Shown here piece after piece: positions 1 to 64,000 of a stretch of 64,000 nucleotides of DNA. Source of the stretch: Ancylothrix sp. D3o (lineage in GTDB: Bacteria; Cyanobacteriota; Cyanobacteriia; Cyanobacteriales; Oscillatoriaceae); assembly GCF_025370775.1 (NCBI RefSeq), contig NZ_JAMXEX010000001.1, positions 930,001 to 994,000 of the forward strand. The letters run 5' to 3'. The notes below the pieces were generated by a model. The model had not been told where the DNA came from. It ran no database searches and saw only the letters and a program-made list of their open reading frames with translations. The translations under genes were made by a program, and so were the position numbers. Position 1 is the first letter of the stretch, and the number at the start of each line of letters is the position of its first letter.

Positions 1-1379
1 TGATAGTCTTTATAAGCCATTGCTATGACTTTGGGGGTGGCCGGTTCTAAGTGAATAATATCTTCAGCAAGTTCGCAGGGATAAAAGGATTTTTTGAACG
101 CGAGATCGGCAATGACAAAATAACTGCTGATTATGCCGACTACAATAACTATTAAGGTGATTTTTTGGGAATTTTGTTTTTTTGTTTGGAGACCGGCCAA
201 AGATAAGCAACCCCCTAAAAGAGCACAGATTGCCGGATAATAAACAAAGTTATAGCGAGGTGCAACAGTGATATCTTTTTGCAGCAGATAAACAATGAAA
301 AAAAAGCTGAGCAATACCCAAAAAATGAAGCTTATTAAAGTTTGGGCAGCGCGGTGCTTTTGGGAATTTTCCCCAAGTTTGTTGAGCGAGAAAAAGATAT
401 TTTTGCCTAACCAAATAGCATAAAAAATCATTAGTAACGTACAAGGAATTATCACCCAAACCGGCTGTCTTTCCACCGGCAACACAATCGCCATCACCAA
501 CCAACCGGCCAAAGTTTGATAAAAAGGCTCGATATTTTGCGGTGTGGGTATCCAGCCACTATCTGGACGGCCAAAATGAACCAGCAACACCGGCACCCAA
601 GGCAGAAAAAGAACGAGAGGTAAAAGGCAAAAATACAAGAGAGGATTAGTAATTAGTGATTGGGTATCGGGAAAAATTTTTAACTTTTTGCAAGTTTTAT
701 AAAGTATCCATATCTGGGCAAAAAAAGCAAGAATAAAAAAGTAATGTACATAAAAACCCACCGTATTAACAAGTGCCCAAATTGCAGCCAACCAAAGGCG
801 CACCGGACGCTCCTTAAATAAGTCGTTTTGAATACAAATGAAGCATAAAAGCGAAACAGAAATTAACAACATCGGCAGCGTATAATGACGCGCTTCTTGG
901 GAAAGATACACCCCAAAAGGAGAAACAGCCGTAAAAAACGCCGCCACCAAACCGGCTTTTGGCGAGAAAGCAACGCGACTCAAACAATAAACAACCGGAA
1001 TTAAAAGCACCCCAAAAAAAGCAGGTAAAGCTCGCAACTCGCCTAACCAAAAAGAGGAGGCCGGTGAGATATTTTTCCCCACCAAACTTAGCCAATAATG
1101 AATCAGGCAAAAAAACAGCGGTGGGTGCGTTGATTGCCTAGCCAAATTATCCGCAATTTGGCCGCAGCTTGATTCTGGGTTTAACGTAAAAATTTCCTGC
1201 AATTGATGCAGAGAAAAAAGGCTATTCAAAGGGATATCTTGATAGCTGCGTCCCAGACTAAATAAAGCCGTAATTGCTTCATCTAGCCAGATGGCTTTGT
1301 AATCTAAAAACGCAAAGCGCAGGACTGCGCCGAGAAAAATTGCCCCAGCGAAGGCGAGATAATGCTTAAAATTTTCCAT
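1..1379 (-). CDS. Glycosyltransferase family 39-like membrane protein (C-terminus cut by window edge)
   Basis: The reading frame starts at an ATG at 1379 and stays open to the left edge (about 459 residues, stop not in window). It encodes a multi-spanning membrane protein. After a first hydrophobic segment comes the acidic loop motif WLDEA, then THPPLFF, and the motif SQEARHYT after another helix. This pattern is typical of ArnT/PMT-type (GT39, PMT_2) enzymes that move sugars from polyprenyl-phosphate donors to acceptors on the outer face of the membrane. The same motifs, in variant form, occur in the second glycosyltransferase at 52131-53765. The acceptor substrate cannot be told from sequence. 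A region rich in aromatic residues with predicted helices continues to the edge. Confident in the family, not in the substrate. Confidence 0.8.
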   Translation of the reverse strand, partial: MENFKHYLAFAGAIFLGAVLRFAFLDYKAIWLDEAITALFSLGRSYQDIPLNSLFSLHQLQEIFTLNPESSCGQIADNLARQSTHPPLFFCLIHYWLSLVGKNISPASSFWLGELRALPAFFGVLLIPVVYCLSRVAFSPKAGLVAAFFTAVSPFGVYLSQEARHYTLPMLLISVSLLCFICIQNDLFKERPVRLWLAAIWALVNTVGFYVHYFFILAFFAQIWILYKTCKKLKIFPDTQSLITNPLLYFCLLPLVLFLPWVPVLLVHFGRPDSGWIPTPQNIEPFYQTLAGWLVMAIVLPVERQPVWVIIPCTLLMIFYAIWLGKNIFFSLNKLGENSQKHRAAQTLISFIFWVLLSFFFIVYLLQKDITVAPRYNFVYYPAICALLGGCLSLAGLQTKKQNSQKITLIVIVVGIISSYFVIADLAFKKSFYPCELAEDIIHLEPATPKVIAMAYKDY

Positions 1380-1455
1380 GCTGTTATTCAAGCATGGAAG
1401 CAGGCAAAAAGTCTATGCCGATTACAAAGCCAGATCAAGAGTGGATAAAATTCAA

Positions 1456-2124
1456 TTAGTCGTTTGTTGGCGCAGTTTTCTTTTTGCTAAAAAGCCAACC
1501 CAATCCCACCAAACTTAAACCTAAAATTGTGCTAGGTTCAGGCACAGATGCAGAGGTACGCAACCAATAACTGACGATTCCGTCACCTCCTGAATTGGGA
1601 TTGGGGCCGGTGGTTCTATCCCACCCGTTCATGTAATAAAAGCCGGAATTTCCCAATGTCCACCAACCGTTTGCCTCACCCCGACCATCAAAATCAAAAG
1701 AATTAAACGTGGAAAAACTAAACCTCTCTAAAGTTCCTCCCCTGGGAATTGAATATATCCCTGTATTTTCTGGATCAATAATTACTTCTCCATTTGTAAT
1801 TGTTAAAGGCAAAGAACGCGGCCATGTACGCCCATCGGTTCGCAAATCAGATTGGGTGTATGTTCTGGGCGCATACAAATTTTGATAATTTGTATCAATA
1901 AAGTCAAAACTAAAGTCTGTTATCTCATAATAAGGCTGCACACCGGCAGGAGAAGGAGCCGTATCATCATAACTAAAGTAACCTTTATAATCACCCCTTT
2001 CCGTCTCAACTAAAAAATCATAAGTAATGGTTGAAGCAGCAGCAATTTCAGTTTTTATTGCAGCTAAACTTAAGCTAGTCGCCACCACAGTTAGCGCTAA
2101 TTTCTGTAAAGTTATACCTGACAT
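1456..2124 (-). CDS. PEP-CTERM sorting-signal secreted protein
   Basis: This is a 222-residue secreted protein. The N-terminus (about residues 1-30) is a signal peptide with a hydrophobic core ending near AAAS. The C-terminus carries a complete PEP-CTERM signal: SVPEPSTILGL, then a hydrophobic helix and a basic tail (SKKK). Such tails are processed by exosortase and direct proteins to the outer surface or exopolysaccharide; no exosortase gene is in this window. The middle is rich in Ser, Gly, Tyr and Asp and I do not recognise its fold. A strong ribosome site (AAGGAGGG) lies about 5 bases before the ATG, which fixes the start. It probably stands alone, since its neighbours are unrelated. Confidence 0.85.
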   Translation of the reverse strand: MSGITLQKLALTVVATSLSLAAIKTEIAAASTITYDFLVETERGDYKGYFSYDDTAPSPAGVQPYYEITDFSFDFIDTNYQNLYAPRTYTQSDLRTDGRTWPRSLPLTITNGEVIIDPENTGIYSIPRGGTLERFSFSTFNSFDFDGRGEANGWWTLGNSGFYYMNGWDRTTGPNPNSGGDGIVSYWLRTSASVPEPSTILGLSLVGLGWLFSKKKTAPTND

Positions 2125-2517
2125 ATTACCCTCCTTTTTAAATCCATTGTTGCTTTTTGAAAAACAGCCACCATCAACTTTTTACCAAACACGGCACTTT
2201 ATGAAAATTGCGTGAAGGTGTGGCTGCCGGTGAAAGAAGTTTTGCCAAGCCTGTCTACCAGACTCAGCTTTTTTTGGCCACTTTCTTAACTTCTTTCCTC
2301 TAATGTCTAAGTTGATTAGCAGTAATAATACGCAAAACTTTAAAGTTTGTGTAAAGTTAGACAAAAATCTCCGAGAATTTACTCAGTCTTCATAGTTTGA
2401 GGGCAACTTTTTACAGAATCTTTAAAAAAAAATGCCGGTCGGTTGCTATTAACCGTTCTCGGCAATAATGCTTATTTAGAAACAAATTCTCTCGCTAGAA
2501 ACCGGCCTCCTGGTTGA
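2125..2517. other. Intergenic stretch upstream of the PEP-CTERM gene
   Basis: These 393 bases contain no convincing gene. Short open frames here lack ribosome sites and family features. The stretch must hold the promoter of the PEP-CTERM gene. It also holds, at 2456-2477, a 22-base motif found again with one mismatch at 26406-26427. Confidence 0.6.
2456..2477. repeat. 22-base intergenic motif, copy 1
   Basis: The motif contains TTCTCGGCAATAATG followed by a base and TTATTT. It matches 26406-26427 at 21 of 22 positions. It lies about 330 bases upstream of the PEP-CTERM start on the minus strand. The other copy lies about 340 bases upstream of the sigma-factor start on the same strand. Confidence 0.5.
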
Positions 2518-3477
2518 CTAAGGATCGTATCCCGCATCAGGACGGCTTGCCGGTGGCAAAGACTTATTTTTTTTCCACTTTTTCACCCCATAAAACACCG
2601 CCCCAGCCAACACAAAATACGGGCTAAACGCCAACAACCAAAGCATCAAAGCCAGCAAAGCTTGAGTAAATTCCCCCACAGAATGAGTTGCTTTCCCCCA
2701 CGTTTCTTGCATTCTAATCCCCACAGAAGGTTGACTTTCTGGAGTAGCAGAAACAGCAGCCTCAAGCGTCAGCGCAATACTAGAAAAAGCCACTTGATTG
2801 CGAAGCGTTTTTTGCTGGGCATCCAGCCGTTCAATATCACTACGAATAGTATTTAACTGTTGCGAAACTTTTAAAATATCCCCAACAGAACCTGAGCGAT
2901 CCATAATCTTTAACGTCATTTCTTCTGACTTTCGCAAATTTCGCACTCGCGCATCAATATCGACAAGTTGCTGAGAAACATCTTCTGCCGTGATACTTTT
3001 GTTTTGAACATTTCCCAGTTTTGCCAGTTGATCAAGAGTTGTTTCCAGCTTGTTTTGCGGCACTCGAATTTGGATGGTAGCTTTGCGGCGAACGCTCGGA
3101 TCTTTGGGTTTATTGTCTTGCAATCCCATCAAATCCCCTTGTTGTTTGGCAACCAAACTGGAAACTTCTTTTAAACTTTTATCAATCGAATTTACCACCA
3201 CATTTAACGAGCCTTTTTTAATTAATTGCGGCAAAGTGCGCGGTGTTTCTGTTGCCCCAACTGCCGTATCTGCTTGAGGTACCGCCGCCATATTTTCAGC
3301 CGCTTGCTGTGCAGTACCACCGGCCGGCGCACCAGGCATATTTGTTTGCATTGGCTTTTCTATGCCGCTACCACAACTCGTCAAAGCGCCGGTAGACAAC
3401 AACCCCAGCAAACTCAACCACAAAAGCCGATTTTTTAAAACAAAATGTGCCGAATTCTTAACCTTTTTGGTATCCAT
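2518..3477 (-). CDS. DUF4349 domain lipoprotein
   Basis: This 319-residue protein begins with a basic stretch and a hydrophobic core ending in a lipobox-like LTSC, so it is probably a lipoprotein anchored by the Cys near residue 35. A Pro/Ala/Gln-rich linker follows. From about residue 85 to 300 the sequence matches DUF4349: a paired beta-sheet part (SLNVVVNSIDKSL, RKATIQIRVPQNKL), a coiled-coil helix pair (VRNLRKSEEMTLKIM, TIRSDIERLDAQQKTL) and a final membrane helix near residues 275-295 with a Lys-rich tail. The family occurs at bacterial envelopes; its biochemical role is unknown to me. A GAGAGGAAAAAG ribosome site precedes the ATG. Nothing in the neighbourhood narrows the function. Confidence 0.8.
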   Translation of the reverse strand: MDTKKVKNSAHFVLKNRLLWLSLLGLLSTGALTSCGSGIEKPMQTNMPGAPAGGTAQQAAENMAAVPQADTAVGATETPRTLPQLIKKGSLNVVVNSIDKSLKEVSSLVAKQQGDLMGLQDNKPKDPSVRRKATIQIRVPQNKLETTLDQLAKLGNVQNKSITAEDVSQQLVDIDARVRNLRKSEEMTLKIMDRSGSVGDILKVSQQLNTIRSDIERLDAQQKTLRNQVAFSSIALTLEAAVSATPESQPSVGIRMQETWGKATHSVGEFTQALLALMLWLLAFSPYFVLAGAVFYGVKKWKKNKSLPPASRPDAGYDP

Positions 3478-3795
3478 AGCTGCTTTTTCCTCTCAAAATT
3501 AAACGATTTTGTCTTGCTGTAACAACGCAAAAAAACCAGGTTTCAAAAGTAAAACGAGAGAGCCCCGGTTTCTGAGCTTGCCGTGCCTAAGTCTTGCTCT
3601 AAGCTAACCTTCCCATCAGCAACAAGCGTTTTCGGATACAAAAATTGAAACAGCCACCGGCACGCAAACTCTTTTCTGTGGCACCCTTGCGATATACACT
3701 CAAAATAATATCTGCTAAAAAACTAAGATTGCCGACACCCTAAACCCCATAAAAACCGGCCTTTGCCTAAAAAAAATTAACTTAAATAGCAACCC
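3478..3795. other. Divergent intergenic region between lipoprotein and helicase genes
   Basis: These 318 bases separate two divergent genes and must carry both promoters. I saw no RNA gene, clear operator or terminator hairpin here. Confidence 0.5.
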
Positions 3796-6096
3796 ATGAC
3801 CCACATTTCAGAAACTCCCTTAACTTCTCAACTCTCCCGCGAAGAAAGCATCGACAAGATCCGCGCAGGATTACGTTCTGGACAGCAACAAATGGCAAAC
3901 TGGCAAGGCGGGCCGCTGGCGGTTTCTGCCGTTCCTGGTGCCGGGAAATCAACCGGAATGGCTGCCGCCGCCGCCATCACCATTGCCCGCGAACAATTGC
4001 ACGCACGCCGGCAGCTTATTGTCGTCACCTTTACCCGCGCCGCCGCCGCCAATATCAAAGATAAAATAGGGAAAAATTTAAAAGAATTAGGATTACCAAA
4101 AGCTGGTTTTATGGTGCAAACATTGCACGGTTTAGCTCTCAATATTGCCAGCCGCTACCCAGAATTATCAGGCTTAAATTTAGACACCGCCACCCTGATC
4201 ACTCCCACGCAAAATAACCGCATCATTCGTGCCTGTGTAGAACAGTGGATTTCTGCAAATCCAGGCCGGTATCAAAGACTATTACAAGGCAATCAATTTG
4301 ACGGCGAAGAAACCGAAAGATTGCGCCGCCAATCAGTTCTCCGCACCGAAGTTTTACCAAACTTAGCCACTACCGTTATTAAAGAAGCCAAATCCTCTGG
4401 GCAATTACCCGAAGATTTAGAAAAACTAAGCCGACAAACCCCCAATGAATATGACATTTTAGCAATTGCTGCCGATTTGTATAAAAATTATCAAGACTTA
4501 CTGCAACTACGCGACTTAATAGACTACGATGATATGATTTTAGCAGCGCTGCGAGTTTTAGAAAATGAAAGCGCTTGTCGCTCCTTACAAAATCAAATTT
4601 TTGCCGTTTTTGAAGATGAAGCCCAAGACTCATCTCCCCTGCAAACAAAACTTTTAGAAATCTTAGCAACCCAGCCGGCATCTCCCGATAATTTTTCCGC
4701 CAAAAATTTGGTAAGAGTTGGCGATCCAAATCAGGCCATTAATTCTACCTTTACCCCCGCCGATCCGATTTATTTTCGCCAATTTTGTGCGGAGTTATCT
4801 GAACAAAAACGCCTCGTAGAAATGGATCAAGCCGGACGCAGTGCCCCGATTATTATTAAGGCCGCAAACTTTGTTTTAGATTGGGTCAACCGTTCTAAAT
4901 TAGCCGGCACCGAAAAGCCTTTTCAATTTCAAACAATTAAGCCGGTTCCTTTAGGTGATCCCCAAGCAAATCCTGAGCCAGAAAACCTCGGTTTAGAAAT
5001 ACATACCCCCAGAGATATTTATGATACTGTTCAATTAATTGCCGAGCGAACCATAGATTTATGTGAGAAAGATCCCGATTGTTCGGCAGCAGTATTAGTA
5101 AGAGAAAATAAGCAAGGTGAATGGTTGGCATCTGAGATAAAACGCTCCTATCAAGAAAAGTTGCGAGTCTATGAAGTGAGCCAAGAAGAAAGGCGCTCTC
5201 ATGTGCCGCTGGAAATGTTAGCACTATTGCAATTTTTAGAAAGACCCCACTCCCCAGATTTTTTAAAAGCTGCTTTGCGAGTGTTAGTAAATCGCAAATT
5301 AATTGACAGCCAAGACCTCGATGCACTCGCTAGTATGCCAGAGGAATTTCTTTATCCGGGCCCCTTGGAAACGCCCCAAAAAAAATCGGTGATTAAAGCT
5401 CGCTGGTTGTGTTGTAGTTTGTTGCGTTCGCGGATGGAATTACCGATTTATAACTTAATTCCCTTTTTGGCATTATCGCTGAAATACAATCAATCTGAAT
5501 TAGCCACCGCTGATAAATTAGCCGAAAGAATTGCTCAACAAACAGCCGGTGAAAAATCCCTCACCTCTACAATTATGGCCTTGAGTGAAATTGTCAGCGC
5601 CGAAAAATTTGAGCCGGTGGAAACCGAAAATATGGAATCTCTTTACACCAAAAAAGGACAATTAACCATTATCACCATGCACAAAGCAAAAGGCTTAGAT
5701 TGGGATTATGTTTTTCTGCCCTTTTTGCACGCCCAAACTATTCCGGGGAGTTTGCGAGTTTTACCCGCAGCTAACTTTTTAGGAGAGTTTACTTTAGCCG
5801 AAGTTGCCAGAGCCCAAATTCGCTCTGCCTTGCACGGCGAAACGATCCCCGATATCCGCGAAGCATGGGAAAAAGCCGGTTATTTAAAAACCGCCGAAGA
5901 GTTTCGTTTGCTTTATGTGGCGATGACAAGAGGTAAGCGTTTATTGTGGATTTCTGCCGAACAAAAAGCGCCCTTTACTTGGAATAAACCGCAGAATATG
6001 CAGCAGCAAAATCCTTGTCTTGTTGTGCCAGAACTTAAGAAACAATTTCCTCAAGCCGTCGAAACTTTGCCGCGAACTGTTGTGCTGGGATTTTGA
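3796..6096 (+). CDS. UvrD/Rep/PcrA-type superfamily 1 DNA helicase
   Basis: This 766-residue ATP-dependent helicase has the SF1A motifs in order: Walker A AVPGAGKST (Lys about 51), motif Ia VVTFTRAAAANI, Walker B VFEDEAQDSSPLQ, motif III RVGDPNQAI, motif V TMHKAKGLDWDYVF and motif VI LLYVAMTRGKRLL. The usual DEXXQ box reads DEAQD. Such enzymes unwind DNA 3' to 5' in repair or restart. It is a compact member, close in size to UvrD (about 720), and lacks the long nuclease tails of RecB or AddA. No AddB or other partner is adjacent. No clear ribosome site precedes the ATG. The family is certain; the exact repair pathway is not. Confidence 0.9.
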   Translation: MTHISETPLTSQLSREESIDKIRAGLRSGQQQMANWQGGPLAVSAVPGAGKSTGMAAAAAITIAREQLHARRQLIVVTFTRAAAANIKDKIGKNLKELGLPKAGFMVQTLHGLALNIASRYPELSGLNLDTATLITPTQNNRIIRACVEQWISANPGRYQRLLQGNQFDGEETERLRRQSVLRTEVLPNLATTVIKEAKSSGQLPEDLEKLSRQTPNEYDILAIAADLYKNYQDLLQLRDLIDYDDMILAALRVLENESACRSLQNQIFAVFEDEAQDSSPLQTKLLEILATQPASPDNFSAKNLVRVGDPNQAINSTFTPADPIYFRQFCAELSEQKRLVEMDQAGRSAPIIIKAANFVLDWVNRSKLAGTEKPFQFQTIKPVPLGDPQANPEPENLGLEIHTPRDIYDTVQLIAERTIDLCEKDPDCSAAVLVRENKQGEWLASEIKRSYQEKLRVYEVSQEERRSHVPLEMLALLQFLERPHSPDFLKAALRVLVNRKLIDSQDLDALASMPEEFLYPGPLETPQKKSVIKARWLCCSLLRSRMELPIYNLIPFLALSLKYNQSELATADKLAERIAQQTAGEKSLTSTIMALSEIVSAEKFEPVETENMESLYTKKGQLTIITMHKAKGLDWDYVFLPFLHAQTIPGSLRVLPAANFLGEFTLAEVARAQIRSALHGETIPDIREAWEKAGYLKTAEEFRLLYVAMTRGKRLLWISAEQKAPFTWNKPQNMQQQNPCLVVPELKKQFPQAVETLPRTVVLGF

Positions 6097-6172
6097 TTTT
6101 TTCTCTCCTTCAACCTTTTTTATCAAAGTTTGCCCAGATTATCAAAGAACCTTAAAATGCTTTTAGCAAATA

Positions 6173-6391
6173 TTGGAGATAACTAATAGGTCATTAAAAA
6201 TAATTGCAATTTTAAAAAATAGCATTTTCCGCGCCTACGATGCCGGGCAATTAGCATCAGCAATTGCTTGGCAAAATCTCATCAATCAAACGCACTCAAA
6301 TTCAATAAATTTCCTCACTGCTGACAATCGCTTGCTCAATATTGCTCAGTCTGCGAAAGTACCGGCAGACAATCTTAACAATCATCCCTAA
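6173..6391 (+). pseudogene. Remnant of a PIN-domain (VapC-like) toxin, C-terminal part
   Basis: A 72-codon frame encodes what looks like the last third of a PIN-domain ribonuclease: RAYDAGQLASAIAW followed by FLTADNRLLNIAQ and a final ADNLNNHP. In intact PIN toxins the YDA and TADN segments carry late acidic active-site residues. The frame is closed upstream by a stop at 6164-6166, so the N-terminal acidic residues are missing. It would begin at a TTG without a proper start context. No antitoxin gene lies upstream. I read it as a decayed toxin gene rather than a functional small protein. Confidence 0.55.
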
Positions 6392-6750
6392 AAATCATTC
6401 AAATTCCCAGCTAAGTAGTAGCTCATCTTGACCATTACCTCAGCAATAACACATAAAGCAAGCTCAAGATTTAAAGAAAAAATCCTAATATTTTACAATA
6501 AAACTGTCTGTTTAATTAGATACTATTTTGCCATTTCTACCAAAAACCAGAGATTCTCTGGCTCTTTCCCCTCTCTTACCAAAAACAAGATCATCTCTGG
6601 GGGAATAGATTTGATCTTTCCTGAGAAAGATTTTTTTAAAAATCCCAACTGATAACATTCACAAACAGGAAGGCAAAACTTAACCTCTCCTAAAAATTGT
6701 TAATAGCAAACCTCTAAGTTCTCAACATATATAATAGAGGAGAAATCCTG
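6392..6750. other. Intergenic stretch upstream of treZ
   Basis: These 359 bases have no supported gene; a 74-codon open frame at 6428-6652 has no family features. A short palindrome (CCAGAG, 3 bases, CTCTGG) lies at 6547-6561. A TATAAT-like box at 6730-6735 sits close to the treZ ribosome site (AGAGGAGA, 6736-6743), so it may not be the real promoter. Confidence 0.45.
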
Positions 6751-8583
6751 GTGAAAATCGGTGCAAGTTACTTAGGTAACGGAACTTGTGAATTTACTGT
6801 TTGGGCACCCGCCCACGAAAAAGTATCCCTTCAAATTGTTTCGCCAAACAATCGCATTATCCCAATGGAAAAAGGCGAACAAGGCTATTTTAAAGTAGTG
6901 GCAGAAGACGTTCTTCCCGGCACACTTTATTTTTACAAAATAGCCGATTCTGACTATCCAGATCCAGCCTCCCACTACCAACCGGAAGGCGTACATGGGC
7001 CCTCCCAAGTCATCGATCACAACAGCTTTAAATGGACTGATGTGCAGTGGTCTGGCATTCCATTAGAAGACATGATCATCTATGAACTGCACGTCGGAAC
7101 CTTTACAAAAGAACGCACATTTGAGGCAATAATACCCCGGCTTCAAGACTTGCGAGACTTTGGCGTAAATACCATAGAAATTATGCCGGTCGCCCAATTT
7201 CCGGGAGATCATAACTGGGGATATGATGGCGCCTATCCCTTTGCCGTCCAAAATTCCTACGGGGGGCCCGACAGTTTTAAAAACTTCATAGATGCCGCTC
7301 ACAAACAAGGTATCTCTGTTATTCTTGATGTAGTTTATAATCACTTCGGCCCCGAAGGAAACTATATCAGTCAATACGGCCCCTACTTCACCGAAGCCTA
7401 CAAAACCCCTTGGGGAAGCGCCATAAACTTCGATGATGTACAAAGCTACGGCGTGAGAAATTACTTCATCGAAAACGCCCTCTATTGGTTGCAAAACTAT
7501 AAAATAGACGGCTTAAGATTAGATGCAATTCATGCCATTTATGACCTTGGAGCAAAACACATTCTCCAAGAAATGGCAGACGAAGTAGCCCAACTTTCAG
7601 AAACCATAGGCCGCAAGCTTTATCTCATTGCCGAAAGCGACTTAAACGATGTCCGAGTAATTCGAGAAAAACAATTTGGAGGCTTTGGCATAGACGCGCA
7701 ATGGAATGACGATTTCCACCACGTTTTGCACACCTTATTAACCGGCGAACAACGCGGTTATTACCAAGATTATAGTAGTTGCGAACAACTCGCAAAAGCC
7801 TATAAAGAAAGCTTCGTTTATTCTTGGCACTACTCGGCTACGCGCAAACGATATCGCGGCAACGATGCCAGCCAGCAGCCAGCCCAACAATTTGTTGTGT
7901 GCACCCAAAATCACGACCAAGTAGGCAATCGAATGTTAGGCGAAAGATTGTCACATTTGGTAAACTTTGAAGCCTTAAAACTTGCTGCCGGTGGTCTTCT
8001 CCTTTCCCCTTACGTTCCCCTCCTATTTATGGGCGAAGAATACGGCGAAACTTCCCCCTTTCTATACTTTGTCAGCCATTCTGATCCCGATTTAGTTGAA
8101 GCCGTGCGGCAGGGAAGGAAAGAAGAATTTGCTGATTTCCATAGCGAAATAGATAGTGATCAAGAATATTCCGATCCCGTCAGTTTTAGCACCGTAGAGA
8201 AATCTACCTTAAAATGGGAACTCCGCAACGAAGGCCAACACCAAGTGCTACTGGAACTTTACAAATATTTAATTCAGTTGCGCCGCAGCCTTCCCGCCCT
8301 CAAAAACCTCAGCAAAGAAACCCTAGAAGCCTCAGCCGTTGATGACGAAAAACTTGTCTTACTCCATCGCTGGCACCAAGAAAGTCACATTTTTGTTGCA
8401 ATGAATTTCAACGACAAAGATGTTACTTTTAAAGCCAATATTAGCGGCGGAAATTGGAATAAAATTTTGGATTCGGCTGAGCAGAAATGGATGGGCCCTG
8501 GTTACACAATGCCCAACCTATTAATGGAAGCTCAAGAAGTGACGATCAAGCCTCAGAGTTTTGTCCTTTATCAAAAGCTGTAG
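6751..8583 (+). CDS. treZ: Malto-oligosyltrehalose trehalohydrolase
   Basis: This 610-residue GH13 enzyme releases trehalose from maltooligosyl-trehalose made by TreY. It has an N-terminal early-set domain (residues about 1-90; FTVWAPAHEKVSLQIV) and a (beta/alpha)8 core with YELHVGTFT, the nucleophile in DGLRLDAIHA (Asp258), the acid/base in YLIAESDLND (Glu295) and the third acidic residue in TQNHDQVGNR. The final beta-sandwich domain spans about 510-610. Length is normal for TreZ. The start is a GTG with ribosome site AGAGGAGA seven bases upstream. In many cyanobacteria treZ lies beside treY, but here neither treY nor treH is adjacent. A hairpin terminator follows at 8620-8653. Confidence 0.93.
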   Translation: MKIGASYLGNGTCEFTVWAPAHEKVSLQIVSPNNRIIPMEKGEQGYFKVVAEDVLPGTLYFYKIADSDYPDPASHYQPEGVHGPSQVIDHNSFKWTDVQWSGIPLEDMIIYELHVGTFTKERTFEAIIPRLQDLRDFGVNTIEIMPVAQFPGDHNWGYDGAYPFAVQNSYGGPDSFKNFIDAAHKQGISVILDVVYNHFGPEGNYISQYGPYFTEAYKTPWGSAINFDDVQSYGVRNYFIENALYWLQNYKIDGLRLDAIHAIYDLGAKHILQEMADEVAQLSETIGRKLYLIAESDLNDVRVIREKQFGGFGIDAQWNDDFHHVLHTLLTGEQRGYYQDYSSCEQLAKAYKESFVYSWHYSATRKRYRGNDASQQPAQQFVVCTQNHDQVGNRMLGERLSHLVNFEALKLAAGGLLLSPYVPLLFMGEEYGETSPFLYFVSHSDPDLVEAVRQGRKEEFADFHSEIDSDQEYSDPVSFSTVEKSTLKWELRNEGQHQVLLELYKYLIQLRRSLPALKNLSKETLEASAVDDEKLVLLHRWHQESHIFVAMNFNDKDVTFKANISGGNWNKILDSAEQKWMGPGYTMPNLLMEAQEVTIKPQSFVLYQKL

Positions 8584-8619
8584 CTATTGTGAGTTGAATG
8601 AACTCCACAAATAAATTAT

Positions 8620-8653
8620 AAAAAGCCGGTTTCTTAAAAAAGACCGGCTTTTT
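8620..8653 (+). terminator. Intrinsic terminator after treZ
   Basis: An 11-base perfect stem (AAAAAGCCGGT at 8620-8630, ACCGGCTTTTT at 8643-8653) ends in a T run. It lies 36 bases after the treZ stop and, being symmetrical, could also act on the opposite strand. Confidence 0.8.
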
Positions 8654-8762
8654 AGCGTACCAAGGACAAACAATTAAGAAAAATTTATCCACCGGCAACC
8701 CCTTATGAACATCAGCGGTAGCCTAAAACAGGCCGGTGATAAGTAGAAGCACTTAATTATTT

Positions 8763-8832
8763 GTAGGATGGGTAGAGCGTAAGCGAAACCCATCAAAGCC
8801 TCTGTTGGGTTTCGTTCCTCTACCCAACCTAC
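8763..8832. repeat. Imperfect inverted repeat (GTAGG-TGGGTAGAG hairpin element)
   Basis: The left arm (8763-8792) starts GTAGGATGGGTAGAG and ends CGAAACCCA. The right arm (8806-8832) is its near complement, beginning TGGGTTTCG and ending ACCCAACCTAC. The whole would fold into one long hairpin. Such palindromic elements are scattered between genes in many bacterial genomes and code for nothing. Confidence 0.7.
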
Positions 8833-8947
8833 ATTACACCCAGAGTTTAATTAAGTTGACTTACTTAACTCAACAAAAGCACCGGCTTTCCTGAAAATCC
8901 CCACCAACAAAAAAACACCAACCCCATTTATAAATATTCAAACAACC

Positions 8948-9484
8948 TTAAACCTCAACATCCAACCTATCCTCATCCTCATCAACCCTCCTTCCAAAAA
9001 TCACCAAATCTCGCTCAACCCCATCCAACTCAGCCACCCTTGGAAACAAACCCCACTCCTCAAAATTAAACCCCTTAAACAACCGTAAACTCGGCTCATT
9101 ATGGCCAAAAATAAAAGCCAACAAAGTCTTAAACCCCAAACTCGAACAGCGCTCAACAGCCAAACCCAAAAGCTGCCGGCCAACCCCACAACCCTGATGA
9201 TCCGGCGCAATATAAACACTTAACTCCGCCGTCCTAGAATAAGCCGCCCTGCCATAAAAAGGCTGAAAACTTAACCAACCCACAACCCAACCATCAATTT
9301 CTGCCACCCAAACCGGATAACGATCCGCAGTATGCTGATGAAACCAAAACAAACGATTTTCCACATCAACAGCCGCTAAATCACCCGTAGCCATTCGCCC
9401 CGGAATAGCCGCATTATAAATCGCAACAATCGCCGGCAAATCACTCTCAATTGCATCCCTAATATTCAACTCACTCACACCCAA
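8948..9484 (-). CDS. GNAT N-acetyltransferase, phosphinothricin acetyltransferase-like
   Basis: This 178-residue acetyl-CoA-dependent N-acetyltransferase spans a whole GNAT domain. It opens with IRDAIESDLPAIVAIYN, then VWVAEIDGWVVGWLSF, and the acetyl-CoA loop HQGCGVGRQLL, a Q/RxxGxG variant. The central TAELSVYIAPDHQG and later GHNEPSLRLFKGFNF resemble the PAT/Bar/MddA group that acetylates phosphinothricin or methionine sulfoximine. The substrate is not proven by sequence. The C-terminal tail is unusually acidic. The coding strand is G-rich here while the next gene, on the opposite strand, is C-rich, so the base skew belongs to the region rather than the gene. The gene is divergent from the SDR. 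Confidence 0.8.
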   Translation of the reverse strand: MGVSELNIRDAIESDLPAIVAIYNAAIPGRMATGDLAAVDVENRLFWFHQHTADRYPVWVAEIDGWVVGWLSFQPFYGRAAYSRTAELSVYIAPDHQGCGVGRQLLGLAVERCSSLGFKTLLAFIFGHNEPSLRLFKGFNFEEWGLFPRVAELDGVERDLVIFGRRVDEDEDRLDVEV

Positions 9485-9543
9485 TCTCCCATCAACATCA
9501 AAAAAAAATCCAGCCCCAGATAGACCGCTAAACTACAAAAAAT

Positions 9544-9571
9544 TAGACAAACTAAACAATAATCGTACAAT
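9544..9571 (+). promoter_or_regulatory. Candidate sigma-70 promoter of the SDR gene
   Basis: TAGACA (9544-9549) and TACAAT (9566-9571) are spaced by 16 bases and end 18 bases before the ATG at 9590. Both hexamers match the consensus at five of six positions. No ribosome site is evident in the short leader. Confidence 0.4.
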
Positions 9572-9589
9572 CTTATCCCACAAAAAACT

Positions 9590-10408
9590 ATGACACCCAC
9601 CGCCCTAATCACCGGCGCCTCCCAAGGCATCGGCCAAGCCACCGCCCTCCTCCTCGCCAGCAAAGGCTACAACCTCATCCTCGCCTCCCGAACCCCCGAA
9701 ACCCTCAACCAACTTGCCCAAAGCATCCAAAACACCGGCCAAAAAGTGCTCCCCATCCCCACAGACACCCGCGATCCCCAACAAGTCCAAAACCTGCTCC
9801 AAAAAGCCCTAGAAACCTTCCCCCACATAGACATCCTCATCAACAACGCCGGCATCTGCATGACCGGCCCCATCCAAAACACCACCCTCGAAGACTGGCA
9901 CAACATCATCGACACAAACCTCTGGGGATACATCCACACCATCCACACCCTCATCCCCCACTTCATCCAACGCCAACAAGGCACCATCGTCAACGTCGGC
10001 TCCTTCGGCGGAAAAATCCCCCTCCCCTACATGAGCGCCTACTGCACAAGCAAATACGCCATCACCGGCCTCACCGAAACCCTCCGCCTCGAACTAGCCC
10101 CCCAAAACATCCACATCTGCGCCGTCCACCCCAGCGCCACCAACAGCGACTTTCTCCAACGCGCCATCTTTCGCGGCAAAGACCAAACCGAAGCCAACCA
10201 ACGCAACCAACAAATGCGCGAACTCCTGCAAACCCCCATTGCCAGCAAACCCCAAGACGTCGCCAACGCCATCTGGGAAGCCATCACCCACAAAAAATCT
10301 GAGATCGTCGTTGGTTCCGCCGCACCCATAGCCACCGCCTACCAACACTTTCCCAGCATCCTCCAATGGCTCATGCAGCAAACCACCAAAACCCAACAAA
10401 AAACCTAA
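9590..10408 (+). CDS. Short-chain dehydrogenase/reductase (SDR)
   Basis: This 272-residue NAD(P)-dependent oxidoreductase is a classical SDR. The dinucleotide motif TGASQGIG is at residues 8-15, NNAG near 85-88, the catalytic Ser in NVGSFGGK near residue 142, and Tyr/Lys in the YCTSK motif near 151-155. The SRT after the second beta strand suggests NADP(H) preference. The substrate is unknown. Codon use is strikingly C-ending with long C runs and few Gs, unlike most neighbours; the opposite-strand gene to its left shows the same regional bias. No clear operon partner is seen. It could act in fatty-acid, sugar or secondary metabolism. Confidence 0.87.
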   Translation: MTPTALITGASQGIGQATALLLASKGYNLILASRTPETLNQLAQSIQNTGQKVLPIPTDTRDPQQVQNLLQKALETFPHIDILINNAGICMTGPIQNTTLEDWHNIIDTNLWGYIHTIHTLIPHFIQRQQGTIVNVGSFGGKIPLPYMSAYCTSKYAITGLTETLRLELAPQNIHICAVHPSATNSDFLQRAIFRGKDQTEANQRNQQMRELLQTPIASKPQDVANAIWEAITHKKSEIVVGSAAPIATAYQHFPSILQWLMQQTTKTQQKT

Positions 10409-10850
10409 AACCTAGCCATTCCCTCAAAAAAACTTTCTTTTCCTAGCTTTGGGTTTTAATACCCAGAGCATCCTATTTTCACAAAAACCTAGACAACCAC
10501 CGCTTAATGAGACTAGATTTGTATGGAAACACCAAGCCTTAAATTATTGGCCAAATTGTAGCCGTAGATCCCCCCTGCCTACCTCTTACTAGCGTTCCCC
10601 CGGTAATTGCACTAAATTTGTACACAAATTGTACACAACCCCCAACCCTGCCCAAAAAAAATTGCCATCTTCCTACATCCAGCCCAACAGCAACAAACCC
10701 ACCTCCGGCGGAGTCCACAACCCCAACAATAAAACCCCAGCTTTTAACCACCATCCCCGGAGAAAAACACTTAATTTACACAAAACTCGATGTAGAAAAA
10801 ATCCAAATAATAGCCTAGAACAATAAAAAAATATTACCGGAGAGCAGCAG
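10409..10850. other. Intergenic stretch upstream of the HD-like gene
   Basis: These 442 bases have overlapping short open frames on both strands but no credible gene. The only structured feature is a pair of identical decamers at 10618-10638. Confidence 0.5.
10618..10638. promoter_or_regulatory. Tandem decamer repeat, possible regulator site
   Basis: TTGTACACAA occurs at 10618-10627 and again at 10629-10638, an 11-base period of about one helix turn. Each copy contains the palindrome TGTACA. This geometry suits a dimeric regulator bound twice on one DNA face. It lies about 210 bases before the gene at 10851. The spacing GTA-N9-TAC misses the NtcA consensus (N8) by one base. Confidence 0.35.
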
Positions 10851-11735
10851 ATGTTCAACCCCATCGAATTAATGATCGACTCCTTTGTAAACCAACTCAA
10901 ATCAGGCTATCATCGCACCTACGGCGGCTATAACCCAAGCTACAAAGACATCATCGCCTGGGCCGGCAACATGGCCCTCGAAAACATAGCCAACAGCGAC
11001 GCCCTTTATCGCAACGTCGAACAAACAATCTTAGTTACCCTCGTAGGCCAAGAAATCCTACGCGGAAAACATATCAGAGAAGGCGGCGTTTCCTGTGAAG
11101 ATTGGCTGCACTTCATCATCTCCCTACTCTGCCATAACATCGGCTACATCAAAGGTGTTTGCCGTAGTGATCGCAACGGCTACTACGCCACCGGCACCGG
11201 CGGAAACATCATCCCCCTCCCCGAAGGCGCCACCGACGCCAGCCTCACCCCCTATCGCGTGGATCGCGCCAAACTCTTCGTAGACGAACGCTTTGGCGGC
11301 CACAAAATCATCGACGTCGAACAAATCAAACGCAACATCGAAGCCACCCGTTTTCCTCTCCATCCCGAAGCCCAAGAAAGCGACAACGTAAACTACCCCG
11401 GCTTAGTTCGCGCCGCCTCCCTGATTGGCCAAATAGCCGATCCCCGCTACCTCAAAAAAATTGGAGCCATTTATTACGAATTTGAAGAAATTGGCCTCAA
11501 TCAACAACTCGGCTACCACAACCCCGGCGATCTTCGCAAACAATATCCCAAATTCTTCTGGAAAAGCGTTTATCCCTACATAGGCGACGCCCTCAAATAC
11601 CTATCCCTCACCCAACAAGGAAAACAAATCATCGCCAACCTTCAAGCCAATGTCTTTGTCATTGAACACGAAAAACTAGCCGCAGAAGAAGACGAAGAAA
11701 CTCAACTCGTCCGAGCCAGCAACGGCGCAGCCTGA
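10851..11735 (+). CDS. Conserved cyanobacterial protein, HD-phosphohydrolase-like
   Basis: This 294-residue soluble protein resembles cyanobacterial proteins annotated as metal-dependent phosphohydrolases. The helix HFIISLLCHNIGYIKGV looks like the HD signature helix, but the second metal ligand Asp is replaced by Asn (HN). Later segments (YPGLVRAASLIGQIADPRY) resemble the helix where HD enzymes place a further Asp. A tail rich in Glu and Asp ends the protein. The substrate is unknown, and I am not sure catalysis is retained. A GGAG-type ribosome site (CCGGAGAG) lies about 8 bases before the ATG. The 3' end overlaps the convergent ABC gene by 34 bases. Confidence 0.55.
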   Translation: MFNPIELMIDSFVNQLKSGYHRTYGGYNPSYKDIIAWAGNMALENIANSDALYRNVEQTILVTLVGQEILRGKHIREGGVSCEDWLHFIISLLCHNIGYIKGVCRSDRNGYYATGTGGNIIPLPEGATDASLTPYRVDRAKLFVDERFGGHKIIDVEQIKRNIEATRFPLHPEAQESDNVNYPGLVRAASLIGQIADPRYLKKIGAIYYEFEEIGLNQQLGYHNPGDLRKQYPKFFWKSVYPYIGDALKYLSLTQQGKQIIANLQANVFVIEHEKLAAEEDEETQLVRASNGAA

Positions 11736-13417
11736 AGCAACTTTTGCGTATAGGGATGCTGAGGATTGCCAAAAATCTCACGGGTGGCATTAATTTCGAC
11801 AATTTGACCGCCATTCATCACCGCAATGCGGTCACACAAAAACCTCGCCACCCAGAGGTCATGGGTAATAAACAAATACGTTAAGTCAAACTCCCTCTTC
11901 AACGACTGCATCAAATCCAAAACCTGTGACTGCACACTCGCATCGAGCATACTCACCGGCTCATCACAAATCAGCAATTGTGGACGAGTGATCAGCGCCC
12001 TCGCTATCGCCACCCGTTGCTGTTGTCCCCCCGATAATTCCGACGGATACCTATCATAAAACTCGCTTGGTGCAAGTCCCACCCGCTCCAACATTTCCAT
12101 CACTTGTTTTTTTGCTTCCCCTGGCGATGCGATCTTGTGAATCAACAGCGGATCAGCAATACTTTCTCCCACCGTCATCATCGGATTTAAACAAGCATGG
12201 GGATCTTGAAACACCATCTGCATGAAGCGGCGCATTTTTCGCACCCCATTTTTATCTAAAATTGTTAAATCTTTCCCCAAAAATTCAACCTTTCCAGAAG
12301 TCGGTTTAATTAACTGCAAAATCGTCCGCGAAAGCGTACTTTTCCCACAACCAGACTCCCCCACCAAACCCAAAATTTCCCCTGAGTAAAGTTCCAAATT
12401 TACCCCATCCACAGCCTTAATTGTTTGGTTTTCTTTTCTCGAAAAAACCCTCTCAATCAGATTACTTTCTAAAGTATAATGTTGCTTCAAATCCACTATC
12501 TTTAATAATGGCGACTCTTGACCGGCCCTTTTCTGATAACCGCTTCTTTTCAGAGAACCGGCAATTTTCTCTAAACCAGTCTCTTCCTCGTAATTATCCT
12601 GCAATTCTTTAACGCCACCATCAATTGCTTGAATATGCAAAGCAGCTTTTAACAAAGATTGGGTGTATTCATGCTGGGGGTGAGCTAGAACCTCTTTTGC
12701 CGCACCTCTTTCTACAACTTTACCCCCATACATCACCGCAATTTGATCGCAATATTCCCCAATCATTGCCAAATCATGGGAAATCATCAACAAACCTAAA
12801 TTCCGCTCATTACATAAGCGCGTCAACTCTTGGCAAATTTCCGCCGAAACCGTAACATCTAAACTAGTAGTCGGTTCATCCGCCACAATCATTTTTGGTT
12901 CCAACAAAAGCGCCAAAGCTATCGCCACCCGTTGCCGCATTCCCCCACTAAACTCATGGGGATATTGCCCCCAACGCGCCGCCGGAATTCTCACCGCTTC
13001 CAACGTTGCTATCGCCTTTTCTTTGGCTTGTTTTTTATTTAATTGCGGTTGGTGACAAAGCAGAGTTTCCAAACAATGATCCCCAATCGTCATTAAGGGA
13101 TCTAAGCGCGTCATTGGATCTTGAAAAACCAACGCCACCGCCTCGCCGCGAAACTTGCGTAACTGAGCCGGTGAAAACTCAAAAACCGGCTCCCCATTAA
13201 ACAAAACTCTTCCCTCAATTTTCGTTGCCGGTGGTAACAATCGCATCGCCGCCCGTCCCAAAGTAGACTTACCGCAACCCGACTCACCCACCAAACCTAA
13301 ACGCTCACCAGCATCCAACGTCAAAGAAACCCCATCTACAGCCCATTTTCCCCCAGTCCCCCGTTGATGAGGATACCCGACACGCAGATTCTCTATACAA
13401 AATAATCCTTGATTCAT
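11702..13417 (-). CDS. Dual ATP-binding subunit of a peptide/nickel-type ABC transporter
   Basis: This 571-residue protein contains two complete ABC ATPase domains (about 1-265 and 300-571), like a DppD-DppF fusion (YejF/GsiA type). Domain 1 has GESGCGKST, signature SGGMRQRVAIA and Walker B MIVADEPTTSLD. Domain 2 has GLVGESGCGKST, SGGQQQRVAIARAL and LLICDEPVSMLD. It would power import of oligopeptides or similar solutes from the periplasm, but no permease or binding-protein gene is nearby, so its partners are elsewhere. The methyltransferase gene ends 37 bases upstream on the same strand, and the two may be co-transcribed. Its 3' end overlaps the convergent HD-like gene. Confidence 0.9.
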   Translation of the reverse strand: MNQGLFCIENLRVGYPHQRGTGGKWAVDGVSLTLDAGERLGLVGESGCGKSTLGRAAMRLLPPATKIEGRVLFNGEPVFEFSPAQLRKFRGEAVALVFQDPMTRLDPLMTIGDHCLETLLCHQPQLNKKQAKEKAIATLEAVRIPAARWGQYPHEFSGGMRQRVAIALALLLEPKMIVADEPTTSLDVTVSAEICQELTRLCNERNLGLLMISHDLAMIGEYCDQIAVMYGGKVVERGAAKEVLAHPQHEYTQSLLKAALHIQAIDGGVKELQDNYEEETGLEKIAGSLKRSGYQKRAGQESPLLKIVDLKQHYTLESNLIERVFSRKENQTIKAVDGVNLELYSGEILGLVGESGCGKSTLSRTILQLIKPTSGKVEFLGKDLTILDKNGVRKMRRFMQMVFQDPHACLNPMMTVGESIADPLLIHKIASPGEAKKQVMEMLERVGLAPSEFYDRYPSELSGGQQQRVAIARALITRPQLLICDEPVSMLDASVQSQVLDLMQSLKREFDLTYLFITHDLWVARFLCDRIAVMNGGQIVEINATREIFGNPQHPYTQKLLQAAPLLARTS

Positions 13418-13454
13418 AATTTAAGCATCAAAAATAAATTAATTAATTTCCTAT

Positions 13455-14207
13455 CTACTCCGCATCCGTCCACTTTTTATAACAACGAGCCGTAATAAAA
13501 TAAGGCGAAAAAACCTCAAGAAAATTACGCTGAAGTGTCCGAAAAAACCTCTCCACAATTTGCGGATCATCGTGGTGAAAAGGGAACTCCTGATTAAATC
13601 CTTTAAAAAAATACCAATTCAGGATAATTTTGCCTTCAGGCGACAATTTTTTATGAAACTCCAACAACTGCTGACTCGGATCTGGTAAATGCTCAACCAC
13701 ATCAAAACAGATAATAGTATCAAAGCTTTCTGAGCTAGGAAGTTCATCACAACAAACAACTTTCTCCTCCAAACCCAAAAGAGAAACTCGCTGCTTGACA
13801 AACTTCAAACTCACCGGATTAATATCACAATAAATTACTTTTTCAACTTGCGGAGAAAGCGCCGCCCCAATGGTATGAGTGCCAATTCCCCCACCAAAAT
13901 CTAAAACCCGACCTTGCGCCTGAGCAGCAATTAATAATAAAGTTTGACCAATATAATCTTGGCTGCTTAAATGCCAAGCCCCAAGCTCAAATAAATAAGC
14001 CTCTCCTACTTTTTCTCGATAAAAATCCGTAGCTTTTTCCCAATCAAAATCACGCCGGCCTATTTCTGCTAAATTTTTTTGACCGGCAGCAAGTTTAATA
14101 TCTATCGCGTCATAATCAAGCTCGGCAAAATCTGCAAGATGTTGTTTTAAGTGGAAAGCATTTTGCCAATAACCACCTAAAAATTCTGGAATTGGAAAAA
14201 CAGACAT
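13455..14207 (-). CDS. Class I SAM-dependent methyltransferase
   Basis: This protein of about 250 residues has the class I Rossmann methyltransferase core. Motif I is VLDFGGGIGTHTIG, the acidic end of the second strand lies in VIYCDINPVSL, motif II in FDTIICFDVVEHLPDP, and motif III follows near KIILNWYFFKG. The N-terminal 90 residues are less conserved and may recognise the substrate, which is unknown. I choose the ATG at 14207 because AGAGA sits about 7 bases before it; an in-frame TTG at 14228 would add seven residues. The gene lies just upstream of the ABC ATPase on the same strand. Confidence 0.82.
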   Translation of the reverse strand: MSVFPIPEFLGGYWQNAFHLKQHLADFAELDYDAIDIKLAAGQKNLAEIGRRDFDWEKATDFYREKVGEAYLFELGAWHLSSQDYIGQTLLLIAAQAQGRVLDFGGGIGTHTIGAALSPQVEKVIYCDINPVSLKFVKQRVSLLGLEEKVVCCDELPSSESFDTIICFDVVEHLPDPSQQLLEFHKKLSPEGKIILNWYFFKGFNQEFPFHHDDPQIVERFFRTLQRNFLEVFSPYFITARCYKKWTDAE

Positions 14208-14345
14208 CAGGTTTTCTCTCAATATCAATCAAGACACAAGGGCTGGCAACAGCCAAACGTGAGGCTGAGCGCCACAGCATCTTGACAATCATATCACGGC
14301 CCGAATTTTGTTTTAATTAGGCTGGTGAGAATTGCCTGCACTTAC

Positions 14346-14705
14346 CTATTCTTGGAGACTCAAAACCGCTTCACAAAATCTTTCCACCAGTGTTAGCCGC
14401 TCACGCATCGTCGCCAACCTGCCCGCCACCGTCGTCTTTGAGCGAGAAACCGCCAAAAACATCACATCCGTTGCCAATAACCGCAATTGCTTGTGAATCT
14501 CAGTTTGGTAAGATCGCACCTTACCTTCGATAGTTTCCGACAACTGATCAACCGGCAACCCCAAAATTTCCGCGCCAAAGAATTCTTGCACAGCTTTGAG
14601 CGCTTGTTTAATCAGCAAACCGTCTTCGGTTTCCACACTTTGGCTCATAGCCGACAGGAGAGCCGTAAATTCTTGGTAGCGCTGGCTGTAAACATCTTTA
14701 AGCAT
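14346..14705 (-). CDS. PatD-like protein (heterocyst frequency control family)
   Basis: This 119-residue protein is predicted to be all-helical. Its ending, including SYQTEIHKQLRLLATDVMFL and a final MRERLTLVERFCEAVL, matches my memory of the PatD family. In heterocyst-forming Nostoc/Anabaena, PatD affects heterocyst frequency by interacting with FtsZ. Homologues are also found in filamentous cyanobacteria that make no heterocysts. There is no other heterocyst gene in the window, so the role here is open. It is probably monocistronic. The recognition rests on remembered similarity, not on a search. Confidence 0.65.
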   Translation of the reverse strand: MLKDVYSQRYQEFTALLSAMSQSVETEDGLLIKQALKAVQEFFGAEILGLPVDQLSETIEGKVRSYQTEIHKQLRLLATDVMFLAVSRSKTTVAGRLATMRERLTLVERFCEAVLSLQE

Positions 14706-15064
14706 AATTTCAATAAATTTGTCTATATTGTAAGAAAGTCATTTTTAAATCTCGATAAAGCTTATAGGATTTCTTGAGCAATGCCATTGCTTTATGCGAA
14801 AACCAGGAGGGGCGGGTATGCCTACGGCACGCGAAGCCAACATAAAGGATGTTTGTCTTAAGCATAAATCTAGTAAGAACCCGCCCCTAGTTGTCAATAT
14901 CGCTTTTGCAAAAAGCAACCCTCTTGTTTTACCCCAGCAAGCCAAGCAGAAATAACCATCCTTCAAAAATTTGTCTGTATCCTTGGCTACATAAATGACG
15001 TAAGATTGGACATCCCTTTCTTATTCCGTCAGGTATTCTTAGCCTTTAAGCACGAACCAATCCT
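14706..15064. other. Divergent intergenic region between patD-like gene and rel
   Basis: These 359 bases contain promoters for both flanking genes and a repeat element at 14808-14888. No gene is supported. Confidence 0.5.
14808..14888. repeat. Inverted-repeat element with GGGGCGGGT / ACCCGCCCC ends
   Basis: AGGGGCGGGT (14808-14817) and ACCCGCCCCT (14879-14888) are perfect complements about 80 bases apart end to end. The interior includes CTACGGCACGCGAAGC. Similar GGGCGGGT-ended palindromes are widespread between cyanobacterial genes and look like miniature mobile or palindromic repeats. Confidence 0.65.
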
Positions 15065-17329
15065 ATGAACACCGCCGTCACTACTTGTCCAATTCAGTTT
15101 AACGTAGACCTGCCCGACTGGTTACAATCTTGTCTGCTCTCAGAACGCAGAGCTACCAATGAAGTCGCCCTCGCCGACAACTCCTTGATCTGTCGAGCGT
15201 TTGAGTTTGCCTACCAGCTACACGAAGGGCAATGTCGCAAGTCGGGTGAACCTTATATCTGTCACCCCATTGCGGTTGCTGGCTTATTGCGCGATCTGGG
15301 GGGAAGCCCGGCGATGATCGCTGCGGGTTTTTTGCATGATGTTGTGGAAGATACCGACGTCACTCCTGACGAAATTGAGCAACGTTTTGGTGTGGAAGTT
15401 CGGCATCTTGTCGAAGGTGTAACAAAACTTTCTAAATTTACTTTTTCTAGCAAAACTGAGCGTCAAGCTGAAAATTTCCGGCGAATGTTTTTAGCAATGG
15501 CTAAAGATATTCGCGTCATTGTTGTTAAGTTGGCTGATCGGCTTCATAACATGAGAACCCTCGAACATTTAGCCGATGAAAAACGCCGCAGTATTGCCCT
15601 AGAAACCCGCGAAATCTTTGCCCCGTTGGCAAACCGGCTGGGGATCGGTCGTTTTAAATGGGAATTGGAAGATTTATCTTTTAAGTATCTTGAACCAGAA
15701 CAATATCGTCGCACTCAAGAATTAGTTGCGGAAAAAAGAGCCGACCGGCAAGCAAGATTAAATGAGGTTACAGAGATTTTGCGACGCCGCCTTGAGGAGG
15801 TGGGGATCAATTGTAGTGAACTCAGTGGCCGGCCCAAGCATTTGTATGGAATTTACCAAAAAATGCAGCGTCAGCAAAAAGAATATCATCAAGTTTATGA
15901 TGTTTCAGCTATTCGGATTTTGGTAGAAACGAAGGATGAATGTTATCGTGCTTTAGCTATTGTGCATGATGAGTTTCGCCCGATCCCAGGCCGGTTTAAA
16001 GATTACATTGGCTTGCCAAAACCAAACCGTTATCAGTCTTTGCACACCGGCGTTATTGGTAGCAGCGGCCACCCTATAGAAGTCCAAATTCGCACTCTGG
16101 CTATGCACCAGGTTGCCGAATACGGGATCGCTGCTCACTGGAAATATAAGGAAACGGGATCAACTCCTACTCTGGTAAAACCAGAAGATGAAAAATTTAC
16201 TTGGTTGCGCCAACTTTTGGAATGGCAAAATGACCTCAAGGATGCTCAAGAATATCTCGAAAGTGTTAAAGATAATTTGTTTGAGGATGATGTTTATGTT
16301 TTCACTCCCAAAGGCGATGTGTTTTCTTTAGCCCAAGGTGCAACGCCGGTAGATTTTGCTTATCGCATTCATACAGAGGTAGGAAATACTTGCACCGGCG
16401 CTCGTGTTAATGGGCGCATGGTAACGTTAGATACGGTGCTGAAAAATGGCGATATTGTGGAAATTTTGACGCAGAAAAACGGTCATCCAAGTTTAGATTG
16501 GTTGAATTTTGTTGTCTGTGCCGGTGCGCGTAACCGTATTCGTCAATGGTACAAGCGATCCCACCGCGATGAAAATATTTGTCGCGGACGTGAGTTGCTA
16601 GAAAAAGAGTTAGGAAAAAGCAGTTTTGATAGTCTCTGCAAGTCGGAACCTATGCAGGCGGTGGCGCAGCGATGTAATTATCAAAGTGTTGAGGATTTGC
16701 TGGCCGGTTTGGGTTATGGTGAAGTGACTTTAAATTTGGTGGTCAATCGTTTGCGCGATGGTGTTAAGGGCAAGCAACCTATCACCACCGATATTGAAGT
16801 TTTACCGCCTTCGACGGTTTCCCAAAAAGCTCTACGGGAAAGTGTGCCGGCGTTTCGCACTAATAAGTCTCCCATTATTGGGGTTGAGGGCTTGCTGCAT
16901 CATTTGGCGGGATGTTGTCACCCTATCCCTGGTGAACCCATTATGGGCATTGTGACTCGCAGCAGTCGCGGAATTTCTATTCATCGCCAAAGTTGTCGGA
17001 ATTTAGAAACGGTGGATGGGGATCGCTTGGTGCCGGTGAGTTGGAATACAGCTACGGAAACGCAACGTCCTCTAACTTACCCGATTGATGTTCAAATCGA
17101 AGCGCTTGATCGTGTGGGTGTGCTCAATGATATCTTGTCTCGCCTTAAGGATGACAATATCAATGTCCGCAGTGCAATGGTGAAAACTTATCCGGGGTTT
17201 CCGGCTCTGATTAATCTTTGCATTGATGTGCGCGACTTAAATCAATTGGAGCGGACTTTTTCGCAAATTAAGAAAATGAGCGATATTTTAAACATCCGTC
17301 GCCTCAATGAGTCTGAGCGCTTAAATTGA
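15065..17329 (+). CDS. rel: Bifunctional (p)ppGpp synthetase/hydrolase (Rel/SpoT)
   Basis: This 754-residue stringent-response enzyme makes and degrades (p)ppGpp. The N-terminal HD hydrolase domain has HPIAVAGLL and FLHDVVEDTDV. The synthetase domain has GRPKHLYGIYQKM and YDVSAIRILV, followed by PGRFKDYIGLPKPNRYQSLHT. The charged motif reads RFKD, the form found in bifunctional Rel/SpoT rather than RelA. A TGS domain (VYVFTPKGDVFSLAQGATPV) and a C-terminal ACT domain (VDRVGVLNDIL-like region, about 680-750) complete it. Length is normal. It responds to starvation by lowering growth. It has no operon partner. Confidence 0.95.
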   Translation: MNTAVTTCPIQFNVDLPDWLQSCLLSERRATNEVALADNSLICRAFEFAYQLHEGQCRKSGEPYICHPIAVAGLLRDLGGSPAMIAAGFLHDVVEDTDVTPDEIEQRFGVEVRHLVEGVTKLSKFTFSSKTERQAENFRRMFLAMAKDIRVIVVKLADRLHNMRTLEHLADEKRRSIALETREIFAPLANRLGIGRFKWELEDLSFKYLEPEQYRRTQELVAEKRADRQARLNEVTEILRRRLEEVGINCSELSGRPKHLYGIYQKMQRQQKEYHQVYDVSAIRILVETKDECYRALAIVHDEFRPIPGRFKDYIGLPKPNRYQSLHTGVIGSSGHPIEVQIRTLAMHQVAEYGIAAHWKYKETGSTPTLVKPEDEKFTWLRQLLEWQNDLKDAQEYLESVKDNLFEDDVYVFTPKGDVFSLAQGATPVDFAYRIHTEVGNTCTGARVNGRMVTLDTVLKNGDIVEILTQKNGHPSLDWLNFVVCAGARNRIRQWYKRSHRDENICRGRELLEKELGKSSFDSLCKSEPMQAVAQRCNYQSVEDLLAGLGYGEVTLNLVVNRLRDGVKGKQPITTDIEVLPPSTVSQKALRESVPAFRTNKSPIIGVEGLLHHLAGCCHPIPGEPIMGIVTRSSRGISIHRQSCRNLETVDGDRLVPVSWNTATETQRPLTYPIDVQIEALDRVGVLNDILSRLKDDNINVRSAMVKTYPGFPALINLCIDVRDLNQLERTFSQIKKMSDILNIRRLNESERLN

Positions 17330-17601
17330 TTTTCTTACCGAAATCAACGCTACACAAAACCACCAAAGTTTACGGGGAAAACGGCCCAAGCCTGCCGGTG
17401 TCCCCAAAACTTGTTATCAAGAGTGTTTAACCGGATTTATGAAAATCTTACTCGCCCAAGACCTTACAGGCATTGCTCTGTAGCTTTTTAAAAATGTACT
17501 TTTCCGGTTGAATAATCTGGATAGACTTTCTCGGCTAACTTCCATAACTGCTCACCGGCATTTCTCTCGCCTACCGCGAAAAATTGTGAGATATATACTT
17601 T

Positions 17602-18033
17602 TTAAGAAAAATTTGCTAACAAAAGCTTTTTGTGAAGATATCTTAGCCAAAGCCAAGTGAGAAAACAGCCGATGAAATAATAGGGAAAATCAGCCCACAC
17701 AAAAGTCGTCCCCAGCAGCAATTTACCGGCAAAAGTCGCCCGGATAACCTGTAAAAACGGCGGTTTCCACAATTGGAGAAATTCCACAAGACAAGTAACA
17801 AAAAAAACACCCCCAGAGACTTTTGCCGGCGAGAGTTCAGGCCAGACAAACACAACAGCACAGATCCAAAACGTCTCATAAAAAATATCGCCGGCAAAGC
17901 CATTAACCCAATCATACCCTGGCCCTTTGTAAAACTTACTTGCCAACCCCAACACACTTACAATAACCATCGTTACGAGAAGGCAGAGACGATAAGTGAG
18001 AATTTTTTTATATTTAAAGCGATTTTTGATCAT
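17602..18033 (-). CDS. DUF2809 membrane protein
   Basis: This 143-residue protein has four predicted membrane helices. Its pattern fits DUF2809: a glycine-rich start segment (KFYKGPGYDWVNGFAGDIFY) that places GD before the second helix, VEFLQLW at the middle helix, and GTTFVWADFPYYFIGC at the end. The family has no known biochemical role that I can state. The gene stands alone between rel and psb32, oriented against both. Confidence 0.72.
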   Translation of the reverse strand: MIKNRFKYKKILTYRLCLLVTMVIVSVLGLASKFYKGPGYDWVNGFAGDIFYETFWICAVVFVWPELSPAKVSGGVFFVTCLVEFLQLWKPPFLQVIRATFAGKLLLGTTFVWADFPYYFIGCFLTWLWLRYLHKKLLLANFS

Positions 18034-18064
18034 TGGTTATAGCGCTTGGCGAAAATTGGCAGCC

Positions 18065-18118
18065 CCCAGGGGATTTGTAAAGATTTGAGACACTAGAGAG
18101 TCGGCCCAACCCCCTGGG
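18065..18118. other. Stem with CCCAGGGG / CCCCTGGG arms
   Basis: An 8-base perfect stem (18065-18072 with 18111-18118) encloses a 38-base loop, in the gap between the divergent DUF2809 and psb32 genes. It could be a leader structure or a small RNA; there is no promoter or T run to support either. Confidence 0.3.
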
Positions 18119-18252
18119 AAGCAAGCATTTACGACAAAAAAGCCATTTTTCATCCCTAGTCCCTTAAAAAAGTGTAAAGAAATGTTATCTTTTTATTAAT
18201 CTTTAAAACGATCCTTAACAGTCCAGCCGCAAAACCCATAACAGAAACACCA

Positions 18253-19053
18253 ATGAAACAGTCCTTTCCCCAAAGATTCCTGGTATCCATTGCCGCGCTG
18301 TTCGCAGCCATCTCGTTTTGGGCCATTGCCCCCGCAGCGCAAGCCTACGACAACCCAGAACTCCTGCCAGAGTATCAAACTCCCATCATTGACTTAGCCA
18401 AATCTCTGACAGAGAATCAAGAAAAAGCCTTGAGCAAAAACTTAGAAGACTTTGAAGCCCAAACCGGCTATAAGTTAAGAGTCTTAACCCAATATGACCG
18501 CACCCCTGGCTACGCCGTCAAAAAATACTGGGGACTAAACGAAAAAAGCGTCTTAATCGTAGCCGACTCACGCGGCGGTAATTTATTAAACTTTAACGTC
18601 GGCGATGGCCTTTATTCTTTGCTACCTCGTACCTTTTGGGTAGAACTGCAAACCCGCTTCGGCAATCAATTCTTTGTGCGGGAAGAAGGCGAAGATCAAG
18701 CAATTATACAATCTATAGAATCGATTACAAGTTGTTTGCGTCAAGGTGGTTGTAAAGTTGTCCCCGGCCTACCGCGAGAGCAATGGATTCTCACATTAGT
18801 TACCTCGGTCATCGGTGGTTTGGTTTTAGGCGTTGCAGCCCAACCCCGCGACGGCAAACTGTTTGCATGGCAGTGGGCGCTGATTTTTTCGCCGCTGTGG
18901 GGCATTTTGTTTATTGCCTTTGGCATCGGGCCGGTGATCAGCCGTACCTCGGAGTGGTTGCCGCTTTTCCGCAACGTGATCGGGTTTGTGCTGGGAATTC
19001 TGGTGGCATACCTGACGCCCATTCTTAGCCAATCTTCCGCCTCAGAAACTTAA
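18253..19053 (+). CDS. psb32: TPM-domain photosystem II repair protein (Psb32-like)
   Basis: This 266-residue protein has a signal peptide (cleavage near AAQAYD), a TPM/TLP18.3 domain (about 35-160; DLAKSLTENQEKALSKNL, GYKLRVLTQYDRT, RGGNLLNFNVGDGLY) and two or three C-terminal membrane helices (about 178-255). This architecture and size match cyanobacterial Psb32 (Sll1390-type), which acts at the thylakoid lumen side to protect and repair photosystem II. A pair of Cys residues (SCLRQGGC) near 155-162 could form a disulfide. It is probably monocistronic. Confidence 0.82.
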   Translation: MKQSFPQRFLVSIAALFAAISFWAIAPAAQAYDNPELLPEYQTPIIDLAKSLTENQEKALSKNLEDFEAQTGYKLRVLTQYDRTPGYAVKKYWGLNEKSVLIVADSRGGNLLNFNVGDGLYSLLPRTFWVELQTRFGNQFFVREEGEDQAIIQSIESITSCLRQGGCKVVPGLPREQWILTLVTSVIGGLVLGVAAQPRDGKLFAWQWALIFSPLWGILFIAFGIGPVISRTSEWLPLFRNVIGFVLGILVAYLTPILSQSSASET

Positions 19054-19181
19054 GGGTCATCGGTCAGTGGTCATGGAGCATTAAAAAAAATAGGATCATC
19101 AATAATCAGTCAAAATGATTGACCAATGACTACTGACAACCTGATAAGCTGAAAGCTAAAAGCCAAAAGCGGAAAGCTATC

Positions 19182-19811
19182 ATGGAATGGCACCTTACAG
19201 ATGCTCAAAGTTTGGGAATTATTGACCGCGAAATTGGCGATCATGCTTTCTCACCGGCAGAATATGAAATTGTCCGCCGCGTTATTTACGCAACGGCTGA
19301 CTTTGAGTACAAATCATTAATTCGTTTTTCTGATCAAGCCTTGCAAGCCGGTGCCGCCGCCCTCGCTGCTCGCACCACCATTGTTGTTGATGTCCCGATG
19401 GTACAAGTCGGCATCGCCCCTCAGATTCAAAGCACTTTTGCTAATCCTGTTTATTGTAGCGTCGAAGCAATCGTGCGACCTCAAAAAGAAAAAAGTCGCT
19501 CCGCTTGGGGAATAGAAACTCTGGCGCGGCGCTATCCCGAAGCAGTTTTTGTAGTCGGACAGTCGCAAACTGCCTTAACAACTTTAGTTGAATTAATCGA
19601 ACTTGAGGAAATTCGACCGGCCCTTGTGATTGGCACCCCGTCGGGATTTGTCGATGTTGATGTCGCCAAAGATCGCTTAAATGACTCTTTAGTGCCGCAC
19701 ATTCGCATCGAAGGGCGCAAAGGTAGTGCTGTAGTGGCTGTGGCTGTGGTCAGTGGCTTGGTAGACCTGGCATGGCAAGCCTACGGACAAGAAACCAAGG
19801 TCGGTTTATAA
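19182..19811 (+). CDS. cobH: Precorrin-8X methylmutase
   Basis: This 209-residue enzyme moves a methyl group in precorrin-8X to give hydrogenobyrinate in cobalamin synthesis. The sequence matches CobH/CbiC throughout: EIVRRVIYATADFEY near the start, the VVDVPMVQVGI strand, AIVRPQ, VVGQSQTALTTLVELI and a final GRKGSAVVAVAVVSGL loop. A catalytic His is expected but I cannot assign it with certainty. Length is normal. A start at the ATG at 19182 is supported by a GGAAAG ribosome site 6-7 bases upstream. No other cob gene is adjacent and no cobalamin riboswitch was seen in its leader. Confidence 0.9.
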   Translation: MEWHLTDAQSLGIIDREIGDHAFSPAEYEIVRRVIYATADFEYKSLIRFSDQALQAGAAALAARTTIVVDVPMVQVGIAPQIQSTFANPVYCSVEAIVRPQKEKSRSAWGIETLARRYPEAVFVVGQSQTALTTLVELIELEEIRPALVIGTPSGFVDVDVAKDRLNDSLVPHIRIEGRKGSAVVAVAVVSGLVDLAWQAYGQETKVGL

Positions 19812-20221
19812 CTCTAGGGTTTGAGACTTTTTTACCGGCCGGTGGGCAATTAAAAGCCGCCGGTGTACTGACTATCAATCATCGGGCAAAGCCTCTTCTA
19901 AACATATACCTATAGGTTTAACCTCAATAGACCCGGTTTTTTTTAACAAACCGGGTTTTTTTATGCCTTCCCCCAAACAACCAAAACAACCACAAACTGT
20001 AACGTTTTGCAGCGCAATTCCGGATCTCCGACGTATTTTTTAGTATTTCAGAGCTATTGATTTGATTTTTGTTTATGATGGGGAGACAGAGATGAGGGGT
20101 CTTACCCCTCACCCCCAGTTTAAACCAATCAGAGCCAAAAAATCTTGGAGCAAAAGCCTCCAAGTATTTGACAGAAGAAAAAAGAACAATGGCGGTCTAT
20201 AGCGCACAGGGACAAAAAAAT
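19812..20221. other. Intergenic stretch after cobH
   Basis: About 410 bases without a separate gene. It holds an intrinsic terminator at 19931-19962. Alternative upstream starts for the pentapeptide gene also lie here (TTG 20168, ATG 20189). Confidence 0.5.
19931..19962 (+). terminator. Intrinsic terminator
   Basis: The stem ACCCGGTTT (19931-19939) pairs with AAACCGGGT (19948-19956), followed by a run of seven Ts. It lies 120 bases after the cobH stop. Confidence 0.75.
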
Positions 20222-21025
20222 ATGGCTGGAAATAGCGCACACGTCAAACGGTTGCTGCAAACAAAACAATGCCAGGGAGGCGATTTAAGTGAAGCAAACC
20301 TAGCTCAATTAAACTTGAGCGGAGTAGACCTCAGCGGTGCAAAATTAATGTTTGCCAACCTGCACGGTACCAATCTTAGCAGTGCAAACTTAAGTGGGGC
20401 CGACATGAGCTTTGCCAACCTAGTCGCCGTTGAACTGATCAACGCAGACATGAGAGGCATAGACGGCAAAGGAATGAACCTGCTCGATGCCAAACTTAAC
20501 AACGCCAACCTCAGCGGTGCAGACTTGGGATTTGCTAACTTTGTCAATTGCAACTTACAAGATGCCAACCTCTGCGGCGCAGACATGGATGGAGCCAACT
20601 TAATAGGAGCCAAACTCAACAATGCTAACCTAAGCGGAGCAGACCTTGGTGGAGCCAACTTAGGACACGCAGAATTAATCGCAGCCAACCTATCGAATGC
20701 AGATTTAAGTGACGCTCGCTTAGTCGGAGCAGACTTAAGTGATGCCAACCTCAGCGGCGCAAACTTAAGCTGCGCCAACTTACTCAACGCCAACCTCAGC
20801 GGCGCAAACTTGATCGGGGCAGATATCAGCGGTGCAAACCTTGCCAATGCAAAGCTGGACGGTGCAATCGGATTTTACATCGAAAGTCAGGGCGGGAGCC
20901 GCCGGCCAGAACCACACACAGCAAGCAATTCTTATACAACTCCCCCCTACGTCAACTTTCATAGCGCCAACCGATACAGCACAAACGCCTCAGTTTTGGG
21001 TTTACCCCACCCCGGATTACCTTAA
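20222..21025 (+). CDS. Pentapeptide-repeat protein, copy 1
   Basis: The protein (267 residues from the ATG at 20222) is mostly tandem A(N/D)LSG-type pentapeptides from about residue 22 to 215, which fold as a right-handed quadrilateral beta helix. A 20-residue cap (beginning [12 protein letters not shown], ending CQGG) precedes the repeats, and a polar tail of about 50 residues follows. The same cap, repeats and a related tail occur in the second copy at 47957-48748, so I place the start at the shared MAGN; an in-frame ATG at 20189 would add 11 residues and a TTG at 20168 would add 18. The function is unknown; some pentapeptide proteins mimic DNA or scaffold complexes. Confidence 0.85.
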
Positions 21026-21046
21026 ACTTACAAGCAGCCAAAATAA

Positions 21047-21080
21047 AAAGGCAAAAGATTTAACTATCTCTTTTGCCTTT
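21047..21080. terminator. Symmetrical terminator between pentapeptide gene and argD
   Basis: A 12-base perfect stem (AAAGGCAAAAGA at 21047-21058 with TCTTTTGCCTTT at 21069-21080) has A/T flanks on both sides. It lies between two convergent genes and can serve both. Confidence 0.75.
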
Positions 21081-21200
21081 GATGTTTTGAGTTATTAGGT
21101 TAAAAGTCCTTACTGGAAAGTCAAAAGACTAAACTAATGAAGTTGTAGAATTAACAAGCAACCAAATTGCCAGCATTATTGACTTTTCACACTTAAGCGA

Positions 21201-22475
21201 TTATTTTGTCAACGTAACCAGCGCTTTTTCCAAAGCCTGCAAAGCACTCTCAACTTCCTCAGCGCTAACAATCAAAGGCGGTACAAACCGTATCACCTTC
21301 GGGCCGGCCGGCACCAACAACAAACCCTCATCCATCGCAGCCTTCACCACTTGCGGGGAAGTCAGTTCAACCTCTGGCTTTAACTCCATGCCATTAATCA
21401 AACCCCAACCGCGCACCTCAGCAATCAAATCTGGAAATTTTTGGGCAATGGTAGACAAACCGGCCCGCAATTGCTCACCGCGTGCCCGAACATTGCTTAA
21501 AATATCCTCATTTTCCAGAGTTTGACACACCGCCAACGCCACCCCAGAAGCAAACGGATTCCCACCAAACGTACTCGCATGATCTCCAGGCTGGAAAACA
21601 TCACAGCGAGACTTACACATCATTGCACCGATAGGAATTCCGCCACCTAAACCCTTAGCCGAAGTAAAAATATCCGGTTCAATACCCAGATTTTCATACC
21701 CCCAATAATGGCCGGTGCGACCCATTCCCGCCTGCACCTCATCCATAATCAACAAAATGCCCTTTTCATCGCAAATTTCCCGAACCCGCTGGAAATAAGC
21801 CACATCCCCCGGACGCACACCACCCTCACCTTGCAGCGGTTCCAACAAAATAGCAGCCAACTGACGCTCACCGCTATCTACAGCCGCCACCATTTCCTCA
21901 AGCGCCTCAATATCGTTATAAGGCACATAAACAAACCCAGGCATCAACGGGTCAAAATTCTTTTGATACTTAGGCTGGCCGGTTGCCGTAATTGTCGCCA
22001 AAGTCCGCCCGTGAAAACTCGCCTGCGCCGTAATAATCACAGGCTGCCGAATATTCAAAACTGTATGAGCATACTTGCGGGCCAACTTAATCGCACCTTC
22101 GTTAGCCTCAGCCCCAGAATTGCAGAAAAACGCCCGATCCGCACAAGAATGCTCAACCAACCACTTCGCCAACTCACCCTGCTCACGCACATAATACAAA
22201 TTAGAAACATGATGCAGCTTAGAGATTTGGCGAGTCACAGCCTCCACCATCGCCGGATGAGCATAACCAAGCGTACAAGTAGCAATACCGGCCACAAAAT
22301 CCAAATACTCACGATTCTCCGTATCCCAAACCCGACAGCCGGCCCCTCGTTCCAAAGTGAGAGGAAAACGAGCATAAGTCGTCATCACATAGCCATCAAA
22401 GTCTTGCTGGGTAAACAAACGCGGCTCAGCCACCCCAGGCAATTTCTCAACAAGCGTTTCTAAACTCACAGACAA
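21201..22475 (-). CDS. argD: Acetylornithine aminotransferase
   Basis: This 424-residue PLP enzyme transfers the amino group to N-acetylglutamate semialdehyde in arginine synthesis, and may also act in lysine synthesis. Motifs: CNSGAEANEGAIKLAR, SFHGRTLATI, LLIMDEVQAGMGRTGHYW and the PLP-binding Lys in FTSAKGLGGGIPIGAM. The C-terminal small domain is complete. Length is normal for cyanobacterial ArgD. Class III fold assignment is secure; the exact amino-group substrate is inferred from the family. It is monocistronic and convergent with the pentapeptide gene. Confidence 0.92.
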   Translation of the reverse strand: MSVSLETLVEKLPGVAEPRLFTQQDFDGYVMTTYARFPLTLERGAGCRVWDTENREYLDFVAGIATCTLGYAHPAMVEAVTRQISKLHHVSNLYYVREQGELAKWLVEHSCADRAFFCNSGAEANEGAIKLARKYAHTVLNIRQPVIITAQASFHGRTLATITATGQPKYQKNFDPLMPGFVYVPYNDIEALEEMVAAVDSGERQLAAILLEPLQGEGGVRPGDVAYFQRVREICDEKGILLIMDEVQAGMGRTGHYWGYENLGIEPDIFTSAKGLGGGIPIGAMMCKSRCDVFQPGDHASTFGGNPFASGVALAVCQTLENEDILSNVRARGEQLRAGLSTIAQKFPDLIAEVRGWGLINGMELKPEVELTSPQVVKAAMDEGLLLVPAGPKVIRFVPPLIVSAEEVESALQALEKALVTLTK

Positions 22476-22724
22476 CTCCTAATAAACTTTCAAACTTTCG
22501 ATTTATTTAACATAAACCTCATCTTAAGATATTAACCAAGGCATCCAACCTAAAATAATTCAGCAACCACCGGCTTTTATGCAGCCAAGCCATCACAGAC
22601 TTGCAAACACCGCAACCCTCTCTTTTTTAATCATTAAATATTTGTCTTCAATTCGCTAAACGAGCCTTTTTGGCATCTAAAATCCCAGCGCCTAAAATCT
22701 CAACTCTAAAACGTAAGTAGTGCC

Positions 22725-23831
22725 TTGACACAAAACCGCAGCCCCAACCCCCCCACCACATCCCTGTACACCCCACTCGAAGAAAAATATCAACGCCTCC
22801 AAAAAGAACTCATAGCCGGTGGCGTTGGCTTCGCCGGCATCATGCTCCTCGGCACTTTGTGGTATCACTTAATCGAGGGATGGTCGTGGCTAGATGCCAT
22901 TTACATGAGCGTCATCACCCTTGCCACCGTTGGCTTTGGCGAAACCCGGCCCTTGGGAAGCCGAGGCCGAATCTTCACCATTGCCTTAATATTGTTAGGA
23001 GTCATTAACATTGGATACATGGTCAATCGGTTTACCGAAGCCCTGATTCAAGGTTACTTTCAAGAAGGAATTCGATTACAACAGCAAAAACGCTTGATAG
23101 ACACTCTTTCTGACCATTACATTCTCTGTGGCTTTGGGCGCACCGGCCGGCAAATTGCCTCCGAATTCAAAGCCGAAAGCATCCCCTTTGTGATCGTAGA
23201 CTCTGATCCCAACCAAATCAAAACCGGGCAAGAACTGGGTTACATCGTTTTGCAAGGCGACGCCACCCTTGACGAAACCCTCCACCGCGTCAAAATCGAA
23301 ACGGCTACCTGCCTAGTAGCCGCCTTACCCTCCGATGCCGAAAATCTCTACACTGTTCTTTCTGCCAAGACATTAAACCCCAATGTCCGAGCCATTGCCC
23401 GCGCTTCCACCGAAGAAGCCTTATTAAAGCTGCAAAGAGGCGGAGCCGATGCCGTTGTCTCCCCCTACATCACCGGTGGTAAACGCATGGCAGCCGCCGC
23501 TCTACGCCCGCAAGTGATGGATTTTGTAGATGGTATTATCACCGGCGCAGATCGTTCATTTTACTTAGAAGAATTCCTCATCGACGCTCAAACTTGCCCC
23601 TGCGTTGGTCAAAGCCTGCGCGAAGCCAAACTCAGATCCCAATCAGGTGCTTTAGTTTTGGCCATTCGCCGCGCTGACGGAACCTTGATCGGGGGGCCAA
23701 TGGCCGAAACCCGCATTATGCACGGAGATTTATTTATCTGTATGGGAACCGCAGAGCAACTGCGAGAACTCAATCAAATTCTCGACCCCATACAGTCGCC
23801 TAAATTACGTTTACCGAAAAAATTTAAATAG
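22725..23831 (+). CDS. Two-helix potassium channel with RCK (TrkA-N/TrkA-C) domains
   Basis: This 368-residue protein is a potassium-selective channel subunit. An N-terminal helix (FAGIMLLGTLWYHL), a pore loop with the selectivity filter TVGFGE, and a second helix are followed by an RCK domain starting HYILCGFGRTGRQIASEF, with GxGxxG binding of NAD(H) or ATP. A TrkA-C-like domain (LIGGPMAETRIMHGDLFICMG) ends the protein. It would gate K+ flux in response to a cytoplasmic ligand. The start is a TTG at 22725, with no good ribosome site, so the exact N-terminus is uncertain. No partner subunit is adjacent. Confidence 0.87.
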   Translation: MTQNRSPNPPTTSLYTPLEEKYQRLQKELIAGGVGFAGIMLLGTLWYHLIEGWSWLDAIYMSVITLATVGFGETRPLGSRGRIFTIALILLGVINIGYMVNRFTEALIQGYFQEGIRLQQQKRLIDTLSDHYILCGFGRTGRQIASEFKAESIPFVIVDSDPNQIKTGQELGYIVLQGDATLDETLHRVKIETATCLVAALPSDAENLYTVLSAKTLNPNVRAIARASTEEALLKLQRGGADAVVSPYITGGKRMAAAALRPQVMDFVDGIITGADRSFYLEEFLIDAQTCPCVGQSLREAKLRSQSGALVLAIRRADGTLIGGPMAETRIMHGDLFICMGTAEQLRELNQILDPIQSPKLRLPKKFK

Positions 23832-23893
23832 GGATGTTTATATGGAGGGATGAAAGGCTGACACCGGCACCCCTCGATTCCAAAACAAAATCA

Positions 23894-24100
23894 CTAAGAA
23901 AGCTTCAAAGCACTCACCGGCACTTCATCCCAAGACTCGACAGTTCGCAAACGTGCTTGCCAACCTTTTTGTCTTTGCTCTTCGGTTAAATTCCGCTCAA
24001 AAGAGTCATGGCACTCTTGAGCTTGAACTTCATCACAACAAGCAATACAAGCATAAACAATCCCTACTGGATCGAGTTGTTCATTCACCCAAATAGTCAT
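23894..24100 (-). CDS. Small conserved cysteine-bearing protein
   Basis: This 68-residue protein begins MTIWVNEQ and has Cys at CIACC and again at QECH, and ends VPVSALKLS. It looks like a compact folded domain rather than a chance frame, and I have a general impression of relatives in cyanobacteria. The close Cys residues suggest a metal site or redox role, but I do not recognise a function. It forms a run on the minus strand with the membrane protein at 24157 and the acetyltransferase at 24537. Confidence 0.6.
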   Translation of the reverse strand: MTIWVNEQLDPVGIVYACIACCDEVQAQECHDSFERNLTEEQRQKGWQARLRTVESWDEVPVSALKLS

Positions 24101-24156
24101 ACATCACCCTTAAAAACTAAGTTTTAAAAAGTCCTAAAGTTGTTTCTAAACTAATC

Positions 24157-24462
24157 TTAACGCATTAAGAAAAGCGCCACCGGCACAAACAAGACCGGCA
24201 AAGCCGTTACAATAGCCGCCTGACGCAGATACTCCTCCTTTTTTAACAAAACCCAAGCCCGAACTGAACAAAAAATAAACAACAAAGACCAACCACCCAT
24301 CACCCCAATCGATCCTTGTAAGCTTGGCAACTCACCCCCTTGAGAATTTGCTACATTTGCCCCATAGCCAATAATCAAAACCATCGCCGCCAAAAAAATT
24401 GTAGCAATTGCCTGAGAAATGAAAAGCCAAAACCGAACCAAAAAAACCATACTTTGTCCCAA
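24157..24462 (-). CDS. Small three-helix membrane protein
   Basis: This 101-residue protein has three predicted membrane helices (about 5-30, 52-70, 80-100) joined by short polar loops. An Arg/Lys-rich turn (RAWVLLKKEEYLR) separates the last two, placing it at the cytoplasm. No family is recognised. It lies between two small genes on the same strand. Confidence 0.6.
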   Translation of the reverse strand: MGQSMVFLVRFWLFISQAIATIFLAAMVLIIGYGANVANSQGGELPSLQGSIGVMGGWSLLFIFCSVRAWVLLKKEEYLRQAAIVTALPVLFVPVALFLMR

Positions 24463-24536
24463 AAATGTAGCCTAAATTAGCCTAAATATTATACTAATAG
24501 CAACCGTAATTCTGCGCTAGTCTGTCTAAACAAACT

Positions 24537-25046
24537 TCAAAAATTCGCCTCAGCTAAGGAAGACAACCCCGCGCCAGTTACTCGACAAATACGCCAATCA
24601 GGCAAAATATCTGCACCAATTTTTCGATAAAAACCAATTGCCGGTTCATTCCAATCAAGCACACTCCATTCCAACCGGCCAAACCCGCCATCCACAGCCA
24701 ACCGAGCCAAAAAACGTAAAAGTTCCTTTCCTATTCCCTTTCCGCGATACTCTGGCAAAACAAACAAATCTTCCAAATAAATCCCCGGAAGAGTTAAAAA
24801 TGTAGAATAGTTATAAAAAAACAAAGCGAACCCCACAACGTTGTCCTCAACTTCTGCAACAATTGCGTCAGCATAAGGACGAGAGCCAAACAAATGTTGC
24901 TCTAAAGATTCTGGAGTGCCGGTGACGGTATGAGATAACTTTTCATATTCCGCCAAAGCGAGAATCAGGCTAAAAATGGCCGGCACATCTGCCGGTGTAG
25001 CCTTGCGTAAAATCCAGGGTGCGTGGGACACTTTGAATTTATCCAA
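24537..25046 (-). CDS. GNAT acetyltransferase, SSAT/diamine type
   Basis: This 169-residue acetyltransferase matches the spermidine/spermine (thialysine) N-acetyltransferase subfamily: ILALAEYEKL at the start, the NYSTFLTLPGIYLEDLFV strand pair, the acetyl-CoA loop YRGKGIGKELLRFL, and SVLDWNEPAIGFYRKIGA with its conserved Trp and Tyr. It would acetylate a small amine. The start is unclear: the TTG at 25046 gives MDKFKV, while an in-frame GTG at 25031 is another choice. The sigma factor gene ends 22 bases upstream on the same strand. Confidence 0.82.
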   Translation of the reverse strand: MDKFKVSHAPWILRKATPADVPAIFSLILALAEYEKLSHTVTGTPESLEQHLFGSRPYADAIVAEVEDNVVGFALFFYNYSTFLTLPGIYLEDLFVLPEYRGKGIGKELLRFLARLAVDGGFGRLEWSVLDWNEPAIGFYRKIGADILPDWRICRVTGAGLSSLAEANF

Positions 25047-25068
25047 TAATAACTGATAGCTAAATATT

Positions 25069-26067
25069 TTACCGCAACCAGGATTTCAAACGCTTAGCAA
25101 CTTTTGGTAATCTTAATTTTCGCATAGCTCTGGCTTGAATTTGGCGCACCCGTTCGCAGGAGACATTAAACAACTCGCTGACTTCATTTAATGTACAAGG
25201 CTGGCCATTTGTCAAGCCATAACGCATAGTTAGAATATCTTGTTCGCGTTTTGAAAGCAATTCGCCAAGGACTTCTAGTAATTCTTCGCGGCACATCATT
25301 TCATGGAGATGCACTTCGGGAGAGACGTTGTGATTATCTTCCAACAACTCCATTAATTCAGCAGATTCGTCCTCTCCTACTCTTTGATTCAGCGACAAAG
25401 ATTGCATTTTTGCTTCTTGGAGTTGGCGCACTTGTTTAGCTGAAATATTTAAGGCTTCGGCAAGTTCTTTTTCTGAGGGTACTCGTTGCAAAGTGTCTGA
25501 TAATTGGCGATGAATTTCTTTATATTTATTGATTTGCTCAATAATGTGAATCGGTAAGCGGATGGCGCGGGAATAATTAGCAATGGTGCGAGTAATTCCC
25601 TGACGAATCCACCAATAAGCATAGGTAGAAAATTTATAGCCTTTATCTGGATCAAACTTTTCTGTAGCTCTGTTTAATCCCAATGCTCCCTCTTGAATTA
25701 AATCTTGAAACGGGACTCCCCGGTTTAAATATCGTTTGGCAATTGACACCACCAGACGCATATTTGAGCCGATCATTTTTTGTTTGGCGCACCGGCATTT
25801 TTGCCACCGTTGCAACAGTTGACTTTCGGTTAAATTTAATATTTGGGCTAGTTCGAGTCGAGTGGGAACTCTGTTTAACTCTAGGGTTAATTTTTCTTGC
25901 AGTGCTTCCAAAGCAACTAATTCTTGGACGCACTTTCCTAATGTGGTTTCTTCTTCGGGAGTTAAAAGTGGATATCGTGACATTTCCCGAAACAATGCTT
26001 TTACCGAGTCATCTTTGGCGCGGTTATCAATAGCATAGGAATTTTGACGAGTGGCTGTATTTTTCAT
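25069..26067 (-). CDS. Group 2 RNA polymerase sigma-70 factor (SigB/C/D type)
   Basis: This 332-residue protein has sigma regions 1.2-4.2. Region 2 reads MRLVVSIAKRYLNRG, LIQEGALGLNRATEKFD and FSTYAYWWIRQGITR, region 3 IPVHI-like IIEQINKYKEI, and region 4 ILTMRYGL and VSCERVRQIQARAMRKL. It lacks the N-terminal 1.1 acidic region of the primary sigma, and the size fits cyanobacterial group 2 factors. Such factors recognise promoters near to RpoD's and act in light, nitrogen or stress responses. The ribosome site AAAAGGAGG lies before the ATG and fixes the start. A perfect palindrome lies 90 bases upstream. Which paralogue it is cannot be said from sequence alone. Confidence 0.9.
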   Translation of the reverse strand: MKNTATRQNSYAIDNRAKDDSVKALFREMSRYPLLTPEEETTLGKCVQELVALEALQEKLTLELNRVPTRLELAQILNLTESQLLQRWQKCRCAKQKMIGSNMRLVVSIAKRYLNRGVPFQDLIQEGALGLNRATEKFDPDKGYKFSTYAYWWIRQGITRTIANYSRAIRLPIHIIEQINKYKEIHRQLSDTLQRVPSEKELAEALNISAKQVRQLQEAKMQSLSLNQRVGEDESAELMELLEDNHNVSPEVHLHEMMCREELLEVLGELLSKREQDILTMRYGLTNGQPCTLNEVSELFNVSCERVRQIQARAMRKLRLPKVAKRLKSWLR

Positions 26068-26155
26068 TTGATGGGCCTCCTTTTGTCAGCGCTAAAGCTG
26101 GAAAAGCCGTTCGCTTTGTTACTTAGCCAGCCAGTTGAGAAAGTTTGGATTACCA

Positions 26156-26176
26156 ATTTTTTGCGCCGCAAAAAAT
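26156..26176. promoter_or_regulatory. Perfect 10-base palindrome upstream of the sigma factor gene
   Basis: ATTTTTTGCG (26156-26165), one base, and CGCAAAAAAT (26167-26176) form a perfect inverted repeat with a one-base spacer, 89 bases before the sigma start. It could bind a dimeric regulator. With a one-base centre it is a poor RNA hairpin, so an operator is more likely than a terminator. Confidence 0.4.
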
Positions 26177-26225
26177 GACAATTCTTAGAGATGAAAATTT
26201 GGGCATTCAGTGGTGGATTTTAAAA

Positions 26226-26254
26226 AACCACAGATGAACACAGATAAATAGGAT
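26226..26254. repeat. Dispersed ACAGATGAACACAGATAAA-type repeat, copy A
   Basis: It reads AACCACAGATGAACACAG and then ATAAATA, a degenerate member of the CGCAGATAAACG family seen at 44899, 47177, 54290, 62173 and 62583. Confidence 0.6.
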
Positions 26255-26405
26255 AAATTTAAGAGTTTGGCAATCTTGTCTATTTCTCTTGTTTGCCATC
26301 ATATCACAGTTTTCTCAAATTCTGTGGGTACTTCTGCCGGCAAGGAATTTCACCAAGCAGACTAGCAGTACGGACAATTTTAGTTTCTATTTCTTAGGAT
26401 AGAAA

Positions 26406-26427
26406 TTCTCGGCAATAATGTTTATTT
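26406..26427. repeat. 22-base intergenic motif, copy 2
   Basis: It matches 2456-2477 at 21 of 22 bases, and lies at the same orientation and distance relative to a downstream minus-strand gene. Confidence 0.5.
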
Positions 26428-26712
26428 TTATTGAGTTTTTTAGCTAAATTTTAATTTTAAAAGCTCAAATATGAAAATATAAAAAATTTTGTGAAGTTTA
26501 GGGAATAGAACAAATCCTTTTTATTAGCAAAACGGCGAAAACATTGCTAACACTACGGAATAACCAGTCTAGCAATCGGGGCCGGTGTTCAAAATTCCCA
26601 TAAAACAGGATAATACTCAAAGAGCCAATGCTACCCCTAAAATTAAATGTCGTAAACCGGCCCCAACAAAACCTAGTGGCCCCTCAACCCTCCCTAAACC
26701 AAAAAGAGCGTT

Positions 26713-29403
26713 ATGTATAACCTCAAAAAAACTGATTTGACCACCGGCACCCCCAAAGAAGCAGGCGCACCGTACAGTTCAGAAACAAAAGTTGTCGCAG
26801 AACCGGCCAGCTTTTATGGAATTCGTGCGGGGGAAAGTCAACAAAAATGGGTTGAAGTATTAGTAAACTGTCCAAAAAATCCCTATAATAAATCTCCTCA
26901 AAACTCCGCAGAAATCGCTGATGAAGACAGCGAAGAAATCAACGAAGCTGAACAACAATCAGACGAAGAATTACAACTTTACACCTATAGCATACCGGCC
27001 GGTTTAGAAGTGCAACCGGGTAACATTGTAATCGTCCCGTTTGGCAGCCAACAACTAAGCGGAATTGTTATAAATTTTACATCTCAAATACCCGCCAACT
27101 TAACCCCAGATAAAATCCGAGAAATCAAAGAAGTAATAGCCGAAAAATTCCTCTCCCCAGCTTATTTACAACTTTTACAACAAGTCGCAAATTACTATTG
27201 TACCCCACTGATCAAAGTCATTCGCGCCACCATGCCACCAGGATTATTACCAAAATCCCAGGAACGCATTCGTCTTGCCAAAAACATCCCCGCCGATGTG
27301 AGTTTATTTCTGCGTAGTAAAAGCGCTCAAGATATCCTAAAATTATTGCAAGCATCCCCCAGCAAAAATCTCAGCAAGAAAAGAATAAAATCCCTAATCA
27401 AAGGCGCAGAATACGGTTTACAAGACCTCTTAAAACGCGGCTTAGTAGAAACCTATCAAGAATCTGCAAAACCAATTAAAGCAAAACGACAACTCGCCGT
27501 TACTTTAATTAACGATGCCTTTACAACAGACCTCACCGCTAAACAAAGAGAAGTATTAAATTTTTTGCGTCGTGCCGGTGGCGAAATGTGGCTAACAGAA
27601 TTGCTAACAGAAAGCAATGTCACCAAATTAGTAGTTAACAACTTGGTTGAAAAAGGTTGCGTAGATATTAACGAACAAGAGAAATTAAGAGCACCGGCCT
27701 TACCAACCCAAACCCCAGACCAACCCAAAACCTTAACCCCCCACCAAAAACAAGCCCTAGATGTTATCAAAAACCTCACCGGCTACGCCAAAATTTTACT
27801 ACACGGAGTCACCGGCTCCGGCAAAACTGAAATCTATCTTCAAACCATCGCCCCCATTTTAGAAAGCGGAAAATCAGCCATTGTATTAGTCCCAGAAATT
27901 GGCCTCACGCCCCAACTCACAGACCGATTTCGGGCACGTTTTGGAGACAAAGTTTTTGTTTATCATAGTGCCCTTGGCGCCGGTGAACGCTACGATACAT
28001 GGCGACAAATGCTACAAGAAGAAGCAAAAATCATCATCGGCACCCGTTCCGCCATATTTTCCCCTTTACCTAATCTTGGTGTAATTATCTTAGATGAAGA
28101 ATACGATAGTAGCTTCAAGCAAGACCAACCGGCCCCCACCTATCACGCGCGCACCGTCGCCAAATGGCGCGCCGAACTTACCAACTGTCCCCTAATACTA
28201 GGTTCCGCCACCCCATCAATCGAAACCTGGCTAGAAATAGCTCCCCAAAATTCTCAACCTTCCCCCACCCCATCCCCAAATACCTATTATCTTTCCTTAC
28301 CACAACGAGTCCACGCCCGCCCTTTACCGCCGATTTCAATTATTGATATGCGGGAACAATTAAGAGATGGAAACCGCTCAATATTTAGCCGCCCCCTACA
28401 AGACGCTTTCCGCCAACTTCAAACCACGAAACAACAAGGAATTTTATTCATACACCGGCGCGGGCACAGTACCTTTGTCTCTTGTCGTAGTTGCGGATAC
28501 GTCATCGAATGTCCCAACTGTGATGTATCTCTTTCCTATCATTTTGGAGCAGAAACAGAAACATCATCTCTCTCAACCTTTAACGGCTTTCTTCGCTGTC
28601 ATTTCTGCGGTTATAACAGCCTACAACCCCAACGTTGTCCCGAATGCGAATCTCCCTATTTTAAACATTTTGGCACCGGCACTCAGCGCATAGAACAAGA
28701 ATTAGCAAAACAATTTCCCCAACTACGAGTCATCCGTTTTGACAGCGACACCACCCGCACAAAAGACGCCCACCGGCAAATTCTCACCCGTTTTAGCAAT
28801 GGCGAAGCCGATCTTTTAATTGGCACCCAAATGTTAACCAAAGGCTTAGACTTACCCCAAGTTACCTTAGTCGGAGTCATCGCCGCCGATGGATTACTGA
28901 ATTTACCCGATTATCGCGCCTCTGAACGCGCCTTTCAAACCTTAACCCAAGTTGCAGGACGTGCCGGTAGAGGTAACGATCCTGGTAAAGTGATCATTCA
29001 AACTTATACACCAGAGCATCCCGTCATTGAAGCCGTACAGCGTCACGATTATACCGGCTTTATTCAAACGGAATTAAAAGAAAGAGCAGCCCTGGGATAT
29101 CCACCCTACGGACGTTTGGTGTTATTGCGATTAAGTGGAGTTTCCGAAACAGACACCGAACAAACAGCAGGAAGGTTAGCAGAATTATTACAAACGACCC
29201 TTGATAGTGCGATTAATTGTGAGATATTGGGGCCCGCACCGGCCCCAGTCATGCGCGTTGCCAACCGTTATCGCTGGCATATTTTGCTGAAATATCCGCC
29301 CCAGGCAGGAAATTACTTTTCCAATTTCTCTCAATTGCGCTCACTTTGCCGCGCCGCATCCGTGAGCCTCACAATTGATATTGACCCGTTAAACTTAGGT
29401 TAA
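26713..29403 (+). CDS. priA: Primosomal protein N' (replication restart helicase PriA)
   Basis: This 896-residue helicase restarts replication at collapsed forks. The N-terminal DNA-binding region is followed by helicase motif I HGVTGSGKTE, motif II with DEEY, motif III LGSATPSIE, and motifs IV-VI including GTQMLTKGLDLPQVTLV and QVAGRAGRG. A zinc-binding domain has CRSCGYVIECPNC and later CHFCG and CPEC. The usual DEEH box here reads DEEYDSSFKQ with Tyr at residue 464, a departure from the common form. It is longer than E. coli PriA (732 residues), in part from an acidic segment near residues 60-85. It is probably monocistronic. Confidence 0.94.
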   Translation: MYNLKKTDLTTGTPKEAGAPYSSETKVVAEPASFYGIRAGESQQKWVEVLVNCPKNPYNKSPQNSAEIADEDSEEINEAEQQSDEELQLYTYSIPAGLEVQPGNIVIVPFGSQQLSGIVINFTSQIPANLTPDKIREIKEVIAEKFLSPAYLQLLQQVANYYCTPLIKVIRATMPPGLLPKSQERIRLAKNIPADVSLFLRSKSAQDILKLLQASPSKNLSKKRIKSLIKGAEYGLQDLLKRGLVETYQESAKPIKAKRQLAVTLINDAFTTDLTAKQREVLNFLRRAGGEMWLTELLTESNVTKLVVNNLVEKGCVDINEQEKLRAPALPTQTPDQPKTLTPHQKQALDVIKNLTGYAKILLHGVTGSGKTEIYLQTIAPILESGKSAIVLVPEIGLTPQLTDRFRARFGDKVFVYHSALGAGERYDTWRQMLQEEAKIIIGTRSAIFSPLPNLGVIILDEEYDSSFKQDQPAPTYHARTVAKWRAELTNCPLILGSATPSIETWLEIAPQNSQPSPTPSPNTYYLSLPQRVHARPLPPISIIDMREQLRDGNRSIFSRPLQDAFRQLQTTKQQGILFIHRRGHSTFVSCRSCGYVIECPNCDVSLSYHFGAETETSSLSTFNGFLRCHFCGYNSLQPQRCPECESPYFKHFGTGTQRIEQELAKQFPQLRVIRFDSDTTRTKDAHRQILTRFSNGEADLLIGTQMLTKGLDLPQVTLVGVIAADGLLNLPDYRASERAFQTLTQVAGRAGRGNDPGKVIIQTYTPEHPVIEAVQRHDYTGFIQTELKERAALGYPPYGRLVLLRLSGVSETDTEQTAGRLAELLQTTLDSAINCEILGPAPAPVMRVANRYRWHILLKYPPQAGNYFSNFSQLRSLCRAASVSLTIDIDPLNLG

Positions 29404-29449
29404 AAAGAAAGCCGGTGAGAACATCAAAAAACCAACAACCAATAACCCT

Positions 29450-29635
29450 TTAATAAACGATTTCCACATCAGGAAAAGTGCGCTTAAAATCCTCCAGCAA
29501 ATCATCCATTTCTTCAAGGGCTTGATTAACATCAATACGCAAAGTCCCCAGGTTTGGTTGTTCGAGAAGCCGCATCAAAACCTCCCGCTGGGTAGCAATT
29601 TTGAGAATGCGCTGTTTGAGAGTTTGCTCGTCCAT
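29450..29635 (-). CDS. Small conserved helical protein
   Basis: This 61-residue acidic protein is predicted mostly helical (LKQRILKIATQREVLMRLLE, then an acidic stretch). It has an ATG start at 29635, and I have an impression that similar small proteins occur in cyanobacteria. No function is recognised. It lies on the strand opposite priA, 46 bases after its stop. Confidence 0.5.
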   Translation of the reverse strand: MDEQTLKQRILKIATQREVLMRLLEQPNLGTLRIDVNQALEEMDDLLEDFKRTFPDVEIVY

Positions 29636-29801
29636 CTGTTAATACCTTAAAAGCGTTTATGGTGCTTTCACAAGCATAGCATCTAGCAAAAAAGCTCTTA
29701 ATATAGCTCTGAGTAGAATAATTAACAGAGCGCTTTTTCAATGTACAGTCTAAAATCAAGGCATCTAAAATGCTATAAGCCGGCACTGAAACCTGGAAAA
29801 T

Positions 29802-30059
29802 TTAACGCAAAAAAGGCGGACGCTTGGGTTCCGAAGGCTTATTTTTAATCATTTCCGCCAAAAACCGTTTAAGAGCCTTTTCCCGATTTTTCATAAAAGC
29901 CGCCCAAAACCCAGGGTGAAATTCATCCATTGTTTTAGCAAGCGCCCACACATCCACAGCCAGAATATTATACAACATCTCATCTTCGCGCTTGAGAGAC
30001 TTAATTTCCTCCATCAAAGTATCTTTAGGGAGACTTTGCCCGTTGCGATCTTTAATCAT
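29802..30059 (-). CDS. Small conserved protein of unknown function
   Basis: This 85-residue protein is charged and helical (KSLKREDEMLYNILAVDVWALAK), with an aromatic patch (FHPGFWAAFMK) and a Pro/Lys-rich tail ending PPFLR. It has an ATG start and no hydrophobic helix, so it is soluble. No family is recognised. Confidence 0.55.
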   Translation of the reverse strand: MIKDRNGQSLPKDTLMEEIKSLKREDEMLYNILAVDVWALAKTMDEFHPGFWAAFMKNREKALKRFLAEMIKNKPSEPKRPPFLR

Positions 30060-30439
30060 GTCAGTTACTCGCTTAATTAATAAACAATTATAGAAATCAG
30101 GAGCAGCCAGAACCAGCCTGGATCACTTTACTTTGATAATAAGGGTAGTTTTGGGAATTGTCGTTAAAGATTCTTAGAAAAACTTGCACAAAAAGCTGAT
30201 TTTTGTAAAGATTACCAAGGCCGTGACCCTCCGCCCGACATCCCCGCGCCATTGCCAGCCCCCACCATTCAACATACCACCCCCATAGAAAATCAAGACT
30301 AACGCACCCAGGGCCAAAAACCCGGTTTCTGCCTTTATATTTCTCGACTCAACCGACGATTTTTAAGAGAAACTGATTTTTTTGCGTAAGGCGTAAGGAT
30401 AATAAAAACTACAGGAAAATAAAAAAGGAACGCGCCAAT
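30060..30439. other. Intergenic stretch before the DUF2854 gene
   Basis: These 380 bases hold no supported gene. A C-rich tract near 30220-30300 has no start or stop structure to suggest a coding remnant. Confidence 0.5.
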
Positions 30440-30988
30440 ATGTTACTACCCTCCTTGGGAACCTTGGGATTAAGCGTAGGCAGTGTTTTAACCGTCGTTG
30501 GCTTTTATGCCTATTTCACAAACAACCCCACCTTAAACCTAGCAGGATTTTTTTACGGAATCCCCGTTTTACTGGGGGGTTTAGCCTTAAAAGCAGCCGA
30601 ACTCAAACCCGTTCCTTTAAGCCAACCCACAACCCCAGAAATTATCGCCCTGCGAGAAAAACAAGCCACCCCCACCCAACTACAAATTCGCAAAGACGTC
30701 ACCAGATACCGCTACGGGCAAGAAGCCCATCTTGACGAAGCCCTCGCTCGCTTGGGACTCAGCCCCACCGATGAAGAAAGACCGGTATTGCGAGCCTTAC
30801 GAGAAACCGAGATAGATGCAGCATATACCTTGATTTTGGAATTTCACTCACCGTTGATTTCCCTGGAAACCTGGCAGCAAAAACAAGAAAAAATCGAGAA
30901 ATTTTTCGGGCCCGGTGTGCGGGCTACAATTGAGCAGCCGGCCCAAAATCAAATCGAATTAGCATTAATTACCGCCATTAGCGCTTAA
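30440..30988 (+). CDS. DUF2854 protein
   Basis: This 182-residue protein has two N-terminal membrane helices (about 5-26 and 34-54, GFFYGIPVLLGGLALKAAEL) and a soluble region of about 120 residues (LREKQATPTQLQIRKDVTRYRYGQ is split here by the length rule: LREKQATPTQLQ, then IRKDVTRYRYGQ). This order matches DUF2854, a family shared by cyanobacteria and plant plastids with no role I can state. Its ATG follows an AAGGAACG ribosome site. It is convergent with the CRR7-like gene, with only 17 bases between. Confidence 0.75.
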   Translation: MLLPSLGTLGLSVGSVLTVVGFYAYFTNNPTLNLAGFFYGIPVLLGGLALKAAELKPVPLSQPTTPEIIALREKQATPTQLQIRKDVTRYRYGQEAHLDEALARLGLSPTDEERPVLRALRETEIDAAYTLILEFHSPLISLETWQQKQEKIEKFFGPGVRATIEQPAQNQIELALITAISA

Positions 30989-31005
30989 AAAACTTGGCAG
31001 GAGGG

Positions 31006-31263
31006 CTATTTTTCCAACCGAACCGCATACCATTGCAAAAACTGACCCGGCCCCACATCGAGATCGCAATTCGTATCTAACAAATACTGCACCTGGGCAT
31101 CAAGCGAGGTAAATTTTTGTAAAGAATGCGGTAAAGTATCTTGACATTTTGCCAAAATTGACTTCAGCTTTTCTCGCAGTTCATCGGCTGTGAGAAATTG
31201 CTCCGGTTGGTTGGTTTCTAAAACCACAAAGTGGTCTTCCCGATACATAAAAGAATCTGGCAT
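31006..31263 (-). CDS. CRR7-like protein (NDH-1 assembly factor family)
   Basis: This 85-residue protein starts MPDSFMYREDHFVVLE, continues QPEQFLTADELREKL, and ends DVGPGQFLQWYAVRLEK. These match my memory of the chlororespiratory reduction 7 (CRR7) family. In plant chloroplasts CRR7 is needed to build the NAD(P)H dehydrogenase-like complex; cyanobacterial homologues are assumed to act on NDH-1. There is no membrane helix. The convergent DUF2854 gene is its close neighbour. Confidence 0.75.
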   Translation of the reverse strand: MPDSFMYREDHFVVLETNQPEQFLTADELREKLKSILAKCQDTLPHSLQKFTSLDAQVQYLLDTNCDLDVGPGQFLQWYAVRLEK

Positions 31264-31516
31264 TTTTGTTTGGGGTTGTTTTTGAGCGATATTTACCTAA
31301 TTTAGCTGGAATTTGAAAAAATCTAACCCAGCCCAGTTTCACCCTTAATCGCAGACCCAACCAGCAAAGCGAAATTCTCAAGTCTATATAGCACATCACC
31401 GAGGCAAAAATTCAGGCAATTAAATCTTAAAATTAATTTGTTATTTTGAGATAACTAACCTTTTAGATTTATCCTTCGGACAAGCCATTAAACAAGTTCA
31501 TCACTCCTCCGCTGCA

Positions 31517-34500
31517 ATGTTAGAACCAATAAAAAACTTTTTAACAGCAAATTTGATGGGTACACTTGACTCGCATCTGGGAGCCGCTTTCATGCCTCAC
31601 GGAATGTGTTACCTCTGGAAACCGGGTTTAGTGTGGCTTCATGTATTATCAGATACCCTCATTGCCCTGTCTTATTATGCCATTCCGATCATGTTGGTAT
31701 ATTTCATAAGGCGGCGGCAAGATTTACCCTTTGGTTGGATATTTTTCTTATTCAGCAGTTTTATCATTTCCTGTGGCACCACTCACCTGCTGGAAGTGTG
31801 GACGCTGTGGCATCCTGATTATTGGATATCTGGCAGCCTCAAAGCCATTACCGGTGTTGTATCTGCCGTGACTGCCGCTTCGTTATATGCCCTAATTCCC
31901 AAAGCCCTCGCCATACCTAGCCCTGCCGAAATTGAGCGCATCAACCAAAACTTGCAAACAGAAATCAACGAACGCCGGCAGGCAGAAGAAATCATCAGAA
32001 ATCTCAATGCCCAATTAGAAGAACGAGTTCAAGAACGCACCCAAGAATTAGAAACCACCAACCAAGAATTACTCAATCAAATTCAAGAACGTAAACGAGC
32101 CGAACGTGCATTGCAACAAGGCGAAGCGCGGGTGCGTACTGTTTTAACAAACTTGCCCGTAATTGTGTTTGCCCTCGACAGCAACGGCGTGATTGCCCTT
32201 TGTGAAGGCAAAGGAGTTGACAGCCTCGGCATTAAGCCAGAGGAATTGGAAGGCGAGTCTGTGTTTCAACTGTACAAAGAACAACCGGACATTTTGAACC
32301 ACCTGCGAACCGTCTTGCAAGGAGAAGAAACCTACTGGCTAAGCGAAGTGCAAACCGCCCAGGGAGTGATTCACTATGAAAACCGCGCCACACCAGTCCC
32401 CGGTATTGGACGCGGGTTAATTTGGGTAGCCACCGATATCACAGAACGCAGAAAAGCCGAAAAAGAACGCGACAGATTTTTTAGTTTGTCGGTAGATATG
32501 CTTTGCATCGCCAGCTTGGATGGCTATTTCCGCCAAATTAACCCGGCCTGGACTAAGACTCTGGGATACACGCCCGAAGAACTAAAAAGTCAAGCTTATA
32601 TAGAATTTGTTCATCCCGATGACCAACAAGGCACCCTAGAAGCGATACAGAATTTAGGGACAGGAGAAACCGTTATCGGCTTTGAAAATCGCTATCGCTG
32701 CAAAGATGGTTCCTATCGGTGGATATCGTGGAATACCGCACCCTATCCGGCGGAAGAATTAGTTTATGCTGTTGCTCACGATATCACCGATTTACACGAG
32801 CGAGACGAGCAACTTAAGAACTCGCAAAAACTGCTCGAACAAGCCAAGGTTGATTTAGAGAAAAGGGTAGAAGAAAGAACGATTGAATTAACACAAGCTA
32901 TTCAACTTTTAGAGGCCGAAATTAGCGAACGCAAACAAGCAGAAACTGCCCTCAAAGAAAGTGAAAAACGCTATCAAAAACTTACCCAAATTTCGCCGGT
33001 GGGAATTTTTCACACCAATGGGCAGGGAGATTGTCTTTATGTCAATGAGCGCTGGTGTGAAATTGCCGGTTTATCGCCACAAGAAGCAATGGGACAAGGC
33101 TGGAAAAGTGCCGTACATCCCGAAGATCGGCAAAGGATTTTTAACGAATGGTTTAATTCCAGTAACACTTATCTACAATTTCAATCAGAATATCGATTTT
33201 TAAATAAAAACGGCAAACTCACTTGGGTTGTAGGTCAAGCCGTTATAGAAACCGACGAGCAAACCATTACCGGCTACGTTTGTACCATCACCGACATTAC
33301 AGATCGAGTTCAAGCCGAACAAGAATTAAAGAAATATCAAGAAAAACTCGCCGAACTGGTTGGACAGCGAACTCACCAACTACAAAACGCCAACGATCAA
33401 CTGTTGCGAGAAATTCAAGACCGGCAACAAATTGAAGCCGAACTTCAAGAAATTGCTAGTTTGCAAAAAGCCATCTTAGACAGCGCCAACTACACGATAA
33501 TTTCTACCACCAGCGAAGGCATCATTCGCACCTTTAACAGTGCGGCTGAACGTTTGCTTGGCTACAGTGCCGATGAAGTGATTGGCAAAATCACCCCTGG
33601 TATTTTTCACAAACCCGAAGAAGTTATTCAAAGGGCGCAAGAACTGTCAAGAGAAATCGGCATTCAAATTGAACCGGGATTTGAAGTATTTGTCGTTAAA
33701 GCCAAACAGGGAGAAATTGACGAAAGAGAGTGGACATACATCCGCAAAAATGGCACAGAATTTCCAGTATTGCTCTCAGTAACTGCCCTCAAAGATAACG
33801 AAGGAAATATCACCGGCTACATGGGGATTGGCAGCGACATTACCGACCGAAAACTCTCAGAAGTGCGACTTGTCGAAAGTGAAAATAAATACCGTTCAGT
33901 CGTTGAGCAAGTCAAAGAAATCATCTTTACAAGAGATGCCGCAGGAACCTGGACATTTTTAAATCCTGCTTGGAGTGAAATCACCGGCTTCTCAGTAGAA
34001 GAAACCCTCGGAACCAACTTTATAGATTACATTCACCCCGAAGACCGGCCCGCAGTCACAGAAAAGATTCAAAGATTATTAAACAGCCAACAAGAATATT
34101 CCCAATATGAAGTTCGCTATTTGAAAAAAACCGGAGGATTTTGCTGGATAGAAGTCTATGCCAGACCCACTGCAAACGCCACCGGCACCATCATCGGCAT
34201 CACCGGCACCCTCAACGACATCAGCCACCGTAAACAAGCCGAAGAATCCCTGCGACAACAACTGCTCAAAGAAAAATTAGTTGGCACCATTGCTCAACGC
34301 ATCCGGCAATCTTTAGACATCGAAGAAGTCCTCTCCACAGCAGTTCGAGAAGTACGGCAATTTTTGCAAACAGACCGCACAATTATTTACCAATTTTTAC
34401 CCGATGCCAGCGGCACAGTCGTCGTTGAATCCGTTGGCGAAGGCTGGGTAAAAACTTACGGAAGTAACATCAAAGATCCCTGCTTTGGAGAAAAATATAT

Positions 34501-37500
34501 TTCTTTATACAGAGAAGGAAGAATCGGCGCCACCGAAGACATTTTCAACGGCACAATTAAAGAATGCCATGTCGAATTACTCAAACAATTTCAAGTCCGG
34601 GCAAATATAGTTGTTCCGATTTTATTGCCCGATGAAAGCAGCAATGCCCCAAACCTTCAAGGAGGAGAACGCCCAGAAGATGAGGCTTTTAGTTCCTCCT
34701 CCAAACGTCAAGATTCTTTGTGGGGTTTATTAATTGCCCACCATTGTGAAGAACCCCGCCGCTGGACAACTACGGAAGTAGAACTGCTTAAACAACTAAG
34801 TGTTCAACTCGCCATCGCCATTCAGCAGTCCACCTTATTTGAGCGCGTTCAAAACGAACTCGTGGAGCGCAAAGTTGCCGAATCAGAACTGCGGCAAAAA
34901 ACCTCAGAATTACAAGCAATTTTTCAAGCCTTCCCCGACTTATATTTCCGCTTAAATTCCGAGGGAGTGATTTTAGACTATACAGCCAACAATTTGGATG
35001 ATTTATATGTAGAAAGTGAAAGATTTATTGGCAAAAATATGGTAGAAATTCTGCCCGAACCAACCAGCCTCAAAATTAGCGAATCTATCCAATATACTTT
35101 GGAAGCAAAAGCATTGAGCAGGGTAGAGTATGGATTAGAAGTGCCAAAAGGTCAGCAGTATTATGAAGCCAGATTTGTCCCCTTTTTAGAAGACCAAATC
35201 ATCGGAATTGTTAGGAATATCACCGAAAATAAACGCTCAGAAAGAGCCCTCAAAGAAAGTGAAGAGCGTTATCGCGCCATTATAGAAGATCAAACAGAAC
35301 TGATTAGTCGGTTTTTACCTTCAGGAGAGCTAATATTTGTTAATGATGCTTACTGCCGGTATTTTGACAAAACCAGAGAAGAACTGCTCGGTCATATTTT
35401 TATTCCGTTTATCCCTGACGAAGACTGGCTAAACTTGCAACGCCAATTAGCCGAAGTTAACCCCGATCACAGAGTGACTACCTGCGAACACCGCATGAAG
35501 GTAGGAAGCGTTGGGGAAATGCGATTTTTACAGTGGACTTATCGCGCCATGTTTGACGAAACCGGCAGCGTCTTCGCATTTCAAGCCGTAGGACGCGACA
35601 TCACCGAACGCAAACAAGCAGAACAAGATTTACGCCAAAGCGAAGCCGCCATTCGAGAATTATATGGAGTCACCGCAGCGGCGGATCTTGACTTTGATGG
35701 ACGCCTGCAAAAAATGCTGCAAATGGGATGTAACCGCTTTGGTTTAGAAATTGGCATTGTCGGACGTATTGAAGATGAACGCACCGAGGTGATCACCGCC
35801 GAATTTCCGAATAATTTTCCCTTCAAAATTGTTAAAGGAGACGCTTTTAGCATTGAGCAAACATATTTCCGAGAAACTGCCTCTAGTGATGAGCCGGTGT
35901 GTTTTGAATCCGCTTCTCGTACCGAATGGCGCAATCATCCAGCCTATAAACTTCGCCAACTTGAAGCTTATATGGGAGCACCTCTGCTCGTCAGCGGGGA
36001 AGTTTTTGGGATTTTGAGTTTTTCGAGCACTAAACCCCGACAAAATGCCATTAGCAGCGTCGAAAAAGAACTGCTGAAATTAATGGCACAGTGGATCGCC
36101 GGAGAAATTGTCAGGAATTCTGCCCAAAATGCCTTGGAAGCGCAACTGCAAAGAGCGCAATTGTTGGGGCAAATTACCCAAGAAATCCGCCAAAGTTTAG
36201 ATATTCAGCAAATTTTCCAAACCGCTGTAATTCTCATTGGTCAAGCGTTTGGTGTCAATCGTTGTTTGATTCATACCTATATTAAAGACCCAGTGCCAAA
36301 AATTCCTTTAATGGCAAGTTATGTAGAACCAGGGTATGAATGGATGCCAGATTTAGAAGTTCCTGTGAGCAGCAACCCCCACGCCGAACAAGTGATAGCC
36401 CTAGATTCGGCGGTGGCTTCTCCAGATGTTTATACAGACCCTTTATTGCGAAAGGGTTCAGAGTTATGTAAGACTCTGGGCATCAAATCAATGATGAGTG
36501 TTCGCACTTCTTATCAAGGTGAGCCAAATGGCATTATCGGCTTGCACCAATGTGATCGTTACCGCCGGTGGAAAGCTGCGGAAATTGAATTGCTCGAAGC
36601 CGTCGCTGCTAATGTGGGAATTGCTTTAGCACAAGCACAACTTTTGCAACAAGAACGGGCCAATAAAGAGCAGTTGTCTTCTAAAAATGCCGACCTGGAA
36701 AAAGCAAAACAGGCAGCCGATACAGCCAACCGCGCTAAAAGTGAATTCTTGGCAACTATGAGCCATGAAATTCGCACGCCGATGAATGCCGTTATTGGTA
36801 TGACCGGCTTATTATTAGACACGCGCCTCACCCCAGAGCAAAATGATTTTGTAGAAACGATTCGTACTTCTGGCGAGTCGTTGCTGACGATTATTAACGA
36901 TATTCTTGATTTTTCAAAAATTGAATCAGGCCGGCTTGATTTAGAGTCTCATCCGTTTAATTTGCGCTCTTGCATCGAAGATTCTCTGGATTTAGTGGCT
37001 GCAAAAGCGTCACAAAAAGGCTTAGAACTGATTTATTTAATTGAGCGCTCTGTTCCTTTGAACATTTTGGGAGATGTGACTCGCCTGCGGCAAGTTTTGG
37101 TGAATTTACTTAGTAATGCAGTGAAATTTACGGCTACTGGAGAAGTGGTTGTCTCTGTCACCGCAACTTCTCAAAACGCCTCTTTGCCACCGCTTGATAC
37201 AGGGGATGATGAGCAAGAATATAGCTGTTATCAAATTCAATTTGCCGTCAAAGACACCGGCATAGGCATTCCCGAAGACCGCATGGAACGACTGTTTAAA
37301 CCCTTCAGCCAGGTAGATGCTTCTACTACCCGTCAATATGGTGGCACCGGCTTGGGGTTGGCAATTAGTTCGCGTTTGTGTGAATTGATGGGCGGGACAA
37401 TGTGGGTAGAAAGTCAAGCCGGAACTGGTTCAACGTTTTACTTTAGTATTGCCGTGCTCGCAAAAATTACAGAGCAACCCATCGAAATTCACGACAGCTT

Positions 37501-38716
37501 GAATGGCAAACGGCTACTGATTGTTGATGACAATGCTACCAACCGTCAAATACTAATTTTACAGGCTCAGTCTTGGGGGATGGTTCCTTTGGCGGTGGCT
37601 TCGGGTGCGGAAGCCTTAAGCTGTTTGCAGGGAGGCGAGACTTTTGATTTGGCAATTTTGGATATGCAAATGCCGCAGATGGATGGTTTAACTTTGGCCG
37701 GTGAAATACGCAAGTTGTCTGGCCTAACCAGGTTTCCTTTAGTGTTGTTTACCTCGATTGGCAGTCCTCAAGAAAATCGCCATGCAATTGATGTGCAGTT
37801 TGCGGCATTTTTGAATAAACCAATTAAACAATCGCAACTCTATAACGTTTTAAACAACATTTTGAATGAGCAGTCGGTAGTAGTTAAGCCGGCAAAATTC
37901 AAAAAGCAACCTCAGACAAAACTTGCCAGCGAAAAACCTTTGCGAATTCTGCTGGCGGAAGATAATGCTGTCAATCAAAAAGTGGCGCTGGGTCTGTTGT
38001 CTCGGTTGGGCTACCGCGCTGATGTCGCGGCGAATGGATGGGAGGTAATTGAGGCGCTCGACCGGCAAACCTATGATGTGGTTTTAATGGATGTGCAAAT
38101 GCCAGAAATGGACGGTTTAGAAGCCACCCGACACATTCTTTCATCTTCTTATAAAGATGGGCGTCCCCGAATTGTGGCAATGACCGCGAATGCAATGCAA
38201 GGCGACCGAGAAATTTGTCTGGCGGCGGGGATGGATGATTATATTAGTAAGCCAATTCGTTCGGGGGCGTTGATTGAGGCGCTGGAAAAATGCGGGCCGG
38301 TGTCTGTTTCTGTGGATGAGATAACGCCAGCGGCGGATCTGGAGGAGTTGAATAAGCCGGTGGACAGCCAGCGCTCATCGCCTATTGATGCGGCTGCTTT
38401 TGCGGCATTACGGGAAATGGTGGGTGAAGATGACGGGGAAGTTTTAGCTATGGTGATAGAAAGCTACTTAACTGATGCGCCGAAATTGCTGGAAGCGCTA
38501 GACCTCGCAATTCAGGAGGCGGATGGGCCGGCGTTGAATTTTGCAGCCCACACTTTAAAATCAACAAGTGCCACTGTTGGTGCTTCGGATTTGGCGGCAC
38601 TGTGCAAGCGCCTAGAAGCAATGGGCCGAACTGGTGTCACTGCTGAGGCTGCGGAAATTTTTTCGCGTTTATCAGCAGAGTATGAATTGGTCAAAGTAGC
38701 GTTGGAAAATTTGTAA
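31517..38716 (+). CDS. Ethylene-receptor-like multi-PAS/GAF hybrid histidine kinase with two REC and HPt
   Basis: This 2,399-residue protein is a membrane sensor kinase. Residues 1-135 form three hydrophobic segments matching the ethylene-binding domain: Asp46, Tyr53, Ile56, Pro57, Ile83, Cys86 (FIISCGTTH) and His90, which line up with ETR1 Asp25, Tyr32, Ile35, Pro36, Ile62, Cys65 and His69 at a constant offset of 21. Cys and His hold the copper ion in the plant receptor. Then follow a coiled coil, about seven PAS and three GAF domains in mixed order (about 195-1725), HisKA with His1750 ([12 protein letters not shown]), HATPase ([22 protein letters not shown]), REC1 (Asp2049), REC2 (Asp2192) and an HPt with His2345 (AAHTLKS). 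It likely passes phosphate to the REC-GGDEF protein 21 bases downstream. Confidence 0.93.
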
Positions 38717-38737
38717 TGCTTCTAGGTTGTTTGTCAG

Positions 38738-39751
38738 ATGCCTAATTCTTCTGTCTCACCTTTTTCTTCGGGTTTCAAGTCTCTCTTCCCCACTATGGAT
38801 ACAAATGTTATTTACGAGCAAGAACCGCCCCTTATTTTAATTGTGGAGGATGACCGCACAACGCGGATGTTGTTGCGGCGCGCAATGGAAAAAGAAGGTT
38901 ATCGGGTGATTGAAGCGGCGGATGGGGAGGAAGGAATTGCGGATTTTGTGCGCCAAAAACCTGATATTGTTTTGCTTGATGCAATGATGCCGGTGATGGA
39001 TGGGTTTACTTGCTGCCAGCATTTTCAACAAATGAGTGGGGGCAATACGACGCCGGTGTTGATGATTACGAGTTTGGATGATCCTGATTCGGTGGATCGG
39101 GCGTTTGAGGTGGGGGCTACTGATTATATTACGAAGCCGATTCACTGGCCGGTTTTACGGCAGCGCGTGCGGCGTTTAATTGAGCAAAATCATCTTTATC
39201 AAAAGTTGGAATTTGCTAATCAACAATTGCAGCGTTTAGCTTTGATTGATGGTTTAACGCAGGTAGCAAATCGACGCCGGTTTGATGAATATTTAGAGCG
39301 GGAGTGGTTCAGACAAGCGAGGGAGCGTTCTTGTTTGTCGTTAATTTTGTGCGATGTGGATTTTTTTAAAGCTTATAACGATACTTATGGGCATCAAGCT
39401 GGGGATGAATGTTTGCGTTTAGTTGCTCGTGCAATTGCTCAAGAAGTCAAGCGCTCGGCGGATTTGGTAGCCCGTTATGGGGGGGAAGAATTTGCGGTGA
39501 TTTTGCCAAATACAGATGCGGTGGGTGCAGTTTATGTGGCGGAAAATATTCGGATTCAAATTGAAGCTTTAGCGATTCCTCATGCGACTTCTACGGTGAG
39601 GGATCGAGTGACGCTGAGTTTAGGTGTGACGAGTCTTATTCCTGAATCAGAAAATGAGCCAGCGATGATACTTTCTTTGGCTGATAAAGCCCTTTACCAA
39701 GCCAAAGCATCTGGCCGTAATCAGTTGATTTTGATTGGCAATGAGGAGTAA
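38738..39751 (+). CDS. Response regulator with GGDEF domain (diguanylate cyclase)
   Basis: This 337-residue PleD-type regulator has a receiver domain (about 30-150; IVEDDRTTR, LLDAMMPVMDG) and a diguanylate cyclase domain (about 170-335; DGLTQVANRRRF, CDVDFFKAYND). The active-site loop reads RYGGEEF, a functional GGDEF variant. An inhibitory-site RxxD (RSAD) precedes it by five residues, which predicts product feedback by c-di-GMP. The gene starts 21 bases after the hybrid kinase stop, on the same strand, so the two are almost certainly an operon and the kinase or its HPt is the likely phosphodonor. An alternative ATG lies at residue 20. Confidence 0.93.
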   Translation: MPNSSVSPFSSGFKSLFPTMDTNVIYEQEPPLILIVEDDRTTRMLLRRAMEKEGYRVIEAADGEEGIADFVRQKPDIVLLDAMMPVMDGFTCCQHFQQMSGGNTTPVLMITSLDDPDSVDRAFEVGATDYITKPIHWPVLRQRVRRLIEQNHLYQKLEFANQQLQRLALIDGLTQVANRRRFDEYLEREWFRQARERSCLSLILCDVDFFKAYNDTYGHQAGDECLRLVARAIAQEVKRSADLVARYGGEEFAVILPNTDAVGAVYVAENIRIQIEALAIPHATSTVRDRVTLSLGVTSLIPESENEPAMILSLADKALYQAKASGRNQLILIGNEE

Positions 39752-39895
39752 TGAAGTGTTTTTATAAGTTAGAGATAGGGCTTTTTACTGCGATGAGGTA
39801 AAGTTTGGCAGTTCTAAAGAATAGGTTTTTATTATAAACCGGATTTTTCCTGTGTCCAGTCCTATGAAAACGGCTGACCATTAAATTTTGACAAA

Positions 39896-42800
39896 TCAGC
39901 AAAGCAATTTTAGCTGGCTAGATAGGGGGTTGGGTGGAAACTCTCGCCTTGTTGCTTCTAAATTAAAAAAATTTTTGAGTTCCAAAGGGTGGGGTTTGGA
40001 AATTGCATATCCTTGGGCGTAATCGACTCCTAATTCTTTGAGGCTTTGGAGAGTAGCTTCATTTTCTACAAATTCTGCTATGGTTTCAATGCCCATAACG
40101 TGCCCGATACGGTTAATGGCTTCTACCATTGCAAAATCAATGGCATTTTCGGCAATATTTTTGACAAAACTGCCATCTATTTTTAAATAATCTACGGGTA
40201 AATTTCTCAAATAGGCAAAGGATGACATTCCGCTGCCAAAATCATCCAATGCAAACCGGCATCCCATTTCTCGCAAGGATTCGATGAGCTTTGCGGTTTT
40301 GCTTAAATTGGCTACTGCCAAAGTTTCTGTAATTTCAAAACAAATCATATTAGGGGGAATTTGGAATAGGGAAAATTCTTCACTCAAAAAGTCTATGAAT
40401 TTTTCATCATTCAGGCTATCTGCTGAGAGGTTAACAGCAAATAAAATGCCGCAGCTTTGGGGGAATTTTTGGGCACTTTTCTGTTGAAGTTTTAGGTATT
40501 GATGGGGTTTAAAGAGAGAAAGTTGACTGAACAAACTACGGATAACCCAGCGGTCGATAGCGTGCATGAGGTGATAGCGTTCAGCGGCGGGGATAAAGGC
40601 CATTGGTGAGATAATTTGGCCGGTTTCGGGGTCTTGTAGACGCAGTAAAATTTCACAATGTAAATCGCTGACTGGGGTTGTTTTGTTATCAATTTGAAGT
40701 GCTGGTTGAGTAATGGGGACGATGGGCTGGGAAAAAAGACAAAATAAGTTTTCTTCTAAGGCGCGGGTAATTCTGACAAGCCATTGAGTTTCACCGCGTT
40801 GTTTGGCTAATTCTCGATCATTTGCCTCATAAATATGAACTCGGTTGCGGCCTTGATCTTTGGCTGCATAACAGGCGGCATCGGCTTCGTTTAAGGTTTG
40901 CTGGGCGTTTTGGCTGGTGGCGTTAATGCTTACTAAGCCAATACTGACTCCCAGGCTAAAGCTTTTATCTTGCCAAACAAAGCGAAACGAGTGAATACTT
41001 TGTAAAAGTTTTTCGGCAATTTCTAAGCCTTGCTCATGGCAACATTGGTAAAGGATGACGGCAAATTCATCGCCGCCGAGACGGGCTAAGAGATCGGTTT
41101 TGCGAATTTTTGTTTTAAATTGTTGTGTGACTTGTCGGAGTAGTTCGTCACCGGCAATATGTCCGCAGGTATCGTTAACAATTTTAAATCGGTCTAAGTC
41201 TAAAAAAAGTAATATATGATTTAAGTTATTTCTTTGGGCATTAAAGATAGCTTGTTCGAGTTGATATTCAAATTCGCGGCGGTTGACAAGGCCGGTGAGG
41301 GCGTCGTGACTGGCTTGCCAAGATAGTTGACGAGCTTGGGTGCGGATTTGGGTGACGTCACGAAATACTAACACGGCACCGACTAAGGTACCGCAAGAGG
41401 AGTGGATGGGTGCGGCGGAGTGGTCGATGGCGAATTGGTGGCCGTTGCGGGCAATTAAGAGGTTGTGGTTGACTAAATCGATGATTTGGTCGTTGCAAAG
41501 GGCGCTTGAGAGGATGTTTTCAACGGGGATGCCGTCTTGATCGTTAACGATGTGAAAGACGCGGTTAAGGGGTAAGCCTTTGGCTTCTTTTGTTGTCCAG
41601 CCGGTGAGTTTTTCGGCAACGGGGTTGAGGGAAGAAATACGTCCGGTGGCGTCGGTGGTGATGACTCCATCGCCGATGGATTGGAGGGTGACTTGGGCTA
41701 GTTCTTTTTCGGCAAAAAGCGCTTGTTCCATGCGTTTGCGTTCGGTGATATCACGTTGGACGGAGATCCAGTGGGTGAGTTTGCCGGCCCTGTTGGTGAC
41801 GGGGACGCTGTTGAGTTCTACCCAATATTCTGTGCCGTCTTTGCGGTAGTTGATGATTTCGACGCGGACGGGTTTTTGGGCTAAAAAGGCTTGTTGGATT
41901 TTGGCTATTTGGTTGGGGTCGCTGTTTGGGCCCCGCAAAATGCTGGGGCTTTTGCCGGCGATTTCTGTGAGGCTGTAGCCGGTGAGTTTGGTAAAGGCTT
42001 GGTTGACAAACAATATGGTGGGATCGGTTTGTTGTGTGCCGTCAGGGTGCATTATGACGATGGCATCGTTGGCATTGAGGACGACAGACTCCAGCAGGCG
42101 GAGGCGTTCTTCGGTTTGTTTACGGGTGGCGATTTCGCTTTCGAGTTGGGTGACAACTTCGTTGAGTTCGCTGAGGGCTTTTTGCAGTTCGCCGGTGCGC
42201 TGTTCGATGGCAATTTGTAAGCCATCGATGATGCCGGACATTTCCATTGGATCGAGGACTCGCAGCAGGCTTGTTTGGGTGATGATGCCTTGGAGTTGTC
42301 CTTGTTTATTGGCGACGGCGAGCCGGCGGACGAATCGCTGCTGCATTTCTTGATGGGCTTGCCAGAGCGAGTCTTCGGGGCTCAGGCAAAATAGGGGGGT
42401 ACTCATTACGGTTTCAGCGCTTATCTTGCCGAGATCGAGTTCAAGCGATTGAAATTGCACGATATCGCGTTCTGTAACCATTCCTATGGGGGTGCTGTTG
42501 GCGGAGGTGCCGGTGGAGATGATGATACAGCTAACGTTGTGCTCTGTCATCTGTTTTGCCAGGTTGAGCACGGAGGTTTCTAGGGGTGCTTGGATGACTT
42601 CGCTGTTCATTACTTCCTCAACGGATCGCATTTTGAGGAGGTTTGCCGGTTGCAAAATGGCTTGACGGATGGTTTCGGGGGTGATGACTCCCAGAAGGGT
42701 GCCTTGGCTGTTGGTGATCGGCAGGTGGCGAATGCGGTGTTGTCGCAGCATTAGCAATACGGTGAAGACGTCTTGTACTTCTTTGTCGCAGACAACAAGC

Positions 42801-43159
42801 ACGGGGGATGTCATTACTTCTGCTATCGTGCAGTGGTTTAAACCAACTTTGCCGGAGGCGATTAAATGGACGAGATCGCGTTCGGTGAAGATGCCTAGGA
42901 GGTTGGGGCTGCTATTTTCTGGGCTTTGTTTTTCTATGATCAAAACGCAGCTTGCTCTGGCTTCTCCCAGGAGGGCAGATGTGTTGTCTTTTGAAATTTC
43001 TTTGAGGGGGTTGATTTTGCTGAGCGGGCAACTGTTGCGAAGCTGGCCCATCATTGCAATGACTTCGATGAGAGGGGTTTCTGGGCTGACGGTGAGGGGG
43101 TGTGGATCAATAACATCTTCTAAATGTGGCAGATGTATGGGGGGTTTTTTTAGCTGCAT
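39896..43159 (-). CDS. CBS-PAS-PAS-GGDEF-EAL protein (c-di-GMP turnover)
   Basis: From the ATG at 43159 this is 1,088 residues: two CBS pairs (about 1-320; LLGIFTERDLVHLI, EVMTSPVLVV, IGMVTERDIVQF), a coiled coil, two PAS domains, GGDEF (about 635-800; RLGGDEFAVI with RxxD RKTD) and EAL (about 815-1075). The EAL motif reads EILLR, keeping the metal-binding Glu; FEITE, LDDFGSG, LKIDG and AEFVE are intact, so both activities look possible. CBS pairs usually bind adenosyl ligands. The first PAS resembles LOV but has no Cys (GKSPSILRGPNSD). I reject an upstream in-frame start at 43393: it reads through 7-base tandem repeats at 43170-43197. It converges with the regulator gene. Confidence 0.9.
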   Translation of the reverse strand: MQLKKPPIHLPHLEDVIDPHPLTVSPETPLIEVIAMMGQLRNSCPLSKINPLKEISKDNTSALLGEARASCVLIIEKQSPENSSPNLLGIFTERDLVHLIASGKVGLNHCTIAEVMTSPVLVVCDKEVQDVFTVLLMLRQHRIRHLPITNSQGTLLGVITPETIRQAILQPANLLKMRSVEEVMNSEVIQAPLETSVLNLAKQMTEHNVSCIIISTGTSANSTPIGMVTERDIVQFQSLELDLGKISAETVMSTPLFCLSPEDSLWQAHQEMQQRFVRRLAVANKQGQLQGIITQTSLLRVLDPMEMSGIIDGLQIAIEQRTGELQKALSELNEVVTQLESEIATRKQTEERLRLLESVVLNANDAIVIMHPDGTQQTDPTILFVNQAFTKLTGYSLTEIAGKSPSILRGPNSDPNQIAKIQQAFLAQKPVRVEIINYRKDGTEYWVELNSVPVTNRAGKLTHWISVQRDITERKRMEQALFAEKELAQVTLQSIGDGVITTDATGRISSLNPVAEKLTGWTTKEAKGLPLNRVFHIVNDQDGIPVENILSSALCNDQIIDLVNHNLLIARNGHQFAIDHSAAPIHSSCGTLVGAVLVFRDVTQIRTQARQLSWQASHDALTGLVNRREFEYQLEQAIFNAQRNNLNHILLFLDLDRFKIVNDTCGHIAGDELLRQVTQQFKTKIRKTDLLARLGGDEFAVILYQCCHEQGLEIAEKLLQSIHSFRFVWQDKSFSLGVSIGLVSINATSQNAQQTLNEADAACYAAKDQGRNRVHIYEANDRELAKQRGETQWLVRITRALEENLFCLFSQPIVPITQPALQIDNKTTPVSDLHCEILLRLQDPETGQIISPMAFIPAAERYHLMHAIDRWVIRSLFSQLSLFKPHQYLKLQQKSAQKFPQSCGILFAVNLSADSLNDEKFIDFLSEEFSLFQIPPNMICFEITETLAVANLSKTAKLIESLREMGCRFALDDFGSGMSSFAYLRNLPVDYLKIDGSFVKNIAENAIDFAMVEAINRIGHVMGIETIAEFVENEATLQSLKELGVDYAQGYAISKPHPLELKNFFNLEATRREFPPNPLSSQLKLLC

Positions 43160-43565
43160 GGTTTTAATATTTTTGATTTTTGATTTTTGATTTTTGATTT
43201 CTAGGGGTTTTGTTTGCTCAGATAAGTTTGTCAAATGATAGACAAAGCTTTTGGTTTTGTTACCAAGGTATTTAAAATTTCTTATCAATGGGAGGCTTTC
43301 TGTTGGGGAATGGCTCCTCATGGCTATTGCTATGTTCTTGGAAGATAACTTGAAATTCTGGATAAAGGCGAATATTTTTCCCAAATTTAACAAAACATAA
43401 AATTATTCTGTTTAATTATCTCACATTTGAGGGCTGTAGGGGTTTGGGATTGGCGGGTTGGGGTATTGCAGGTCTTGCTTTGGCTGGGCTTTTTCGATTC
43501 TTGGCTGAAACGGGCTGGCACTGCATCTATACTAAGAGGGATTGTTAAATTTTTATCTACTGAAG
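43160..43565. other. Divergent region between c-di-GMP gene and glutathione peroxidase gene
   Basis: These 406 bases hold the promoters of both genes and the tandem repeat at 43170-43197. An open frame continues upstream to 43393 but is judged non-coding because it is made of simple repeat and common intergenic sequence. Confidence 0.55.
43170..43197. repeat. Four tandem copies of TTTTTGA
   Basis: The 7-base unit TTTTTGA repeats four times exactly (43170-43197), then continues as TTTCT. It lies just before the chosen start of the c-di-GMP gene on the minus strand. Similar tracts are common between cyanobacterial genes. Confidence 0.75.
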
Positions 43566-44051
43566 ATGAGCCAACAAGTATCTGATATTTCTGTAAAGAC
43601 GATCCAAGGTGAGGAAAGACTGCTAGGAAGTTATGCCGGCCAAGTTTTACTGATTGTAAATGTGGCTTCTTATTGTGGTTACACGCGCCAGTATGCCGGT
43701 TTGGAGGAGTTGTATCAAAAGTATAAGGCTCAAGGTTTACGGGTTTTGGCCTTTCCTTGTAATGATTTTGGGGCTCAGGAACCGGGAACTAATGAGCAAA
43801 TTGTACAGTTCTGCGAGACTAATTACGGTGTTTCGTTTGAGTTGTTTGATAAGGTTAATGCGCTGGGTTCTCAGCAGCATCCGCTTTATGCTCGTTTGAC
43901 TAATTCTGCGGGTTTGGGGGGCGATGTTGGTTGGAATTTTGAGAAGTTTTTGGTGGGGAAAAATGGGGAGGTTGTGGCTCGTTTTAAAAGCGGTGTTGCT
44001 CCGAATTCCCCTGAGTTAATTTCCGCTATTGAGCAGGAGTTGAGTAAGTAG
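43566..44051 (+). CDS. gpx: Glutathione peroxidase family protein
   Basis: This 161-residue peroxidase (from the ATG at 43566) reduces hydroperoxides. The peroxidatic Cys is in NVASYCGYT, the Gln in FGAQEPG, and Trp-Asn in GWNFEKF, so the catalytic tetrad is present. The usual NQFG is NDFG. It is a Cys-type enzyme, not a selenoprotein, and bacterial ones of this kind usually take electrons from thioredoxin. I prefer ATG 43566 to the TTG at 43542 because it gives the standard N-terminus. It is transcribed away from the c-di-GMP gene. Confidence 0.88.
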   Translation: MSQQVSDISVKTIQGEERLLGSYAGQVLLIVNVASYCGYTRQYAGLEELYQKYKAQGLRVLAFPCNDFGAQEPGTNEQIVQFCETNYGVSFELFDKVNALGSQQHPLYARLTNSAGLGGDVGWNFEKFLVGKNGEVVARFKSGVAPNSPELISAIEQELSK

Positions 44052-44418
44052 GTAATTGCTGGTAGTAGTTGCCGGTTTTAGTCGCGGGTTTTAGTCGCCG
44101 ATTAAAACCGGCAGATGGTGGGCGAAAACCCCCCCCGGAAAGGGTTAGGAAGTTAACGAAATTTTGCCCAAAAAAAATCGGCACTCCAACAACTTCTACC
44201 GGGGTTTTATTTTTGGAGATGCGGGGGAAAACCGGCCCCATTAACTAGGTTTAAAACCAGAGAGGGCGTTTCAATTCATAAGCCTGATCTATCCCGCCGG
44301 TAAAAACGGAATAAGCCATTTATAAAAAGCCGAAATAAAGGATAAAGCGACGGTTATAAACCCGCAACTACAAAATAAAAAACTCCTGCGGGGTTTGGTT
44401 TTTGTAGAGACCGGCCCC
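44052..44418. other. Intergenic stretch with palindromic element
   Basis: These 367 bases contain an inverted repeat (44071-44112) and several C- or G-run hairpin candidates, but no gene. It separates the convergent gpx and ruvC genes. Confidence 0.5.
44071..44112. repeat. GCCGGTTTTA / TAAAACCGGC inverted repeat
   Basis: The arms GCCGGTTTTA (44071-44080) and TAAAACCGGC (44103-44112) are perfect complements. They share the core AAAACCGG with the larger element at 58279-58404. The interior repeats GGGTTTTAGTCGC. Confidence 0.6.
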
Positions 44419-44886
44419 CTACCTCTGAAACCAAGCCGTCAAAGCCAAAGCCAAAGCATCCGCCGCATCATCGGGTTTCGGAATGACTTCCAAACCCAAC
44501 TCCTGCGCCACCGCTTCTTGAACCTCGTATTTTTCCGCATTCCCATAACCCGTCAACGCCAGCTTAACCTGCCCAGGCGTAAACTCCCTAATCGGCACCT
44601 CAAACTGCGCCAAAACTAACATAATCACCCCCCGCGCCTGCGCCACCAAAATTGTATTCGCCATCCGATAAAAAAAGAACTTTTCTATCACTACTAAATC
44701 CGGCTTAATCTCCCCTACAACCGTATGCAAATCTTCATAAATCGTCCGCAAACGCATTCCTATTTCTTCCCCTTTTGGAGTTTGAATTACCCCAAAATCC
44801 CCCACTGAAATAGAGGCCGGTTCTTCACAATAAATCGCCCCAAATCCTAATTTAGCAAAACCTGGATCAATCCCTAAAATACGCAT
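44419..44886 (-). CDS. ruvC: Crossover junction endodeoxyribonuclease RuvC
   Basis: This 155-residue Holliday-junction resolvase starts at the ATG at 44886 with [16 protein letters not shown], holding the first catalytic Asp. The second acidic site lies in [11 protein letters not shown], and the last two in [12 protein letters not shown]. It acts with RuvAB in recombination; neither is adjacent. An upstream in-frame start at 44937 would add a hydrophobic stretch that I reject because it is the repeat sequence of the intergenic region. Length is normal. ChlI lies upstream on the same strand with a large hairpin repeat between. Confidence 0.92.
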
Positions 44887-44898
44887 AATTAAAAAAAA

Positions 44899-44973
44899 AA
44901 CCACAGATGGACACAAATAAACGCAGATAAAAAGCAAAACCTATCCGCGTTTATCTGCGTTTATCTGCGGTTA
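44899..44973. repeat. Dispersed CGCAGATAAACG repeat, copy B (hairpin form)
   Basis: The left arm (44899-44929) carries the family sequence in one orientation (CCACAGATGGACACAAATAA) and the right arm (44942-44973) carries it in the other (TATCCGCGTTTATCTGCG). The two would form a long imperfect hairpin between the ruvC start and the chlI stop. Confidence 0.7.
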
Positions 44974-44986
44974 AATAATTCTTTGA

Positions 44987-46102
44987 TCACCGCTTACCGG
45001 CCACCGCTGGCATTTTTTGTTCGGGTTCAGGTAAACCAAAAACTCGACAGAAAACCTTTTCAACCTTTGAACCTGAATCAATCGACTCAAGCGGATCTTT
45101 CCGCAAACGGTGACGCAAACAAAGCGTAACCACCCGCCGAATATCATCCACCGTTACATTAGTCCGTCCTTCAAATGCTGCAATTGCTTTTGCCGCACGA
45201 TTTGTTACCAAATCTCCGCGCAAACCATCCACATCTAACTCTGCACAAACTTGGGAAATTTGCACCCGTAAATCATAATCAATTTGAACAGATTTAAGCA
45301 AATTTTGGGCATCAATCAAGCTTTTTTGCACCGCATCTTGCTCAACTTGACACTTTTCTAAATATCCCTGGGGGTCAGAATCAAAAGCCGACCGTTCCTC
45401 AACAATTTTTACCCGCAAAGTTGGGTCTTTGACTGTCCGTATTTCTGCGTGCATTCCGAAGCGATCCAACAACTGCGGACGCAATTCGCCTTCTTCTGGG
45501 TTGCCAGATCCAACTAACACAAACCGGGCGGGATGTCGAATTGAAATCCCTTCGCGTTCAACCGTATTCCAACCGGATGCTGCTGAGTCTAAAAGCACGT
45601 CTACCAAGTGATCATCAAGCAAGTTGACTTCATCCACATAAAGGATGCCACGATTTGCTTTTGCCAGCAAACCCGGTTCAAAAGCTTTCACACCTTCAGA
45701 CAATGCTTTTTCAATATCAATTGTGCCGCAAACACGATCCTCAGTTGCACCCAAAGGTAAATCAATCATTTGCACTTTCCGCTTGACAACCGGCACATTT
45801 TCGCCTTTTGTAATACGCTGGCGCAATTCATCACTCATCAAGTCAGGATCGGTGGGATGACAGTTAAATGGATCATCTGCTACCACATCAATTTCTGGCA
45901 ACAAATCAGCCAGGGCACGAATTGTGGTAGACTTGCCGGTGCCGCGATCTCCCATGATCATTACACCGCCAATTTTGGGGTCAATTACATTTAGCATTAG
46001 CGCTAATTTCATTTCCTCTTGCCCCACAATGGCGGTAAAAGGATACACAGCGCGACGGGCTGTTACATTTAAAGCAGGGTTGGCCGGTGCAGTCAAAGTC
46101 AC
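44987..46102 (-). CDS. chlI: Magnesium chelatase ATPase subunit I
   Basis: This 371-residue AAA+ protein powers insertion of Mg into protoporphyrin IX, the first step of chlorophyll synthesis, as a hexamer with ChlD and ChlH. The family features are [14 protein letters not shown], Walker [10 protein letters not shown], Walker [15 protein letters not shown], sensor-1 [16 protein letters not shown] and the arginine-finger region [13 protein letters not shown]. The length is typical of cyanobacterial ChlI. chlD and chlH are not adjacent. It is the clearest sign that this is an oxygenic phototroph. Confidence 0.95.
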
Positions 46103-46270
46103 GAGAAATTCCTACTAAAAAATTATTATTGTTGTGTGTATCTCATTCTATAACTCTTGGGTCATACTTAACTCAACTAACTTTAAACTTTCCACCGGCC
46201 TTTTTTGGTAGCTCCGCCAGCATCCTGCTAAAATTCGTTGAATGGTAACAAACATATTCAGCCAAAAATT

Positions 46271-47095
46271 ATGAGCAATTCCCCTATCCCCGTAATTGTC
46301 AACGGCGCCGGCGGTAAAATGGGCCGGGAAGTCGTTAAAGCAGTGGCCGGTGCGTCTGATATGACACTCATCGCCGCTATTGATCGCAATCCCGATCTGA
46401 TCGGAAAAGATATCGGGGAAGTAGCCGGTATTGGTGAAATGGAAATTCCGATTACAAACGAAATGGAATCAATGTGTGCTTTTGCAGCACAACAAAAAGA
46501 ACTGCCGGTGATGGTAGATTTCACTCATCCAGACGGAGTTTATCACAATATTCGCTCTGCCATTGCTTATGGAATTAGGCCGGTTGTAGGCACCACCGGC
46601 ATGAGTGCTAAACAACTAAAAGACATAGAAGAATTTGCCGAAAAAGCAAGCACCGGCTGCTTAATAATCCCCAATTTTTCTATAGGAATGGTATTATTAC
46701 AACAAGCAGCAATCCAAGCCTCCAAATACTTCGATCACGTTGAAATCATCGAACTACACCACAACCAAAAAGCCGACGCCCCCAGCGGAACCGCCATACA
46801 AACGGCCCAATTATTAGCAGAAATGGGAAAAACATTCAACCCCCCCGAAGTCAAAGAAACCGAAAAAATAGCCGGTGCTAGAGGCAGCCTCGCCGAAGAA
46901 AACATCCGCATCCACAGCATCCGTTTACCCGGCTTAATAGCCCACCAAGAAGTAATATTTGGAGCAGCCGGCCAAATATACACACTCCGCCACGACACAA
47001 GTGATCGCTCCTGTTATATGCCCGGAGTCCTCCTTTCAATTCGCAAAGTTCTACAACTAAAATCAATGGTTTATGGACTAGAAAAAATCCTCTAA
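46271..47095 (+). CDS. dapB: 4-hydroxy-tetrahydrodipicolinate reductase
   Basis: This 274-residue enzyme reduces 4-hydroxy-tetrahydrodipicolinate with NAD(P)H in lysine and diaminopimelate synthesis. The cofactor motif is [10 protein letters not shown] near the start, the strand VVGTTGMS follows, and the substrate site is [15 protein letters not shown] with the catalytic His pair and Lys. I choose the ATG at 46271 (MSNSPIP); an upstream TTG at 46238 is weaker. Length is typical. The gene is transcribed away from chlI. A dispersed repeat and a membrane-protein gene follow. Confidence 0.93.
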
Positions 47096-47176
47096 CCCCC
47101 ACCACCCTCAATGGTTCATAACCCCTTCCCCAAAGGTATGAACCATCTGCATAGCGCTATCGCGCCGCTCCGCGTA

Positions 47177-47208
47177 CATCTGCGTTTATCTGCGTTTATC
47201 TGCGGTTA
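47177..47208. repeat. Dispersed CGCAGATAAACG repeat, copy C
   Basis: It reads CATCTGCGTTTATCTGCG and continues to CGGTTA, with three periods of TCTGCGTTTA. It lies between dapB and the gene at 47220, ending 11 bases before that start. Confidence 0.7.
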
Positions 47209-47219
47209 AAAAATCCCTT

Positions 47220-47909
47220 ATGCTAATTCCCCTAACCCGAAAAATCTTTGAAAATTTAATACCCCCAGTAGCCACCGGCGCCCAATACGCCTACTATTGG
47301 GGAAACGCCCAAAGCTTCCTAAAACGCCTATTAATCTCCGTTATTGCCGTTGTAGTCATCTGGTTAATGAGTCCAATTTTCGGACAAGGCGGCGCAAATT
47401 TGCAGCTAATTATCGGAATTTTCGGCGCTTTATATTGGCTGTGGGGGCCGGTTGCCTTAGCCAGTTATAGAAATTGGCAATGCCGAAAATATCAATATTG
47501 TGGATTTTGGCAAGGCAAAGTTGTAGATGTTTATCTCACCGAAGATTTAATAGGACAAGAAGAAACCGTCAACAACGAAGGCGAACTTGTCATTGTCGAA
47601 AACCGAGAAAGACGAATTAACCTAGAAGTTGGCGACAAAACCGGCTTTACTAACTTATTGCGAGTTCCCCTCAAAAAAGAACATAAAAAAATCAAACGCG
47701 GACAAGTAGCCCTGATGTTGGTAATGTCAAATCAACCCAATTTAAGCCGCATTGAAAAAGTTTCTGATATCTACATTCCCAGCCAAGATGTTTGGGTGAG
47801 TGACTATCCCTATTTACGACGAGACGAATTTGTAGACATCAGCAAAGAGTTAAAACAATCCAAAAAACAACCCAAAGAAACCCCCAGACGAAGAAATCGG
47901 GAAGACTGA
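47220..47909 (+). CDS. Conserved cyanobacterial membrane protein
   Basis: This 229-residue protein has two membrane helices (about 34-52 and 62-82) near the N-terminus and then a large soluble domain with repeated charged turns (RERRINLEVGDKTGF, KKIKRGQVALML, IYIPSQDVWVSDYPYLRRD). The C-terminus is very basic and charged. Similar proteins are sometimes annotated as phosphate ABC transporter permease, but it has only two helices and no permease signature, so I do not accept that. Function unknown. A symmetrical terminator follows. Confidence 0.65.
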   Translation: MLIPLTRKIFENLIPPVATGAQYAYYWGNAQSFLKRLLISVIAVVVIWLMSPIFGQGGANLQLIIGIFGALYWLWGPVALASYRNWQCRKYQYCGFWQGKVVDVYLTEDLIGQEETVNNEGELVIVENRERRINLEVGDKTGFTNLLRVPLKKEHKKIKRGQVALMLVMSNQPNLSRIEKVSDIYIPSQDVWVSDYPYLRRDEFVDISKELKQSKKQPKETPRRRNRED

Positions 47910-47912
47910 ATT

Positions 47913-47943
47913 AGAAACCCGATTTTTAAAAAGATCGGGTTTC
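47913..47943. terminator. Symmetrical terminator
   Basis: A 10-base perfect stem (GAAACCCGAT 47913-47922 with ATCGGGTTTC 47934-47943) separates two convergent genes. The stem and A/T-rich loop could stop transcription in both directions. Confidence 0.6.
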
Positions 47944-47956
47944 AGCAAACCAATTA

Positions 47957-48748
47957 TTAAGGAAACCCTCGACGCGGTTGAGTATCCGAATAATAGGGCC
48001 CTGATTGTGGCAAACTTAAATAAGGCACACCGGCCTGTTGAGAATTTGAATAAGGGTCTGATGCCGGTCGTCTTAAATTTTGACTCTCTAATTCAATTCC
48101 TATCGCCCCATCGAGTTTTGCATTTGCCAAATTTGCCCCATTGAGATTAGCGCCAGAAAGATTAGCACCACTTAAATTTGCATTTAATAAATTGGCACTA
48201 CTCAAATTAGCACCGCTGAGGTTTGCATCACTTAAATCTACTTCAACTAAACGCGCATCACTGAGATTTGCATTGAGCAAATTGGCAGCCACCAAATTTG
48301 CTTTCCCCATATTACTGCCGGCCAAATTTACCCCACTTAAATTTGCTCTTGCTAACTGTGTGCCAATTAAATTAGCACCTGATAAATCTGCACCGGAAAG
48401 ATTACCATCGCTGATATCAGCATTAACAAGATTGGAGACGCGCAAATCGGCGCCGCTGAGATTAGCATGATTGAGATGAGATTCAAATAAATTGATGCCT
48501 TTAGCATCCAAACCACTTAAATCGGAACTCACCAAATCCGCAGCCACCACATTTGCAAAACTTAAATCAGCACCACTTAAATTTGCCTTACTCAACTTAA
48601 CACTGTTGAGATTAGCAAACATTAATTTTGCACCACTTAAATCGGCTCCACTCAAATTAAACCGGCTCAAGTTGGCATCTCTAAGATCGCCTCCTTGGCA
48701 TTGTTTCGTTTCTAATAACCGTTTGACGTGCGCGGGATTTCCAGCCAT
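47957..48748 (-). CDS. Pentapeptide-repeat protein, copy 2
   Basis: This 263-residue protein is a close relative of the one at 20222-21025. It shares the cap (MAGNPAHVKRLLETKQCQGG), tandem A(N/D)LSG repeats over about 200 residues, and a Gln/Ser/Pro-rich tail. The start is the ATG at 48748, aligned with copy 1. The two copies are about 27 kb apart on opposite strands, so they are dispersed paralogues. The repeats predict a quadrilateral beta helix. The function is unknown. Confidence 0.85.
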   Translation of the reverse strand: MAGNPAHVKRLLETKQCQGGDLRDANLSRFNLSGADLSGAKLMFANLNSVKLSKANLSGADLSFANVVAADLVSSDLSGLDAKGINLFESHLNHANLSGADLRVSNLVNADISDGNLSGADLSGANLIGTQLARANLSGVNLAGSNMGKANLVAANLLNANLSDARLVEVDLSDANLSGANLSSANLLNANLSGANLSGANLNGANLANAKLDGAIGIELESQNLRRPASDPYSNSQQAGVPYLSLPQSGPYYSDTQPRRGFP

Positions 48749-49063
48749 ATTTTTTGCCTTTATATATGCCCCTGGTTTTTTTTGTGAAACTCTGGCATCG
48801 AGAATGTAGATTCGCTGGCAACTGTCGAAGGCGGTTTAGCCCTCGACAACTGCCTTATTGAAATTGTGCTGTAAAAAATGAAAATTTACAGCAATCTATC
48901 AGAAAAAATAGCAGATCCCCGCTAAAAAGCCTAGTCGTCACCCACAGACTCAAAAAATTTCGCTAGGCTTCGGGAATCCGCCAAAGGCAACGGGTAGTGA
49001 AGGCAGATTCACCTGTGTGTCCGTCTGCACAAGGCACAGAATGACTGTTTGGAGAATGATTTT
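48749..49063. other. Divergent intergenic region before the kinase gene
   Basis: These 315 bases hold the promoters of the pentapeptide and kinase genes. A weak stem (AGCCTAG and CTAGGCT, about 48928-48969) is the only structure seen. Confidence 0.4.
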
Positions 49064-52000
49064 ATGACTCAATCCGCTGCACACTCCTATTGCTTAAATC
49101 CCAATTGTCAGCATTCTCAAAATACTCTTACGGCTGAAAATTGCAATGCTTGTGGTACGCCGTTATTATTACAAAACCGTTATCGGGCGATTAAATTGCT
49201 TGGTGCTGGGGGTTTTGGACGAACTTTTTTAGCCATTGATACCTCGAAATCTAGCCAAAACCGCTGTGTAATTAAACAATTTTTTCCTAAAAGTAATGCC
49301 AACCGGCAAAAAGCCTCTGAGTTATTTCGTCAGGAAGCTGAAAAGCTTAAAAATGTAGGAAAATTTCGGCAAGTTCCGGCTTTATTCGATTATTTTGAAG
49401 AAGGAAAAGAACAATATTTGCTGCAAGAATATATTGCCGGTGATAATCTTGCTCAAGAGTTAGAAAAAGAAGGGCCGTTTGATGAAAGAAAGATTCGGGA
49501 AGTTCTGGAACAATTGCTGCCGGTGTTGTGGAATATTCACAACCAAAAAATGATTCACCGCGATATTAAACCAGAAAATATTATCCGCCGGTCTTCCAAT
49601 GGACATCTCGTTTTAGTTGATTTTGGGGCCGCAAAATTTGCCACCGAAACTTCCCTTGCTAAAACCGGCACGATGATCGGTTCTGCTGCCTATATTGCAC
49701 CCGAACAAACGCGGGGTAAAGCGACGTTTGCCAGTGATCTTTACAGTTTGGGTGTAACTTGCATTCACTTAATGACAAATATCCCGACTTTCGATTTATT
49801 TGATTCTACTGAGGATCGTTGGATTTGGCGACAATATTTAGCGAGGCCGGTGAGTTCTCAATTAGGTAATGTGTTGGATAAAATGCTGGAAAGCGCCCTC
49901 AAAAAACGTTACCAAACAGCCTCAGAAGCGCTCAAAGAGTTGAATGATAATCAATCACTTCTGGCGAAACCAAAAACAAAAATCATCGCTGGAAGTGCGG
50001 CATTATTATTGTTTGGTTGGATGGGGTTTAGCGTGGTAGGTTCGTTTATGCAGCAAACCCAAGCGCCGGTTACAAGTTTGGCGGAAAGCACAAATAATCT
50101 GGAAAACTTCTCAAAACCGTTGGGAGTGGGTGGATTATTTGCCAATGATAAAGGACAACAAAAATCTTTCCCATTGTTGCGAACTGATGTAAAAACAAAG
50201 ATTTCTGGTAATATTTCGCGGGTGGAGGTTAAACAAAGTTTTGCTAATCCTTATAAGGAACCTTTGGAGGCGGTTTATACATTTCCATTGCCAGATGAAG
50301 CGGCGGTGGATGATATGGAAATTCGGATTGGAGATCGGGTGATTAAGGGGGTGATTAAAAAACGCGAGGAAGCAAAACAGATTTATGAAAAAGCCAAACA
50401 AGAAGGAAAGACTGCGGGTTTGCTTGAACAAGAAAGAGATAATATTTTTACGCAGTCTTTAGCGAATATTAAACCGGGTGAAAAAATCGAGGTTGTGATT
50501 CGTTATACGGATAGTTTGAAGTTTGAGGGGGGAAATTATGAATTTGCGTTTCCGATGGTAGTTGGGCCGCGTTATATTCCGGGGTCAAAAATTAACGTTC
50601 AAGGGGATACAAATCAGGTTCCAGATAGTTCTAAAATTACGCCGCCAACGCTTCCAGCAACAAGGTCTGGTCAGGATGTTAGCATGGCGATTGAAATTGA
50701 TGCCGGTGTGCCTATTGTGGAGGTAAAATCGCCTTCTCATAAGCTTTTAATTCAAAAACCTGGGTCATCGGAGGCGGAGATAAAATTGGCGCAGGAAAAG
50801 ACAATTCCGAATAAGGATTTTATTTTGCGTTATAAGGTGGCCGGTGCGGAAACGCAGGCAACAATTTTAACTCAAAAAGATGAAAAAGGCGGACATTTTG
50901 GGGTTTATTTGATTCCGGCTGTCGAGTATGCGCCGAAACAAATTGTACCGAAAGATGTGGTATTTTTGATGGATACTTCGGGGTCACAGATGGGGGCGCC
51001 AATTCAACAATCGAAGGAGTTAATGCGCCGTTTTATTAGTGGTTTGAATGCGAATGATACGTTTACGATTATCGATTTTGCGAGTACATCAACAAAGCTT
51101 TCTGCGGAACCTTTGAAGAATACACCGGCCAATCGTGCCAAAGCTTTAGCCTATGTTAACAAGCTGGATGCCAATGGCGGAAGTGAGTTAATGAATGGCA
51201 TTAATGAAGTGTTAAATTTCCCGCCGGCGCCGGATGGAAGATTGCGGAGTATTGTGTTATTAACCGATGGTTTAATAGGCGATGATATGCAGGTCATTGG
51301 GCAAGTTCAAAATCGGTTAAAACCAGGAAACCGGCTTTATGTTTTTGGCGTTGGCCCTGCATCTAATCGGTTTATTCTTAATCGTTTGGCAGAGATTGGA
51401 CGCGGTAAGGTGGAAATTTTGCCACCAGAAGAACCGGCCCAAAAAGTGGCAGCTAAGTTTTTCCGAGATTTGAATAATCCGGTATTGACAAATATTGAGG
51501 TTAGTTGGGTTGGCGAGGGTAAAGAACCGATTGTTTATCCTTTACAATCGGCAGATTTATTTGCTAATCAACCGCTGGTTTTATTTGGCAAAAAAGAAGA
51601 CCGCAAAAATGGGGAATTAAAAATCACTGGTACAATGGCGGGGGGACAGCGGTATGAAAAAGTTTTGAATGTGAATTTTGACCAGGTTACAGGTAATTCT
51701 GGGATTGCTCAATTGTGGGGACGTGCGAGAATTAAGGAGTTGATGAATCAAATTTATAGCCGTGAAACTCCGACGTTGGTTAAGATGGTGACGGATACAG
51801 CATTGCAGTATCGTTTGATGTCAAATTATACGGCGTTTGTGGCGGTTTCTGAGGAGGTTCGTGTTGATCCAAAAAATGCTAAACTTAAGCAACAAGTGCC
51901 GGTGAATTTACCGCAAGGAATGCCAGCCCAACCGATGCCTATGTATGGTGGGAGTGTCGGTGCTGTTCCTGAAGGCAGTTCAATTTTGACAAATATTTTA

Positions 52001-52096
52001 GTGGTTTTGATGTTGGGTGTTTATTGGGTTTATAAACGCCGGTTGGGGGTGAAAAGTATAAACCCCAAAGGCACAAATATGTCGGCAGATGAATAG
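49064..52096 (+). CDS. Ser/Thr protein kinase fused to VIT and VWA domains
   Basis: This protein of about 1,010 residues starts at ATG 49064, with GGAG nine bases upstream. Residues 10-30 form a zinc ribbon (Cys10, Cys15, Cys27, Cys30). A PknB-type kinase follows (about 40-300): GAGGFG loop, Lys71, HRDIKPEN, VDFGAAK and PEQTRGKA. One membrane helix (about 308-330) leads to a VIT domain (about 360-490; VKQSFANPYKEPLEAVYTF) and a VWA domain (about 590-770) with an intact MIDAS DTSGSQMG. A second helix lies near the C-terminus (about 970-990). VIT-VWA is the layout of inter-alpha-trypsin inhibitor heavy chains. A cytoplasmic kinase joined to an outside adhesive module suggests an adhesion-coupled sensor. 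Confidence 0.9.
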   Translation: MTQSAAHSYCLNPNCQHSQNTLTAENCNACGTPLLLQNRYRAIKLLGAGGFGRTFLAIDTSKSSQNRCVIKQFFPKSNANRQKASELFRQEAEKLKNVGKFRQVPALFDYFEEGKEQYLLQEYIAGDNLAQELEKEGPFDERKIREVLEQLLPVLWNIHNQKMIHRDIKPENIIRRSSNGHLVLVDFGAAKFATETSLAKTGTMIGSAAYIAPEQTRGKATFASDLYSLGVTCIHLMTNIPTFDLFDSTEDRWIWRQYLARPVSSQLGNVLDKMLESALKKRYQTASEALKELNDNQSLLAKPKTKIIAGSAALLLFGWMGFSVVGSFMQQTQAPVTSLAESTNNLENFSKPLGVGGLFANDKGQQKSFPLLRTDVKTKISGNISRVEVKQSFANPYKEPLEAVYTFPLPDEAAVDDMEIRIGDRVIKGVIKKREEAKQIYEKAKQEGKTAGLLEQERDNIFTQSLANIKPGEKIEVVIRYTDSLKFEGGNYEFAFPMVVGPRYIPGSKINVQGDTNQVPDSSKITPPTLPATRSGQDVSMAIEIDAGVPIVEVKSPSHKLLIQKPGSSEAEIKLAQEKTIPNKDFILRYKVAGAETQATILTQKDEKGGHFGVYLIPAVEYAPKQIVPKDVVFLMDTSGSQMGAPIQQSKELMRRFISGLNANDTFTIIDFASTSTKLSAEPLKNTPANRAKALAYVNKLDANGGSELMNGINEVLNFPPAPDGRLRSIVLLTDGLIGDDMQVIGQVQNRLKPGNRLYVFGVGPASNRFILNRLAEIGRGKVEILPPEEPAQKVAAKFFRDLNNPVLTNIEVSWVGEGKEPIVYPLQSADLFANQPLVLFGKKEDRKNGELKITGTMAGGQRYEKVLNVNFDQVTGNSGIAQLWGRARIKELMNQIYSRETPTLVKMVTDTALQYRLMSNYTAFVAVSEEVRVDPKNAKLKQQVPVNLPQGMPAQPMPMYGGSVGAVPEGSSILTNILVVLMLGVYWVYKRRLGVKSINPKGTNMSADE

Positions 52097-52130
52097 GATA
52101 GTTTTTAGGTTGTTGTAAAATCTGTGAGAA

Positions 52131-53765
52131 TTAGTTTCGGGGTGCGTTTGGCGATGCACCCTCCTTTATTTTAAATAAACTTATTTCATCAATTTTGCTT
52201 ATAAAAACTAACTGTATTTTTCGGTTTTGATTTGGCAGTGATGCCAGTAATTCTTCCGAAGGATTGTAGAGGAAAACATCACTAAAATTATGGTAAATTA
52301 GCGGCATTTTTGGTTCAATGATAAGACTAAGCTTAACTTTTTCATCTAAAAGATAGCTTAAAGATAATAAGTTTCCCAAGTTTTGAAAGTTAATTAAGTT
52401 TAAGTCTTTTTCACTTATGAGGAGGGGTGCTTTAGTTTGATTGATAATTTTAGCAATATTATAATTATGATTACTATTATATTTAAACCACCACACGGGA
52501 GATTGAGAACTAATTGCACAAGAAATAATCCCCACAGATAGCATTGATCCTAAAGCAAAATTCCACAAAGCTTTTTTGTAAGAAAAAACTATTTTATTTG
52601 CTAAAAAATAAGCCATTGCTAACTGTAAACCCACATAGCAAGGAATTAGATAACGGCTAACAGTTGAACGCATACCGCCAAGCAATAAATCTGGGATGGC
52701 TAGGAGGATAAATGTGAGAATACTCAACAGCAAAATAAACTGCCAGATGCGGGGGGAAGAATGCCGGTATGTAAAATAAATTGAGTAACAGATAAAATAA
52801 AAGCCACCTAATAAAATAGCGATACCCATAAAATTAAAGCGAAAATCTCTGGAACTTGCAAAGTTAAAATCTAAAAAAGGTAGATTGAAATTTACTAACC
52901 AAAGTTTGAATAAAGCATTGTAATAACCAGGCATTATTTGAGTTTGCCAGTTGGTTTTATTTTGAACTTGTTCCCAGTGTAAAATTATCGGCAAAAACCA
53001 AGGCACTAAAGCCAAAAAACCTGCACACCAAACCACAGTAAAACGGGAAAAAGTTTTTGTCCACTTAAAATGTTCTTGAATGGCGGCATAAATTGCATGA
53101 ATAACCACAACAAAAATAAAAAATAAATGGGTATAAAAACCAACCAATAGCGACATAAAATAATAGAAAAAGATCAAGACAGTTTGCCGTTTTATGGCAT
53201 GGAGAAATGCCGCACAAGAAAAGATAATTGTCACCGTCCATAAACTATAGGGGCGTGCTTCTTGAGAGTAAAGCACATGAAACGGAGAAACCGCCATCAA
53301 AGCAATAGCTATCCAACTCACAAATGGTGCTAGAAATAACTCTTGACACAACCAATAGAGGGCGGGAAAAATTAACAGACTAATCACCGCTGATAAACTG
53401 CGAATTGTGACAATAGAACTGCCAAAAACCTGGGCCCAAAAGCGAGCAATGATAAAATAAAGAGGAGTAAGCTGCGGTTCTTCCGTTGCCACCCCCCGAA
53501 TAGTATCTAAAACTGTTTTATCAGGGTTAATTTTTTGGTATTTTTGTAAAGTTTTAATGCCGATAATGCCTTTTTGGGAAACTTCTTCTACTAACTGCGT
53601 TTCCGTGTATCCTGAAATGCGTAAAGAGGTAAAACTTTCATCAATCCAGTAAACCTTACCCTCCAAATGAACAAAGCGAAAAAATATCCCTAAAACCAAA
53701 ATAAGAACGAAAAAATATCGGTAGTTAGCAGATAATTTTTGCCAGTCGGTAAACAATTTCCTCAT
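52131..53765 (-). CDS. Glycosyltransferase family 39-like membrane protein
   Basis: This 544-residue integral membrane protein (from ATG 53765) has about eleven helices. The catalytic-loop motif is YWIDESF near residue 40, then LTPLYFI and SQEARPYSLW, as in ArnT/PMT-type enzymes that use polyprenyl-phosphate sugar donors. It is the second such gene in the window; the other (1-1379) has WLDEA and SQEARHYT. An earlier in-frame start at 53861 overlaps the upstream gene, so I prefer the ATG that gives an 11-base gap. It lies directly downstream of the NTF2-like gene, likely in one operon. Confidence 0.8.
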   Translation of the reverse strand: MRKLFTDWQKLSANYRYFFVLILVLGIFFRFVHLEGKVYWIDESFTSLRISGYTETQLVEEVSQKGIIGIKTLQKYQKINPDKTVLDTIRGVATEEPQLTPLYFIIARFWAQVFGSSIVTIRSLSAVISLLIFPALYWLCQELFLAPFVSWIAIALMAVSPFHVLYSQEARPYSLWTVTIIFSCAAFLHAIKRQTVLIFFYYFMSLLVGFYTHLFFIFVVVIHAIYAAIQEHFKWTKTFSRFTVVWCAGFLALVPWFLPIILHWEQVQNKTNWQTQIMPGYYNALFKLWLVNFNLPFLDFNFASSRDFRFNFMGIAILLGGFYFICYSIYFTYRHSSPRIWQFILLLSILTFILLAIPDLLLGGMRSTVSRYLIPCYVGLQLAMAYFLANKIVFSYKKALWNFALGSMLSVGIISCAISSQSPVWWFKYNSNHNYNIAKIINQTKAPLLISEKDLNLINFQNLGNLLSLSYLLDEKVKLSLIIEPKMPLIYHNFSDVFLYNPSEELLASLPNQNRKIQLVFISKIDEISLFKIKEGASPNAPRN

Positions 53766-53775
53766 GCTATTTTGG

Positions 53776-54318
53776 TTAATCCAAATATTCAATTTTTTCC
53801 AATTGAGACGAGTAAAATTTCCACTGGCCGTTATATTTTTGGAGGTTACATCTGACAACACTTCTGTTATTTCTAAATTCTTGTGGCCCCCTAATTTTTC
53901 TGCCTGTAAGCGTCAGTCTTACTATAGCTTCATTTGCCGAAATTTTCAAAAACTCCGTTTTATTCACTTCAGTTTTGATATCAGCCGCCTTAAAAATTTG
54001 CTGCAATAAAGGCTCCATCTTATCCATCTCAGAAGAATTGGGATGATATGTATCCCTTATCCCTTGCAAATTTTCCTCATTAGTTGCTTTAAGCTGGCGA
54101 TTAATTAATGCTTGAATCGCCTGCCGGTCTGTTTGCTGACTTTGTTTTGTAGATTGCGCCATCACCGGCCTAAAATTCACAGAACCCCCCAAAACCGCAT
54201 CCCCAAAAGCCAAAAAAACAGCCAAAAAAACCAAACCCAAAACTCTCGTACCCTTGTAACTCATCATCCCCCAAATCCTCCTTATCAACAACCGCAGATG
54301 AGCAGAAAACATCTGCAT
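53776..54318 (-). CDS. Secreted NTF2-like protein
   Basis: This 180-residue protein begins with a basic segment and a hydrophobic signal peptide that ends near VMAQST. The remainder resembles a small cone-shaped NTF2/SnoaL domain: ALINRQLKATNEENL, IRDTYHPNS, TEFLKISANEAIVRLTLT and a final strand NGQWKFYSS. I see no catalytic signature, so a ligand-binding or structural role is more likely. The start could be later (Met19). It sits between putA upstream and the glycosyltransferase downstream, all on the minus strand. Confidence 0.65.
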   Translation of the reverse strand: MQMFSAHLRLLIRRIWGMMSYKGTRVLGLVFLAVFLAFGDAVLGGSVNFRPVMAQSTKQSQQTDRQAIQALINRQLKATNEENLQGIRDTYHPNSSEMDKMEPLLQQIFKAADIKTEVNKTEFLKISANEAIVRLTLTGRKIRGPQEFRNNRSVVRCNLQKYNGQWKFYSSQLEKIEYLD

Positions 54319-54352
54319 TCATCTGCGTTTATCAGCGTTTATCTGCGGTTAA
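54290..54352. repeat. Dispersed CGCAGATAAACG repeat, copy D
   Basis: Right part (54310-54352): CATCTGCATTCATCTGCG continuing to CGGTTA, with four periods. Left part (54290-54300) reads AACCGCAGATG. It lies in the 37-base gap between the putA stop and the NTF2-like start and extends into the NTF2-like start. Confidence 0.6.
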
Positions 54353-54355
54353 AAA

Positions 54356-57328
54356 CTAATCAACCCCATCAATAGGAGCAAAACCCTGACGCTGAATATT
54401 CTCACTAACATGACGAGGCTCCAAAAATTGTAACAAATAATCAGGACCACCGGCCTTAGAACCAACCCCAGAAAGCTTAAACCCCCCAAAAGGTTGACGC
54501 GAAACAATCGCACCAGTAATCCCCCGATTAACATACAAATTCCCCACCTCAAACTCAGATTTCGCCTTCTCAATATGAGAAGGAGTGCGAGAATAGATAC
54601 CACCCGTCAAAGCAAAATTCGTACCATTAGCCAGCGCGATAGCCTCATCAAAATTGTGGGCTTTCATCACCGATAAAACCGGCCCAAAAATCTCTTCCTG
54701 AGCAATCGTAGAAGTCCCAGAAACATCCTTAAAAATCACCGGCCCCACAAAATAACCATTTGCAGGAGTAGGCATTTCTAAAGCTAATTCCGCCTCTTGT
54801 TTCCCCTTCTCAATATACTCTTGAATCCGCTTTTGAGCATTAGCATCAATCACCGGCCCAACTTGCGTACTAGGCGACTCCGCAGCACCCACATTTAAAG
54901 AATTTGTCGCCTCAACCAAACGATGCACAAACGCATTATAAACCGGCTCCAACACAATTACTCGTGAACAAGCCGAGCATTTTTGACCACTGTAACCAAA
55001 AGCCGAATAAACCACCCCAGCAACAGCCTGATCTAAATCCGCCGACTCATCAACAATAATCGCATTTTTGCCACCCATTTCGGCAATAACCCGTTTCAAA
55101 TGTTTTTGACCAGGTTGTAAAATAGCTGCATCTGCATAAATTTGACAGCCTACTTCTTGCGATCCGGTGAAAGTAATCATGTGAACATCAGGATGTTTCA
55201 CCATATAAGAACCCACCGAAGAACCCTTACCTGGTACAAATTGAAAAACGCCTTTTGGAATGCCGGCTTCTATTAAAATTTCCGCAAATTTTGCCGCAAT
55301 AACTGAAGAAACTTCAGCCGGTTTGAGCATCGTACAATTACCAGTAACCAGCGAAGCAACCGTCATCCCTACAGGAATTGCCAAAGGAAAATTCCAAGGC
55401 GAAATAATCAAAGAAATGCCGCGAGGTTGATAAGTATAACGGTTATTTTCCCCAGCCACATCATAATTATGACCTTGATCTAACCGTTCCATTTCATCTG
55501 CATAATATCGGCAAAAATCAATCGCCTCCGATACTTCTGCATCACATTCGCGGACAGGTTTACCAACTTCCAAAACCATCCAAGCGCAAAACTCTTGCCG
55601 GCGTTCTGTCATCAATTCCGCAGCTTTTCGCAAAACACCGGCCCGCTGACGCACAGGAGTCCGCCGCCACTGCGGAAAAGCATCTTTTGCAGCTTGAATT
55701 GCTGTTTGTGCTTGTTCCACAGACATTAAGCCAATGGTGCCAATAACTTCACTGGGATTAGAAGGATTGACAGAATTAACTTTTTGTGCTGTTTCCTGAT
55801 AGCTTCCATTGATAAAAGGCAAATAAGTTTTCCCCAATTGTTGACGGACAATTTTTAAGGAAACTTCCGCTTCTTTTCGCAGCGACTCTTTGGCATAATC
55901 GCTATCGGCGCTATTAGGAAAATGTCGAGAAGTGTGATAAGTTTCTGCTGCATTTTCCGGGGACGGGGCTGATATTAATTCCTCGATAGGCCGGTCTTCC
56001 AAACTTTGCCGCAAAAACGAACTATTGGCGGTATTTTCTAATAGCCGGCGAATCAAATAAGCCATCCCCGGTAACAAATCACCATAAGGACAATACACCC
56101 TTACGCGATAACCGCGATCAACTAAAGCTTTTGCCAATTTATCACCCATACCATAAAGCACCTGCATTTCAAACCGGCGCCGGGGGATTTTCAAAGTTTC
56201 GGCAATGGCGATAGCTTTGGCTTGAGAACGCACGTTATGGCCGGCAATTCCTGCGTAGAGATATTGATGATTTTCTAGCAAAAGTTGCGTTAATTTCTCG
56301 AAATTTTCATCCGTTGCAGCCTTTTCATTAAACACCGGCTGCGGCCAATCTTTTTGAGCAGATTTAATCGTTTCCTGATCCCAATATGCCCCTTTTACCA
56401 AGCGAACTGTAACCGGAGTTCCGCGTTTTTTCGCCCACTCAATTAACCCCAACAAATCCTTTTCGCTATCTCGCAAATAAGCTTGCACAGTGACGCCAAT
56501 ATCGCTACGGTTGCGGAATTCCTCTTCCATAAGGATGTTTTTTAAGATAGCAAAAGTGATGTCTTTATAGACATATTGTTCCATATCAAAATGCACCGCT
56601 GCGCCAACTTCTTTAGCGTGGCGTAACAAAGTGCGGACTCGTTCGCTGACTCGTTTTTCGCTGCCGGTTGCATCCAGGGGGTCAAATTGCGAGTAAAATG
56701 CTGTTAGTTTAACAGAAACTTGTACGCGCTTAATTTGTTCGCCATCCGCCTCATCAATTTGAGAAACATTTCCCCATTTTTTAGAGGCTTCTGTTAGTTG
56801 CGTCATTAATTCTAAATAGCGGTCGAGGTAAGATTTTGCTTCCTCTTCTGTGATAACTGCTTCACCTAATAAGTCAATGGTGAACGCCATTTTTTCTTTG
56901 CGGAGACGTTCAACAGTTTTGATGACTTCTTTAATATTTTCACCGGCAATATATTTATGCGCCAATGTTTCTACAGCAGTTGAAACTGTTGTTGCTGCAA
57001 CTTGTCCGGGGATCGAATCGCCGCCACTAAAACCAATTAAACTTTTTAAAGCTGAGGGAAGTTCGACTTGTTCAGTAGTTAAATATTCTTGCAAGTGATT
57101 TGCAATTTCTGCTTTACTGCGGAGGGCCGGTAGGCAATCAATAAAGCGGAACAATTGAACTCGCAAACCGGGGTTACTCATCGTCCACCCCAGCAGTTTA
57201 TCATCCCAGCGCATTTGGTCTTGCAGTTGGGTGAAAAAAGAGCGTTTTTCTTTACTGGCGGCTAAAAGTTGTTTAGCGATCTCTTGGGTTTTGCTTTCGT
57301 AGGTATTATTAGACAATTGGGCGACCAC
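54356..57328 (-). CDS. putA: Bifunctional proline dehydrogenase / L-glutamate gamma-semialdehyde dehydrogenase
   Basis: This 990-residue enzyme turns proline into glutamate in two steps. Residues about 1-460 are the FAD-dependent proline dehydrogenase: HFDMEQYVYKDITFAIL, RLVKGAYWDQE and VRVYCPYGDLLPGMAYLIRR (20 residues) carry its signature. Residues about 500-990 are the NAD-dependent aldehyde dehydrogenase with PWNFPLAIP, GKNAIIVDESADLD and the catalytic Cys in SGQKCSACSR. There is no N-terminal DNA-binding domain, so it is an enzyme only, not a repressor. Length fits the short bifunctional form. A short repeat and the NTF2-like gene follow on the same strand. Confidence 0.92.
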   Translation of the reverse strand: MVAQLSNNTYESKTQEIAKQLLAASKEKRSFFTQLQDQMRWDDKLLGWTMSNPGLRVQLFRFIDCLPALRSKAEIANHLQEYLTTEQVELPSALKSLIGFSGGDSIPGQVAATTVSTAVETLAHKYIAGENIKEVIKTVERLRKEKMAFTIDLLGEAVITEEEAKSYLDRYLELMTQLTEASKKWGNVSQIDEADGEQIKRVQVSVKLTAFYSQFDPLDATGSEKRVSERVRTLLRHAKEVGAAVHFDMEQYVYKDITFAILKNILMEEEFRNRSDIGVTVQAYLRDSEKDLLGLIEWAKKRGTPVTVRLVKGAYWDQETIKSAQKDWPQPVFNEKAATDENFEKLTQLLLENHQYLYAGIAGHNVRSQAKAIAIAETLKIPRRRFEMQVLYGMGDKLAKALVDRGYRVRVYCPYGDLLPGMAYLIRRLLENTANSSFLRQSLEDRPIEELISAPSPENAAETYHTSRHFPNSADSDYAKESLRKEAEVSLKIVRQQLGKTYLPFINGSYQETAQKVNSVNPSNPSEVIGTIGLMSVEQAQTAIQAAKDAFPQWRRTPVRQRAGVLRKAAELMTERRQEFCAWMVLEVGKPVRECDAEVSEAIDFCRYYADEMERLDQGHNYDVAGENNRYTYQPRGISLIISPWNFPLAIPVGMTVASLVTGNCTMLKPAEVSSVIAAKFAEILIEAGIPKGVFQFVPGKGSSVGSYMVKHPDVHMITFTGSQEVGCQIYADAAILQPGQKHLKRVIAEMGGKNAIIVDESADLDQAVAGVVYSAFGYSGQKCSACSRVIVLEPVYNAFVHRLVEATNSLNVGAAESPSTQVGPVIDANAQKRIQEYIEKGKQEAELALEMPTPANGYFVGPVIFKDVSGTSTIAQEEIFGPVLSVMKAHNFDEAIALANGTNFALTGGIYSRTPSHIEKAKSEFEVGNLYVNRGITGAIVSRQPFGGFKLSGVGSKAGGPDYLLQFLEPRHVSENIQRQGFAPIDGVD

Positions 57329-57510
57329 AACTTTACACTCCTAATCTGGGAAGGTGAGATCCACTCAAGCACAATGCCGGTGGTCTTCTATTTCTTATTG
57401 TCACGATTTTTTGACAAACTGGGGGCTTAAGCGTTGATAATTTTTTGCGGCTTAAGGTGTCTTCCCCAACTTAAAACATTATCAGATCGCGGTAAACTTT
57501 TGGGAAAGGT

Positions 57511-57852
57511 TTAGGCCGGTGGTTTTGTGACTCTTATTAATTTTCCTTGGAGGTTTTCTTCCCCAGCAATTGCTTCATTAATTCGAGTGGCCAATCTTTC
57601 CCAATTTTTATCATCTGTGCAAACAATAATGCCGCCGTGATCGGGTTGTTGCCGGTGTAAAAGTACAAAATCCCGTTTATTGAGCGTTAAAACTGCCCTA
57701 TTGCTATTAGTAGCAAATTGCAAAACTTCCGCATCAGTAATTCCCTGGTTGGCATTTCCTGCTTCTTGAACTGTTAAAACATCGTGACCAAAAGCGCGGA
57801 GAAATCGCACAACGGGAAAGGGAAATTGTTCATCAGCATAGAAAAAAGCCAC
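57511..57852 (-). CDS. DUF5615 PIN-like toxin
   Basis: This 113-residue protein matches DUF5615, a compact PIN-like nuclease family. Acidic active-site candidates lie in FYADEQFP near the start, GITDAEVL in the middle and LTLNKRDFVLLH later. The gene lies 3 bases after its DUF433 partner, with a shared reading direction, the usual toxin-antitoxin layout. It likely cleaves RNA when free of antitoxin; the target is not known. Confidence 0.78.
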   Translation of the reverse strand: MAFFYADEQFPFPVVRFLRAFGHDVLTVQEAGNANQGITDAEVLQFATNSNRAVLTLNKRDFVLLHRQQPDHGGIIVCTDDKNWERLATRINEAIAGEENLQGKLIRVTKPPA

Positions 57853-57855
57853 TTT

Positions 57856-58182
57856 TTAAGCTTCCTCATTTTCTCTGATTGCCGTTTCTATTTCTTCAGA
57901 AAATGCCTCGGCATAAGCCCAAGCATTAACTAAATCAGCAGCCGAAATTGTTGGATAGCTTTCGAGTAAATCATTATCACTATACCCTATACGCCGAGCA
58001 TTTACTAATCCCCAAACAGGAATCCGAGTGCCAGCAATACAGGCATCTCCCCCGCACACATTAGGAGTTTTTTCGATACCTTGCCAGGGGTTATTTAAGC
58101 TTTTGCTTAATATTTGGATGGCTTGCTCTTTTTCTGCCGGGGATAAGGCCAGAAGTTTGTGTTTTAATTCTTTGAGGGACAT
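57856..58182 (-). CDS. DUF433 antitoxin
   Basis: This 108-residue protein has a DUF433 domain (about 35-100): CGGDACIAGTRIPVWGLVN, then YSDNDLLESYPTISAADLV and NAWAYAEAF. DUF433 has a winged-helix-like fold and is the antitoxin partner of DUF5615 toxins. It likely binds the toxin and its own promoter. Residues 1-33 are an extra helical segment (SLKELKHKLLALSPAEKEQA). It is translated just before the toxin. Confidence 0.78.
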   Translation of the reverse strand: MSLKELKHKLLALSPAEKEQAIQILSKSLNNPWQGIEKTPNVCGGDACIAGTRIPVWGLVNARRIGYSDNDLLESYPTISAADLVNAWAYAEAFSEEIETAIRENEEA

Positions 58183-58248
58183 AATTTTTAGGTGTTTTTA
58201 AATATTGGACGATAGTTAGATTATAGCTGCTTTTTTAGGGGCCGATAT

Positions 58249-58404
58249 TTGCCGCCGCCATTTGTCGCCGCCATTTGTCGCCGGTTAAAACCGGCGTCTA
58301 CATGAAAAAAACCCCTTCGGGGTTAAAATTTGGGGTTAAAATAAATCATCTCATTTAGTCCGTTAGGACTTCTTTCGTGTAGACACCGGTTTTAACCGGT
58401 GGCG
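58249..58404. repeat. Palindromic element with AAAACCGG arms
   Basis: The left arm (58279-58305) starts CGCCGGTTAAAACCGGCG and continues TCTACATGA. The right arm (58373-58404) starts TTTCGTGTAGACACCGG and continues TTTTAACCGGTGGCG, near-complementary to the left. Inside are a smaller stem (ACCCCTTCGGGGT, 58310-58322). Upstream (58249-58283) lies a 12-base tandem GCCGCCATTTGT. It resembles a miniature palindromic repeat of 100-150 bases between two same-strand genes. Confidence 0.7.
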
Positions 58405-58460
58405 AATGCAGGTTTTAACCTGCACCCAACACCAAAAAACACCGGCCCCCAAAACCCCTA

Positions 58461-59003
58461 TTAACTACAAACCTTCAACCTTGCAGCCGGCACAAAGCCA
58501 TTAATAGGTGCAGAAATTGCCACCCAACCATCACTTGTACTCGTATTCCCAAGCGACACCCTTTGATTATTTACTAAACGCCCCATCAAAGCACTATTAT
58601 CATTCGGAGCTTGCCGCACCAAAACCGCATCCGAAGCCGACACAGCCCGGCAATTAGTATCAACCGGCTTCGGAGTATTTCCAGAAATAGGTTGCTCACA
58701 AGTCGTCAAATATTGGCTAAAGACCACCCCATTAATAGGAGAAGTAATTTTCACCCAACCATTAGCAACCGTGCCATCAATTGTAACCACAGTTCCCTCT
58801 GGAATATTATCAAGAATTGTGCCGTTAGGAGTAGCGCGAATATTCAAATTACTGCCAACCTTTACCCGCCGGCAAGTTGCTTGCGCCACTAAATTTTGCG
58901 TTTCAGATTTTTGGGAAACGGTGCCAGAGTATGCCGGTGAACTCATTCCCAAAAACACCAACAAGCCGGCAGTAACAGATTGTTGCCAAAGATTAAGTTT
59001 CAT
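58461..59003 (-). CDS. Secreted bacterial SH3-domain protein
   Basis: This 180-residue protein has a signal peptide (cleavage near PAYSG, residues 24-28) and two SH3b domains (about 50-105 and 118-178). Each shows the pattern of a short Gly-rich turn with W-V-x-I-S/T (NGWVKITSPINGVVFSQYL and DGWVAISAPINGFVP). Cys residues flank both. Such domains bind cell-wall peptides or polysaccharides. No enzymatic domain is attached, so this is probably a wall-binding or adhesion factor. Confidence 0.8.
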   Translation of the reverse strand: MKLNLWQQSVTAGLLVFLGMSSPAYSGTVSQKSETQNLVAQATCRRVKVGSNLNIRATPNGTILDNIPEGTVVTIDGTVANGWVKITSPINGVVFSQYLTTCEQPISGNTPKPVDTNCRAVSASDAVLVRQAPNDNSALMGRLVNNQRVSLGNTSTSDGWVAISAPINGFVPAARLKVCS

Positions 59004-59086
59004 AAACCTTAACTCACACCAAAAACAACTTCATTCTTATTTTAGAGGCCGGTGGGCAATAGCCGCAAACTAACCCCCTGCTTTCT

Positions 59087-59232
59087 TGCTACAATCAAAA
59101 ACAAATCTATCCGGGGGGGGATGCGCTACCATGAACGAACAACGCCGGCAAACTTACCACCAACTCATCTATGCACTGCGGAGGTGTGAAAGTTCGGAAA
59201 AAATCAATGCAGCTTTAAACAACCACCCATAA
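59087..59232 (+). pseudogene. Remnant of a CHAT/TPR-type gene start, with its promoter
   Basis: A 33-codon frame (59131-59232) starts MNEQRRQTYHQLIYALR and stops after NNHP. This resembles the first residues of large cyanobacterial CHAT-domain proteins, which commonly begin MNEQR, then a hydrophobic helix and a Cys. An extended -10 box TGCTACAAT (59087-59095) and a G-rich ribosome-like tract lie just upstream, so the promoter and start seem intact while the rest of the gene is gone. Possibly a decayed copy, or a short independent peptide gene. Confidence 0.45.
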
Positions 59233-59402
59233 TTAAGAGTTTTTAAAAGCGCCAAATTTCCGCCAAAATAGGTAGATAAGAATTTCCAGGCTGGTTAAAG
59301 CCTTAATAAACTCAAACCTACCTACTTTGCAAAAAAAACCTACAACATATTTAATAGCACCCCCATTTTAGGAAACATTTATTAAGCAACCCGCCCGAAA
59401 AC

Positions 59403-60605
59403 TCAAGAAGGCATAAACAAAAACAAACCCAAGAAAAGATTACCCAAAATAAACCCAGCCGGAAAAGCCCACCGGCCCTTTCTATGACTACTCTCTGCCA
59501 CTTCCTTATCTCCTTTTTGACTAAAATAATGAGCCCAAACTATCTCAATAATAGTCAGAAAAATGAAAACATAACTAATCGTAATAAAACCATCAATAAA
59601 CGTCAGATAACTCACTTTCGGTAAAGATCCAGCAATCGATAGACTAAAAGCAATAGCCGTCAGGAGATTAGTAAGCCCAATCGCCGTAAGAGCCTCAAAA
59701 TATTCTATATCAATCCAAAAACAAGCCCCCGAAATCACAACAATTAAAAACATCGGAATAAAAACCTTACCCACATAAAACTGATAATTCCTGACAATAT
59801 CCAACTCCCCAACAAACCGGCTTACAGGGTTCTCCTCAGTAACCAACTTATTATTTACCACTTTCTGAGTGAAATTCTCTATCTTCCACTCAGACAAACT
59901 AACAAAATTATCTTTACTTAGGCCGCTATTCTTCGGTTTAGCAATAAAAACCACCTCAGTTTCATCATACCTAAAAGATTCAATCGCTATTTTTAGCTTT
60001 TGACGATCAAAAGGAAACCTCTTAAAATCAAAATCCGAAGACAACTTAATATTAAAGCCCTCGCTAAAACTAACCATTCCATCAGGATCAGCCACAATCA
60101 GAGCATTGTCCACATTGTTTTCCCCCGCTTTATTAACAAACTCTAGGAAAGGATGCCACACTTTTTCCAAATCATGAAAGCGGTACTTCTGCCGCTCATT
60201 TTTTGCATCAAACGCCAAGTGAGCATCCTTCCACGCAGCCTTCAAATAACCCACAACCTCGTAATTTTCTTTAGCCTCATCAATCGCAGCAAAATTTGTA
60301 ATATGCACCCCCACAGACACCTCCACCGGCTTACCTCCGTTCGGTGGAAGGGTCGTTAAATCCTCATCTTTTTCTCCCCCCTTATTTACCCTCTCCTCAC
60401 TCCTCGATGCCTTCTCATTTTGCCTATTTTTACCCCCAACATTTTCCACCTTTGGAACCTGAGAAATAACCTCAGTTTTTCCACCTTCCTGCGCTTTACC
60501 CTCAAAAGCAAAACTCACCACAAAACACACACAAACAGCCAGCCACCAACACACAAAAAATTTAATAACCCGTTTACTTTTGAGCATCCTCATTCCACCA
60601 GCCAA
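59403..60605 (-). CDS. Prokaryotic pentameric ligand-gated ion channel
   Basis: This 400-residue protein is a GLIC/ELIC-type channel. Residues about 18-38 form the signal peptide, and about 40-92 a charged linker. The beta-sandwich extracellular domain (about 93-275) includes VEVSVGVHITNFAAIDEA and the FPFDRQ loop (197-202), with no Cys-loop. Four helices follow: M1 278-298, M2 303-326, M3 332-358, M4 380-398. M2 lines up without gaps with that of GLIC as I recall it: Glu304 at -2' is kept, Leu at 9', and Ala at 11' where GLIC has His235, and LPK with Y(L/M)T after M2. Glu at -2' argues for cation passage. The ligand is unknown. It may be proton-gated by other residues. Confidence 0.85.
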   Translation of the reverse strand: MAGGMRMLKSKRVIKFFVCWWLAVCVCFVVSFAFEGKAQEGGKTEVISQVPKVENVGGKNRQNEKASRSEERVNKGGEKDEDLTTLPPNGGKPVEVSVGVHITNFAAIDEAKENYEVVGYLKAAWKDAHLAFDAKNERQKYRFHDLEKVWHPFLEFVNKAGENNVDNALIVADPDGMVSFSEGFNIKLSSDFDFKRFPFDRQKLKIAIESFRYDETEVVFIAKPKNSGLSKDNFVSLSEWKIENFTQKVVNNKLVTEENPVSRFVGELDIVRNYQFYVGKVFIPMFLIVVISGACFWIDIEYFEALTAIGLTNLLTAIAFSLSIAGSLPKVSYLTFIDGFITISYVFIFLTIIEIVWAHYFSQKGDKEVAESSHRKGRWAFPAGFILGNLFLGLFLFMPS

Positions 60606-60642
60606 AAATCAGCAAATCATTATAGCATCCTGCAACCTACCA

Positions 60643-60676
60643 TTAAAAAAAAATAAAGGGTGAGCCAAACTCACCC
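60643..60676 (-). terminator. Intrinsic terminator after pntB
   Basis: On the minus strand the stem GGGTGAG (60676-60670) pairs with CTCACCC (60664-60658), followed by TTTATTTTTTTT to 60643. It is 43 bases after the pntB stop, and ends the pnt operon transcript. Confidence 0.85.
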
Positions 60677-60718
60677 CCCTTAATACTTAGCGCAATTTGC
60701 GTCTTTGCTGTTCAAAAC

Positions 60719-62125
60719 CTACAACTGCTTCACCTCAGAAACCAACTTAGCAACAGCATCCTTAGCACTACCAAACAACATCATCGTCTTATCCTTATAA
60801 AACAACTCATTCTCAATTCCAGCAAACCCCGCACTCATCCCCCGCTTAATCACAATCGTATGTTTAGCCTTATCAACCTCCAAAATAGGCATCCCATAAA
60901 TCGGACTCGCGCTATCATGTCGCGCCGCCGGATTAACCACATCATTAGCACCAATTACCAGCGCCACATCAGTCTCATCAAACTGAGGATTAATATCATC
61001 CATATCGTACAACTGCGGATAAGGCACATTCGCCTCAGCCAACAAAACATTCATGTGTCCCGGCATCCGTCCCGCCACCGGGTGAATCGCATACTTAACC
61101 TCAACACCCAGCCGGTCTAGCTGATCCGCCAACTCCCGAACCGTATGCTGCGCCTGCGCCACAGCCATACCATAACCAGGCACAATCACAACCGAGCGAG
61201 CATAACCCAACATCATCGCCGCCTCTTCCGGGTCAACCGTGCGAACAGTCTTATCACCCAAATCCGCACCGGCACCAGAAGCAACAGCACCACCGCCACC
61301 ACCAAACGCACCAAAAAGCACACTCGTCAGCGAACGATTCATTGCCTTACACATAATTTGCGTCAAAATAATACCCGACGCACCAACCAAAGCCCCCGCA
61401 ATAATCAACATATTATTCATCACGATAAAACCGGCAACCGCCGCCGCCAAACCCGAATAAGAATTCAACAGCGAAACAACAACCGGCATATCCCCGCCAC
61501 CAATCGGCAGCACAAACAAAACACCCAAAACCAGAGAAATAGCCGTCAAAATTAACAGCACCGAATTATTAGCAGGAGTCACACAAAGATAAATACTTCC
61601 CCCCAACAACCCCGCAAACAAAAGAGCATTAACCGGCTGTTGCAAAGGAAAAGTAATCGGAGCACCAGGAAGCAAACCTTGCAACTTAGCAAAAGCTACT
61701 AAACTCCCCGTCAGCGTCACCGCCCCAATCAAAACACCCAAAATAATCGTAATATTAGAATCCACAGGAATCGTATCAGAAACCCTACTCAGCCTCCAAT
61801 ACTCACCCACCGCGACTAAAGCCGAAGCAGCACCCCCCAAACCATTCAACAAACCAACCATTTGAGGCATATCAGTCATAGCCACAGTTTTAGCCATGAT
61901 CGTCCCCAAAATCGAGCCAATAATAATCGCCACCAAAATCATCTCGTAATTCAAAACCGAGCGATCCAAAACCGTAGCGATAATCGCAATAAACATCCCC
62001 ACAGCGGCCAAAAAATTACCTTGACGAGCCGAAGCCGGAGAGCCTAATTGCTTCAAGCCAACAATAAACAAACTTGCTGCAATCAAGTACGAAATTTGAA
62101 TTCCCGAAAGTAAAAACTCTTGCAT
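60719..62125 (-). CDS. pntB: NAD(P) transhydrogenase subunit beta
   Basis: This 468-residue subunit has nine or so membrane helices in the first 270 residues and a C-terminal NADP(H)-binding domain (about 290-468) with VIVPGYGMAVAQAQHTV and IHPVAGRMPGHMNVLLAEA. Together with PntAA and PntAB it couples proton flow to hydride transfer from NADH to NADP+. It is the last gene of the three, 111 bases after pntAB, with a repeat between. A terminator follows. Confidence 0.95.
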   Translation of the reverse strand: MQEFLLSGIQISYLIAASLFIVGLKQLGSPASARQGNFLAAVGMFIAIIATVLDRSVLNYEMILVAIIIGSILGTIMAKTVAMTDMPQMVGLLNGLGGAASALVAVGEYWRLSRVSDTIPVDSNITIILGVLIGAVTLTGSLVAFAKLQGLLPGAPITFPLQQPVNALLFAGLLGGSIYLCVTPANNSVLLILTAISLVLGVLFVLPIGGGDMPVVVSLLNSYSGLAAAVAGFIVMNNMLIIAGALVGASGIILTQIMCKAMNRSLTSVLFGAFGGGGGAVASGAGADLGDKTVRTVDPEEAAMMLGYARSVVIVPGYGMAVAQAQHTVRELADQLDRLGVEVKYAIHPVAGRMPGHMNVLLAEANVPYPQLYDMDDINPQFDETDVALVIGANDVVNPAARHDSASPIYGMPILEVDKAKHTIVIKRGMSAGFAGIENELFYKDKTMMLFGSAKDAVAKLVSEVKQL

Positions 62126-62172
62126 ATTTCCCGTGTTTTTTGATGTTTTTGTGTTTTCTCGTAGGTTATTTT

Positions 62173-62206
62173 TTAACCGCAGATAAACGCAGATGGACGC
62201 AGATAA
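62173..62206. repeat. Dispersed CGCAGATAAACG repeat, copy E
   Basis: It reads TTAACCGCAGATAAACGCAG and continues ATGGACGCAGATAAG, lying inside the pntAB-pntB gap (62126-62236). Confidence 0.7.
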
Positions 62207-62236
62207 GTTAATGGTTGGGTAATTAGTTTTTCAACC

Positions 62237-62545
62237 TTATACTTTTGCCTCTTTTTTCTTGAACATTTGCAACATACGATCAGTCACCAAAAAACCACCG
62301 ACAACATTAATCGTCGCCAAAACAATCGCAATCAAACCCAAAACCACCGTAACATTCCATTCCCGATCCCCAGCAATCAAAAGCGCCCCTAAAACCGCAA
62401 TTCCAGAAATAGCATTAGACCCAGACATCAAAGGAGTATGAAGCGTCGGAGGAACCTTATTAATCACCTCAAAACCCACAAAAGAAGCCAAAACAAAAAC
62501 AACCAAACCAGCAATCAAACCTTCAGCCATAAAAAACTCCTCCAA
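62237..62545 (-). CDS. pntAB: NAD(P) transhydrogenase subunit alpha part 2
   Basis: This 102-residue membrane subunit has three or four helices (LIAGLVVFVLASFVGFEV, TPLMSGSNAISGIAVLGAL, and a final helix through VLATINVVGGFLVTDRM). It is the small split part of the alpha chain, as in Rhodospirillum and cyanobacteria, rather than the fused E. coli form. It sits between pntAA and pntB in the operon, with repeats on both sides. Confidence 0.93.
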   Translation of the reverse strand: MEEFFMAEGLIAGLVVFVLASFVGFEVINKVPPTLHTPLMSGSNAISGIAVLGALLIAGDREWNVTVVLGLIAIVLATINVVGGFLVTDRMLQMFKKKEAKV

Positions 62546-62582
62546 ATAAAAGAACCTTCAAACCAATAAAAAAACCATCCTA

Positions 62583-62617
62583 TTCATCTGCGTTCATCTG
62601 CGTTTATCTGCGGTTAA
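62583..62617. repeat. Dispersed CGCAGATAAACG repeat, copy F
   Basis: It reads TTCATCTGCGTTCATCTGCG and continues to CGGTTAA, lying inside the pntAA-pntAB gap (62546-62621) and ending 5 bases before the pntAA stop. Confidence 0.7.
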
Positions 62618-62621
62618 AAAC

Positions 62622-63776
62622 TTACTGACTTACCACAGAAAGCAAACTTACCAAAGCATTCTTCACCCGCTCATTCCGCACCTCACCCCCATGAGACACA
62701 CAAGTATCCCGAATAATATCATCCTCAAAATTCAAATTCACAGACCCATCCTTAGTCAGCAAATACTGAACCAAAGTCAAAACATTTTTCGCATACATCT
62801 GAGAAGCATGAACCGGCATCGAAGAAGGCAAATTAACCGGCCCAATAATCGTCACCCCATCCCGTACCACATCCTTGCCAGCCTGCGTATAAACACAATT
62901 CCCACCACTCTCAGCAGCCAAATCAACAACCACCGAACCCGGCGCCATTCTCGCCACCATATCTTCCGTTACCAAAACCGGCGCCTTTCTGCCAGGAACC
63001 TGAGCCGTAGTAATCACCACATCCGCCGTCGCCACATGATCAGAAATCACCGCATGAGTCCGTTGTTTCGACTCCTCAGAAATCTCCTTAGCATAACCAT
63101 TTGCCCCCACAGTATCCTCCTGCAAAGACACCTCAACAAACTTCGCACCCAAACTTTGCACCTCCTCCTTAACAGCCGGTCGAATATCAAAAGCCTCAAC
63201 CACAGCACCCAACCGGCGAGCCGTAGCAATAGCCTGTAAACCAGCAACGCCAGCCCCAATCACAAACACCTTAGCCGGTCGAATCGTCCCCGCCGCCGTC
63301 GTCAACATCGGGAAAAACTTCGGTAAAGCAGCAGCAGCAATCAAAACAGCCTTATAACCAGCAACCCCAGCCTGAGAAGAAAGAGCATCCATACTTTGAG
63401 CCCGCGACGTGCGAGGAATCAACTCCATACTCATCGCCGTAACCTTGCGATCAGCCAAACGCCGCACCATCAAAGGATCACCCAAAGGATTCAAAAACCC
63501 AATCAAAATCGATTCTTCCTTAAGCAAATCCACTTCCCAATCCTTCGGCGGAGCCACCTTCACCAAAATATCCGCCTCTCTCCACAAACTAGCCTTATCA
63601 GAACACAACTTTGCCCCCGCCTTTTCATAAGCCTCATCAGGGAAAAACGAACCCTCCCCAGCACCGCACTCCACCCAAACTTCCGCGCCGCCTTTAACCA
63701 GCCGGCTTACAGTATCCGGTATCAAAGCAACCCGATGCTCTCCCACTTCAACTTCTTTTGCAATCGCAATTTTCAT
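62622..63776 (-). CDS. pntAA: NAD(P) transhydrogenase subunit alpha part 1
   Basis: This 384-residue soluble subunit binds NAD(H). It matches the AlaDH/PNT family: MKIAIAKEVEVGEHRVALIP, the Rossmann loop VFVIGAGVAGLQAIATARRL followed by VVEAFDIRP, then ITTAQVPGRKAPVLVT and VVDLAAESGGNC. It is the first gene of the pnt operon. The ATG at 63776 has GGAG about 7 bases upstream. A promoter is expected in 63777-64000, where I see no gene. Confidence 0.95.
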   Translation of the reverse strand: MKIAIAKEVEVGEHRVALIPDTVSRLVKGGAEVWVECGAGEGSFFPDEAYEKAGAKLCSDKASLWREADILVKVAPPKDWEVDLLKEESILIGFLNPLGDPLMVRRLADRKVTAMSMELIPRTSRAQSMDALSSQAGVAGYKAVLIAAAALPKFFPMLTTAAGTIRPAKVFVIGAGVAGLQAIATARRLGAVVEAFDIRPAVKEEVQSLGAKFVEVSLQEDTVGANGYAKEISEESKQRTHAVISDHVATADVVITTAQVPGRKAPVLVTEDMVARMAPGSVVVDLAAESGGNCVYTQAGKDVVRDGVTIIGPVNLPSSMPVHASQMYAKNVLTLVQYLLTKDGSVNLNFEDDIIRDTCVSHGGEVRNERVKNALVSLLSVVSQ

Positions 63777-64000
63777 AATTTCTCCTATTTTTTACAGTTT
63801 CTACAAAAATCTTCACCACAACTTTTTGTCAGCAAACTCTTATATTTGCCTTACTAAGTTTTTAGATGAGTTTGCCATTTTTAAAAAAAGAGCCGGCGCA
63901 CCAGCACTCAAAACCTGTTACCTCGCCCCATTTTTATTACCACAGCATTGCTTGATAGCTTGTGTAGGGATAGCCCAGAAACCTCACTCAAAAAACACAC

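What the first reader, a model, noticed from the sequence alone, without database searches (positions are those of the whole stretch)
49064..52096. Ser/Thr kinase joined to VIT and VWA domains across the membrane
A zinc-ribbon and kinase lie before a helix, and VIT plus VWA with intact MIDAS (DTSGSQMG) lie after it, followed by a second helix. VIT-VWA is known from secreted inter-alpha-trypsin inhibitor heavy chains. A kinase in the same chain suggests an adhesion-coupled sensor.
Basis: partly seen in the sequence, partly recalled or inferred. Interest (0 to 1): 0.6.

Follow-up and report, generated by a model that had tools for sequence, protein, structure and literature searches.

The report
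Membrane kinase with exosortase-type surface tail
A cyanobacterial protein joins a kinase, probably inside the cell, to a VIT-VWA module probably outside it, and its relatives end in a tag used to hand proteins to a surface-sorting enzyme whose gene often sits next door, so it may let cells sense their own outer coat.

Summary
In detail: one intact 1010-aa ORF (49064-52096, +) with a 4-Cys motif, a Ser/Thr kinase with intact catalytic residues, TM1, VIT, VWA with MIDAS, and a second helix. It is not a misassembly: 34 homologous fusion proteins from 32 other genomes share it, and they form one clade apart from kinase-less VIT-VWA proteins.

In 33 of 35 fusions it is a PEP-CTERM-type tail (PEP + helix + basic end), the sorting signal of exosortases. 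One paralogue lacks the tail. The window copy alone reads VPEG and matches no PEP-CTERM model. In 11 of 35 fusion loci a cyanoexosortase A gene lies within 8 kb downstream (10 of them within 1.1 kb; partner gene seen in 8 of the 11), against 0 of 19 kinase-less VIT-VWA loci. The window's genome has cyanoexosortases A and B, not beside this gene.

Best reading: an N-in/C-in receptor kinase whose VIT-VWA ectodomain is, in relatives at least, an exosortase substrate, so that its anchoring or release could be reported to the cytoplasm. Topology, processing, ligand and kinase substrate are inferred. 'Adhesion sensor' is plausible, untested. New variant of a known kind.

The parts
49064..52096 (+). 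whole gene, 1010 aa
49088..49165 (+). 4-Cys prefix (C10, C15, C27, C30)
   Evidence: NF045510 28.8 bits over cut-off 24; Cys invariant in 35 of 35
49181..49936 (+). Ser/Thr protein kinase, catalytic residues intact (K71, E91, HRD 165-167, N172, DFG 186-188)
   Evidence: PF00069 1.7e-39; residues
49982..50038 (+). TM1, signal anchor, N-in (inferred)
   Evidence: hydropathy 2.0; K/R 3 before, 0 after
50180..50506 (+). VIT domain
   Evidence: PF08487 9.4e-40
50954..51415 (+). VWA domain with MIDAS DTSGSQ (50972-50989)
   Evidence: PF13768 2e-16; D637, S639, S641 invariant in 35 of 35
51416..51934 (+). C-terminal part of the VIT-VWA unit (to residue 957)
   Evidence: TIGR03788 covers residues 372-957, 504.5 bits, below its cut-off of 551.65
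51965..52051 (+). degenerate PEP-CTERM-type tail: VPEG (PEP in 33 of 35 fusions), TM2, basic end KRRLGVK
   Evidence: no PEP-CTERM model hit for this copy

Best explanation
It is a transmembrane receptor-type Ser/Thr kinase. The N-terminal 4-Cys prefix and kinase are cytoplasmic, TM1 is an uncleaved signal anchor, VIT-VWA is in the periplasm or outside, and the C-terminal tail is a PEP-CTERM-type signal that re-enters the inner membrane. In the family, an exosortase (cyanoexosortase A where its gene is adjacent) is inferred to act on that tail at the periplasmic face, removing it and perhaps joining the ectodomain to an envelope or exopolysaccharide component. Because TM1 keeps the kinase tethered, cutting of the tail, joining of the VIT-VWA, or ligand binding at the MIDAS could change kinase output, so the cell could sense surface coat or attachment. 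Shown: domains, conserved catalytic and metal-site residues, conserved PEP tail, single clade, linkage to crtA in part of the family. Inferred: topology, processing, attachment, signalling. In the window copy PEP has become PEG, so its processing is less certain than in relatives.
For: Kinase, VIT and VWA models hit 35 of 35 aligned fusions; the 4-Cys model hits 34 of 35. Tail: P and E in 34 of 34 tails, third P in 33 of 34, within a tail of 34% mean column identity. TIGR02595 hits 20 of 34 tails (best 1.8e-5) and PF07589 13 of 34 (best 8e-4), at E up to 10. An exosortase within 8 kb of 11 of 35 fusion loci against 0 of 19 kinase-less loci, Fisher p 0.005, not corrected for relatedness. Four of the 11 were scanned and are cyanoexosortase A, 212-299 bits over a cut-off of 150; five more of the 11 appear over that cut-off at the same places; the other two (L083, L085) match my CrtA queries best. 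The 3 partner proteins scanned are TIGR04153, 141-219 bits over 100. In L002 crtA follows about 185 nt downstream on the same strand. All 32 fusion genomes held by the genome search have an exosortase; 344 of 388 overall. The fusions are one side of a branch, support 100. K/R flanks. CrtB of Nostoc is needed for motility and biofilm and affects PEP-CTERM exoproteins (PMC12188702: abstract, introduction and discussion seen).
Against: The window copy has VPEG (codon GGC, two changes from CCN) and no PEP-CTERM model hit. 14 of 34 tails miss TIGR02595 and 21 of 34 miss PF07589; scanned full length, PF07589 hits only 5 of 35 at E up to 1 and TIGR02595 is not among the 25 families listed. 24 of 35 fusion loci, the window's included, show no exosortase in the flank held (some flanks are short). 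In 7 of 32 fusion genomes the best match to the CrtA model is 7e-14 or weaker, so they seem to have only another exosortase type (read by hand). PEP-CTERM proteins typically have a cleavable signal peptide, which this cannot have. The K/R rule fails or ties at one or both helices in 8 of 35. Two paralogues (L102, L103) have broken kinase motifs and L103 has no tail. Exosortases are too common in the order for presence alone to say much.
Confidence: 0.5

Rival explanations
1. Ordinary two-helix receptor kinase: VIT-VWA binds a ligand through MIDAS, the second helix is only an anchor, and the PEP motif is structural or a relic with no exosortase processing.
For: Window copy has PEG and no model hit; 24 of 35 loci show no exosortase nearby; 7 of 32 genomes lack a strong CrtA match.
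Against: PE in 34 of 34 and PEP in 33 of 34 divergent tails; exosortase adjacency in 11 of 35 against 0 of 19.
Confidence: 0.25
2. The kinase is a regulator of the exosortase A or envelope system: the uncut tail in contact with the exosortase holds the kinase in one state and cutting switches it, so it reports exosortase load rather than outside attachment.
For: Adjacency to crtA and its partner; TM1 would keep the kinase in place after cutting (topology inferred).
Against: No direct evidence; crtA is convergent, not co-directional, in 10 of 11 loci.
Confidence: 0.15
3. Scaffold or pseudokinase-like membrane protein in which catalysis matters little.
For: L102 and L103 have HRN/HRH and a deleted activation segment.
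Against: The other 33 of 35, the window included, keep K, E, HRD, N and DFG.
Confidence: 0.06
4. Misassembly or chance fusion.
For: None found.
Against: 34 other fusion proteins in 32 other genomes, one clade.
Confidence: 0.01

Closest known systems
Kinase-less cyanobacterial VIT-VWA proteins (near TIGR03788, with after-VIT domain NF033769)
   Same: Homologous VIT-VWA unit, about 58-67% identity in the rows listed; L104, the one scanned, scores 527.9 bits with TIGR03788
   Different: No kinase; many begin with an N-terminal hydrophobic segment; L104 ends in an after-VIT domain, 106.1 bits over a cut-off of 45; PEP in the last 60 residues in 0 of 20 complete ones (corrected as told under Tried and rejected); 0 of 19 near an exosortase
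TIGR03788 marine proteobacterial sortase target protein
   Same: VIT-VWA unit; all 35 fusions match it; by its name a target of a sorting enzyme
   Different: Window 504.5 bits, below cut-off 551.65; sortase instead of exosortase; model has no kinase
TIGR02921 PEP-CTERM integral membrane family
   Same: VIT plus VWA-like region plus PEP-CTERM tail after N-terminal helices; cyanobacterial examples L128 (1553 bits) and L129 (1029 bits), cut-off 200; 30 of 35 fusions match weakly at E up to 1, best 5.7e-5
   Different: Several N-terminal helices, no kinase; the window protein itself is not a hit at E 1
PEP-CTERM / cyanoexosortase system (TIGR02595, TIGR03763, TIGR04153, TIGR04156)
   Same: Tail and, in part of the family, neighbouring genes
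   Different: Substrates are described with a cleavable signal peptide (PMC1569441 passages; PMC12188702 introduction)
PpkA of Pseudomonas aeruginosa
   Same: N-terminal Ser/Thr kinase and C-terminal VWA (PMC1262709, passages)
   Different: No VIT or PEP tail mentioned in those passages; its secretion-system role is recalled, from no call
Cyanobacterial kinases with a C-type lectin domain (diversity-generating retroelement targets)
   Same: N-terminal kinase with a C-terminal lectin domain (PMC7517822, passages)
   Different: Other second domain; no VIT-VWA or PEP tail in the passages seen

Membership tests
Hanks-type Ser/Thr kinase | kinase model match and catalytic K, E, HRD, N, DFG | tested here: met
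Hanks-type Ser/Thr kinase | phosphotransfer activity | not testable with these tools
   needs protein
4-Cys prefix kinases (NF045510) | score over cut-off 24 bits, four Cys | tested here: met
   28.8 bits; four Cys in 35 of 35
TIGR03788 sortase target | score over 551.65 bits | tested here: not met
   504.5 bits
PEP-CTERM proteins (window copy) | PEP motif before the helix | tested here: not met
   VPEG; no model hit
PEP-CTERM proteins (the fusion family) | PEP motif before the helix | tested here: met
   33 of 35 fusions
PEP-CTERM proteins (the fusion family) | match to TIGR02595 / PF07589 | tested here: inconclusive
   20 of 34 and 13 of 34 tails at E up to 10, best 1.8e-5 and 8e-4; per-member cut-offs were not shown; full-length scans hit fewer
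PEP-CTERM proteins | C-terminal helix followed by basic residues | tested here: met
   window K/R 0 before, 5 after; more after than before in 29 of 34
PEP-CTERM proteins | cleavable N-terminal signal peptide | tested here: not met
   the first hydrophobic segment lies after a 300-residue kinase region; no signal-peptide predictor was run
PEP-CTERM proteins | exosortase in the genome | tested here: met
   CrtA L126 226.6 bits (cut-off 150) and CrtB L125 441.4 bits (cut-off 300)
PEP-CTERM proteins | exosortase-dependent processing | not testable with these tools
   needs a deletion strain

The most novel reading that the evidence does not exclude
An exosortase (cyanoexosortase A where adjacent) covalently joins the VIT-VWA ectodomain of a tethered kinase to an envelope or exopolysaccharide component, making a receptor kinase that reads attachment or tension of the cell's own coat. 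VIT-VWA proteins would then be a recurrent module for C-terminal joining to surface polymers, as the sortase-target, exosortase-target and (recalled, from no call) ITIH-hyaluronan cases suggest.
Probability: 0.2. Interest if true: 0.85.

Novelty: new variant of a known kind. Interest (0 to 1): 0.55.

Why it matters
Exosortase substrates are thought of as exported structural or surface proteins. A kinase built into one would link surface-protein sorting to signalling. It also gives cyanoexosortase A a concrete candidate substrate and a direct genetic test: of the five papers that hold the word 'cyanoexosortase' three were opened and the parts seen give type A no function; two were not opened.

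Tried and rejected
Misassembly: rejected. Adhesion from ITIH likeness alone: not accepted, since intracellular PARP4 is the better match. Co-occurrence of fusion and exosortase: weak, since 344 of 388 genomes have one. CrtA over its cut-off is found in 198 of 388 genomes overall; 25 of 32 fusion genomes have a match at 1e-39 or better and 7 have nothing better than 7e-14 (read by hand; three of the 25, all genus g14, are by my estimate just under the cut-off). In genus g14 three genomes have both fusion and exosortase and three (G058, G083, G445) have neither, but those three genomes are smaller, so genome reduction could explain it. Conserved neighbours other than crtA: a gene that I read as pentapeptide-repeat in 7 of 35 loci and one that I read as a membrane glycosyltransferase in 4 of 35, both including the window (names from my reading, not from a family search), not pursued. 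Structure prediction of the ectodomain from three sequences gave mean pLDDT 51.8, too poor to use, so no fold search was run. A 20th control locus (L150) was dropped because no VIT-VWA gene was located in it. One search counted 22 kinase-less proteins of which 2 had a PEP tail; those two (L094, L101) are fusions with HRDLK/HRDVK that my pattern missed, leaving 0 of 20. The fusion list is a lower bound: one search scored two candidates per genome and did not list all matches, and I took the listed rows with long open frames. Paper searches listed no paper that by its title or the start of its abstract describes a kinase-VIT-VWA or kinase-PEP-CTERM protein; subscription papers are mostly absent from that library. 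The cyanobacterial kinase survey PMC2176072 has no hit for von Willebrand, VWA, vWF, inter-alpha-trypsin or PEP-CTERM in its main text. PMC12188702 has no hit for kinase, VWA or VIT.

Full report
What is there. The window holds one intact gene of 1010 codons at 49064-52096 on the + strand. It encodes a 4-Cys prefix, a Ser/Thr kinase, a helix, VIT, VWA and a second helix. The kinase keeps every catalytic residue checked, and the VWA keeps D-x-S-x-S and the later Asp. The ectodomain of the window protein holds no Cys.

It is a real family. A scan of genome contigs gave four loci; one, L002 of Pseudanabaenaceae cyanobacterium LEGE 13415, matches over residues 2-993, the other three over the kinase or the VIT-VWA part only. 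A search of 388 genomes of the order with the TM1-to-end part gave 153 genomes with a match at 1e-60. From the listed rows with long open frames, 34 proteins with the kinase part were aligned with the window: L002, one from each of 31 other genomes, and second copies L102 and L103 in G443 and G455. Full-length identity to the window is 52-67%. The list is a lower bound. In a tree of 77 VIT-VWA units (35 fusions, 42 kinase-less) the fusions are one side of a branch with support 100, so one origin fits (quick method, several open forks, L002 and some others on long branches). In a phylum sample 58 of 386 genomes have a VIT domain, so VIT itself is patchy.

The second helix. The tails of the fusions vary in length and sequence (34% mean column identity over 34 tails), yet P and E are invariant and the next P is missing only in the window. 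A helix and basic residues follow. TIGR02595 is hit by 20 of 34 tails and PF07589 by 13 of 34 at a lax threshold; full-length scans hit fewer (PF07589 5 of 35). L103 has no tail. Of 20 complete kinase-less VIT-VWA proteins none has PEP in its last 60 residues (after removing two misfiled fusions). So the kinase and the PEP tail go together in this sample.

The window copy reads V-P-E-G. The codon is GGC, two changes from any Pro codon, so a single base error does not explain it. The same genome has PEP-CTERM proteins: 6 places over the PF07589 cut-off, among them one in this window at 1456-2124 (-) with VPEPSTILG. It has CrtB (L125) and CrtA (L126, beside another PEP-CTERM gene).

Neighbours. 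In 11 of 35 fusion loci an exosortase lies within 8 kb, at 148-1065 nt downstream in ten of them and 4774 nt in L085; the partner gene is seen in 8 of these 11, and a twelfth locus (L086) shows the partner gene at the contig end. None of 19 kinase-less VIT-VWA loci has one (Fisher p 0.005, uncorrected for relatedness). Four of the exosortases were scanned and all are CrtA over the cut-off; three partners were scanned and all are TIGR04153 over the cut-off. Five more (in L074, L076, L080, L081, L082) are listed over the CrtA cut-off at the matching places. In L002 the genes follow on the same strand; in the other ten crtA is convergent. The cases spread over L002 and the family codes f1, f12, f47, f50 and f58 (codes), so this is not one lineage, though f1 and f47 give several.

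Topology. K/R counts within 15 residues favour kinase-in for TM1 in 28 of 35 (4 ties, 3 against) and a cytoplasmic C-end for TM2 in 29 of 34 (2 ties, 3 against). Most exceptions are one group of close relatives (L091, L093, L095-L097). This is a rule of thumb, not a measurement.

How it may work. Exosortase B in Nostoc is needed for motility, biofilm and scytonemin and affects PEP-CTERM proteins in the exoproteome, and its authors suggest removal of the tail and possible covalent joining to polysaccharide or another molecule (PMC12188702; abstract, introduction, discussion). The fusion cannot be released whole, because TM1 follows a kinase that must stay in the cytoplasm to work. If the tail is cut, one end stays in the membrane with the kinase and the other is free or joined to something outside. 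That geometry suits a receptor for coat state or attachment. No step of this has been measured.

Known or new. Kinase plus VWA is known (PpkA; PMC1262709 passages), as are kinases with lectin domains in cyanobacteria (PMC7517822 passages), VIT-VWA sortase targets (TIGR03788) and VIT PEP-CTERM integral proteins (TIGR02921). In 2006 nearly all PEP-CTERM proteins were said to have a signal peptide and, except one three-member integral family, no helices between it and the tail (PMC1569441, passages). I found no paper on this combination in the searches named under Tried and rejected. I file it as a new variant of a known kind.

Noticed in passing
window 1456-2124 (-): A 222-aa secreted-looking protein with a canonical PEP-CTERM tail (VPEPSTILGLSLVGLGWLFSKKK).
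   Followed up: partly
L102:6605-9679, L103:7984-10947: Second fusion copies in genus g146 with broken kinase motifs (HRN/HRH, shortened activation segment); L103 also lacks the PEP tail.
   Followed up: partly
L128:1046-3814, L129:584-3448: A second cyanobacterial VIT family, TIGR02921, with N-terminal helices, a VWA-like DTSRSM region and a PEP-CTERM tail.
   Followed up: partly
L126:389-2229: In the window's genome cyanoexosortase A lies beside a PEP-CTERM protein gene.
   Followed up: partly
window 47957-48748 (-) and 52131-53861 (-): Genes that read as pentapeptide-repeat and membrane glycosyltransferase flank the fusion; relatives of them lie near it in 7 of 35 and 4 of 35 loci.
   Followed up: no
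genus g14 (G211, G434, G457 against G058, G083, G445): Fusion and exosortase are both present or both absent within one genus; the latter genomes are smaller.
   Followed up: no
L089, L090, L099: Kinase-less VIT-VWA proteins of more than 1000 aa with an extra region not identified.
   Followed up: no
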